Under the pieces are notes generated by a model, which was given only the letters and a program-made list of their open reading frames with translations, made no database searches and was not told the DNA's origin. 35,444 nt of DNA from Candidatus Terraquivivens yellowstonensis (GTDB lineage: Archaea; Thermoproteota; Nitrososphaeria_A; Caldarchaeales; Wolframiiraptoraceae). Positions 1 to 35,444 of this stretch are shown in pieces. The position numbers and the translations under genes were made by a program. Each line of letters starts with the position of its first letter. The first letter of the stretch is position 1. Where the stretch lies: the NCBI GenBank assembly GCA_023539445.1, contig JAKCEW010000009.1, forward strand, positions 1-35,444. Reading direction: 5' to 3'.

Positions 1-62
1 GAAAATCTCTCTTCGTCTGACTCTGAACGCTCATCCTCTTATTCTACATAATTTACCAGATA

Positions 63-164
63 TGCGGGGGGTGGGATTTGAACCCACGAACCCCTACGGG
101 ACAGGGTCTCCCATCACAAAAGAATCTGAGCCCTGCGCCGTTGACCAGGCTTGGCAACCCCCGC
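63..164 (-). tRNA. tRNA-Leu (anticodon CAG) with a 17-nt intron
   Basis: On the minus strand the ends pair as a 7-bp acceptor stem (158-164 with 64-70), with discriminator A at 63 and no encoded CCA. The T arm is at 71-87 and there is a long variable arm, as expected of a class II tRNA. The anticodon stem CAGGG/CCCTG encloses a 24-nt loop rather than 7. Removing 108-124 leaves the loop CUCAGAA with anticodon CAG at 126-128. The intron sits at the canonical 37/38 position. A bulge-helix-bulge can be drawn: CUCA pairs with UGGG (one G-U pair), flanked by the 3-nt bulges GAU and AGA, each cut after its second base. A class II arm plus A73 and CAG gives leucine. Confidence 0.93.
108..124 (-). other. 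tRNA-Leu intron (37/38), bulge-helix-bulge type
   Basis: Seventeen bases interrupt the anticodon loop of tRNA-Leu(CAG) one base after the anticodon. The exon-intron junctions fit the relaxed or canonical archaeal splicing-endonuclease motif: a 4-bp central helix (one G-U pair) with 3-nt bulges on each side. Confidence 0.85.
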
Positions 165-190
165 TCCCTGTCTATTATGGCCCATTCAGC

Positions 191-199
191 ATTATAGAA
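191..199 (-). promoter_or_regulatory. TATA-like box for tRNA-Leu
   Basis: The minus strand reads TTCTATAAT about 30 bases before the mature 5' end of tRNA-Leu, the usual archaeal TATA-to-start distance. It lies just beyond the stop codon of the upstream ParB-like gene. Confidence 0.45.
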
Positions 200-213
200 A
201 ATATCCTCTACTT

Positions 214-642
214 TTACTTTAGCGTTTCCAAGGGAGCGTAGACATCTAGCTCGAATTCCGACAGATGGACCTTCCCAGAATCTGTCACGACCATGTGGTA
301 GGTTGACTTCGGAGGCAGTTTTCTCTTTTTTAGGCCAGCCTCCCTCACGATGTCCTTAGAAACAGGTAGCCCAAGCGGCCCCGGTTCCACTAATATGAGC
401 GGCGAATCGTAATCAAAGAATGACACGGGAACCCTACTGCACCCGAGCCTTTTCAGTATATTGTAACGGTGGTGCCCATCTAGGATTACCATGGTTTTGT
501 AGTCTACTGCCAAGGACTTCTTAAGGTAGCCGTCGCTAATTATCTCTGCCTTAAGCTCCTCTAAGTGCACTGGATCTATCTCCTCATGTTCAATTAGTTC
601 GTCTAACCTTACAACCTTCACCTGTAGCGGCCGCAACATCAT
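214..642 (-). CDS. ParB/SerK-like domain protein
   Basis: A 142-residue protein with the ParB/sulfiredoxin fold signature. An N-terminal helix-rich stretch ends in an acidic 'DPVHLEELKAEI' segment (about 23-34) and is followed by the DGHHR motif at residues 55-59. DGHHR is typical of ParB-like nucleotide-binding domains and is shared with the ADP-dependent free serine kinase SerK of Thermococcus and with SbnI. It is much shorter than SerK (roughly 240 residues as I recall) and lacks a DNA-binding half like that of chromosomal ParB, so this is a stand-alone domain. No ParA neighbour is present. Plausible roles are a small-molecule kinase such as serine kinase, or a nucleotide-binding regulator; the sequence does not decide. 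Start codons at 642 and 639 are adjacent, with no clear ribosome-binding site. Confidence 0.7.
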   Translation of the reverse strand: MMLRPLQVKVVRLDELIEHEEIDPVHLEELKAEIISDGYLKKSLAVDYKTMVILDGHHRYNILKRLGCSRVPVSFFDYDSPLILVEPGPLGLPVSKDIVREAGLKKRKLPPKSTYHMVVTDSGKVHLSEFELDVYAPLETLK

Positions 643-780
643 TATCTACGGGCAAAGACAACGCCTCTATTAATCTGTTTTCTTAAGCCTATTGAGAATA
701 ACGCATTTAAGGCACCTTATGCTTTAAAACACAAATCGATTATGTTCCTGATGCGCTCGGCAAGCAACCAGTATAAGTTA

Positions 781-786
781 GGAGGT
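781..786 (+). promoter_or_regulatory. Ribosome-binding site deciding the TTG start of the QueT-like gene
   Basis: GGAGGT lies 8 bases before the TTG at 795. This fixes a non-ATG start for the transporter and shows that some genes here do use Shine-Dalgarno initiation. A TATA-like GCTTTAAAAC at about 720-729 would give a leader of roughly 45 bases. Confidence 0.6.
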
Positions 787-794
787 TATACGAC

Positions 795-1337
795 TTGAAG
801 ACTAAGGCGAAGACTTTAGCCATATCGTCAATTCTGGCATCTCTTTACGCGGTCTTGGTGGTGATCCTTGCGCCCTTTAGCTTCTTACCTTTTCAGTTGA
901 GGGTTGCCGACGCTCTTCTTCCGCTCTCCATAGTATTTGGGACTCCGGCAGCCTACGGTTTATCGATAGGTTGTGCGGTTGCCAACTACGCTGGCGGTTT
1001 GATACTTTTTGGCGGCGCATCCGTAATAGATGTAACAGGGGGCGCAGCTGCCAACTTTCTTGCTTGCTACCTCGCATGGCTGATAGGAAGGCACGGCGGT
1101 ATGATGAGGAGGTTTGCCGCAACTCTTGTCCAAACAACCGTTGTTACGTTGATAGTGGGGAGTTACCTCTGGGTTTTAGTGGGCATGCCTAGCTCCTACA
1201 ACATTCTCGGCCTAGAATTGCCTGGCTTGCTTGCCGTTGTCCTAGGCGTGGCCATAGGCTCCGTTTTGGCAATAAATGTGATGGGTTTTGCGCTAGAAGA
1301 GGCTGTCAGAAGGACGCTATACATAACAGATAAGTAA
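795..1337 (+). CDS. QueT-family transporter (ECF S component, queuosine/archaeosine precursor)
   Basis: A 180-residue integral membrane protein with about five to six hydrophobic helices. The N-terminal pattern 'LASLYAVLVVILAPFSFLPF', the following 'LRVADALLPLSIVFG' and 'IGCAVANYAGG' match the QueT family (DUF988). These are substrate-binding S components of energy-coupling-factor transporters linked to 7-deazaguanine uptake. In Archaea the product would feed archaeosine (or a queuosine-like base) in tRNA. No ATPase or T component lies nearby, so it would share a module elsewhere or act alone. The start is TTG 795, supported by GGAGGT 8 bases upstream. Prephenate dehydratase follows after 24 bases on the same strand. 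Family assignment is good; the exact substrate is inferred. Confidence 0.82.
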   Translation: MKTKAKTLAISSILASLYAVLVVILAPFSFLPFQLRVADALLPLSIVFGTPAAYGLSIGCAVANYAGGLILFGGASVIDVTGGAAANFLACYLAWLIGRHGGMMRRFAATLVQTTVVTLIVGSYLWVLVGMPSSYNILGLELPGLLAVVLGVAIGSVLAINVMGFALEEAVRRTLYITDK

Positions 1338-1350
1338 AGGACAGTGTCTT

Positions 1351-1355
1351 GGAGG
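1351..1355 (+). promoter_or_regulatory. Ribosome-binding site that sets the start of prephenate dehydratase
   Basis: GGAGG lies 6 bases before ATG 1362. An in-frame GTG at 1344 would add six residues but lies upstream of this site, so the ATG is preferred. Confidence 0.6.
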
Positions 1356-1361
1356 GTTAGC

Positions 1362-2189
1362 ATGAGCGGTGGTGTGACTGTCGCTTTTCAGGGCGAGCTT
1401 GGCGCTTACAGCCACATAGCAGCCTTAAAGTTCTTCGGGACGATAAACGCCCTACCGCAGAAGACGATAGCAGATGTCTTTGAGGTTGTTGAGACGTCCG
1501 AGGCCAAGTATGGCGTTGTACCATTCGAGAATTCATTAGAGGGCAGCGTTAATGAGACTTACGACATGCTTCTCGAGACTAACCTACATGTTGTGGGCGA
1601 AGTGAAGCTAAGAATAGTTCACTGTCTGATAGCCATTGTGGATGCCACAATCGCTGATATAAAACGCGTTTATTCGCACCCTCAAGCGCTCGCGCAATGC
1701 AGGTCTTACCTCAGGGCCATGGGCTGGGAAACTATCCCGTATTATGATACTGCTGGAAGTGTGAAGATGTTGAAAGAATCTAACATTAGGGATGCTGCGG
1801 CAATCGCTAGCGAGCTGGCCGCCGAGATATACGGGATGAAGATCCTCCAGAAAGGTATAGAGGACTTCGCTACAAATTACACGAGATTCTTAGTGATTGG
1901 CAAAGAGCAGAATCCAAGAACTGGTAAGGATAAAACCTCAATAATTTTTACAACAAAGCACGTTCCCGGTGCGCTTTACATGGCACTCGAGGAGTTTGCA
2001 AAAAGGAAGATCAACCTGACGATGCTAGTATCGAGGCCGACGAAGAAGACGCCTTGGGAGTACAACTTCTACGTAGACTTCGAGGGGCATGTTTCAGATG
2101 AATCCATAAAGCGCTGTCTGGAAGCGCTAAAGGATAAGACGGTCTTCCTAAAGGTTTTGGGCTCGTACCCAGCTGCGGCTGATGTATAA
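1362..2189 (+). CDS. pheA: Prephenate dehydratase (PDT + ACT)
   Basis: A 275-residue monofunctional prephenate dehydratase, converting prephenate to phenylpyruvate for phenylalanine synthesis. The PDT domain (about 5-182) shows 'GELGAYSH' at 11-18, 'VVPFENSLEGSV' at 52-63, 'SHPQAL' at 105-110 and the catalytic TRF at 174-176. The ACT domain (about 190-270) keeps the phenylalanine-binding GAL at 203-205 and an SRP (224-226) in place of ESRP, so feedback control by phenylalanine is expected. No chorismate mutase domain is fused. The start is ATG 1362, decided by GGAGG six bases upstream. It follows the QueT-like gene closely and may be cotranscribed with it, though the functions are unrelated. 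Confidence 0.95.
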   Translation: MSGGVTVAFQGELGAYSHIAALKFFGTINALPQKTIADVFEVVETSEAKYGVVPFENSLEGSVNETYDMLLETNLHVVGEVKLRIVHCLIAIVDATIADIKRVYSHPQALAQCRSYLRAMGWETIPYYDTAGSVKMLKESNIRDAAAIASELAAEIYGMKILQKGIEDFATNYTRFLVIGKEQNPRTGKDKTSIIFTTKHVPGALYMALEEFAKRKINLTMLVSRPTKKTPWEYNFYVDFEGHVSDESIKRCLEALKDKTVFLKVLGSYPAAADV

Positions 2190-2201
2190 GCATCCGTGTA
2201 A

Positions 2202-2210
2202 TATTTTTAA
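2202..2210 (+). promoter_or_regulatory. TATA-like box upstream of the YfcE-type phosphodiesterase
   Basis: An A/T run (TATTTTTAA) is centred about 30 bases before ATG 2236, fitting transcription that begins only a few bases before the start codon. Confidence 0.5.
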
Positions 2211-2235
2211 GTAAACCTGAAAGTTTAGGTTATTG

Positions 2236-2721
2236 ATGATTAAGGTCGTCGCTCTCTCGGATTCCCATGTGTCTAGTTTGAACTCATTACCGAGCAAAAT
2301 TTTGGACGAGCTTGCTAGTGCGGACTGGGTGGTTCATGCTGGAGATTTCACAGAAGCAAACCTTGTCAACGAGTTGAAAACCTACGGGAACTTTAAGGGC
2401 GTTCGTGGTAACATGGATTCGCCGGAGGTGAAGGCTCTGCTCCCAGAGACTGAGCTACTCGAGATTCGTGGTTTCGTCATAGGGATATGCCATCCCGCCG
2501 AGGGCGGGCCACCACTAAGAATCGAGGAGAGGGTGAGGAGGAAGTTCGACAAAGTTGATGTCATAATCTATGGTCATACCCATAAACCAAAAAATGAGGT
2601 TCGGGATAACGTCTTGTACCTCAACCCAGGTAGCTCAACTGGTGCTTGGCCAGCTGCTTACGCTTCCTATGGCATATTAGAAATCGAGGATACAATTAAG
2701 GCTAGGATAGTACGCATATAA
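2236..2721 (+). CDS. YfcE/MJ0936-type metallophosphoesterase
   Basis: A 161-residue small calcineurin-like phosphoesterase. The dinuclear metal ligands are visible in order: DSH at 9-11, HAGD at 34-37, RGNMD at 57-61, a single His in 'ICHP' near 86, and GHTH at 113-116. Length and layout match the YfcE/MJ0936 family, whose members hydrolyse artificial phosphodiesters; the natural substrate is not settled. The usual motif around the fourth ligand (HGH-like) reads CHPAEGG here, a minor divergence. ATG 2236 is preferred over the TTG directly before it because of an AGGT about 6 bases upstream and a TATA-like run near 2202-2210. Confidence 0.88.
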   Translation: MIKVVALSDSHVSSLNSLPSKILDELASADWVVHAGDFTEANLVNELKTYGNFKGVRGNMDSPEVKALLPETELLEIRGFVIGICHPAEGGPPLRIEERVRRKFDKVDVIIYGHTHKPKNEVRDNVLYLNPGSSTGAWPAAYASYGILEIEDTIKARIVRI

Positions 2722-2729
2722 ATATTTTT
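2717..2729 (+). promoter_or_regulatory. TATA-like box upstream of the gamma-glutamylcyclotransferase-like gene
   Basis: TATAAATATTTTT overlaps the end of the preceding gene and is centred about 34 bases before ATG 2757, giving a very short leader. Confidence 0.5.
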
Positions 2730-2756
2730 GAATACCCATAACAATCCTGTTTTGGA

Positions 2757-3215
2757 ATGGCTGTTTGGTATTTCGCTTATGGTGCCAACCTCAACAAGGA
2801 GTTGATGAGGAAAAGGGTTGGTGAATGGAAGGATTGTAAGAGGGGCGTTTTGGAAGGATATAGGTTGAGCTTTAGCGTTTTTTCGAAAAGCTGGAGAGGT
2901 GGTGTGGCAGACATTGTGGAAGAGAGCAATTCCAAGGTTTATGGCGCGATTTATCTGCTTGATGAAGAACAGCTAAAGGTTTTGGATAGGTACGAGGGCG
3001 TTCCAAACATTTACGTTAGAAGGAAGGTAATCGTGAAGACGGACGATGGTGAGGTTGAAGCCGTGACATACGTCGCCGCTAATCCGAGGCAATTCGTTAA
3101 ACCATCGGCAGAATACCTTTCGATTATGCAAAAAGGATTGAGACAACATGGGTATGGTGATGAGGTTCTTAGGGAGGTTAGGAGAATAGCCGAAGGGTTC
3201 AGGTCAAAGGCTTAA
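2757..3215 (+). CDS. Gamma-glutamylcyclotransferase-like (AIG2/GGCT fold) protein
   Basis: A 152-residue protein of the gamma-glutamylcyclotransferase-like superfamily. It opens with 'YFAYGANLN' (5-13), the Y-G-S/A-N substrate-binding loop, and keeps the likely catalytic glutamate E80 in 'LDRYEGVP'. Family members release 5-oxoproline from gamma-glutamyl amines or amino acids, but the fold is used for several substrates (ChaC, GGACT), so the substrate here is open. The canonical YGS is YGA, as in several archaeal members. The gene has its own TATA-like box. It is co-oriented with the flanking phosphodiesterase and HAD genes at short spacing. Confidence 0.85.
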   Translation: MAVWYFAYGANLNKELMRKRVGEWKDCKRGVLEGYRLSFSVFSKSWRGGVADIVEESNSKVYGAIYLLDEEQLKVLDRYEGVPNIYVRRKVIVKTDDGEVEAVTYVAANPRQFVKPSAEYLSIMQKGLRQHGYGDEVLREVRRIAEGFRSKA

Positions 3216-3239
3216 TATCGACTCCGTCGTGTCTCAGTA

Positions 3240-3794
3240 ATGTTGAAGATAGCTCTAGACCTTGATGGTGTCTTGGCTGACAGCATATCGGTGTGGTTGG
3301 CGATATGGAATGCGTTGAAAGGTAGCTCGCTTAAGCTCGAAGATGTGAAATCTTGGGATTTTTGGAAGGAGCTGGGAATCACATCGGGCGAGTTTCACAG
3401 AATATTCTACAAGACTTGGAAAAATTGGCAATTAATACCACCAACGGAGCCGGATCTTGTTTCTAAAGTCTCCATGCTGGAAGAGTTGGGTAAAGTCGAT
3501 ATTGTAACCTCGAGACCAAAGAATACTAGAGAATACGTCCTAAAGTGGTTGGAAAGACATGGACTTGGTAAAAAGAACATACTGTTCGTTAAAAGCAATA
3601 AATCAGAGCTCGATTATGATGTTTACATAGATGACTCTCCAGTCAACGCCGAGGAGATAGCGTCTGTAGGAAAGTACGTAGCATTATACGATAGGCCATG
3701 GAACAAATGCGTGAAGAATACTGATAGGATAAAACGCGTCATGAACTTGGAAGAGGCATACTCGTTCATAAAAACGCATGTGTTAAAGTTGTGA
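3240..3794 (+). CDS. HAD-superfamily 5'(3')-deoxyribonucleotidase-like phosphatase
   Basis: A 184-residue haloacid-dehalogenase-fold hydrolase. Motif I is DLDGVLAD (7-14) with nucleophile D7 and acid/base D9. Motif II is 'VTSRP' (S91), motif III the lysine around 118-121 and motif IV 'YIDDSP' (D131/D132). The small helical cap after motif I, rich in Trp ('SWDFWKELGI'), is typical of the NT5C/5'-nucleotidase group (PF06941-like). The expected role is dephosphorylating nucleotides or a related small phosphate ester; specificity cannot be read from the sequence. ATG 3240 begins 24 bases after the previous stop. The gene ends 9 bases before the stop of gnd on the opposite strand. Confidence 0.85.
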   Translation: MLKIALDLDGVLADSISVWLAIWNALKGSSLKLEDVKSWDFWKELGITSGEFHRIFYKTWKNWQLIPPTEPDLVSKVSMLEELGKVDIVTSRPKNTREYVLKWLERHGLGKKNILFVKSNKSELDYDVYIDDSPVNAEEIASVGKYVALYDRPWNKCVKNTDRIKRVMNLEEAYSFIKTHVLKL

Positions 3795-3803
3795 GATATA
3801 TTA

Positions 3804-5216
3804 TCAAACCCACTCTGTGTGAAAAGTTCCCGGCTTATCTATTCTCTCATATCCGTGTGCACCAAAGCGATCCCTCAATGCCTGTATGAGGTTTGCAGGT
3901 AAACGTTCGCGCCTAAAGCTGTCAAAGTAGTCCAAGGCAGAAGTTATTGCAGGACATGGAATGCCACTAAGCTTTGCCGTACTTACGAATGACCTCCATT
4001 CCACTTGCCTATCGCACAATTCTTTTGCATAAGAACTATCGAGCAGAAGGTTTGTTAGGTTCGGTCTTCTTGAGTAAACATCCATTATCATGTTGAGCAG
4101 CCTCGCTCTTATGATGCATCCACCCCTCCATATCTTGGCCACATCTCCAAGCTTTGTGGCGTAGCCGAATTCCTTCGAGGCTGTAAATATGAGGGACATA
4201 CCCTGAGCGAATGCTATTAGCATCGTGCAATACAGAGAAGACCTTGCCGCATTTATAAGAGACGGTTTGTCCACATGCCTTACATCCGCTGCATATTTTA
4301 TGATTTTGGATGCCGTAACTCTTTCCTCTTTCAAAGATGATAGGTTTCTTGCAGAAACCGCAGCATCAATTGTAGGTATAGGCACACCCAAGTCCATTGC
4401 TGTCTGCGATGTCCACTTTCCAGTTCCCTTCTGGCCTGCCTTGTCCAATATTAGCTCAACGAGAGGCATCTTGGTCTCCTCATCCACCTTTGTCAAAACC
4501 CCGGAGGCTATCTCTAAGAGAAAAGAGTTTAGTTCACCAGCGTTCCAATCGGCAAATATTTTCGAAATACTCGTGGCATCCAACCCAAGCAATGTCATAA
4601 AGGTATCGTAAACCTCCGCTATGGCTTGCATTATCGCATATTCAATACCATTATGCACCATTTTCACAAAGTGGCCGGCGCCACCAGGCCCCATGTAGCC
4701 GTAGCACGCTTCACCCTCAACCTTTGCTGCAATCTTTACGAATATAGGCCTCATGAGTTCTTCAGCCTCAGGAGGACCACCTGCCATTATACAAGGCCCC
4801 TTCAACGCACCTTCCTCACCACCACTTATTCCAACACCCATGAAATGAACACCGCGCTCTCCCAGCTTTTTCATCCTTCTTTCGGTATCCTTGAAGTGTG
4901 AATTACCACCATCCACTACCACATCTCCCGGCTCAAGCCATACCATCAGTTGGTTGAGAAATTCATCGACCGCTTCGCCTGCCTTAACCATCAATATTAT
5001 CCTACGGGGTTTGTTAAGATATTTGACGAAATCCTCCAACGAGAAGTGTGCAGATATGTTTTTCCCCTTCGCCCTATGCTCCATAAATGCTTTGGTCTTA
5101 TCTGCGGTTCTGTTGTAAACTGATACAACAAACCCTTTGTCCTCGATGTTGAGAGCAAGGTTAGCACCCATAGTCGCGAGCCCTATGAGCCCTACATCTG
5201 ACCCCTGCATAACCAT
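3804..5216 (-). CDS. gnd: 6-phosphogluconate dehydrogenase, decarboxylating
   Basis: A 470-residue full-length, long-form enzyme, converting 6-phosphogluconate plus NAD(P)+ to ribulose 5-phosphate plus CO2. The Rossmann fingerprint 'GLIGLATMGANLALN' (9-23) is followed by NRT at 35-37, the arrangement usual for NADP+. The signature 'GVGISGGEEGALKGP' is at 127-141. Catalytic K185, H188-N189 and E192 all appear in 'KMVHNGIE', and the C-terminal substrate segment is intact. Most Archaea lack the oxidative pentose phosphate pathway and make pentoses by the reverse ribulose-monophosphate route, so a long bacterial-type Gnd is notable. It is divergent from a tandem SIS isomerase gene, with an FGD-like F420 enzyme next. 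Start ATG 5216 is used; ATG 5210 is possible. Confidence 0.96.
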   Translation of the reverse strand: MVMQGSDVGLIGLATMGANLALNIEDKGFVVSVYNRTADKTKAFMEHRAKGKNISAHFSLEDFVKYLNKPRRIILMVKAGEAVDEFLNQLMVWLEPGDVVVDGGNSHFKDTERRMKKLGERGVHFMGVGISGGEEGALKGPCIMAGGPPEAEELMRPIFVKIAAKVEGEACYGYMGPGGAGHFVKMVHNGIEYAIMQAIAEVYDTFMTLLGLDATSISKIFADWNAGELNSFLLEIASGVLTKVDEETKMPLVELILDKAGQKGTGKWTSQTAMDLGVPIPTIDAAVSARNLSSLKEERVTASKIIKYAADVRHVDKPSLINAARSSLYCTMLIAFAQGMSLIFTASKEFGYATKLGDVAKIWRGGCIIRARLLNMIMDVYSRRPNLTNLLLDSSYAKELCDRQVEWRSFVSTAKLSGIPCPAITSALDYFDSFRRERLPANLIQALRDRFGAHGYERIDKPGTFHTEWV

Positions 5217-5274
5217 ATTTGTTCTTCAAGGTAGCAAAAAAAGCTTATCGCAACCAGAATGGTGGGTTAACGTA

Positions 5275-5285
5275 AAACTATAATT
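5275..5285 (+). promoter_or_regulatory. TATA-like box for the tandem-SIS gene
   Basis: AACTATAATTC in the 98-base divergent gap between gnd and the SIS gene, about 35 bases before ATG 5315. The opposite strand of the same gap holds an A/T-rich run suited to gnd, so the two may be co-controlled from this gap. Confidence 0.4.
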
Positions 5286-5314
5286 CCAACCTTTCTTCAT
5301 AGATTTCGAGAGAC

Positions 5315-6472
5315 ATGACCCAGACCGTTAGTAGCTTAGGTTATATTAACAGGATATTTCAAAATATAGAGCTCGTTGACGCAACGCAACAGGAGAACTT
5401 CTATTATAGCCTCGTGAAGAGCGGCGTGATAATCCCGTCGGCCGAGGGGAGGTCCAAGGGCGCGCTCAGCATAATATGCAGCGAAATGGCCAAGATGAGC
5501 AAGGGAAAGATAATAGTGGACAGGAGCGACCTTGGTTTTCCAGGAAGGAGCATTTCCGAGGCGGCACCAATCCTAAAGCGCAGATATGGTTACGTAAGTC
5601 TACTGATAAACAGCGGCAGTGGAAAATCACTCATGCCCCTTATAGATGCTCAGAGCATGGCCCTTTACATCGAAAAGACCGGAGATGTAAAAAACTTCAG
5701 CATAGACGTCATGACCTCGGACGCCAGCTCACCGATAGGAAAGCTCGGTGAAAAATATGGAAACGTGCTCATAATCAAGGGACGGGAGGAGAACAAAAGG
5801 GCAGAGGGCGAGGCAAGAGAGTTCCAAGCTCATGGCATACTAGAAGACGTGTTCATCTTGGGTAGCATGGTATTGCTTTACGGCATGGCATGCGCCATGA
5901 ACGATGATAAGCCAGCCGAGAAGATACAAGATTACGTGCGTCCACTTTCAGTAGAGATAGGCAGCATGGTAGATGACATCATCAAGTCAAAATTCTTTGA
6001 ATTCTTGTTAAATAATCTGGAGGAGAGGAAGGCATGCTTCTTTGCCGGTCTTGGTAGCGGTCAGGAAGTTGCTAGGATGACCGCCGTAAGGGTTGGACAT
6101 GTGAAGAGGGCGATAGGCGATCATGTATACGTTGCGGGCGAGTCGAGCACACCTGCTCCAAGGGCCGGTGACATTTTGATAGTTATTTCTCAAAGCGGTG
6201 AGACCGAAATAGTCCTGAGTTGGTGCAAGAACTTCAAAAGGCTCGGCGGTAAGATTGCCGCCATAGTGGGAAGAGCTGGTTCTACGCTACAATCAATTGC
6301 CGATGAATCGTATGTAATAAGTGGTGAGAGGACTCCTGGCAAGCCCAGCGATTTTTACGTCAAGGCAGCGTTCGCACTTAGCCCCTTGCCCATATACCTA
6401 GTTAGCCGTATCGAGGAACGTGGTCTGAAGCTCCCCGAATACATACTCAGATGGTACCATTCAGTGATGTGA
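5315..6472 (+). CDS. Tandem SIS-domain sugar-phosphate isomerase-like protein
   Basis: A 385-residue protein with two SIS (sugar isomerase) domains. The N-terminal one (about 30-195) contains EGRS at 44-47 and a serine-rich 'NSGSGKS' at 99-105. The C-terminal one (about 215-365) contains 'FFAGLGSG' at 242-249, 'GESSTP' at 275-280 and 'ISQSGET' at 291-297. The C-terminal half resembles 3-hexulose-6-phosphate isomerase (PHI, 'VGETxTP...ISGSGxT'); the N-terminal half is more diverged but keeps the same order of elements. PHI and archaeal phosphoglucose/phosphomannose isomerases act on fructose 6-phosphate, which suits the gnd and F420-enzyme neighbours. A single-chain doubled PHI-like protein is unusual. 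Which sugar it uses is inference; bifunctional PGI/PMI is the alternative. Confidence 0.75.
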   Translation: MTQTVSSLGYINRIFQNIELVDATQQENFYYSLVKSGVIIPSAEGRSKGALSIICSEMAKMSKGKIIVDRSDLGFPGRSISEAAPILKRRYGYVSLLINSGSGKSLMPLIDAQSMALYIEKTGDVKNFSIDVMTSDASSPIGKLGEKYGNVLIIKGREENKRAEGEAREFQAHGILEDVFILGSMVLLYGMACAMNDDKPAEKIQDYVRPLSVEIGSMVDDIIKSKFFEFLLNNLEERKACFFAGLGSGQEVARMTAVRVGHVKRAIGDHVYVAGESSTPAPRAGDILIVISQSGETEIVLSWCKNFKRLGGKIAAIVGRAGSTLQSIADESYVISGERTPGKPSDFYVKAAFALSPLPIYLVSRIEERGLKLPEYILRWYHSVM

Positions 6473-6473
6473 G

Positions 6474-7514
6474 CTACTCAACAACTTTCCTTATAGGTTT
6501 ATCCAACATTTCGTGGAATTCCCTCATCCAGGGTAGCACGTCCCTTCCAAGGATGCTGATGAACTTTTCCTCATCTGGGCTAGCGCTGTGTATATATACT
6601 ATGTCGAGCCTCAGTTTAAGGAACTCCGCAAGCTCTTTGAATATATCGTCTGTATCCGTCGTAATAAGCCAAGTTCTTTTGATTTTTTCTACCTCTTCTG
6701 GGCCAACGTTGGCCTCCAGATCTCTCGGGTCGTAAAGCTTTTCCCGTTTCTCCCTCGGTATAGCCGTTGATGCCCAGAACAGTGCAGAGTTCAATGCCCT
6801 GTCATAATCCACGTCGTATGATACTTTGAACTCCATAGACTTTACAAGTGTTGAAGGATCTCTTCCTGCCTCTATTGCAGCCTTCTCCATAGCACGAACT
6901 ATTTCGTAGTATTTCTCGAGACCCCTAGGATTTATTAACATACCGTCACAAAGCCTTCCGGCGATCTTCGCAACCCTTGGACATGCTGATGCCACATAAA
7001 TCGGTATCTTCGTCTTCGGTTTTGTGTACAGCTTCGCGTTACTCAGTCTGTAGTACTTCCCCTCAAAGTTTACGAAGTCACCCTTCCATAGCTCTAGTAT
7101 TATTTTGATGGCTTCCTCAAGCCTCCCGACCTTCTCTTCAAAGCTTGGCCATTCAAACCCCAAAGGTTTCTCGTTCATCGCATGACCCGTGCCGACAGTC
7201 AAGAACACTCTACCAGGATACATGTAATCTAGCGTTGCAAAAGCTTGGGCCACGATTGCCGGATGATACCTAAACATCGGCGTGGTCACGGCAGTACCTA
7301 CTTGAACCCTCTTCGTTCTTTCTGCAACCGCTGCAAGCCAGACCCATGGGAAACCTGACTGTCCACCGGTGTCACGCCATGGATGGAAGTGGTCACTCGT
7401 GGCTATTATGTCAAAACCTGCAACCTCTGCCCTGACTGCAAAGTCCAACAAACGGACTGGGTCGTATTGTTCTTGCGCCGCCCAATAACCCAATCTAAGC
7501 GCTCTCATATCCAT
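6474..7514 (-). CDS. F420-dependent LLM-family oxidoreductase, FGD/Adf-like
   Basis: A 346-residue luciferase-like TIM-barrel enzyme that uses coenzyme F420. The N-terminal half follows mycobacterial F420-dependent glucose-6-phosphate dehydrogenase closely: 'LGYWAAQEQYDP', 'SDHFHPW' (H42 and W46, equivalent to catalytic H40/W44), 'FRYHPAIVAQAFAT' and 'YPGRVFLTVGTG'. The residue equivalent to FGD Glu109 (GTGE) is histidine, H111. The FGD phosphate-binding basic residues seem only partly kept, so the substrate may be a different sugar or an alcohol (Adf-type). Its 3' end abuts the SIS gene (one base apart, convergent), and gnd lies beyond. No Shine-Dalgarno is seen; a TATA-like box at 7535-7546 suggests a leaderless start at ATG 7514. 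Confidence 0.85.
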   Translation of the reverse strand: MDMRALRLGYWAAQEQYDPVRLLDFAVRAEVAGFDIIATSDHFHPWRDTGGQSGFPWVWLAAVAERTKRVQVGTAVTTPMFRYHPAIVAQAFATLDYMYPGRVFLTVGTGHAMNEKPLGFEWPSFEEKVGRLEEAIKIILELWKGDFVNFEGKYYRLSNAKLYTKPKTKIPIYVASACPRVAKIAGRLCDGMLINPRGLEKYYEIVRAMEKAAIEAGRDPSTLVKSMEFKVSYDVDYDRALNSALFWASTAIPREKREKLYDPRDLEANVGPEEVEKIKRTWLITTDTDDIFKELAEFLKLRLDIVYIHSASPDEEKFISILGRDVLPWMREFHEMLDKPIRKVVE

Positions 7515-7534
7515 CTTACCATAAGCGATCAGAC

Positions 7535-7546
7535 CTTATTTATTCT
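7535..7546 (-). promoter_or_regulatory. TATA-like box for the FGD-like gene
   Basis: The minus strand reads GAATAAATAAGG, centred about 26 bases before ATG 7514, as expected for a leaderless archaeal transcript. Confidence 0.5.
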
Positions 7547-7616
7547 TACTTATAAATCCTAATATAAAATAACTAATATTTTACCAAAGGCGTGCTAGTT
7601 AAATCGGGTCAGGCCT

Positions 7617-8273
7617 ATGTTCATACTGCTTTCGCATAAGCTCAGCACAACGACGCCTGCATATGCCAAGGGTCCAGGTCTCACGCTGAAGCCCTTAAAG
7701 CAAATAACCAAAGGTGACAGCAGCAACAGCTACCTAATAGAAATGCCAAACCATTTGGGAACGCATATAGACGCCCCCCGACATTTCGATCCTTTTGGCC
7801 ATGCAATAGCAGATTATGGGATAGAAAGCCTAACGTTTAGAAGACCGTTGTTGCTTAACATACCGAAGCAAGATTCAGAGCTCATCATGTCTGAGGATTT
7901 GGAGGCGTATAAGGAGAAGATCGCAGAATCTGACATACTTTTAATAAAGACCGGCTTCCAGAGGTTCAGGACATCCGATCCCGAAAGGTATAGCATGCAT
8001 AACCCAGGCCTTTCTTCAGATGCCGCCAGCTACATCGTTAAGAACTTTCCAAAGCTTAGGGCCTTGGGCTTGGACACAATATCCCTGTCTTCCGTTGACC
8101 ATAGGGAGGACGGTAGGCTTTCGCACAAGATATTGCTGAGTGGTCGGGATTTCTTCATTATAGAGGATATGGACCTTTCCAAGCTCTTTGAAAGCCCAAA
8201 AATGGTAATAGTCTTGCCTCTCTTCATAGAGGGCATTGATAGCGCACCCTGTGTCGTGCTTGCCGAAGTTTAG
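7617..8273 (+). CDS. Cyclase-family (kynurenine-formamidase-like) metal-dependent hydrolase
   Basis: A 218-residue protein of the cyclase family (PF04199). The metal-binding signature HxGTHxDxPxHF is complete, with H46, H50, D52 and H56 in 'NHLGTHIDAPRHF'. Relatives hydrolyse N-formylkynurenine, isatin or cyclic amides and esters, or act as polyketide-like cyclases. No tryptophan-catabolism genes are nearby. It is divergent from the FGD-like gene across 102 bases. That position makes it a speculative candidate for opening a sugar lactone, a step otherwise missing between an FGD-like enzyme and Gnd. The family call is firm and the function is open. ATG 7617 has a TATA-like ATATTTTACC at about 7576-7585. 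Confidence 0.82.
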   Translation: MFILLSHKLSTTTPAYAKGPGLTLKPLKQITKGDSSNSYLIEMPNHLGTHIDAPRHFDPFGHAIADYGIESLTFRRPLLLNIPKQDSELIMSEDLEAYKEKIAESDILLIKTGFQRFRTSDPERYSMHNPGLSSDAASYIVKNFPKLRALGLDTISLSSVDHREDGRLSHKILLSGRDFFIIEDMDLSKLFESPKMVIVLPLFIEGIDSAPCVVLAEV

Positions 8274-8380
8274 CCTTTGTGTTAAGGAAAAAGGTTCGGC
8301 TTTCCTGAAGTTTTTCGGAATAAAATTACATTAAGGCGTAAGCACGTATGCATATTTTTACGAAAAAAGCAAACATTATT

Positions 8381-8388
8381 CTTAAATA
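8381..8388 (+). promoter_or_regulatory. TATA-like box for homocitrate synthase-like gene
   Basis: CTTAAATA is centred about 39 bases before ATG 8424, after an A-rich element (GAAAAAAGCAAAC) that could be the BRE region. The expected leader is about 10-15 bases. Confidence 0.45.
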
Positions 8389-8423
8389 CGCATTATAGTA
8401 AACGATAAACATACGGATCGGAC

Positions 8424-9821
8424 ATGGGACCGGTTATCCTCGATTCAACGTTGCGCGAAGGTCAGCTTTATAAGATTTTTAGCCGTGAGGTTAACAAGCA
8501 GATAGCTGTTCAGCTAGCGGAGATAAACATTCCAAGGATAGAGTTGACGGTTGATTATCCACCTAGGACCACGTACGAGGATGTTGCGTGCATTATAGAT
8601 GCGCTGAGCCCTTACGACGTAGAGGTTGTAATGCACGGCAGGGCCTATCAAAGGGATATAGAGGCTATGAGCAAGTACGACATCGAAGGTTGTGCCCTCT
8701 ATCTTGCACCAACAGACATCCATAGAGAGTATAAGCTGGGCGGCATATCTTATGAGGAAGCCGTTCGGAGAATGGAGGAATCAATAGAGTTAGCAAAATC
8801 CTTCGGTTTCAAGTACATAAGAGCGACAGTAGAGGATGCGAGCAGGTTTTACTTAGAGGGCCCAGCTGGTATGGAGAGACTTGTGAAGCTTATTGACTTA
8901 TTGGGCGATGTTGGCGCCAGCTTGGTCAGCATACCGGATACTGCTGGCATGTTATCTCCAGCCCAGGCCAGAGACTTTGTGTCGAAGGTAAAGCAAAAAT
9001 GCAAGACCCCAATAGCATGCCACTTCCACAACGACTACGGTTACGCCTCAGCCAACACTGTCGAGGCAGCGGCCGAGGGCGCGGATGAGGTGCATGTATG
9101 TATACTCGGAATTGGTGATAGGAACGGAATTGCCGACCTCTACGAGGTCGTTGCAGGACTGGAGGATTTATACAACATAAGCACCGGTGTGAAGCGGGAG
9201 GCTATTTCTAAGCTTTATGAAAAATTTTCAAAGCTTACAGGCATAAGACCCTACTTTTCTCATCCGCTTTCGAAAGAGGCGAGGACTGTCAGAGCGGGCG
9301 TGCATCAATCTATGGTCGTTAAGATGCCGAAGGGATACGTTCCTGAAAAGAAGCTGATATATGACTTCAACGGAAGTCTCATGTTTGAAGCTACTCCATA
9401 CTTGAGCCACAAGATTGTTGAGAAACTCCTATCAAAATACGGAATCAAGGATGATGAGGCAAAGAGAATTACAGAAATTCTCGCCTCCACCGCGAGCAGC
9501 AAAGGAAGAAAGCTTCTACCCTCAGAGGTTAGGGAGATTCTGGTTAACACAGGCATACCCGTCACGATGGAGGATGTCTCAAGTTTGTTCGGAGCGGAAA
9601 ATGCATATATCTTGATAAGGCTGAGGCCACAGTTCCCAGTATCGAAGATAATAAGCGAGCTTGTAGCATGGGATGGTGTGGAAAGTATTGATGAGGTTTA
9701 CGGCGATGTGGACATGATAATAAAGGCAAAGCTTTTGCCGGGTGATGATAACGTGGTCTCCCGCCTGAAGAAGACCTTTTCTGGCGTTGTAGAAGATGTT
9801 AAAGTCCTGATCACCGACTAA
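8424..9821 (+). CDS. Homocitrate synthase-like DRE-TIM enzyme with C-terminal RAM/ACT domain
   Basis: A 465-residue acetyl-CoA-dependent condensing enzyme of the isopropylmalate/homocitrate synthase family. The DRE-type start 'DSTLREGQ' (7-14) gives metal ligand D7 and catalytic R11. Metal ligands H200 and H202 with ND lie in 'CHFHND', followed by 'GIGDRNGI' and the communication-domain segment 'VHQSMVVK'. The last 75 residues or so ('AYILIRLRPQFPVSKIISELV...') form an Lrp-like RAM/ACT domain, as on homocitrate synthases of the alpha-aminoadipate lysine pathway in Sulfolobales. The likely reaction is 2-oxoglutarate plus acetyl-CoA to homocitrate. Citramalate or isopropylmalate synthase activity is possible, because no other lysine genes (lysWXYZ) are in the window. 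Its last 11 bases overlap the convergent thioredoxin-like gene. Confidence 0.85.
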   Translation: MGPVILDSTLREGQLYKIFSREVNKQIAVQLAEINIPRIELTVDYPPRTTYEDVACIIDALSPYDVEVVMHGRAYQRDIEAMSKYDIEGCALYLAPTDIHREYKLGGISYEEAVRRMEESIELAKSFGFKYIRATVEDASRFYLEGPAGMERLVKLIDLLGDVGASLVSIPDTAGMLSPAQARDFVSKVKQKCKTPIACHFHNDYGYASANTVEAAAEGADEVHVCILGIGDRNGIADLYEVVAGLEDLYNISTGVKREAISKLYEKFSKLTGIRPYFSHPLSKEARTVRAGVHQSMVVKMPKGYVPEKKLIYDFNGSLMFEATPYLSHKIVEKLLSKYGIKDDEAKRITEILASTASSKGRKLLPSEVREILVNTGIPVTMEDVSSLFGAENAYILIRLRPQFPVSKIISELVAWDGVESIDEVYGDVDMIIKAKLLPGDDNVVSRLKKTFSGVVEDVKVLITD

Positions 9822-10641
9822 TGAGTTCGTCAATGTGTGCTTCAATCGTTTCTGCAGTCATTAACCCTTTGAATCTCATGACTATGTTTCCGTCTTTATC
9901 TAACAATACCAAGTATGGCACACCAGTTGCTTCAAAAGCATTCAGGAGGTTGCCCATAGTGTCTATTCCCGTTAGCCAAGAAACACCGTGAGCCTCGTTG
10001 AATGAAGCAACGTCCTCAACTGTAGCTCCATGCACTATACAAACAGAGAGTACGGTAACATTATCGCGATATTTTTCCACAATTTTCTTTAACTCGTAAG
10101 CCTGCATGCCACAATACTTGCACCATGGTGACATGAGTTCCAACAGCAAGGGCTTGCCCTTAAAATCCGACAATGTTACAACCTCACCATTCAAAAGTTC
10201 AAACTTCGCGTGAAGATATGGTTGAGTAGCAGGCCCTAGCACCCCACCAACGTATGCCGTCGCCAGCACGCCTACTATACCGATGAATGAAACTACCAAC
10301 GATATTGTCACGGTTTGTTTTGGTTTGATTTGAAAAACATCCTTTTTAGAGATGTAGAGTAGCAGTAGCAACACTCCTAAAACTAGTGTTGGAACCATGA
10401 AGCTTAGGTTAATCTCTAACGTTCCAAATTTAGCGTAATACCCCAGAATGTTGACGAGCTCAGGGCTGCAGAGACAGTCAAGGCCGGCCTCTTTCGCCGC
10501 GAAGTTCGGAATTCCCGCAATCGCCGCTAATATACCGGACATTAACCATACAACAAACACCACGAACAGTCCAAAGATTAACCTAACAAAAAACCGGCTC
10601 TTTGCTTTCTTCTTAGAGACCTCTATCTTCTTTGGTGTCAA
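9811..10641 (-). CDS. Membrane-anchored thioredoxin-fold protein (TlpA/ResA-like)
   Basis: A 276-residue protein with three predicted transmembrane helices (about 20-44, 80-97, 110-136) and a thioredoxin domain (about 142-276). The thioredoxin domain has active site W173-C-K-Y-C177, a later cis-Pro loop 'GVPYLVLLDKDG' and the TlpA-type opening 'TLSDFKGKPLLLELMSPWC'. With a positively charged cytoplasmic N-terminus, the thioredoxin domain and the loop between helices 1 and 2 both face outside. That loop carries its own cysteine pair C56-x-C58, so internal electron transfer or disulfide relay is conceivable. Expected role: extracytoplasmic thiol-disulfide exchange. Start TTG 10641 has a TATA-like TAAATATG about 30 bases upstream. 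It sits immediately downstream of aglB on the same strand but with its own promoter. Confidence 0.82.
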   Translation of the reverse strand: MTPKKIEVSKKKAKSRFFVRLIFGLFVVFVVWLMSGILAAIAGIPNFAAKEAGLDCLCSPELVNILGYYAKFGTLEINLSFMVPTLVLGVLLLLLYISKKDVFQIKPKQTVTISLVVSFIGIVGVLATAYVGGVLGPATQPYLHAKFELLNGEVVTLSDFKGKPLLLELMSPWCKYCGMQAYELKKIVEKYRDNVTVLSVCIVHGATVEDVASFNEAHGVSWLTGIDTMGNLLNAFEATGVPYLVLLDKDGNIVMRFKGLMTAETIEAHIDELISR

Positions 10642-10686
10642 CCCAGAGCATTATAGAGGCACTCATATTTAGTAATTAAGATTTTC

Positions 10687-12777
10687 TCATTGATTGGTGA
10701 GCTCGTAGATGTATACGTATGCAAGGCTCGTGTATGGGGGGCTTGACGAGTAAATGAGCTTGAAGCCCTTTACGTTAGGCTCTTCATAATAGTGCGTGAC
10801 GATGTTACCTTCTGTACGCGGCTTATAAGGTATGAGTTGACCGAGCAAGGTATCATTCCAGAACTTATCCGTGGCACCCTCGGTTAGTGGTTTTGTCGCG
10901 TCATAATACTCCTTTTCGTTAAATGGCTCTATGCCGAGCTTTTGTGCCTCTTGATTCGCTATCTTCAGCATCCAGACCCACTTTCCCTCGTCGCCATAAC
11001 CTATCAATCTTGGAAAGTACCTACCGGCGTACGATCTTACCTCATGCGTTACGAATATTGCGACATGTGTTACACCATGCTGCCTCAGTATCTGGGCAGC
11101 TTTTTCGGGTGGTGACATGAATGCTAGGGCCAGTACCCCAATCTGTGTGCTATTCGTGGTCGAGTTATCAGCAAGCGTAGTCTTGTTCCCCATCACAGTA
11201 ATCCAATAACCATAGTCCCACCATGCCGCAACGACTGCATTGTCCGGGAGGTTGTCCCTCATCCATGATAAGGCATTCACCCAATCAGGTATACTTGCCG
11301 CGACCGGTAGTGTAGACTGTATCACCGTAGGGGGAAAGTATGCTTGGTCTATTGGTGATAAACCCGGCAAACTTCTGCCGATGAGGAAAGAAGGCGCTAG
11401 CGGAATTGCCAACAGTAACACGATGAGTATAGGGGTCGCAATAGCGTATTCTATTGGGACCTTTTCGCCCCTCCTCTTCTCGGTCCTCCTTGCTATTACA
11501 TTCCCGAGAGAGTCAAACAGTCTGCTAATCGCGTATCCAGAAGTTATGGCGACGGATGGTGCGGCTAGTACAGACAACCTCACCATGGATGATGCGAAGT
11601 ATATGCTCAAGACGGTAAGAGTTGAGATGAATATTGCCTCGTCGGATCCTTCCTTCAACATGTAGTAAATCCCTACTGGGACGAATATCAAGAAGAATCC
11701 TAAATCCGTGAACATCGTTGCCCAAGTGCTTACTTGATTCTCCGCAACGGATATCAGAATCGGTAACTCACCCCTTATGCCCGGCAGTATTGTCGAAAGG
11801 AACTTCACACCCGGAAGAACGGCTACGATGCCAAGCGATGCCAATAAAGCCACCGTCGTAATCCTAGGTATGAAGCTCCTCAGGAATTTATTGTTAAGAT
11901 TACTCGATAGTTCGAAAACTACAAGTAACACGAGAACAACCAGCCCGCTCATTATGGTCAGCTCGTTTACATAACTTACACCGCCTAACTTGGGAACGGA
12001 CGTGGCTATCGTCGATGATAACCCAAAGGTTATCGAATAAGATACCAAAAGCTCCCTTCTGTACCGTCCTATGAAAGAAAGCAACAAAGTTATTACAGGT
12101 ATAAACATGAACGGGAACCTATGAGCACCCCAACACGTGGCAACGTATCCTAAGAAGAGGCCGGATAAGACAGAGTATATAATCACATGTTTGTAACTCC
12201 TTCCCCTCTTGATTGCATATATATACATGAGGAAGCTCAGTATTACAAGAGGTATGGAAATGCTCTCATCGTCAAACCAGCCCGCATGTGTTCTGCTTAT
12301 GTATGCATTGCTTATCGCTAACACAAACGCTGCCAATAGGCCGGTTGACTTCCCACCGACCTCCTTACCCAAAAAATAAACTGCAATTATCGCTACCATG
12401 GACATTATAACAGGGAAGACGACGGCCAGTTCCAAGAGGTTGACGTGTATACCTATTGATGATAGGGAAAGGTAGATGAATGCCAACGCGAAAGGAAGTC
12501 CTGGGTAAAAACTCCTACTTACCAATTGTCCATAGGGATACCAGCGCTCCATATCTACCCAAGAGAAGTATTCGGAAAAGCCCGACCACCCTCTTTCGAC
12601 GATAAATTCGGCTTGGCGGAACTGCATCCATGGGTCAAACTCTGAAAGGAGGGTGCCCCACCTAATCGGTAATATCCTGATTATGAAAGCAATAGCTAAA
12701 ATGGACAACAGGGCTGCAATCTCTAGGACAACGGGTCTGGACTTAAAAAGCGAGCGAAGACCGCTTTTAATATCCAT
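10687..12777 (-). CDS. aglB: Oligosaccharyltransferase AglB (STT3 family)
   Basis: About 696 residues; transfers a lipid-linked glycan to Asn-X-Ser/Thr of exported proteins. Roughly a dozen hydrophobic helices form the N-terminal two thirds. The first luminal acidic motif is in 'SEFDPWMQFRQ', a second acidic cluster is 'GWFDDES', and the soluble C-terminal domain carries the signature WWDYG in 'VAAWWDYGYW'. These are the catalytic and peptide-binding marks of STT3/AglB/PglB. ATG 12777 is favoured over GTG 12786: GGTGGG lies just before it and a TATA-like TTTTATAAG at 12795-12803 is about 22 bases upstream. The gene follows a 50-codon zinc-ribbon gene with almost no gap, so the two may also be cotranscribed. 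No other agl genes are visible here. Confidence 0.95.
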   Translation of the reverse strand: MDIKSGLRSLFKSRPVVLEIAALLSILAIAFIIRILPIRWGTLLSEFDPWMQFRQAEFIVERGWSGFSEYFSWVDMERWYPYGQLVSRSFYPGLPFALAFIYLSLSSIGIHVNLLELAVVFPVIMSMVAIIAVYFLGKEVGGKSTGLLAAFVLAISNAYISRTHAGWFDDESISIPLVILSFLMYIYAIKRGRSYKHVIIYSVLSGLFLGYVATCWGAHRFPFMFIPVITLLLSFIGRYRRELLVSYSITFGLSSTIATSVPKLGGVSYVNELTIMSGLVVLVLLVVFELSSNLNNKFLRSFIPRITTVALLASLGIVAVLPGVKFLSTILPGIRGELPILISVAENQVSTWATMFTDLGFFLIFVPVGIYYMLKEGSDEAIFISTLTVLSIYFASSMVRLSVLAAPSVAITSGYAISRLFDSLGNVIARRTEKRRGEKVPIEYAIATPILIVLLLAIPLAPSFLIGRSLPGLSPIDQAYFPPTVIQSTLPVAASIPDWVNALSWMRDNLPDNAVVAAWWDYGYWITVMGNKTTLADNSTTNSTQIGVLALAFMSPPEKAAQILRQHGVTHVAIFVTHEVRSYAGRYFPRLIGYGDEGKWVWMLKIANQEAQKLGIEPFNEKEYYDATKPLTEGATDKFWNDTLLGQLIPYKPRTEGNIVTHYYEEPNVKGFKLIYSSSPPYTSLAYVYIYELTNQ

Positions 12778-12794
12778 GAGTCCCACCCTTATTC

Positions 12795-12803
12795 CTTATA
12801 AAA
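12795..12803 (-). promoter_or_regulatory. TATA-like box in front of aglB
   Basis: TTTTATAAG on the minus strand overlaps the last codons of the zinc-ribbon gene and lies about 22 bases before ATG 12777. It may give aglB its own transcript. Confidence 0.35.
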
Positions 12804-12948
12804 TATTAATTTTCTGTACGGACGGCTTAAGTGTCTTCCCACAATTGGGACATACATTAGCATACTCCCGAACCACTTCGTTAAGCGTTTTTAATTCATT
12901 ACCTTCGTATAACACGTAACCGCAATGCCCGCAGACTATTATCAGCAA
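12796..12948 (-). CDS. Small zinc-ribbon protein (50 aa)
   Basis: A 50-codon reading frame running from TTG 12948 to the TAA at 12796-12798. The product begins MLIIVCGHCGYVLYEG and contains two CxxC knuckles, 'CGHC' (6-9) and 'CPNC' (33-36), separated by a short helical stretch 'ELKTLNEVVREYA'. This is a complete minimal zinc ribbon. GGTGG five bases before the TTG is a good ribosome-binding site and fixes the start. The stop is about 20 bases before aglB, suggesting an operon. Similar orphan zinc ribbons are widespread in TACK Archaea, with no assigned role that I can recall. It could bind nucleic acid or a protein partner. Confidence rests on the paired knuckles and the RBS. Confidence 0.75.
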   Translation of the reverse strand: MLIIVCGHCGYVLYEGNELKTLNEVVREYANVCPNCGKTLKPSVQKINIL

Positions 12949-13082
12949 GCCGACCACCAAGCCATTCGTAAAAAGTGATTGTTGATGAGTTTTATATAGC
13001 TTTAGGAATCTTTAAAACTAACCGCAATCGCTTAATATATGCGACGTTCGGTTATATGAGGTTAAAGAACGGTGCGCATGAC

Positions 13083-13484
13083 ATGGAGAAGAAGCTAGAG
13101 GAACTTTACAACCGACTTGCTGAATCGGTTAGCAAAATTATTTCTGCGAGAGAGTTCAGGACTGGTCTTCCATTAGCTATTGCGTTGCTCGTCATAATCT
13201 TTATGAGTGGTCTCCTGTACTGTATTACGAATCCGACCGTGGCAGTAATATTCATAGAAGGCGTAGCACGGGTTTTCATTCCCGAGTTCACGATGCAAAC
13301 ATCCGGCGAGTTGTTCGTCATGTTTACGTACTATCTCATGGCCTTAATCGGCGTCATACTTTACATTATGGCAGGAAAGGAGAGCATCATAAGCAGGAAG
13401 GTAAAATACATGTACGTCTTCAGTTTCATACTTTTACTTATAGCATTCATCGGCATAATATTGGCTTTGCAGGCGAAAATTTGA
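13083..13484 (+). CDS. Small membrane protein, three helices, unknown function
   Basis: I do not recognise this family. From ATG 13083 the protein has 133 residues. A charged, probably amphipathic N-terminus (MEKKLEELYNRLAESVSKII, about 1-20) is followed by a short basic stretch, then three hydrophobic helices at about 30-50, 78-98 and 108-130. The frame is open back to 12975, but a TATA-like CTTAATATA at 13031-13039 predicts transcription from about 13060. That leaves ATG 13083 as the first good start, with GGTG eight bases before it. It is divergent from the zinc-ribbon/aglB pair and its stop touches the stop of radB on the opposite strand. A structural or accessory membrane role is all that can be suggested. 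Confidence 0.65.
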   Translation: MEKKLEELYNRLAESVSKIISAREFRTGLPLAIALLVIIFMSGLLYCITNPTVAVIFIEGVARVFIPEFTMQTSGELFVMFTYYLMALIGVILYIMAGKESIISRKVKYMYVFSFILLLIAFIGIILALQAKI

Positions 13485-14171
13485 TTATAAGCCCAAAGCC
13501 TCTACGCCCGCATCCGTTATCCTAAACCTTTGCTCAAAGGTTGGTCCGCCCTTTTCGACCTTCAGAACTCTTATACCTGTAGAAGTGTTCTCAAGCCTGA
13601 GTATGACGTCGGACCAATATCCGACTATCCTAGACGCTACAGGCTTTGTGCCCAAGCCAGGCACCTCATGGACCTGACCCACCATGATTATTGGTATACC
13701 GTTCGTGAGGGCAACCTCCTTAAGCGAGGCCGTCTGGAATGCCAGTCTCTTGAATATTGGCGCATCCTCTCTCACTTCTCCTTTCATCGCTATCCTATGT
13801 AGGTACGTGTAATCATCGAGTACAATCAACTTCGTACTAGGCGATGTACCTTCAAGCAAGCTTATGATCGTTATCTCTTGCTCGTCAAAATCCTTAACAG
13901 GCGTAAGTATGAGTTTAGAGGTATCTGCTCTGTTCGTGAAGAGTACTTGCAAAAGTCTCTCAACATGCATTCTTTGTCCACAATCAACCCATACAACCTT
14001 ACCACCGAGTTTGATAGCGTTTGCGGCGGCTAAGAGTGCAAGGCTCGTTTTTCCACTTTTCTCCTCGCCATAGATAAAGTGAAGCATGCCGCCTACGTAG
14101 CCGCCTATAATCGCATCAAGTCTCGGTAGGCCCGTAGGGATGCACACCATTCTCCTCAAATACCCATCCAT
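13485..14171 (-). CDS. radB: RadB-like RecA-family ATPase
   Basis: A 228-residue RecA-fold protein containing only the ATPase core. Walker A is 'GEEKSGKTS' (35-43) and Walker B is the hydrophobic stretch 'KLIVLDDYT'. The N-terminal 'PTGLPRLDAIIGG' and C-terminal 'FRITDAGVEAL' match RadB, the archaeal RadA paralogue that lacks RadA's helix-hairpin-helix domain and assists recombination (RadA loading or regulation). RadB is best known from Euryarchaeota, so in a TACK-like genome this could be a related RadA paralogue rather than strict RadB. ATG 14171 was chosen over the TTG just before it. The gene is divergent from alaX and its stop abuts the stop of the small membrane protein gene. Confidence 0.82.
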   Translation of the reverse strand: MDGYLRRMVCIPTGLPRLDAIIGGYVGGMLHFIYGEEKSGKTSLALLAAANAIKLGGKVVWVDCGQRMHVERLLQVLFTNRADTSKLILTPVKDFDEQEITIISLLEGTSPSTKLIVLDDYTYLHRIAMKGEVREDAPIFKRLAFQTASLKEVALTNGIPIIMVGQVHEVPGLGTKPVASRIVGYWSDVILRLENTSTGIRVLKVEKGGPTFEQRFRITDAGVEALGL

Positions 14172-14275
14172 CAAACTTGCATTAAACGTTTAGCGATTTT
14201 ACAGATATGGAGAACGTTGCTCCGATAAATCTTTAATATTAATGAGTTTTCAAAGACGCCTAGAGGTATTATAGA

Positions 14276-15040
14276 ATGGTAAGCTTGGCAGAAGTCGTTG
14301 CTGGTCTGCCTGAGACAAAGAAGCTTTACCTTGACGACTCTTACAAAAAAGAGGCAGAATCTCATGTACTTCGTTGGATAAAGGATACAGGAAGAAAGGG
14401 CTACGTTGTTGTTAGGGAAACAATAATGCACCCAAAGTCTGGAGCCCAACCATCCGACCACGGCGTTTTAGAGTCTGCTGGCATAACCTTCATAGTAAAC
14501 AAGGTCATGGAGTACAACGGTGTCATCGTGCATTATGGGGAAATAAGTGGTGGTGATTTTAAAGAGGAAGATTGTGTGAAACTGCGTCTCGACTGGGAGA
14601 GGAGATATAAAATAATGAGGACGCATACTGCTGGCCATATAGTCGATTACGCGGTCGTAACAATCTACGGAAGACCTTTTCAATCTCAATCGGCTATGCA
14701 TGACGTGGGGTATGGTTTCCAAGAATACATCGGCGAATATTCTGGTGATTTAAAGGAAAGGATAGAGGAGGTTGCCAACGAGGTTGTGATGTCAAACAAA
14801 CCAGTCTTCGCAGAGTATGTGAACGCGCATGAGCTAAGCAAGAGGGTCTTTGGCGCACCTAACTTGGCTCGTCTACCCCGTTTGGATGTTTATAGGATAG
14901 TGGTAATAGAAGGGATAAACGCGATACCATGCGGCGGGACTCATGTGAAGAATACATCCGAAGTTGGACGTATAAAAATTGAGTCGATTGAGCAAGTTGG
15001 CAATGGTTTCAAGGTAAGCTACAGAGTTTTGGATGGCTAA
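14276..15040 (+). CDS. alaX: Alanyl-tRNA editing protein AlaX
   Basis: A 254-residue stand-alone editing enzyme that hydrolyses mischarged Ser-tRNA(Ala) (or Gly-tRNA). The zinc-binding pair is complete: HTAGH at 117-121 and C219-GGTH223 in 'PCGGTHVKN'. The substrate-site segment 'GAQPSDHG' (56-63) corresponds to the QPxDxG motif of AlaRS editing domains. Its length agrees with the longer AlaX type, and it has no aminoacylation domain. ATG 14276 has GAGGT eight bases upstream and a TATA-like run near 14229-14240. The last four bases overlap the convergent SDR gene. Confidence 0.93.
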   Translation: MVSLAEVVAGLPETKKLYLDDSYKKEAESHVLRWIKDTGRKGYVVVRETIMHPKSGAQPSDHGVLESAGITFIVNKVMEYNGVIVHYGEISGGDFKEEDCVKLRLDWERRYKIMRTHTAGHIVDYAVVTIYGRPFQSQSAMHDVGYGFQEYIGEYSGDLKERIEEVANEVVMSNKPVFAEYVNAHELSKRVFGAPNLARLPRLDVYRIVVIEGINAIPCGGTHVKNTSEVGRIKIESIEQVGNGFKVSYRVLDG

Positions 15041-15855
15041 AAATCTCCAGAAAGGTTATACTTTCTTACAAACCAGTCACCGATTTTCGGAGATATTGTG
15101 TTCAATGTGAGGAAAAACTTGACGCTTATTGGATTAGGTATTATGACCTCGGCCTTACCTTTTTCTACAGCATCGAGTATTGCAGCTGCCACCTGTTCTG
15201 GTGGGATGGGTTTTGTTGCTTTACTATCAGGCAGCCTCAGCTTCTCTATCAAAGGTGTCTCGACATATCCAGGGTAGACGCCCACGACACGTATGCCTGT
15301 TCCGTACAGCTCTTGTCTGAGAAGGTCTGTAAAGCCTGTTAGGGCAAACTTGCTACAAACATAGCCAGGAGGGTGCTTCAATGCCTTCTTGCCTTCGACT
15401 GACGATATATTTACTATGACGCCTTTTCCCTTCTTCAGCATCTCCTTCAAAGCCCTTAACGTGCAATAAACTGGTCCGAAGAAATTTATCCTCATGACCT
15501 CTTCTATATCGGCCGGATCCGCTTCAGTCACCCTCCTTATGTCGTATACCCCAACACTGTTTACGAGTATGTCCAAGGTTCCAAAAGTTTGGACTACCCA
15601 TTCTATAAGCCCCTCAGCCTGTTGCCTGACACTCACGTCCGATGGAAACGGATAGGCCTCAAACCCTTCTGAGCGAAGAGCTTTCGCTATGGACTCAAGT
15701 TTATCAGCGGAACGTGCGGAGAGTATGGTTTTCGCCCCCTCTTTTGAGAATGCCTCCGCCGTGGCCCTTCCTATCCCGCTGGATGCACCAACAACGAGGA
15801 CAACATGATTTTTGAAGCGTTCGCCCTTTCTCATATTGCGCATTACATATAGCAT
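15037..15855 (-). CDS. Short-chain dehydrogenase/reductase (SDR)
   Basis: A 272-residue classical SDR. The cofactor motif TGxxxGIG appears as 'VGASSGIG' (22-29), the NNAG equivalent is NSVG (99-102), the catalytic serine is in 'NISS' (about 151-152) and the pair Y165/K169 is in 'YVCSK'. An Arg-rich segment after the second strand ('SARSADKL') favours NADP(H). The C-terminal 'PGYVETPL' is typical. The substrate cannot be told from sequence; the closest general pattern is the DltE/YqjQ-type oxidoreductases with a hydrophobic C-terminus. Starts at 15855, 15843 and 15834 are all ATG. The last gives MRKGERFKNHVVLVVGASSG and is a reasonable alternative. Confidence 0.88.
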   Translation of the reverse strand: MLYVMRNMRKGERFKNHVVLVVGASSGIGRATAEAFSKEGAKTILSARSADKLESIAKALRSEGFEAYPFPSDVSVRQQAEGLIEWVVQTFGTLDILVNSVGVYDIRRVTEADPADIEEVMRINFFGPVYCTLRALKEMLKKGKGVIVNISSVEGKKALKHPPGYVCSKFALTGFTDLLRQELYGTGIRVVGVYPGYVETPLIEKLRLPDSKATKPIPPEQVAAAILDAVEKGKAEVIIPNPISVKFFLTLNTISPKIGDWFVRKYNLSGDF

Positions 15856-16002
15856 TATACTTTTGAATTTTATCGTGCCGTAAAGTCTTTATTCGGATGG
15901 AGGTTTTACACCACGAATTTTCTACAGACATCTAACTCATTTATGACCTACGTTCTGTGACTTTACAACCTTTGAGATGCTCAAGTAGCGTAAGAAGTGA
16001 GG

Positions 16003-16116
16003 CGCCGGGGCTGGGATTTGAACCCAGGCGACCCTCAACGGGTCAGCGGCTTTCTTGACCAGCACCTCTTATAGAGATCTCGAGGCCGCCCCTCTACCTG
16101 GCTAAGGGACCCCGGC
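16003..16116 (-). tRNA. tRNA-Ser (anticodon CGA) with a 27-nt intron
   Basis: The acceptor stem pairs 16110-16116 with 16004-16010 (GCCGGGG/CCCCGGC), and discriminator G at 16003 is the serine identity base. The T arm lies at 16011-16027 and there is a long variable arm (GACCC/GGGTC). The anticodon stem GCGGC/GCCGC encloses a 34-nt loop; removing 16052-16078 leaves CUCGAGA with anticodon CGA at 16080-16082. CCA is not encoded. The central helix of the splice motif, CUCG with CAAG, contains one C-A mismatch, so the bulge-helix-bulge is relaxed. Confidence 0.93.
16052..16078 (-). other. tRNA-Ser intron at position 37/38
   Basis: Twenty-seven bases placed one nucleotide after the anticodon. Inside the intron CUCU and AGAG can form a short hairpin. 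The exact boundary could shift by one or two bases because of a run of three A at the 3' splice site. Confidence 0.75.
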
Positions 16117-16137
16117 TCGGGGAAAACATGATATCCC

Positions 16138-16149
16138 TTAATATTTTAA
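16138..16149 (-). promoter_or_regulatory. TATA-like box for tRNA-Ser
   Basis: TTAAAATATTAA on the minus strand is centred 27 bases before the mature 5' end of tRNA-Ser, a textbook archaeal spacing. Confidence 0.6.
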
Positions 16150-16186
16150 TTTTGCAAGCTGTCCACTATTTTTCCTTTCTTCTTAA

Positions 16187-16206
16187 AATCGCAAGATTTT
16201 GCGATT
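16187..16206 (-). terminator. Hairpin plus T-run at the end of the GPN GTPase gene
   Basis: Eight-base perfect inverted repeat (AATCGCAA / TTGCGATT) with a 4-base loop, four bases beyond the stop codon of the GPN gene and followed on the minus strand by a short T-run. It resembles an intrinsic terminator, which is uncommon in Archaea. It could instead just insulate the downstream tRNA-Ser promoter region on the same strand. Confidence 0.4.
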
Positions 16207-16210
16207 CATG

Positions 16211-16963
16211 TTACATTAGGTCGCCGCATTCGCACAAGGCTTCGTGGATTAGCGTATAGAGGTCGCTCATGCCTTCTCCTGTTATAGCTGATGTCTTAAC
16301 TATCCTGATGGTTTTAGAGAATTCATCAATCAATTCGAGAAATCTCGACGCTAGGTCCACTATTAATCCTCTCTCTTCAGACCTCATCTCTTTTTCTAGA
16401 TCATGCAAATTTCTTGAAAATTCTTCGACTTTGTAGACCTCAGGCAAATCAGCTTTATTTATCACGGATACGACCGGGACCCCTAATCTAAGCCTAGTTA
16501 TCATGGGCAGTAAGAGTGATGTGGCTAAACCGCTTAGAGTGGAGGCCATAGTTGGATCAATTATGTATACAGAGACCGTCGGAGAGTGTTTGGCTATATC
16601 TTCGATGAATCGTGGACCCATAGGTCTAAATAAAAATAGCTCCATCTGTCCTGGAGTATCTATCAGCCTAAAATCCGATTTTAGATCGTGAACTTTTCTG
16701 GATACCTCGGAGATTTTCTCCTCTATTATCTCAGCTGCTCTGACCATCGCCCCGTTGGGTCCCAGTCCACACTCCATCAATCTATCAACAGTTATTATCT
16801 CTCTTACATCATATGAAGGTGTGTATGGTGTTCTATGGACTCCAGGATCTAGATTAATGTAGGATATACTTGCATTTAGTTCATTCTCCAACCATTTACC
16901 GAAAACGTGTGTTAAACTGGTCTTTCCACATCCAGCCGTGCCGATGAAGACTACGTTTAACAT
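16211..16963 (-). CDS. GPN-loop GTPase
   Basis: A 250-residue GTPase of the GPN family (homologues of eukaryotic GPN1-3, linked there to RNA polymerase II assembly; PAB0955 is the archaeal prototype). The P-loop is 'GTAGCGKTS' (8-16) and the defining Gly-Pro-Asn loop is at 68-70 in 'GLGPNGAM'. The switch II region reads 'IDTPGQMELF' (from 101) and base recognition is 'NKAD'. The reading frame extends upstream to 17011, but ATG 16963 gives the canonical N-terminus MLNVVFIGTAGCGK. A TATA-like CTTAAAATTC at 16988-16997 lies about 29 bases upstream, indicating a leaderless start. A hairpin with a T-run follows the stop. Confidence 0.93.
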   Translation of the reverse strand: MLNVVFIGTAGCGKTSLTHVFGKWLENELNASISYINLDPGVHRTPYTPSYDVREIITVDRLMECGLGPNGAMVRAAEIIEEKISEVSRKVHDLKSDFRLIDTPGQMELFLFRPMGPRFIEDIAKHSPTVSVYIIDPTMASTLSGLATSLLLPMITRLRLGVPVVSVINKADLPEVYKVEEFSRNLHDLEKEMRSEERGLIVDLASRFLELIDEFSKTIRIVKTSAITGEGMSDLYTLIHEALCECGDLM

Positions 16964-16987
16964 CCCTTTGTGTGATTGTATGAGGTA

Positions 16988-16997
16988 GAATTTTAAG
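16988..16997 (-). promoter_or_regulatory. TATA-like box for the GPN GTPase
   Basis: CTTAAAATTC on the minus strand, about 29 bases before ATG 16963. It supports the shorter GPN start. Confidence 0.5.
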
Positions 16998-17035
16998 ATC
17001 TTGAGAACCACTCTATGATGTCTTAAATGCTATTC

Positions 17036-17371
17036 CTATTTTGGTAACCACTCATTTAGCAGCCTACGGTACCATTTATCTTCCTCATATATTTCCTCAT
17101 ATTTTCCGCTTTCCGAGGCTATCTTTGCAGCCAACAGATGATAGCACATAGGCTTCTCGTGACTTAATACCCTAAAATAGAAATCGTCACATGTACAGTA
17201 GCCTGCTTTGAGTAAAATGAGATAATCTTGCGTCCTACCCACGACAACCCATCTAACCCTGCCACTCGGCTTAAAGACGTAACGTTTCACGAGACCTTTC
17301 TCTACGGCGTTGATTGCTTCTTCGTACATCGATCCGTATTTTTCCTTTAAAGAACTCAGCTCATCCTTCAT
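17036..17371 (-). CDS. SWIM zinc-finger protein
   Basis: A 111-residue protein with a SWIM zinc finger of pattern CxC...CxH: C59-T-C61 and C76-Y-H78 in 'YCTCDDFYF...PMCYHLLA'. The N-terminal third is helical and charged; the middle has beta-strand character ('VRWVVVGRTQDYLILL'). Small archaeal SWIM proteins resemble the core of eukaryotic Shu2/SWS1, which works with Rad51 paralogues. The family link is recognisable, but a recombination role here is inference, encouraged by radB elsewhere in the window. Its ATG overlaps the stop of the phosphoesterase gene by 4 bases, so the two are translationally coupled. Confidence 0.85.
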   Translation of the reverse strand: MKDELSSLKEKYGSMYEEAINAVEKGLVKRYVFKPSGRVRWVVVGRTQDYLILLKAGYCTCDDFYFRVLSHEKPMCYHLLAAKIASESGKYEEIYEEDKWYRRLLNEWLPK

Positions 17372-18162
17372 GCAAACTCCCTCAAGTCCGAGACCCTACC
17401 CAGATGCGTACCGTCAAGCATGTAAACCTCGGCCTTAGACAGGTCGAACAAGCCTGATTTCATTACTGGCCCCAACAACTCCCGTCCTTCTGATACGGCA
17501 TTCACCGCAACGCCTGAAAGGAAGTCATTAAAGGACGGCATCACCAAAAGGCTTAGACGCCCCTTCGGAACTTTCGAACACTGTTGGCGCCTCAGCCTCC
17601 TCACCAACAAAGCCCTCTCGGTTTCGAGATTTAACCAAACCCTTTTCCTGATAGTGTAACCGAGCTCGGCTCTTAGCCTGACGACAGGATGCATATGTCC
17701 CATCACCAGCACATCAGCATTGGAGAGGCTTATTGACGGCCATGTATGACCATGGAATAAGCCGACCTTATGTTCTCCGTCTTCGATTATAAAACCTCTC
17801 GATGGCGCATAAGTAACAGAATCTCCAAGTATCTTGCCTATACCAGCGTCATGATTTCCTGGAACCAGTATGATTTCCTCAACCATCCTTCGAATCTCCC
17901 CGACCATGCTGGACAGGTACCTCCATTCGATCTTGGAAGTCCCAGGAACCTTATGCTTGAGGTCGCCTAAGATTATTAGTTTTTTAGCCCCAGTCTTTTC
18001 TATCAACTGTTTGATTTCTTCAATAAGTCGCCAGCTTTGAGATGGAACTCTGAAACCAACTTCATGAAGCTCTTCCTCGAAGCCCACGTGGACATCCGAC
18101 ACTATGAGGCTCTTGATGGGACGTTCAACCAGTAGGGCAGGTACTTCTGGTATCTTAAACAA
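17368..18162 (-). CDS. Archaeal metallophosphoesterase (TIGR00024-like)
   Basis: A 264-residue calcineurin-like phosphoesterase with the full ligand set: D23-V-H25, GD 66-67, GNHD 102-105, HGH 137-139 and GHMH 155-158. The C-terminal 90 or so residues are basic and hydrophobic ('RKRVWLN', 'RRLRRQQ', 'PSFNDFLSG') and match the archaeal/bacterial family often found beside Lhr-type helicases or ligases in putative DNA-repair clusters. No helicase is adjacent here. It is followed by a SWIM protein with an overlapping start and preceded by top6A on the same strand. Start TTG 18162 has GGGG about 8-10 bases upstream. A nuclease or phosphatase role in nucleic acid processing is inferred. Confidence 0.87.
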   Translation of the reverse strand: MFKIPEVPALLVERPIKSLIVSDVHVGFEEELHEVGFRVPSQSWRLIEEIKQLIEKTGAKKLIILGDLKHKVPGTSKIEWRYLSSMVGEIRRMVEEIILVPGNHDAGIGKILGDSVTYAPSRGFIIEDGEHKVGLFHGHTWPSISLSNADVLVMGHMHPVVRLRAELGYTIRKRVWLNLETERALLVRRLRRQQCSKVPKGRLSLLVMPSFNDFLSGVAVNAVSEGRELLGPVMKSGLFDLSKAEVYMLDGTHLGRVSDLREFA

Positions 18163-18237
18163 AACCAGCCCCTAATCACAATACAGATCGGTAATCTAGG
18201 TATTAAACCCATTCTCCATGATCGGTAGCTGAGTCCA

Positions 18238-19359
18238 CTACCTCTTGGTCAGTTCTGCTAACCTTTCGGGTAAGAACTCCTTTACGATAAACTCTAGGCC
18301 ATACCTAGAGAAGGCCTCAAGCTCCGCTTTTCTCCCAATTTTTGAGAACACGCCCAGTTCCCTTTTCCATGGGTCGGTTTGGTATCTCGGGTCTCTTTTT
18401 AGTTCTTCCAACCTTTTCGCGTCTTGTTCAGTGAATCTCATAGAGGGGAGCTTGTACTTTATGATGTCGGATGCGTACAGACCAGCCCATACAGCATCAG
18501 GGATGTTTAACTCGCGTAAATGTGCCGATATTGCTGAACCGTGTATTAGTACTGATGCTATGTGGACACCAAACGGGTCAGCATCTGCAAAGATGTAGAC
18601 AGGGAGATTAAGTTCCTCGTTCAACCTCCTAATCAGCTTTCTTGCATTTCTTGGAGATTGACCAGCCGTGTGGATTAGGAGAGCCTTATATTTCTTATCG
18701 GCCCCTTCTTCCACGAACCTTGCGAAGACTGCACCCTTCTCAATAACGAAAAGAACTTCGGCACCGCATTTGACGAATTCGGCCGTCGTAAGAGCTGGGC
18801 CTATGGCAAAGCCATCCGGGTGCGATGAAAGGTCGACCCTCTTACCCCTAAACCCTGGCACCGTATACTCTATTACCAAGTCGCCGTATATGGATGCTCT
18901 TTCTTCCGGGAATATGTTAAAGTCCTCTCTAGGATGGCCCAGCAAGCTTTCTAACTCGATTATCGCTTCGTCGCTTTCATTCTGATCTTCGAAATCTATA
19001 CCCTCACCTATAGCAACATAGTAAGTATCCCTAAGGGTGGAGGTTTTGCCAGCCTTTATCAGCTTCTTAGCGAAGCTACTGATCCAGACAAGCTGGGCGA
19101 ATGGTCTGAGATGTTTAACGTTCTTTGTCGTTCTTAAAACTTGCTTATTTCCTAAGACGTACTGTCTTAGATTAGGATCGTATATTATATTACTCGTCGA
19201 CCTTAATGGAAGCTGGATTTCTGGAAAGACACCCTCCTCGATGCTGTTTACTATCTTCTCGCCGAGCTGCATCAAAGACTGCAATACGCTCTCCTTAATC
19301 TTATCGACTTTGTACGAGTGCGACGCATGTTTTTTGTCCTGCCCATCCTCCATGCCCAT
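18238..19359 (-). CDS. top6A: DNA topoisomerase VI subunit A
   Basis: A 373-residue catalytic subunit of the type IIB topoisomerase, homologous to Spo11. The winged-helix active-site motif is 'STLRDTYY' (107-114), with the catalytic tyrosine among Y113/Y114. The TOPRIM domain carries E207 in 'FVIEKGAVF' and D259-A-D261 in 'FADADPFG', which bind magnesium. Length and both domains are complete. The ATPase subunit Top6B, often directly adjacent, is not found on either side. ATG 19359 is preceded by TATAAATAAG at 19384-19394, implying a leaderless start. The next genes on the strand are the phosphoesterase and the SWIM protein. Confidence 0.96.
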   Translation of the reverse strand: MGMEDGQDKKHASHSYKVDKIKESVLQSLMQLGEKIVNSIEEGVFPEIQLPLRSTSNIIYDPNLRQYVLGNKQVLRTTKNVKHLRPFAQLVWISSFAKKLIKAGKTSTLRDTYYVAIGEGIDFEDQNESDEAIIELESLLGHPREDFNIFPEERASIYGDLVIEYTVPGFRGKRVDLSSHPDGFAIGPALTTAEFVKCGAEVLFVIEKGAVFARFVEEGADKKYKALLIHTAGQSPRNARKLIRRLNEELNLPVYIFADADPFGVHIASVLIHGSAISAHLRELNIPDAVWAGLYASDIIKYKLPSMRFTEQDAKRLEELKRDPRYQTDPWKRELGVFSKIGRKAELEAFSRYGLEFIVKEFLPERLAELTKR

Positions 19360-19383
19360 CGCCAGCTTATCTTTTTATTCCTC

Positions 19384-19394
19384 TTATTTATAGC
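19384..19394 (-). promoter_or_regulatory. TATA-like box for top6A
   Basis: CTATAAATAAG on the minus strand, about 30 bases before ATG 19359. The sequence is close to an archaeal consensus TATA box. Confidence 0.6.
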
Positions 19395-19509
19395 TAGATA
19401 CTAATGCATATATACAGAGCTGTATCCGCCGCTACATTAGGCCGAGTTTTGTAGAGCAGGCTAAGGTTTATCTCAAAGGAATGTCTTACTGGTTAGCAGG
19501 CGTATAAAG

Positions 19510-19884
19510 TTGGACGCTGAATTAGAAGTCAGGGCACCCCTAAACCCGACCGAGGATGAGGAAAAGGTTGTGAGGAGCATACTTAGCATATTTAAAGTCA
19601 AGGTGGACACGAAGCTAGATGAGGCGATAGTCTGTTCAGGGAACATAAGTTCTCTTGAAAAGCTAAAGCGCTTGATAAGACAGAGGAGAATAAGGTCTGC
19701 TGCCAAGGCCGTTATGAGAAGCGGTATAAGGGGCAACGTTGTGGAATTCTATCTACATAAGCAAGCGGCATATGCTGGCAAAGTCTCTTTTTCGAATGCT
19801 GAGGGTGAATCGCCGCTCGGTCCTATCAAGGTTACAATAAAGACAGATGACCCAAATAAGTTGATAGAATGGCTCACCGAATAA
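19510..19884 (+). CDS. UPF0201-family RNA-binding-like protein
   Basis: A 124-residue protein of the archaeal UPF0201 family (PF01877-like). The opening 'VRAPLNPTEDEEKVVRSILSIF' and the C-terminal 'ESPLGPIKVTI' with '...IEWLTE' are the conserved marks. Crystal structures in this family show a fold reminiscent of ribosomal protein L5/RNA-binding folds, and an RNA-related role is usually suspected but not shown. The central helix is strongly basic ('KLKRLIRQRRIRSAAKAVMR'), in keeping with nucleic-acid binding. TTG 19510 is the likely start; no strong RBS is visible. A TIM-barrel isomerase-like gene begins 13 bases after the stop, suggesting an operon. Confidence 0.83.
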   Translation: MDAELEVRAPLNPTEDEEKVVRSILSIFKVKVDTKLDEAIVCSGNISSLEKLKRLIRQRRIRSAAKAVMRSGIRGNVVEFYLHKQAAYAGKVSFSNAEGESPLGPIKVTIKTDDPNKLIEWLTE

Positions 19885-19897
19885 GGATGTAAAAATT

Positions 19898-20641
19898 ATG
19901 ATACCATGCGTATCAACACTCTTTGTTCATGAGTCGCCATTTAGTAAAATTATAGAATGGTTGAAACGCATAGAAGTTAAAGCATGGGAAATAATAGACG
20001 AAAAACCTAACGAGCTGGATATCAAAAAGATCGAGGGTTACAAAAAAGCCGTATCGAGCGACTTAACTTTGATAAACGTTCACGGCCCCTATAACCCGCT
20101 AGCATTCGGACCCTTTTTGTTTAAAAGGCTTGAAAACACCGTATCTTTGGCTGGGCTTTTACGCTCCAGCTATGTTGTGATTCACGCACCTAAATGTGAA
20201 GATTTTGAGACCACACTTAAAAACTTAGAGAACCTATCATCCATCGCCTCAAAGTTTGGAATAAAATTACTTGTTGAGAACTGCACGTCAAACGAGAGCG
20301 CATACCTAAACACACTTGAAGATTTTATCATACTATTCGATACAACATGCGCAAAAAACTTGGGTCTATGCCTAGATTTAGGTCATGCATATATTGAGAG
20401 AAACGTGGACGATTTTTTGAGCCGTCTTTATGAAAAGCTCGTAAACATTCATTTGCATGATAACGATGGGTTACGTGATCTGCATATGCCATTAGATTCT
20501 GGTAAGATTCCGTGGCGGAGGATTTTAGAAAGTTTGGCTAAAAAAGGATATGAAGGATTCGTGACGTTAGAGTGCAAAAGTAGCGTTGAAGAGAGCCTAA
20601 ACAAGTTGAATGAAACCTTGATAAGATTAAACATTCTTTGA
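19898..20641 (+). CDS. Xylose-isomerase-like TIM-barrel protein (AP endonuclease 2 / sugar-phosphate isomerase family)
   Basis: A 247-residue TIM-barrel protein of the PF01261 superfamily. Strand-end residues fit a metal site: 'NVHGPY' (about 59-64), 'VIHAPK', 'LLVENC' with a metal-binding Glu, 'CLDLGHAY' with Asp and His, 'NIHLHDNDGL..DLHMPLDSGKIPW' with the His/Asp pair, and a last Glu in 'VTLECK'. The family includes endonuclease IV, sugar epimerases and isomerases. The 'HDNDG..D.H.P...G.IPW' pattern is shared by the sugar isomerase branch, so epimerase or isomerase is more likely than DNA repair. It follows the UPF0201 gene by 13 bases. The substrate is unknown. Confidence 0.82.
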   Translation: MIPCVSTLFVHESPFSKIIEWLKRIEVKAWEIIDEKPNELDIKKIEGYKKAVSSDLTLINVHGPYNPLAFGPFLFKRLENTVSLAGLLRSSYVVIHAPKCEDFETTLKNLENLSSIASKFGIKLLVENCTSNESAYLNTLEDFIILFDTTCAKNLGLCLDLGHAYIERNVDDFLSRLYEKLVNIHLHDNDGLRDLHMPLDSGKIPWRRILESLAKKGYEGFVTLECKSSVEESLNKLNETLIRLNIL

Positions 20642-20654
20642 GCTGAACTGACCG

Positions 20655-21569
20655 TTACTCTGATGGGTATGGTACATCGAATTGCATAAAGTCTTCAGAC
20701 AGGTATGTTTGTGGGAATATGCTCCTTGCTTCGGACAAAAGTTGCTCTGGATCGTCATCGTATCTGGGACTTATGTGAAACAAGTATAACCTCTTCACTG
20801 CGGCCGCGGCAGCAATTTCTGCTGCCTCCTTTGCTGTGGAATGACCCTCTGTCTTTGCCCTTTCGAAGAGCTTATGAGAAAATGTTGCATCATGTATTAG
20901 GACGTCTGCATTCCTGCTGAACTCCACGATTCTCTCCGTCGGTCTTGTGTCTCCTGTGTAAACAACGACCCTCCCCTTCCTTGGGGGACCAACTGCCTCT
21001 TCCGGCGTTATCCTCCTACCTTTGTAAACCACAGCGTGCCCTCTTTGCAATTTGCCCCATAAAGGACCTCTTGGTAGACCTATGCTCTCTAGGTATTCTA
21101 CGCGCATCCTACCCGGCCTTTCCTTCTCTTGGAGCTTGTAAGCTAACGACTCGGTGGTATGCTCTGTTTTGATAGCCTCTATCCTATATTCTTGTGACGC
21201 GTACACAACGCCCTCATCCACTTCAATTATCTCGATTGGAAAACCAACCATGCCATATGTGGTAACAAGTAAGGACTCGACAACTTTTTTCGTACCAGCA
21301 GGACCGTAAATCTCAACGGGGTCATTCCTATCTAACATGGACATCGTATACAATAAACCCGGCAAGCCTAGGACGTGATCTCCGTGAAGGTGTGTTAAGA
21401 ATATCTTAAAGTCCTTTTTGAAACCTACACCCGCTAGTATTGCTTGTCTTTGTGTTGATTCGCCACAATCAAACAAAAGTACACTACCAGCATATTTTAT
21501 CGCTATGGCTGGAAGTCCACGTCTCCTACTCGGCATGCCGCCCCCAGTTCCCAAGAAGATTATTCTCAT
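20655..21569 (-). CDS. rnz: Ribonuclease Z (tRNA 3' endonuclease)
   Basis: About 304 residues; matures tRNA 3' ends by cutting after the discriminator base, which is needed here because neither tRNA gene encodes CCA. The metallo-beta-lactamase signature 'LTHLHGDHVLGLPGLL' gives H60, H62, D64 and H65. 'YTGDTRPTE' and 'DVLIHDATF' supply further ligands, and 'EGHSTAKEAAEIA' is the RNase Z-specific HST segment. ATG 21569 is preferred over the upstream TTG because it gives the conserved MRIIFLGTGGG start. Convergent with the TIM-barrel gene (13 bases apart) and head-to-tail after the tRNA methyltransferase gene on the same strand. Confidence 0.95.
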   Translation of the reverse strand: MRIIFLGTGGGMPSRRRGLPAIAIKYAGSVLLFDCGESTQRQAILAGVGFKKDFKIFLTHLHGDHVLGLPGLLYTMSMLDRNDPVEIYGPAGTKKVVESLLVTTYGMVGFPIEIIEVDEGVVYASQEYRIEAIKTEHTTESLAYKLQEKERPGRMRVEYLESIGLPRGPLWGKLQRGHAVVYKGRRITPEEAVGPPRKGRVVVYTGDTRPTERIVEFSRNADVLIHDATFSHKLFERAKTEGHSTAKEAAEIAAAAAVKRLYLFHISPRYDDDPEQLLSEARSIFPQTYLSEDFMQFDVPYPSE

Positions 21570-21627
21570 AACCGTCAATCGACATTCCTGCCGATGGTTA
21601 TTTGGGGTCTTGATTTTAATTATTGTT

Positions 21628-22668
21628 TTATCGCATCCTAAAAACTGTTATGTTTCTCGTCAAGGTCCCATGTACCTTGATTGTGTAGGTTTCTAAGACT
21701 TCTAAACCGTATGCTTTCCCTAAGGAGATTAGATCGATGTCCGAAGGCGAGGCCATGCATACGCTCCCTCCCTCTATAAGAAGGTCTGTTAACTTCGGTA
21801 GAAAATCTTCCAGTAAGCTGGTTAACGAGCCGGTCGGTATCGTCGTGGACCTACCATAAGGAGGGTCTGTCACGATTGAGTCAAAACCCCTCCTTAATGG
21901 TGCAGTCCTTGCGTCGGCATTTATTATGTCTGGATCGCCAAGCGCATAACGCTCCAAGTTTAGCCTCGCACCCTTACATATCCAGTATTTTATCTCTAAT
22001 CCTACCGGCTCGTATCCTAACAACCATGCCTCGCTAAGTATCGAGGCTGAGCCAGCAAATGGGTCGAGGACTCTGCCACCTGGTCTAATCCTAGCCAAGT
22101 TAACCATGCATCTAGCAATCTTAGGCTGAAGGGCAGAGGGTAACGTGAAAGGTCTCCTGCCCGCCTTCCTATCATAGAACTCCTTCTTTCTCTTCTTTGC
22201 AACCGATAGCCCGAAGAAAAGTCCTTGTGGTGTCGCCAAAAGCACGAACCTTTTGTCGGGCTTTTTCAAGTTTACTGATACGTATTTTCCGCAACCTAGG
22301 ATGACACTCCCTAACTCCGCTTCAACTTTTTTTGTGTCGTACTCCGCACCCCAACATTTTACGCATCTTACCTCGAACGTTTCTCCATCGTTCAGCAATT
22401 CATACAATGGTGCTGATTTCACGTCCTCGACTAGCTCCTGTATATCTGTAGATTTGGCCAAAAGCAATGCCGCTTCCTTAACGTAAGCAGAACGCTCTAC
22501 AGCTAAGATTGCGCAATCTTTTGTAGTTTCTGCTATCCCAACATTTTTGAAGTCCAAAGCAACCTTTGAAGAAGCATCGAATGTAGAAAGTATGGCCTTT
22601 AGCTCGCCGAAAGACAGCTCGGGATACTCGCCCGACATGTGAAAGAAATATTGCATTCTTTCCTTCAT
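21628..22668 (-). CDS. tRNA (guanosine-10-N2) methyltransferase-like protein (THUMP + Rossmann)
   Basis: A 346-residue RNA methyltransferase. The N-terminal region (about 1-155) has the layout of an NFLD plus THUMP domain, and the C-terminal domain is an SAM-dependent N-methyltransferase. The latter shows the linker 'RPFTLPSALQPKIARCMVNLA' (about 172-192), the SAM motif 'LDPFAGSASIL' (201-211), a second-strand acidic residue in 'GLEIK' and catalytic 'TDPPYGRS' (267-274). This matches archaeal Trm-G10 / eukaryotic Trm11, which forms m2G or m2,2G at tRNA position 10; Trm14 (m2G6) is the alternative. Its start overlaps the stop of prs by 4 bases, so the two genes are coupled. Confidence 0.88.
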   Translation of the reverse strand: MKERMQYFFHMSGEYPELSFGELKAILSTFDASSKVALDFKNVGIAETTKDCAILAVERSAYVKEAALLLAKSTDIQELVEDVKSAPLYELLNDGETFEVRCVKCWGAEYDTKKVEAELGSVILGCGKYVSVNLKKPDKRFVLLATPQGLFFGLSVAKKRKKEFYDRKAGRRPFTLPSALQPKIARCMVNLARIRPGGRVLDPFAGSASILSEAWLLGYEPVGLEIKYWICKGARLNLERYALGDPDIINADARTAPLRRGFDSIVTDPPYGRSTTIPTGSLTSLLEDFLPKLTDLLIEGGSVCMASPSDIDLISLGKAYGLEVLETYTIKVHGTLTRNITVFRMR

Positions 22669-23540
22669 AATTTCCGCAAGCTTTCTGCTAAAAGACCTGC
22701 TACAGACACGAAGGCATACTTGTTGGGAACGGCATCCGTGGCTACTATAGCATCCGCACCCGATGAGAGAATCTTCTTATCAGCATCGTTTACCATTATC
22801 GCATGAACACAGCCGACGAGTATTCTTCTAGCTCCAGCTGACTTGAGAGCGTTGATGGACTTAACAATCGTGCCACCTGTGCTTATCATGTCATCAACCA
22901 CAACAACATCTCTATCCTTGACGTTTACGTCCTCTAAGCTAACCTCCACAGCCCCCGTGTTTATGTCCCTTTTTGTTTTAATAGTACCATAATCGGCATT
23001 CAAGACCTTTGCGGCAGCGGCACTCATATCCTCCCCCTTCTTTCCCGGCGCCAAGACTATTGGATTTTTTAGGTTCATTCGGGTGATGTAGGATGCGAGT
23101 ACACCGATGGCATCCAAGTTCTCAATAGGCACTGGTGATTTATCGATAATCCACGGCGCATGCATATTTACTGTCAATATTTTGTCCACACCAGATTGTT
23201 TGAGGATGCCCAACACAACATCTATGCTCACCACCTCACCTTCTTTGAATCGCCTGTCCTGCTTAGCATAGGCCAAATAAGGTACAACTGCCACAACCCT
23301 ACTAGCACCCAAATCCTTTGCTCCGCTTGATAAAAGGCAAAGTTGAAGTATATGCTTGTCTTGGGGCGGGTGAGTGCCTTGGAATATCACCACGACGTCA
23401 TTTTCCACACAATCAACATATCTAAAGTAAGATTCACCGTCTGGGAATGTCTTATGTTCCAAATCCGTTAACCTCAGACCCAGTATGCCAGACACTTTAA
23501 TTGCAAGCTCTATGGATGCAGGACCCGGAACTAGCTTCAT
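22665..23540 (-). CDS. prs: Ribose-phosphate pyrophosphokinase (PRPP synthetase)
   Basis: A 291-residue enzyme making PRPP from ribose 5-phosphate and ATP, feeding purine, pyrimidine, histidine and tryptophan synthesis. The N-terminal half has 'FPDGESYFR' (ATP site) and 'PYLAYAKQDRRF' (catalytic flexible-loop region). The C-terminal half has the PRPP-binding loop 'VVVVDDMISTGGT' (about 213-225). The length is of the shorter archaeal kind. ATG 23540 (MKLVPGPAS) is preferred to TTG 23549. A TATA-like GTTTATAG near 23569-23577 fits. The trmG10-like gene is coupled by a 4-base overlap. Ribose 5-phosphate supply connects it functionally with the gnd module. Confidence 0.95.
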   Translation of the reverse strand: MKLVPGPASIELAIKVSGILGLRLTDLEHKTFPDGESYFRYVDCVENDVVVIFQGTHPPQDKHILQLCLLSSGAKDLGASRVVAVVPYLAYAKQDRRFKEGEVVSIDVVLGILKQSGVDKILTVNMHAPWIIDKSPVPIENLDAIGVLASYITRMNLKNPIVLAPGKKGEDMSAAAAKVLNADYGTIKTKRDINTGAVEVSLEDVNVKDRDVVVVDDMISTGGTIVKSINALKSAGARRILVGCVHAIMVNDADKKILSSGADAIVATDAVPNKYAFVSVAGLLAESLRKL

Positions 23541-23656
23541 TTTAACCAAGATTTGCTTGATTACAGTAGACTATAAACTTCGTGGGGGGGAATTAGGCAA
23601 TAGGTTGGGATATTATTACAAAAAATCTAAAAAGGCAGGCCTCATTCATAGATGCG

Positions 23657-24868
23657 ATGAAAGTTAAGCTGGTAAAAGACCCAATATGGGGATACATAGA
23701 GCTTGATGAATACGACAGGCGGGTCGTTGATACGGCATCTTTCCAAAGGTTGAGAAGGATAATGCAATTACCACTAGTTTACCTAGTATATCCTTGTGCG
23801 AGACACACACGGTTTGACCATTCGTTGGGTTGCTTTTACCTCGCAGGGGAATATGCTAAGCACCTTGAATTCGATGAATATTGGTCAAGAGTGCTGAAGT
23901 ATGCAGCACTGATCCATGATATAGGCCACACACCGTACTCCCATCTTCTAGAAGCTTTGTTGATTGAAAAAGGTATGAATCATGAAATGATGGGTGTAAA
24001 AATATTAAATGAGGATGCTGAACTTGCATCCGCAATAGAGGCGTCAGGCATTAGGGTTAAGGACGTCATAAATGTCCTTGAAAAACGCAGACCAGAGTCC
24101 GCCATAATATCCGGACCGACGGATGTGGATAAACTTGATTTCCTCATAAGGGATTCTTACTTTACCGGTGCCACATACGGGATAGTGGATGCTAAGAGAA
24201 TAATCATGATGACAAAAATCGTTGACGGCAAAACCATGATAAGCGTTCGTGGGTTAGGCGTATTGGAGGAATTAGCGCTAGCACGCTTTCAGTCTTTCAT
24301 GAATATTTACTTCCATCATGCAGCTAGGGCTGCCCAGTCTTTATTCTTAAAGGGCGTTCGGTTAATAGAGCATCTCTTGGATTTCTCCTCTATGTCGGTC
24401 GAGGAGTACATTTCGCAAGACGATTATACGGTATGGTGCATGATGAAGACCAACGAAAAGTCTAGGGAGATAATAAAAAGAATAGAGAGAAGAATTTTGC
24501 CAAAACGAGCTTTTGAGGGCAGGATATCCAGTGAAAAGGTCTCATTAGCAATTCTGAGCAAACCGCATATAAAAAAGAGCATCGAGGAGGAGATAGCTTC
24601 GATGGCTGGAATAAGCGCTGAGCACGTATGGGTAGATACGCCGTATGTTCCACCGTTGCCGCTTTCAGACTCTCAGGAGGTTACGTTCTATGAGGAAAGC
24701 GCCGAAGGTATAAGAGAAGTGAGCGTAGAATCCTTCTTGCTCAAATCTGTAAGCGAAGTTTACAACATAATCAGGGTCTACACAGAAAACGAATATAGGG
24801 AAATGGTGTACAAAGTCGCCAAGGAGTATTTTGAGACTTTTCCAAAGGCCACGAAAGTAAGCTTTTGA
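23657..24868 (+). CDS. HD-superfamily phosphohydrolase (SAMHD1/dNTPase-like)
   Basis: A 403-residue HD-domain protein. The metal-binding H-HD-D set is seen in 'RHTRFDHSLG' (H55), 'LIHDIGHTPYSH' (H87-D88) and 'GPTDVDKLDFLIRDS' (Asp at about 157-162). The surrounding segments 'RLRRIMQLPLVYLVYP' and 'FDHSLGCFYLAG' match the COG1078 family that includes SAMHD1 and archaeal/bacterial dNTP triphosphohydrolase-like enzymes. The C-terminal 200 residues are the usual helical and regulatory extension. Likely activity: hydrolysis of nucleotides or dNTPs; not provable from sequence. ATG 23657 has a TATA-like TCTAAAAAG about 25-30 bases upstream and no RBS. Divergent from prs, and followed after 139 bases by dnaG. 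Confidence 0.9.
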   Translation: MKVKLVKDPIWGYIELDEYDRRVVDTASFQRLRRIMQLPLVYLVYPCARHTRFDHSLGCFYLAGEYAKHLEFDEYWSRVLKYAALIHDIGHTPYSHLLEALLIEKGMNHEMMGVKILNEDAELASAIEASGIRVKDVINVLEKRRPESAIISGPTDVDKLDFLIRDSYFTGATYGIVDAKRIIMMTKIVDGKTMISVRGLGVLEELALARFQSFMNIYFHHAARAAQSLFLKGVRLIEHLLDFSSMSVEEYISQDDYTVWCMMKTNEKSREIIKRIERRILPKRAFEGRISSEKVSLAILSKPHIKKSIEEEIASMAGISAEHVWVDTPYVPPLPLSDSQEVTFYEESAEGIREVSVESFLLKSVSEVYNIIRVYTENEYREMVYKVAKEYFETFPKATKVSF

Positions 24869-25007
24869 CGTGACAACTTTGCGATTCCTATGACTTCGGC
24901 ATGTGTCGTCAAAAGTTAAAGCTTATATTAAGTCTCTCGACCCATATTCATGAGAACCTGGTGATGGTTAATAATTAACTCTAAAAATGAGGACGGGGTG
25001 ATAATTT

Positions 25008-26162
25008 TTGAGCACAGGAATAACATCCGTCAAATATGTAATAGAGGCTAAAATAGAAGTTGACGGAGTTGTTGACAAAAACGACATAATTGGCGCAATA
25101 TTCGGACAGACCGAGGGGATTTTCAGCTCGGAGTTGGATTTCAGAGAACTCCAGAAGACAGGAAGGATAGGAAGAATAGAGCTAACCTCAACATCCCAAG
25201 GCAACAAAACTACCGGTAAGATTCTTATCCCTACAAACCTTGACAGGTTCATGACGGCTCTTATAGCCGCAATGGTAGAGAGTATCGATAGAGTAGGGCC
25301 TTATCATGCGAGGGTTACTATAGAAAAGATTGAAGATACTAGGGCTGAAAAGAAGAGGAAGATAATCGAGAGAGCAAGGGCCATACTTTACGAGTGGGAA
25401 AAGGCGAAGATTCCAGAAGACGACGAGGTGCTTAAAGAACTTGAAGAGGCGGTTATCAGAAGCAAGATCGTAGAATTTGGACCTGACAGACTTCCCGCTG
25501 GACCTGATGTCGAATCCTGTAATGAATTGATAATAGTTGAGGGCAGGGCTGATGTGATAAACCTCTTACGTCATGGTTATAGGAATGTGGTAGCTGTTGA
25601 AGGTGTAAAAGTACCGAAGTCTATCTCCGAGTTAACAAGAAGAAAGAAGACCGTCATAGCATTCCTTGATGGCGATAGAGGTGGTGATTTGATACTTAGG
25701 GAGTTGCTACAAAACTCTAAGATAGATTTTGTGGCAAGGGCACCTTATGGTAAGGAGGTCGAGGAGCTGACGGGCAAGGAAATATCGGAGGCTCTGCAAC
25801 GGGCTGTAACAGTAGAAGAGGTCATTAAAAACATTAAGCATTGGACGGCGGAAAAATCTGCTCAAATACCTGAGGGGCTTGCAGAATTCGTAAAAGAAGT
25901 TGATGGAAATCTCATGGCAATAATATTGGACGAAACGTTTCAAGTGTTAGCAAAGATGCCCGTGAGTGAACTAGCTCAGAGGATGCCTGAATACAAAAAC
26001 ATGAAGTATGTCGTATTTGATGGTGTGGTGACTCAGAGGCTCGTAGATATTGCAGCAACACTCGATCATGATGTGTACCTAATAGGAATGAGAGTAGGCG
26101 AAATATCAAAAAGGTCACCAAACGTTCATATAATATCGGCTGACCAGCTCATCAATAATTAA
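25008..26162 (+). CDS. dnaG: Archaeal DnaG primase-like TOPRIM protein
   Basis: A 384-residue archaeal DnaG. The N-terminal domain (about 8-160) has the archaeal opening 'KYVIEAKIEVDGVVDKNDIIGAIFGQTEG'. The TOPRIM domain (about 170-250) has E178 in 'IIVEGRADV' and D221-G-D223 in 'FLDGDRGGD'. It lacks the bacterial zinc-binding domain and DnaB-binding domain, as expected. Archaeal DnaG can synthesise primers in vitro but is also bound to the exosome, where it guides adenine-rich RNA decay. TTG 25008 has GGGGTG about 8 bases upstream. A TATA-like AGCTTATATTAAG near 24920 would leave a leader of roughly 60 bases. The last 11 bases overlap the convergent pelota gene. Confidence 0.95.
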   Translation: MSTGITSVKYVIEAKIEVDGVVDKNDIIGAIFGQTEGIFSSELDFRELQKTGRIGRIELTSTSQGNKTTGKILIPTNLDRFMTALIAAMVESIDRVGPYHARVTIEKIEDTRAEKKRKIIERARAILYEWEKAKIPEDDEVLKELEEAVIRSKIVEFGPDRLPAGPDVESCNELIIVEGRADVINLLRHGYRNVVAVEGVKVPKSISELTRRKKTVIAFLDGDRGGDLILRELLQNSKIDFVARAPYGKEVEELTGKEISEALQRAVTVEEVIKNIKHWTAEKSAQIPEGLAEFVKEVDGNLMAIILDETFQVLAKMPVSELAQRMPEYKNMKYVVFDGVVTQRLVDIAATLDHDVYLIGMRVGEISKRSPNVHIISADQLINN

Positions 26163-27264
26163 GCTTCACCGGATACTTTAATATGCCTACGATGCTTCCG
26201 AATGCCTTTATTTTATCACCTGCTTCTGTACCAGGAAGCACTATGTGCATCTCAATACGCCTTTCATCAACCAAATCCATAATTCGCTGGAACCTTTCAT
26301 CGTGCATGTTCGCCCAGATGAAGTCTTCGGTTACTATGATGTCTTTAACCGCCCCCAACTCTATTGCTTTGCAAACTTCTTCAAACCCTATGGCAACGTT
26401 CATCGAATTTTTCGACATGAATTCTATGAATTTTTCAACAACCTCCGCATCCCTTACCGGTTTAATGGAGCCACCAACATCATCAAGAAGTTTATTTCTT
26501 AATGCTTCCTGTATTCCTGCAAGGGAGCCATCCGAGACGTGGCCAATTTTTTTGATAACCTTGAAAACCTTCTCTCTATCCTTCTTCAAGAATTTGATGA
26601 AATTTTCTACCGCTATATCATTTCCCAAAACAACGACGATCGGGTTTTCCATTTCGAGCTTTCTTTCAATGGTTTCGGCAATCTCTGTGTAAACATTCTC
26701 TATGCTTTTTACGTGCTCATCTGGCATATCTTTACTCTGCGAAACGAATCTGCCCTTATGCACCACCTCTATACCCGAATTGCTTAAAGATGTTATTGTG
26801 AATTGCTCATCATCTAATAACACACAGAGTAGAGATTTGACTCTGCCTAATTTTCGATAATGCTCTGCAAAACTTTCCAACCTAGAAAAGTCTTTTTCAG
26901 CCTTTATGCCCAGCTCGGTTCCAACATCCACGTTCAGCGAGTGGTGCTTTCCGATTAAATCGAGTTCAACATCAGTATACGTTATCCTACCGAGGAGGCG
27001 GAGCCTTTTCATTAGGGGGTCTAAGGACTTCTTTTCGAGTCTCACACCTATGGTAACTCTAACCCTTTCGCTGTCAACTTTTCCGTCCGCCCTTTGCTTT
27101 TTGACCTCCCTGCTTGTATCAGAGTAAACGATGTCACCTAAAGATATTACCCTGTAGAGGTTAAGCAGATCAAGTGTCGTCTCTGGTATCAATTTTACAA
27201 ACCGCTTGCTGGGATTTACTGATATTACTTCCAACCCACCATACCCCTTAGCTGCATAACACAA
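26152..27264 (-). CDS. pelA: Pelota/Dom34 mRNA surveillance factor
   Basis: Up to 370 residues, the archaeal Pelota length. The N-terminal Sm-like domain has 'VKLIPETTLDLLNLYRVISLGDIVYSDT'. The eRF1-2-like domain begins near 'SLLCVLLDDEQFTI', and the C-terminal eRF1-3-like domain contains 'ALGAV.D'-like 'AIELGAVKDIIVTED'. No GGQ motif is present, as expected for Pelota, which with ABCE1 and aEF1A rescues stalled ribosomes. Start TTG 27264 is the frame's first start. The conserved N-terminus begins at residue 12, so TTG 27234, preceded by GGTGGG, is a strong alternative that would give 360 residues. The nucleotidyltransferase gene lies 16 bases upstream on the same strand. Confidence 0.93.
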   Translation of the reverse strand: MCYAAKGYGGLEVISVNPSKRFVKLIPETTLDLLNLYRVISLGDIVYSDTSREVKKQRADGKVDSERVRVTIGVRLEKKSLDPLMKRLRLLGRITYTDVELDLIGKHHSLNVDVGTELGIKAEKDFSRLESFAEHYRKLGRVKSLLCVLLDDEQFTITSLSNSGIEVVHKGRFVSQSKDMPDEHVKSIENVYTEIAETIERKLEMENPIVVVLGNDIAVENFIKFLKKDREKVFKVIKKIGHVSDGSLAGIQEALRNKLLDDVGGSIKPVRDAEVVEKFIEFMSKNSMNVAIGFEEVCKAIELGAVKDIIVTEDFIWANMHDERFQRIMDLVDERRIEMHIVLPGTEAGDKIKAFGSIVGILKYPVKLNY

Positions 27265-27280
27265 GTAAATAGGTGACCTT

Positions 27281-27979
27281 TTATCTATACTCTTTAAGCC
27301 TTCTCCTGAGTGAAGGGGACGTATCTATTAACTTTTTCAGAACACTTTCGAAGGAATCATCGGGCTGGAGTAGAATTGACCTGTAAACGCCAGTCCTGCC
27401 TATTTCTTTTCGTCTTTTAAGAACGTAAACTCTTTTTCTGAGCGCGTTGGGGTCTACAGAAAGCACTTTTGCCGCCTCTTCTATGCCACCCTCGATTGCG
27501 AGCTCATAATGACCCTCTTCTGTTGGTACAATAAGCATCAGTTCTTTGTTTATACCAGGTTTTCTTACATCCTTCATTAACTCATCAAGGTCTGCCTTTC
27601 CTGCAAGCGAGTAGAACATTTCTTCCTCACTTCTCATCGGAATGAGGGGAAAAGAAACTGATGTTAATTCATCAACATAGATGTATCCCTTTACGACATA
27701 TGAGGGCGTAGCTTGCACGACTTCCCTTGAAATTATGTTGTAACCAGCACTCATTAGTGCCAGCTCTACATCATGCGATGGTACAACGTCAGGTATGAAC
27801 ACATCAACATCACTGGTCGGTTTGACATCACCCCTCACTATACTGCCGTAGGTCAAGGAGAACAGATTACGTCTCATGAGCGCTTCCATGAGTTTGATGG
27901 CTTTCATCCGGAGGTTTTTTAGTAACTTCCAATGTTCGTTATCGTATGTAACATATCTTACAGGAAAGCGGTGCGTCAA
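27281..27979 (-). CDS. Archaeal nucleotidyltransferase-fold protein (COG1665-like)
   Basis: A 232-residue protein with the polymerase-beta nucleotidyltransferase signature in 'YGSIVRGDVKPTSDVDVFIPD': GS, then paired aspartates in SDVDVF, about residues 44-64. The C-terminal half has a helical segment ending in a basic tail ('RKRVYVLKRRKEIGRTGVYR', 'RRRLKEYR'). Length and order fit the archaeal predicted nucleotidyltransferase family COG1665, whose function is not established. It precedes pelota by 16 bases, so both are probably cotranscribed, which hints at a link to RNA or ribosome rescue. TTG 27979 is the presumed start; no clear RBS is present and the true start may lie later. Confidence 0.82.
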   Translation of the reverse strand: MTHRFPVRYVTYDNEHWKLLKNLRMKAIKLMEALMRRNLFSLTYGSIVRGDVKPTSDVDVFIPDVVPSHDVELALMSAGYNIISREVVQATPSYVVKGYIYVDELTSVSFPLIPMRSEEEMFYSLAGKADLDELMKDVRKPGINKELMLIVPTEEGHYELAIEGGIEEAAKVLSVDPNALRKRVYVLKRRKEIGRTGVYRSILLQPDDSFESVLKKLIDTSPSLRRRLKEYR

Positions 27980-28064
27980 CTTCGTCTGTTGTGACTAGTT
28001 CGGCGATTCTAATTAACGTTTGTGGAAAGCATTAGCAAACGCATAACCCTACCAATAAAAGTAA

Positions 28065-28074
28065 CATTTTTTAA
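28065..28074 (+). promoter_or_regulatory. TATA-like box for iorAB
   Basis: CATTTTTTAA is centred about 33 bases before ATG 28103, so the iorAB transcript would have a leader of a few bases. Confidence 0.4.
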
Positions 28075-28102
28075 CTGGTTGCGCTAGACGGGTAAAAAGA
28101 AA

Positions 28103-30007
28103 ATGTTAAAGCAATCTCTACTCAGCAATGAAAAAGGCAAACGCGTCATTCTCTCTGGGAACGAAGCTATTGTTAGAGGTGCCATAGAGGCTGACGTCAA
28201 GTTTGCTACATCTTATCCTGGAAATCCGTGCACCGAGGTACTCGATACTTTGTTATTGGTGTCTAAGGAACTTGGCATATATGCCGAGTGGTCCATTAAT
28301 GAAATGGTGGCTTTGGAAGCTGCATCTGCGGCATCAATCGCAGGCCTCAGGTCTCTTGCTGTAATGAAGCATGTCGGGCTGAACTGGGCCCTTGACCCTC
28401 TGATGTGTATAAATCTTAGCGGCATTGAGGCTGGTATGCTCGTGGTGGTCGGTGATGATCCACAGAGCAGAGCTTCGCAAAATGAGGAGGACATAAGGTT
28501 CTTAGCATCCATGAGCGAGCTCCCCATGCTAGAGCCTTCAGGCCCGGCAGAGGCAAAAGACATGGTCGTGTGGGGCATCGAGGTTTCAGAGCGTATTAAA
28601 CTTCCAGTACTTTTACGCTCAGCACAAAGGGTTTCACATGGTCTTGAAGATGTTGTTTTGGGAGAGATAATCCGGTCCAATGTTAAAGCCGAATTCAAAA
28701 AAGATGAGAAGTACATAGTTGCAGGTGCCGGTGGAAGGTCTGTAAGGCTTCACGAAGGCTTGCACAAAAAGCAAGAACTAATTGAGTCAATTATTGAACA
28801 AGCACCGTTTAACAAAATAATAAAACGTGGTGACGAAAAATGGGGAATAATCTCAGCAGGAATGAGTTATGATATCGCTGTGGAGGCCTTGAAGTGTTAC
28901 AACTTGGAGAATAAATTTGCGATGCTTAAGCTGGCAGCACCCCATCCACTCCCAAAGAAACTCCTCATGAATTTCTGCAACGACCTTGAGGCTGTTATTG
29001 TAGTAGAGGATGTGGAGCCCTACTTGCAAAATAACATAAGGGCCGTCTTAGCTGAAGGCGGGATAAATTGTAAAGTGTATGGGCGTGCTAGCTTTAATCC
29101 AAAACTTGTAGGCGAGGTTACGTTTAACGAGGTAGTAAACTTACTCGAAATGGTAATCGGAGAGAGATTATCTTCTCCAGCACAAGGAAGGGGCCACATC
29201 ACTAAGTTCAGGCATATGCTGATTTCCAGACCGCTTACCATGTGTAGCGGTTGTCCTCATAGAGCTACTTTCTACGCGATGAGAAAGGTTGTTAACAAAA
29301 TGCTCAAAGATAAGGCACTCTTCTGCGGTGACATAGGCTGCTATAGCTTCGCATCTCAACCTCCGTTCCAGCTGATAGATCTGAAGTTCTCGATGGGTGC
29401 AAGCATAGGTTTAGCCTGTGGTTTCGCAAAGTCTAATGTTGATAACAAAGTGTTTGCAATAATCGGCGACTCGACCTTCTTTCATGCAGGCATACCTGGC
29501 CTGATAAATGCTGTGTACAACGACGCTAGGTTCGTTATAGTAGTACTGGACAACCTCGTGGTTGGTATGACCGGCCAGCAACCATCACCAAGCCTAGGGC
29601 TGAGCGCAAACGGTAGCAGTACTGCGCGCATCCTACCGGAGGATATAGCACGGGCCGTCGGTGTAAAGTTCGTAAAAACATTCGATCCCTTAGACTTGAA
29701 GGAGGCTGAAAAGGCTATCGAGGAAGCCATCAATTACCAAGGGCCTGGACCCGCTATGCTCGTCTCACGTTCTCCATGCGCAGTATACGTAGCTAGGGAG
29801 GCTAGGATAAAGGGCGAGCGGTTACCCAGATACGTAGTCTTAGAGGATAAGTGTACCGGTTGCGGCGTATGCACACAACACTTCGGATGCCCTGCCCTTA
29901 TAATAAGCGAAAACAACAAGGCCAAGATAGAGAGCAGCGATTGTACGGGCTGTGGAGTTTGTGCCCAGATCTGTCCGTACAGAGCTATCGTTAGGGAGGT
30001 GACATGA
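28103..30007 (+). CDS. iorA: Indolepyruvate:ferredoxin oxidoreductase, alpha subunit
   Basis: A 634-residue thiamine-diphosphate enzyme subunit. It oxidatively decarboxylates aryl pyruvates (indolepyruvate, phenylpyruvate, 4-hydroxyphenylpyruvate) to aryl-CoA with ferredoxin as acceptor, or runs in reverse. It starts with the pyrimidine-binding region ('LSGNEAIVRGAIEADVKFATSYPGNPCTEV'). The TPP-binding part has 'CSGCPHRATFY' and 'GDIGCYSF', with the metal motif around 'IIGDSTFFHAG'. The C-terminal 50 residues carry two 4Fe-4S cluster sets, 'CTGCGVC...C' and 'CTGCGVCAQICP'. This domain order is that of IorA. The beta subunit overlaps its end by 4 bases. Start ATG 28103. Confidence 0.95.
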   Translation: MLKQSLLSNEKGKRVILSGNEAIVRGAIEADVKFATSYPGNPCTEVLDTLLLVSKELGIYAEWSINEMVALEAASAASIAGLRSLAVMKHVGLNWALDPLMCINLSGIEAGMLVVVGDDPQSRASQNEEDIRFLASMSELPMLEPSGPAEAKDMVVWGIEVSERIKLPVLLRSAQRVSHGLEDVVLGEIIRSNVKAEFKKDEKYIVAGAGGRSVRLHEGLHKKQELIESIIEQAPFNKIIKRGDEKWGIISAGMSYDIAVEALKCYNLENKFAMLKLAAPHPLPKKLLMNFCNDLEAVIVVEDVEPYLQNNIRAVLAEGGINCKVYGRASFNPKLVGEVTFNEVVNLLEMVIGERLSSPAQGRGHITKFRHMLISRPLTMCSGCPHRATFYAMRKVVNKMLKDKALFCGDIGCYSFASQPPFQLIDLKFSMGASIGLACGFAKSNVDNKVFAIIGDSTFFHAGIPGLINAVYNDARFVIVVLDNLVVGMTGQQPSPSLGLSANGSSTARILPEDIARAVGVKFVKTFDPLDLKEAEKAIEEAINYQGPGPAMLVSRSPCAVYVAREARIKGERLPRYVVLEDKCTGCGVCTQHFGCPALIISENNKAKIESSDCTGCGVCAQICPYRAIVREVT

Positions 30008-30624
30008 TGGATAAAGTTTGGAACATTATAATCGCTGGCGTGGGTGGACAAGGTGTAGTAACCATTGCTAGGATTTTAGCAGAATCGGCATTAGCTTCAG
30101 GCTATAGAGTCAAGACCACAGACATCGTAGGCGGTGCGCAAAGGGGCGGTGCTATACTCAGCCACGTAAGGTTCGGCAATTATGTGTACTCATCGATAGT
30201 CCCAGATGGATTTGCGGACATAGTGGTTGGGATAGAACCAATGGAAGCATTGAGAACGTCTCTTCAGTATCTTAGGCAAGATGGTATTGTTATATTTAAT
30301 GAGAAACCCGTATATCCTTTAACGGTCCAACTAAAACAACAGAAATATCCTCCGCTGGATGAGATAAAGTCAGCACTTACGACCATTGCAAAGAAAGCAT
30401 TTGCGGTTAATGCATACGAGCTAGCCATTTCAGCTGGCTCAAGTTTAGCCGCAGGTACCGTACTGCTCGGGGTTATGAAAGCCGTCTCTGATATTCCAAT
30501 ACCTAAACACAATTTCCAAGCCGCGATAGAAGGGATGTTTGCGGAGAAAGTCGCAAAAATTAACATTCGAGCATTCGAAGCTGGCTTCTCCAAAGGGCTT
30601 GAGTTAAGCAATCAATTAAAGTAG
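30004..30624 (+). CDS. iorB: Indolepyruvate:ferredoxin oxidoreductase, beta subunit
   Basis: A 206-residue beta subunit, equivalent to the gamma-type domain of 2-oxoacid:ferredoxin oxidoreductases. The opening 'IIIAGVGGQGVVTIARILAE' is the glycine-rich CoA-binding motif and 'DIVGGAQRGGAILSHVRFG' is the family's second marker. It pairs with IorA to form the heterodimer. ATG 30004 overlaps the iorA stop; GGAGG at 29995-29999 is 4 bases before it and 7 bases before a second ATG at 30007, so either may be used. The gene ends 22 bases from the convergent ncsA gene. Confidence 0.94.
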   Translation: MMDKVWNIIIAGVGGQGVVTIARILAESALASGYRVKTTDIVGGAQRGGAILSHVRFGNYVYSSIVPDGFADIVVGIEPMEALRTSLQYLRQDGIVIFNEKPVYPLTVQLKQQKYPPLDEIKSALTTIAKKAFAVNAYELAISAGSSLAAGTVLLGVMKAVSDIPIPKHNFQAAIEGMFAEKVAKINIRAFEAGFSKGLELSNQLK

Positions 30625-30646
30625 TCGAGATAGCACCACATATTTT

Positions 30647-31570
30647 TTATTGAATCGGAACTTCTCTTACGTTAAGGTGCTTGAGTATCTCGCATGCTCT
30701 GCAAATTCTTCTGCTAGTGGGGACGCCGCACACCTCGCATTTTTGGAGCGAAACGTTTGATGGTTTTATCAACTTTTCAAATGATGTCAAAGCCGTGTAA
30801 AGCGTCCCAGGATAATTCTCTTCATACTCGGTTAAAAAGTTCCTGATCATATCACGCATTGAGGTTCTTGCATACGGACAAGTGTAAGATTGGAACGGCA
30901 CATTGTGTAAGTATGCATACATTACAACCTCACTTTCCGGTGTGAGCTTAAACGGTGCGACCCTTGGAACGAAACCTTCGAGTTCCATTCTTATACCAAA
31001 CGGTTGCTTGTCTATGTCGCCCCTGAACATGTTCATGAGATATGTCTGGACAACATCATCTAGGGTGTGGGCTGTTGCTATGACGCTTGCACCAACCTGC
31101 CTGGCCGCGATATCCAAAGCTCTCCTTCTCAGTATGCCGCAAACTGTACAGGGTTTAATACCCGCTCTATCCACGGCACCATCTCTCACCACATCGTCCA
31201 AGGTAAAGCCGAAAAGTTCTTTGAAGCTCACCTTTACGTGTTCGACATTACCCATTTTAGAGATGAAATCCTCTGCATTTTTTATCGCTTCATCCCTGTA
31301 AACGCTTATGCCTTCATCAACCGTTATCGCGACCATGCTAGATTCTGGAAATTTGGCCTCAATTTTCGCTAGAACTCTTAGTAATGCTAGGCTGTCCTTT
31401 CCTCCAGAGACCGCTACCGCTATCCTATCATTATACCTCAGCATATCATATTTGGCTATAGTCTTCGCAACCCTTTTTTCAAACGTCTTTGTAAAGCACC
31501 TTGAGCACAATCTCTCGCCAGAATACGCCCTAAAGTATACGACCTTGCCTTTGTTGCATACATTGCACAT
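30647..31570 (-). CDS. ncsA: tRNA 2-thiolation enzyme, NcsA/TtuA (CTU1) family
   Basis: A 307-residue adenylation and sulfur-transfer enzyme that 2-thiolates uridine in tRNA (U34 for NcsA/Ctu1, U54 for TtuA). The N-terminal zinc finger has C2, C5, C22 and C25. The PP-loop is SGGKDS at 55-60. The three cysteines that bind a catalytic 4Fe-4S cluster in TtuA appear at C141, C144 ('KPCTVC') and C231 ('SYTCPYARTS'). A second zinc finger ends the protein ('CEVCG...CRAC'). All features are intact. NcsA and TtuA cannot be separated with confidence by eye. Start ATG 31570; divergent from hisS across about 155 bases. Confidence 0.92.
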   Translation of the reverse strand: MCNVCNKGKVVYFRAYSGERLCSRCFTKTFEKRVAKTIAKYDMLRYNDRIAVAVSGGKDSLALLRVLAKIEAKFPESSMVAITVDEGISVYRDEAIKNAEDFISKMGNVEHVKVSFKELFGFTLDDVVRDGAVDRAGIKPCTVCGILRRRALDIAARQVGASVIATAHTLDDVVQTYLMNMFRGDIDKQPFGIRMELEGFVPRVAPFKLTPESEVVMYAYLHNVPFQSYTCPYARTSMRDMIRNFLTEYEENYPGTLYTALTSFEKLIKPSNVSLQKCEVCGVPTSRRICRACEILKHLNVREVPIQ

Positions 31571-31687
31571 ATCTTCCCGTGATTCGCTCAGGGCTCTACA
31601 CCGCGTATATCGAGTCTATTCACAAGCTCATCTTACGCAACATTTAACCTTTTGTAGCATACATGCTTTACTGAAAGCCTAACCTAA

Positions 31688-31697
31688 CCTTTATATT
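31688..31697 (+). promoter_or_regulatory. TATA-like box for hisS
   Basis: CCTTTATATT about 34 bases before ATG 31726. It also makes the in-frame TTG at 31696 unlikely as the start, because that codon would lie inside the promoter. Confidence 0.55.
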
Positions 31698-31725
31698 GCA
31701 TTTTTATGAAAGTTCATGGCGACCT

Positions 31726-33024
31726 ATGTCAAGGGAAATAAAACTTTCGACTGTCAGGGGCATGGACGACCTGCTACCAGAAGAGATGGCGGTTAAGAGA
31801 GCGATCGAAGATGTTGTGAGGAAGGTCTTCAGCAAGTATGGCTACCAAGAGATAGAGACACCTACCGTCGAGCACTATGAAGTCTTCGAGGCAAAATCGG
31901 GCGAAGAGTTAAGGGAAAGGATGTTTACTTTTGTAGACAAATCCGGAAGGAAACTTGTCCTTAGGCCCGAGATGACGGCACCGGTTGCGAGGCTCGTAGC
32001 CACAAAACTTAAGAGTGCACCGCTACCTATTAGGTTAGGATACATAGCAGACTGTTACCGCTATGACGAGCCCCAATGGGGAAGAAAGAGGAGATTTTAC
32101 CACGGTGGCTTTGAATTGTTCGGTAGTTCCAGCCCTGCAGCAGATGCTGAGATAATCCAAATCGGCAGGGACGTGTTTAACATGATCGGCCTGAAAGAGC
32201 ACTTTTTTAAAGTCGGCCACGTTGGGATGCTCAGGTCTTTGATGGAAACTTCGGGCATGGCTGAGGCTGAGCAAGATATCGTGCTTTCTCTGCTTGATAG
32301 AAAAAGGTTTGATGAGGCGCTTTCGTTCATGGAAGAGTGCGAAGAGAAAAAAGTTATCGAGAAATTGATAAACATATCAGGCAGTGCTGAGGAAGTTCTG
32401 AAAAAAGGTTACGACCTAATGTCGCCATGGGATAAGGCTATCAAGGCATTAGATAATTTGTCTGAGATAATAGACCTTGCGCGTAGTGCGGGTGTTGACT
32501 CAAAGATTATTGTAGACCTCGGTTTTGCTAGAGGCTTGGCCTACTATACGGGCTTCATATTTGAACAGTATGTGCCAGGCATAGACATAGCCTTTAACGG
32601 TGGCGGTAGATACGACAAGCTTACGGAGTTATTCGGTGGAAAGTCTTTGCCAGCCGTAGGCTGCGCTGTAGGTATTACCAGAATCCAACAGTACCTTGTA
32701 GAAAAAGTTGGGACGCAGGGTTACAACGCATCAAAGGTTGACGCTCTCCTTGTGAGCGTTAGTGAGGGAAGCTTACGCTATGCAGTAAAGGCAGCCGCGA
32801 CTATACGAGCTCTAGGCACGGCACTAGAGTTGGATGTTACGGGAAAAAGGATACCAGCGGCCATAGAGTATTGTGAAAAGAAAGGCATAAGATGGTTAGT
32901 CATAGTCGGCGAACGAGAAGCTCAGCGGAATACAGTTACCATCAGGGACTTACAGACGAGGACACAAGTAGAGACAAAGCTTGATGACGAGAGCACACTC
33001 ATGAATGTTTTCAAGAAACAATAG
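31726..33024 (+). CDS. hisS: Histidyl-tRNA synthetase
   Basis: A 432-residue class II aminoacyl-tRNA synthetase. The N-terminus shows 'TVRGMDDLLPEEM'. Motif 2 is 'DCYRYDEPQWGRKRRFYHGGFELFG', with 'RPEMTAPVARL' before it. The histidine-binding loops are 'ARGLAYYTGFIFE' and 'FNGGGRYDKL', motif 3 is around 'AVGCAVGITRI', and an anticodon-binding HGTP domain forms the last 100 residues. The frame is open back to 31696, but ATG 31726 (MSREIKLSTVRG) is chosen because the upstream codons overlap a TATA-like box. DUF92 begins 11 bases after the stop. Confidence 0.96.
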   Translation: MSREIKLSTVRGMDDLLPEEMAVKRAIEDVVRKVFSKYGYQEIETPTVEHYEVFEAKSGEELRERMFTFVDKSGRKLVLRPEMTAPVARLVATKLKSAPLPIRLGYIADCYRYDEPQWGRKRRFYHGGFELFGSSSPAADAEIIQIGRDVFNMIGLKEHFFKVGHVGMLRSLMETSGMAEAEQDIVLSLLDRKRFDEALSFMEECEEKKVIEKLINISGSAEEVLKKGYDLMSPWDKAIKALDNLSEIIDLARSAGVDSKIIVDLGFARGLAYYTGFIFEQYVPGIDIAFNGGGRYDKLTELFGGKSLPAVGCAVGITRIQQYLVEKVGTQGYNASKVDALLVSVSEGSLRYAVKAAATIRALGTALELDVTGKRIPAAIEYCEKKGIRWLVIVGEREAQRNTVTIRDLQTRTQVETKLDDESTLMNVFKKQ

Positions 33025-33035
33025 GGGCATCTACT

Positions 33036-33881
33036 TTGCCCTCGTTATGGTTAATCATAGAGGCAACAATCGTTATGGTAATCGTTACGCTACTCTCCAT
33101 CAAAGCAGGCTTTGTCGATCCGAGCGGGCTGCTTTCGTCATTTATCGTCGGTTACATAATATACATATTTGGTGATAAGCTCTTCTTCATTCCACTGCTC
33201 ATATTCTATGTCATAGCTGGTTTGATGACGAAAGTACGTTATGAAGAGAAAAAGCTCAAAGGTGCTGCAGAGGAAAAGCTTGGTGCTAGGGGATGGAAGA
33301 ATGTGCTTGCGAATGGTGGTGTAGCAGCGGCGATTGTCTGCATATCCGCATACACAAACAGCATATCAAGACCTGAACTCCTGGCGGCATATTTGGGTGC
33401 CATCTCGACTGCCTATGCCGATACACTTGCTACAGAAATAGGCTTATTGTATCCGCGGGAGCCGAGATTGATAACGAACATGAAACCCGTGCCAGCCGGA
33501 ATGCCCGGAGGGGTCTCGCCCTATGGAACTGTAGCACAGCTTCTCAGTGCCTTTACGATAGTTCCGGCGACCGTGTTATTTTTACCTATTGGGGATAAGC
33601 TATCAGCATTTTTGAACTTGTTAGTAATCGTAACAATATCCAGCTTCCTAGGCTCCACTTTCGACAGCCTTATAGGGGCTACAGCGCAAGCAGTATACAA
33701 ATGCAGGATATGCGGCAAGGTGACTGAGAAGAGCGTCCATTGTAACGCCGAAACTCAGCTCTTGAGGGGGATTAAATACATCGATAATAACATGGTAAAC
33801 TTACTCGCAACGATTGTAGGTGCCATAATCGCTTATATGCTTGTGTATTCTGGACTGGTACCATTAAAAATTGAAATGTGA
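33036..33881 (+). CDS. DUF92/TMEM19-family integral membrane protein
   Basis: A 281-residue multi-helix membrane protein of the DUF92 family (TIGR00297; eukaryotic TMEM19). The conserved core is 'STAYADTLATEIGLL', 'GGVSPYGT' and 'SFLGSTFDSLIGATAQ'. A plant member (VTE6) is a phytyl-phosphate kinase, so an isoprenoid-phosphate kinase role in membrane lipid or salvage metabolism is plausible for an archaeon, but it is inference. A small Cys-rich loop ('CRICGKVTEKSVHCN') follows the core. Start TTG 33036 has AGGGG about 8 bases upstream; the nearby ATG 33047 is out of frame. It closely follows hisS, and its stop is one base from the stop of S19 on the other strand. Confidence 0.85.
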   Translation: MPSLWLIIEATIVMVIVTLLSIKAGFVDPSGLLSSFIVGYIIYIFGDKLFFIPLLIFYVIAGLMTKVRYEEKKLKGAAEEKLGARGWKNVLANGGVAAAIVCISAYTNSISRPELLAAYLGAISTAYADTLATEIGLLYPREPRLITNMKPVPAGMPGGVSPYGTVAQLLSAFTIVPATVLFLPIGDKLSAFLNLLVIVTISSFLGSTFDSLIGATAQAVYKCRICGKVTEKSVHCNAETQLLRGIKYIDNNMVNLLATIVGAIIAYMLVYSGLVPLKIEM

Positions 33882-33882
33882 T

Positions 33883-34281
33883 TTACTTCAGCGGCACGTA
33901 CATACTGGATCTCGTAGCGCCGACGCCGGCCCTTCCATGTATAACGCGCTTATTCGTTATCGCAAATTCGCCCAACCTGTGGCCGATCATCTCCGGGACT
34001 ATCTCAACTGGTACGAACTCCTTTCCGTTGTGTACATGTATAGTTAGTCCGACCATCTCGGGCAATATTATCATGTCCCTTGCATGCGTCTTTATTGGCT
34101 TTTGAATCCCAAGCTTCTTGTACTTTCTAATTTTTGCTAGAAGCTTCAGTTGTGCCTGAGTTAACCCTCTCTTTCCCAAGCTTCTCCTCTGTCTACTCGG
34201 AAGTAACTTAATGAACTGGTCCATGCTCATGGACTTGAGCTGCTCCACTGTGTAGCCCCTGTAAAGGAATTCCCTTACCAT
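33883..34281 (-). CDS. rps19: Small-subunit ribosomal protein S19 (uS19)
   Basis: A 132-residue archaeal uS19. The conserved block '[31 protein letters not shown]' and '[12 protein letters not shown]' with '[11 protein letters not shown]' are the family's core. The N-terminal extension ('[12 protein letters not shown]') is typical of archaeal/eukaryotic forms. ATG 34281 begins 43 bases after the L2 stop. The next gene of the S10 cluster (L22) is absent; instead a DUF92 gene runs into it from the other strand. Confidence 0.97.
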
Positions 34282-34324
34282 TTAAGGTCAGAAAGATCAT
34301 ACCATAGCAGTCTTTATTAAGGGT

Positions 34325-35050
34325 TTAGGTTTTCTTTTTCCTTCCGGTTCTCCTAGCAGCTATAAGACCGACTTTTCTTCCAGGAGGCGCATTCCTAGAA
34401 ACCGTTTCAGGTCTGCCTATACGTTTATGGCTACCACCACCGAAAGGATGGAAGACCGGCGCCATAGCTACACCCCTGACCCTCGGATAAGGCCTTCTTT
34501 TAGCCTTCATCCAGTAGAATTTCTTGCCAGCTTTCAGGAACGGTTTGTCTGGCCTTCCGCCTCCCGCTACCACACCGATTACTGCAAGGGCCTTGGAACT
34601 CAATTCTATGATCTTCTTTGATGGTAACCTCACTAAAGTTTTGTCACCCATTTGCGCCATAACGGTAGCATAAGCACCCGAAGAACGGGCTAATTTCCCT
34701 CCATCCCCAGGTCTAAGCTCGATCGAAGATATTACCGTTCCTTCTGGCAGCTTACCGAGCGGAACGATATTACCGGGCTGGACGGGTGCGTCCGAACCTA
34801 TGTAAATCTTTTGCCCTTCACTCATGCCCTCTACTGCCGCCATAGCGAAACATTCACCATTTTGGAGCTCCACCTCGGCTACTGGAGCGCCGCGGCCCGG
34901 GTCATGATGAAACCTTCTCACGATACCCACGAGCGTCTTTCCTGCCTCTACGAGGCTCGTCGGAAATCCCAGTTGAAACTTTCTCCTAAGCGAGGCTGCG
35001 AAGCTTGGCGAGCCCCTGCCGAGTCTTTGGGCCCTTATGTTCCTTCCCAT
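34325..35050 (-). CDS. rpl2: Large-subunit ribosomal protein L2 (uL2)
   Basis: A 241-residue archaeal uL2, close to the usual length. It starts 'MGRNIRAQRLGRGSPSF' and keeps the RNA-binding 'GTVISSIELRPGDGGKLARSSG' and the C-terminal 'GGGSHKRIG' and 'VSRNAPPGRKVG' segments. At the peptidyl-transferase end the usual VAMNxVDHP sequence reads VAMAPVFHP: the histidine is kept but the preceding Asp is Phe and the Asn is Ala. GGTGG seven bases before ATG 35050 is a good ribosome-binding site. Confidence 0.97.
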   Translation of the reverse strand: MGRNIRAQRLGRGSPSFAASLRRKFQLGFPTSLVEAGKTLVGIVRRFHHDPGRGAPVAEVELQNGECFAMAAVEGMSEGQKIYIGSDAPVQPGNIVPLGKLPEGTVISSIELRPGDGGKLARSSGAYATVMAQMGDKTLVRLPSKKIIELSSKALAVIGVVAGGGRPDKPFLKAGKKFYWMKAKRRPYPRVRGVAMAPVFHPFGGGSHKRIGRPETVSRNAPPGRKVGLIAARRTGRKKKT

Positions 35051-35122
35051 GTCGATACCACCTTCTTAGCCCTGAGCGGCTGCCGAAAATTGCTAAGAGC
35101 TACCTTAAGAGCTTTTGATGGG

Positions 35123-35383
35123 TTAGAATATTCCGAGCTTAACCGCGAGCTCGGATGCGCTGTACTCTGGCTTAAGCTTCACGAATGCCTTCTTCTCGCC
35201 AAGCGGCGTTATCAGCGTGTTGACCTTTTCCACCTTAACTTCGTAAAGCTTCTCCACGGCATCCTTTATCTGCTTCTTCGTGGCCTTAATGTCGACTATG
35301 AACGTTATCTTGTTCTCTTTCTCGACAAGTGAGACTGTGTCCTGGGTTATGACGACCCTTTTTATCACCTTTTGTGGGTCCAT
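35123..35383 (-). CDS. rpl23: Large-subunit ribosomal protein L23 (uL23)
   Basis: An 86-residue uL23 with the core pattern '[36 protein letters not shown]' and 'GEKKAFVKL'. It binds 23S rRNA near the exit tunnel and docks SRP. ATG 35383 ([10 protein letters not shown]) is preferred; ATG 35395 would add four residues. A TATA-like CTAAAAATAGG at 35407-35417 gives the gene a local promoter, so transcription of L23-L2-S19 may start here rather than further upstream. No end of L4 is visible in the remaining bases. Confidence 0.95.
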
Positions 35384-35406
35384 GGCAGAGAGCATACTAA
35401 AGTCGT

Positions 35407-35417
35407 CCTATTTTTAG
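35407..35417 (-). promoter_or_regulatory. TATA-like box upstream of L23
   Basis: CTAAAAATAGG on the minus strand, about 29 bases before ATG 35383 and 17 bases before ATG 35395. It favours the later start and an independent ribosomal-protein transcript. Confidence 0.5.
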
Positions 35418-35444
35418 TTTTTGAAAAATAAAAAATAAAAAGGG

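Follow-up and report, generated by a model that had tools for sequence, protein, structure and literature searches.

A conserved cluster of four sugar-metabolism genes in Caldarchaeales and related archaea may encode an F420-linked oxidative pentose phosphate route

Background

The classical oxidative pentose phosphate pathway employs Zwf, Pgl and Gnd. In the haloarchaeal pathway of Haloferax (PMC8506132), a short-chain-type glucose-6-phosphate dehydrogenase (G6PDH) replaces Zwf as an unrelated first enzyme, and Gnd is kept. The F420-dependent glucose-6-phosphate dehydrogenases (FGDs) bind phosphate through Lys198, Lys259 and Arg283, reportedly invariant among proteins that show this activity; in Rh-FGD1, mutation of any of the three raised the Km by two orders of magnitude, and loss of Arg283 nearly abolished activity (PMC5352752). 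Glu109 of FGD is the general acid that protonates F420 at N1 (PMC11448927), and Lys232 of FGD1 contributes to binding of the inhibitor citrate (PMC3859598). Among archaea, Fgd has been entered with a query mark for Thaumarchaeota (PMC8498797), and many FGD-annotated copies have been reported for Gagatemarchaeaceae (PMC10640624). The oxidative pentose phosphate pathway was described as 'incomplete' in three metagenome-assembled genomes (MAGs) of Caldarchaeales (PMC10547907); the same study reports a bifunctional HPS/PHI for a single MAG of the order, that of Pelearchaeum maunauluense.

We found four sugar-metabolism genes that stay together in hot-spring Caldarchaeales and also in some deep lineages resembling Thaumarchaeota, a set of which no published description was found within the PMC literature searched. 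The cluster may constitute an F420-linked oxidative pentose phosphate route, a reading for and against which we consider the chances to be even. Such a route would resemble the classical pathway in the order of its steps (oxidation, then opening of the lactone, then oxidative decarboxylation) and in its complete, homologous Gnd, whereas its first two steps would be carried out by unrelated families, its first acceptor would be F420, and the genome of the window has no PF02781 Zwf. With the haloarchaeal pathway it would share an unrelated first enzyme and the retained Gnd, but that first enzyme would be LLM-type and F420-linked rather than a short-chain dehydrogenase.

Gene layout and proposed route

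The window, by which we mean the whole stretch of 35,444 nucleotides that was analysed, comes from a 1.16-Mb Terraquivivens-like MAG (G000) of the order Caldarchaeales (formerly Aigarchaeota). The coordinates of the four open reading frames in a preliminary description of this DNA were confirmed, and all four are real genes, arranged as follows.

3804..5216, minus strand: gnd, NADP-type long-form 6-phosphogluconate dehydrogenase, 470 aa (TIGR00873, NRT motif, catalytic residues)
5217..5314, no strand: intergenic region of 98 bp, separating the start codons of gnd and SIS, which diverge from it (position)
5315..6472, plus strand: predicted tandem-SIS sugar-phosphate isomerase, 385 aa (PF01380, structure model)
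6474..7514, minus strand: FGD-family LLM F420-dependent oxidoreductase of a distinct His109 clade, 346 aa (TIGR03557, tree, residue table)
7515..7616, no strand: intergenic region of 102 bp, common to the divergent LLM and hydrolase genes (sequence)
7617..8273, plus strand: PF04199 metal-dependent hydrolase, proposed lactonase, 218 aa (PF04199, conserved metal site, structure model)

Because the strands alternate (minus, plus, minus, plus), with gnd/SIS and LLM/hydrolase as divergent pairs and SIS and LLM converging, the four adjacent genes do not form a single operon. Both promoters of the gnd/SIS pair are presumed, from position, to lie in the 98-bp region. TATA-like stretches were noticed in the LLM/hydrolase intergenic region of relatives (TTTATAAG in L052 and L053); this promoter reading and the search for a common motif were done by eye. 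An HMG-lyase/isopropylmalate-synthase-like gene at 8424-9821 was rejected as a module member, adjoining the hydrolase gene in Terraquivivens-group loci only.

In the proposed route, the LLM enzyme would transfer hydride from C1 of a hexose 6-phosphate to F420, glucose 6-phosphate being the most likely substrate; the 6-phosphogluconolactone arising from this oxidation would be opened by the PF04199 metal hydrolase; Gnd, with NADP, would convert 6-phosphogluconate into ribulose 5-phosphate by oxidative decarboxylation; and the tandem-SIS protein would be a dedicated aldose/ketose-phosphate isomerase feeding or balancing the pool. In this scheme we infer the substrate of the LLM enzyme, the action of the hydrolase as a lactonase, the substrate of the SIS protein, and the actual production and use of F420.

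Conservation and co-occurrence

The gene set, whose absence from relatives would count against a module, as the preliminary description had pointed out, is kept in relatives. All four genes occur together in three lineages, Terraquivivens, SKYB10 and Geothermarchaeota CSMAG_1319, with three-gene subsets elsewhere. The four-gene loci account for six of the 25 named LLM-clade loci (L052-L055 in the Terraquivivens group, L058 in SKYB10 and L072 in CSMAG_1319); in these six, the order and orientation of the hydrolase, LLM and SIS genes are constant, and the place and strand of gnd are variable, the gene lying beyond the hydrolase and on the opposite strand relative to LLM in L058 and L072. Across the 25 loci, of which several are on contigs that stop before the expected position, the hydrolase is present in 19, an adjacent SIS gene in 16 and gnd in 12. 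For example, Calditenuaceae have the arrangement hydrolase-LLM-gnd, and Caldarchaeum and two deep lineages (KW1-S08 and Centralia_MAG_457) have hydrolase-LLM-SIS. A distant LLM-PF04199 pair adjoins a KDPG aldolase gene in the Caldarchaeales genome G026 (L202, whose aldolase passes TIGR01182) and in Bathyarchaeota (L077, whose aldolase was recognised by eye from the sequence), again suggesting a tie of LLM and PF04199 to phosphorylated sugar acids.

Among 51 related genomes, an LLM orthologue was present in 24 and missing from 27. A full-length SIS orthologue was found in 24/24 of the LLM-bearing genomes versus 1/27 of those without LLM; the corresponding figures were 24/24 versus 3/27 for CofD, 23/24 versus 3/27 for gnd, and 23/24 versus 0/27 for the hydrolase, a 33%-identical homologue in G026 being left out of the last count. 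Fisher tests of each partner against LLM gave p < 1e-9, the genomes being related and the counts not phylogenetically independent. The set is jointly absent from roughly three lineages, namely other genera of the same family (although G007 has CofD and g5 has divergent Gnds), family f3 and genus g14. Canonical G6PDH (PF02781) had no match in any of the 51 genomes; gene absences here rest on MAGs and are not proof of absence.

An accidental adjacency of four functionally unrelated genes might be argued from the lack of a single operon and from the location of gnd away from LLM in the f4 family. We regard this as hardly credible, however, since adjacency is retained at 43-60% protein identity across separate families and lineages, more than chance would allow, and since presence and absence are tightly matched, including the three or so lineages without the whole set.

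6-Phosphogluconate dehydrogenase

The gnd product had been described as a complete long-form 6-phosphogluconate dehydrogenase, and our analyses bear this out. It scores 625.8 bits with TIGR00873 (cut-off 426.7) and 643.5 bits with NF006765 (cut-off 413), its closest solved structures are 6PGDHs (2w90, E 1.1e-173), and it carries both the NRT cofactor motif and each catalytic residue that was examined. In the 23 Gnds of LLM-bearing genomes the cofactor motif reads NR[TS] and none of the examined catalytic residues is missing, two catalytic positions being unreadable in the truncated L161 Gnd. In the three Gnds from genomes without LLM the motif is DK[VF], and two of the three have exchanged the catalytic Glu for Leu. 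An acidic residue at the Rossmann cofactor site favours NAD; judged by these residues, the three are not NADP-type. An NADP-type Gnd with an intact active site tracks the LLM enzyme, and therefore 6-phosphogluconate is indicated as an intermediate.

LLM oxidoreductase

The LLM protein had been taken for an F420 enzyme of the FGD/Adf type. Its placement in the TIGR03557 family (F420_G6P_family) stood, at 249.5 bits over a cut-off of 210.4, but membership in FGD did not, the FGD equivalog TIGR03554 being missed (304.2 bits versus a cut-off of 420) and Glu109 and the pocket being replaced. Its identity with the FGD1 structures 5lxe and 3b4y is in the 40% range, and a tree built from 89 LLM sequences places the window protein in one clade of 28 rows, supported at 100/100. 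The enzyme shares its fold and family with FGD and retains E13, H40, W44, E113 and K232 in 29/29 orthologues, but in all 29 distinct orthologues the Glu109 position is occupied by His, the Thr195 position by Asn, the Lys198 and Lys259 positions by Arg and the Arg283 position by Thr or Ser, where the match at Lys198 hinges on a one-residue gap in a loop and residue roles are transferred from FGD1. The 42 FGD-like sequences used for comparison have Lys198, Lys259 (one Arg), Arg283 and Glu109; as they were chosen by the TSG motif and Arg283, they agree there by construction, and the other positions played no part in the choice.

By score and by active-site residues, the LLM enzyme is not FGD, and its predicted active site is unlike that of every F420 glucose-6-phosphate dehydrogenase compared here. 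Because these score and residue tests fail, glucose 6-phosphate is a substrate that we infer. FGD annotations in archaea are unsafe unless the pocket residues are checked. The pocket stays basic, since Lys232 is kept and Arg occupies the Lys198 and Lys259 positions, and it would seem to be re-wired yet still suited to an anionic sugar. In our best reading of the sequence, the protein is proposed to be a divergent F420-dependent hexose-6-phosphate dehydrogenase.

The failed FGD tests would also fit an F420-dependent alcohol dehydrogenase or F420H2-dependent reductase acting on a non-sugar substrate, as do the relatives Adf and hydroxymycolic acid dehydrogenase (PMC3859598), with the link to Gnd being one of redox balance (NADPH and F420H2 supply) only. 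However, the protein keeps Lys232 and basic residues at 198 and 259, whereas Adf differs at 198 and 232; the genes around it all concern sugar phosphates or encode a hydrolase; and its own, fully supported clade lies apart from Adf, although the Adf branch is long. We therefore think a non-sugar substrate quite improbable.

Tandem-SIS protein

The SIS protein has a single Pfam SIS match (PF01380), located in its C-terminal half. The doubled SIS architecture claimed for it earlier is supported by the structure model (mean pLDDT 86), which aligns over the full length with tandem-SIS isomerases, namely GlmS isomerase domains and tagatose-6-phosphate isomerase, at an rmsd of about 6 A. Its C-terminal half is nearest to 6-phospho-3-hexuloisomerase (PHI), at 77.3 bits with TIGR03127, under the cut-off of 160. 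Thus, it shares the SIS fold with PHI and archaeal phosphoglucose isomerase (PGI) and is PHI-like in that half, but differs from them in having 385 aa and two SIS domains and in falling short of the PHI cut-off. The TIGR02128 PGI is a separate gene in 24/24 LLM-bearing genomes (50/51 genomes overall, two of them weakly), which rules out the SIS protein as the housekeeping PGI and makes it probably a second, module-specific isomerase. The role in hexose-phosphate supply first suggested for it has to be corrected to that of a dedicated enzyme beside the ordinary PGI.

The presence of this second isomerase, with its PHI-like half, suggests a non-standard sugar, and the LLM enzyme might have as its substrate a free sugar or some hexose phosphate other than glucose 6-phosphate, with the SIS protein making or draining that substrate and the 6-phosphogluconate used by Gnd coming from here or from elsewhere. 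The re-wired phosphate pocket (Arg/Arg/Thr-Ser, with Asn at Thr195) is consistent with this explanation, as is the slightly better use of glucose by Rh-FGD1 K197N (PMC5352752), but a standard NADP-type Gnd with an intact 6-phosphogluconate site tracks LLM, and we consider a different sugar somewhat unlikely.

PF04199 hydrolase

The fourth gene was correctly recognised as encoding a metal-dependent hydrolase: its product scores 90.4 bits with PF04199 'Cyclase' (over 23.1), and the metal-site residues H46, H50, D52, H56, H170 and E183 are invariant in 14 orthologues. Its predicted structure (pLDDT 94.6) resembles those of kynurenine formamidase and isatin hydrolase, both amide-bond cleavers, the bond of isatin lying within the ring. 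The protein matches PF04199 only, plus arylformamidase TIGR03035 below the cut-off. Family-profile matches gave no homology to a known 6-phosphogluconolactonase family, making the resemblance one of functional analogy only, and no PF04199 enzyme with known lactonase activity was found in this analysis. The gene context suggests that the hydrolase may be the missing lactonase, a role not explicit in the preliminary description.

F420 and ribulose 5-phosphate supply

Of the F420 biosynthesis genes that the preliminary description had proposed to look for, CofC, CofD and CofE are present, but the FO synthase CofG/CofH was not found. In G000, CofC scores 141.9 bits over a cut-off of 105 (L199:4454-5095), CofD and CofE exceed their cut-offs, and an FbiB-C-terminal-like nitroreductase adjoins CofD. 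CofG/CofH had no match in G000 or in any Terraquivivens genome, and their cut-offs were exceeded in only two of the 51 genomes (G035 and G046). The lack might be due to salvage of FO, to divergence of the synthase or to gaps in the MAGs, the last being unlikely because six Terraquivivens genomes are about 96-98% complete; these archaea may scavenge FO. A pathway that is complete in Caldarchaeales and related deep archaea, consisting of an F420 hexose-6-phosphate dehydrogenase with His for Glu and an Arg pocket, a PF04199 lactonase and an NADP-Gnd, and drawing its F420 from scavenged FO, can be put forward tentatively, with its chances somewhat short of even.

Hexulose-6-phosphate synthase (TIGR03128) scored over 200 bits in G000, G002 and G005 and weakly in G003, and had no match in the remaining LLM-bearing genomes, including all those outside Terraquivivens; this result and the lack of PF02781 G6PDH from the 51 genomes favour the proposed route.

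Implications

The route from glucose 6-phosphate to ribulose 5-phosphate sketched in the preliminary description is strengthened by conservation, co-occurrence and an intact Gnd, but its first enzyme can no longer be called FGD. Counting against the F420-linked route are the replacements of Glu109 by His and of Arg283 by Thr or Ser in every LLM orthologue, the missed TIGR03554, the separation of gnd from LLM in the f4 family and Calditenuis, and the missing FO synthase. If the route is real, His can stand in for the FGD general acid Glu109, and PF04199 would acquire a lactonase function. The module could complete the 'incomplete' oxidative pentose phosphate pathway of Caldarchaeales MAGs (PMC10547907) and could explain ribulose 5-phosphate synthesis in archaea without the usual first enzyme. 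Archaea lacking classical G6PDH, two families of which also show no hexulose-6-phosphate synthase, would then possess a definite path to ribulose 5-phosphate, with F420H2 and NADPH as further products.

Gene neighbours and related clusters

The PF04199 hydrolase gene is adjoined, only in the Terraquivivens group, by a gene (window 8424-9821) for a 465-aa HMGL-like protein resembling isopropylmalate and homocitrate synthases, which reached no family cut-off. In Calditenuaceae, gnd is directly adjoined by a gene for a 324-336-aa protein (locus L049, 6517-7527; locus L206, 9091-10065) related to the C-terminal domain of the lactate racemase LarA, and this gene stays beside gnd even where gnd no longer adjoins the LLM gene. 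Gnd homologues from genomes without the LLM (loci L149, L150 and L152 of genomes G012, G009 and G016, respectively) carry the cofactor motif DK[VF] rather than NR[TS], and in two of the three the catalytic Glu is replaced by Leu.

A separate LLM subfamily, retaining Glu109, is encoded in a cluster with the gene order LLM, PF04199 hydrolase, KDPG aldolase in Bathyarchaeota (locus L077, 73-2451) and the Caldarchaeales family f3 (locus L202, 6272-8715); this cluster is perhaps an F420-linked entry into the Entner-Doudoroff pathway.

F420 supply and use

CofC, CofD and CofE were found in the genome that contains the window (G000; locus L199, 4454-11055) and in its relatives, but CofG and CofH are absent from nearly all CofD-bearing Caldarchaeales, suggesting that these archaea scavenge FO or make it with an unknown synthase. 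In G000, a Mer-like LLM (L199, 18606-19613), which passed the model for 5,10-methylene-H4MPT reductase (NF002619; 313.8 bits, cut-off 276), may be a second F420 user.
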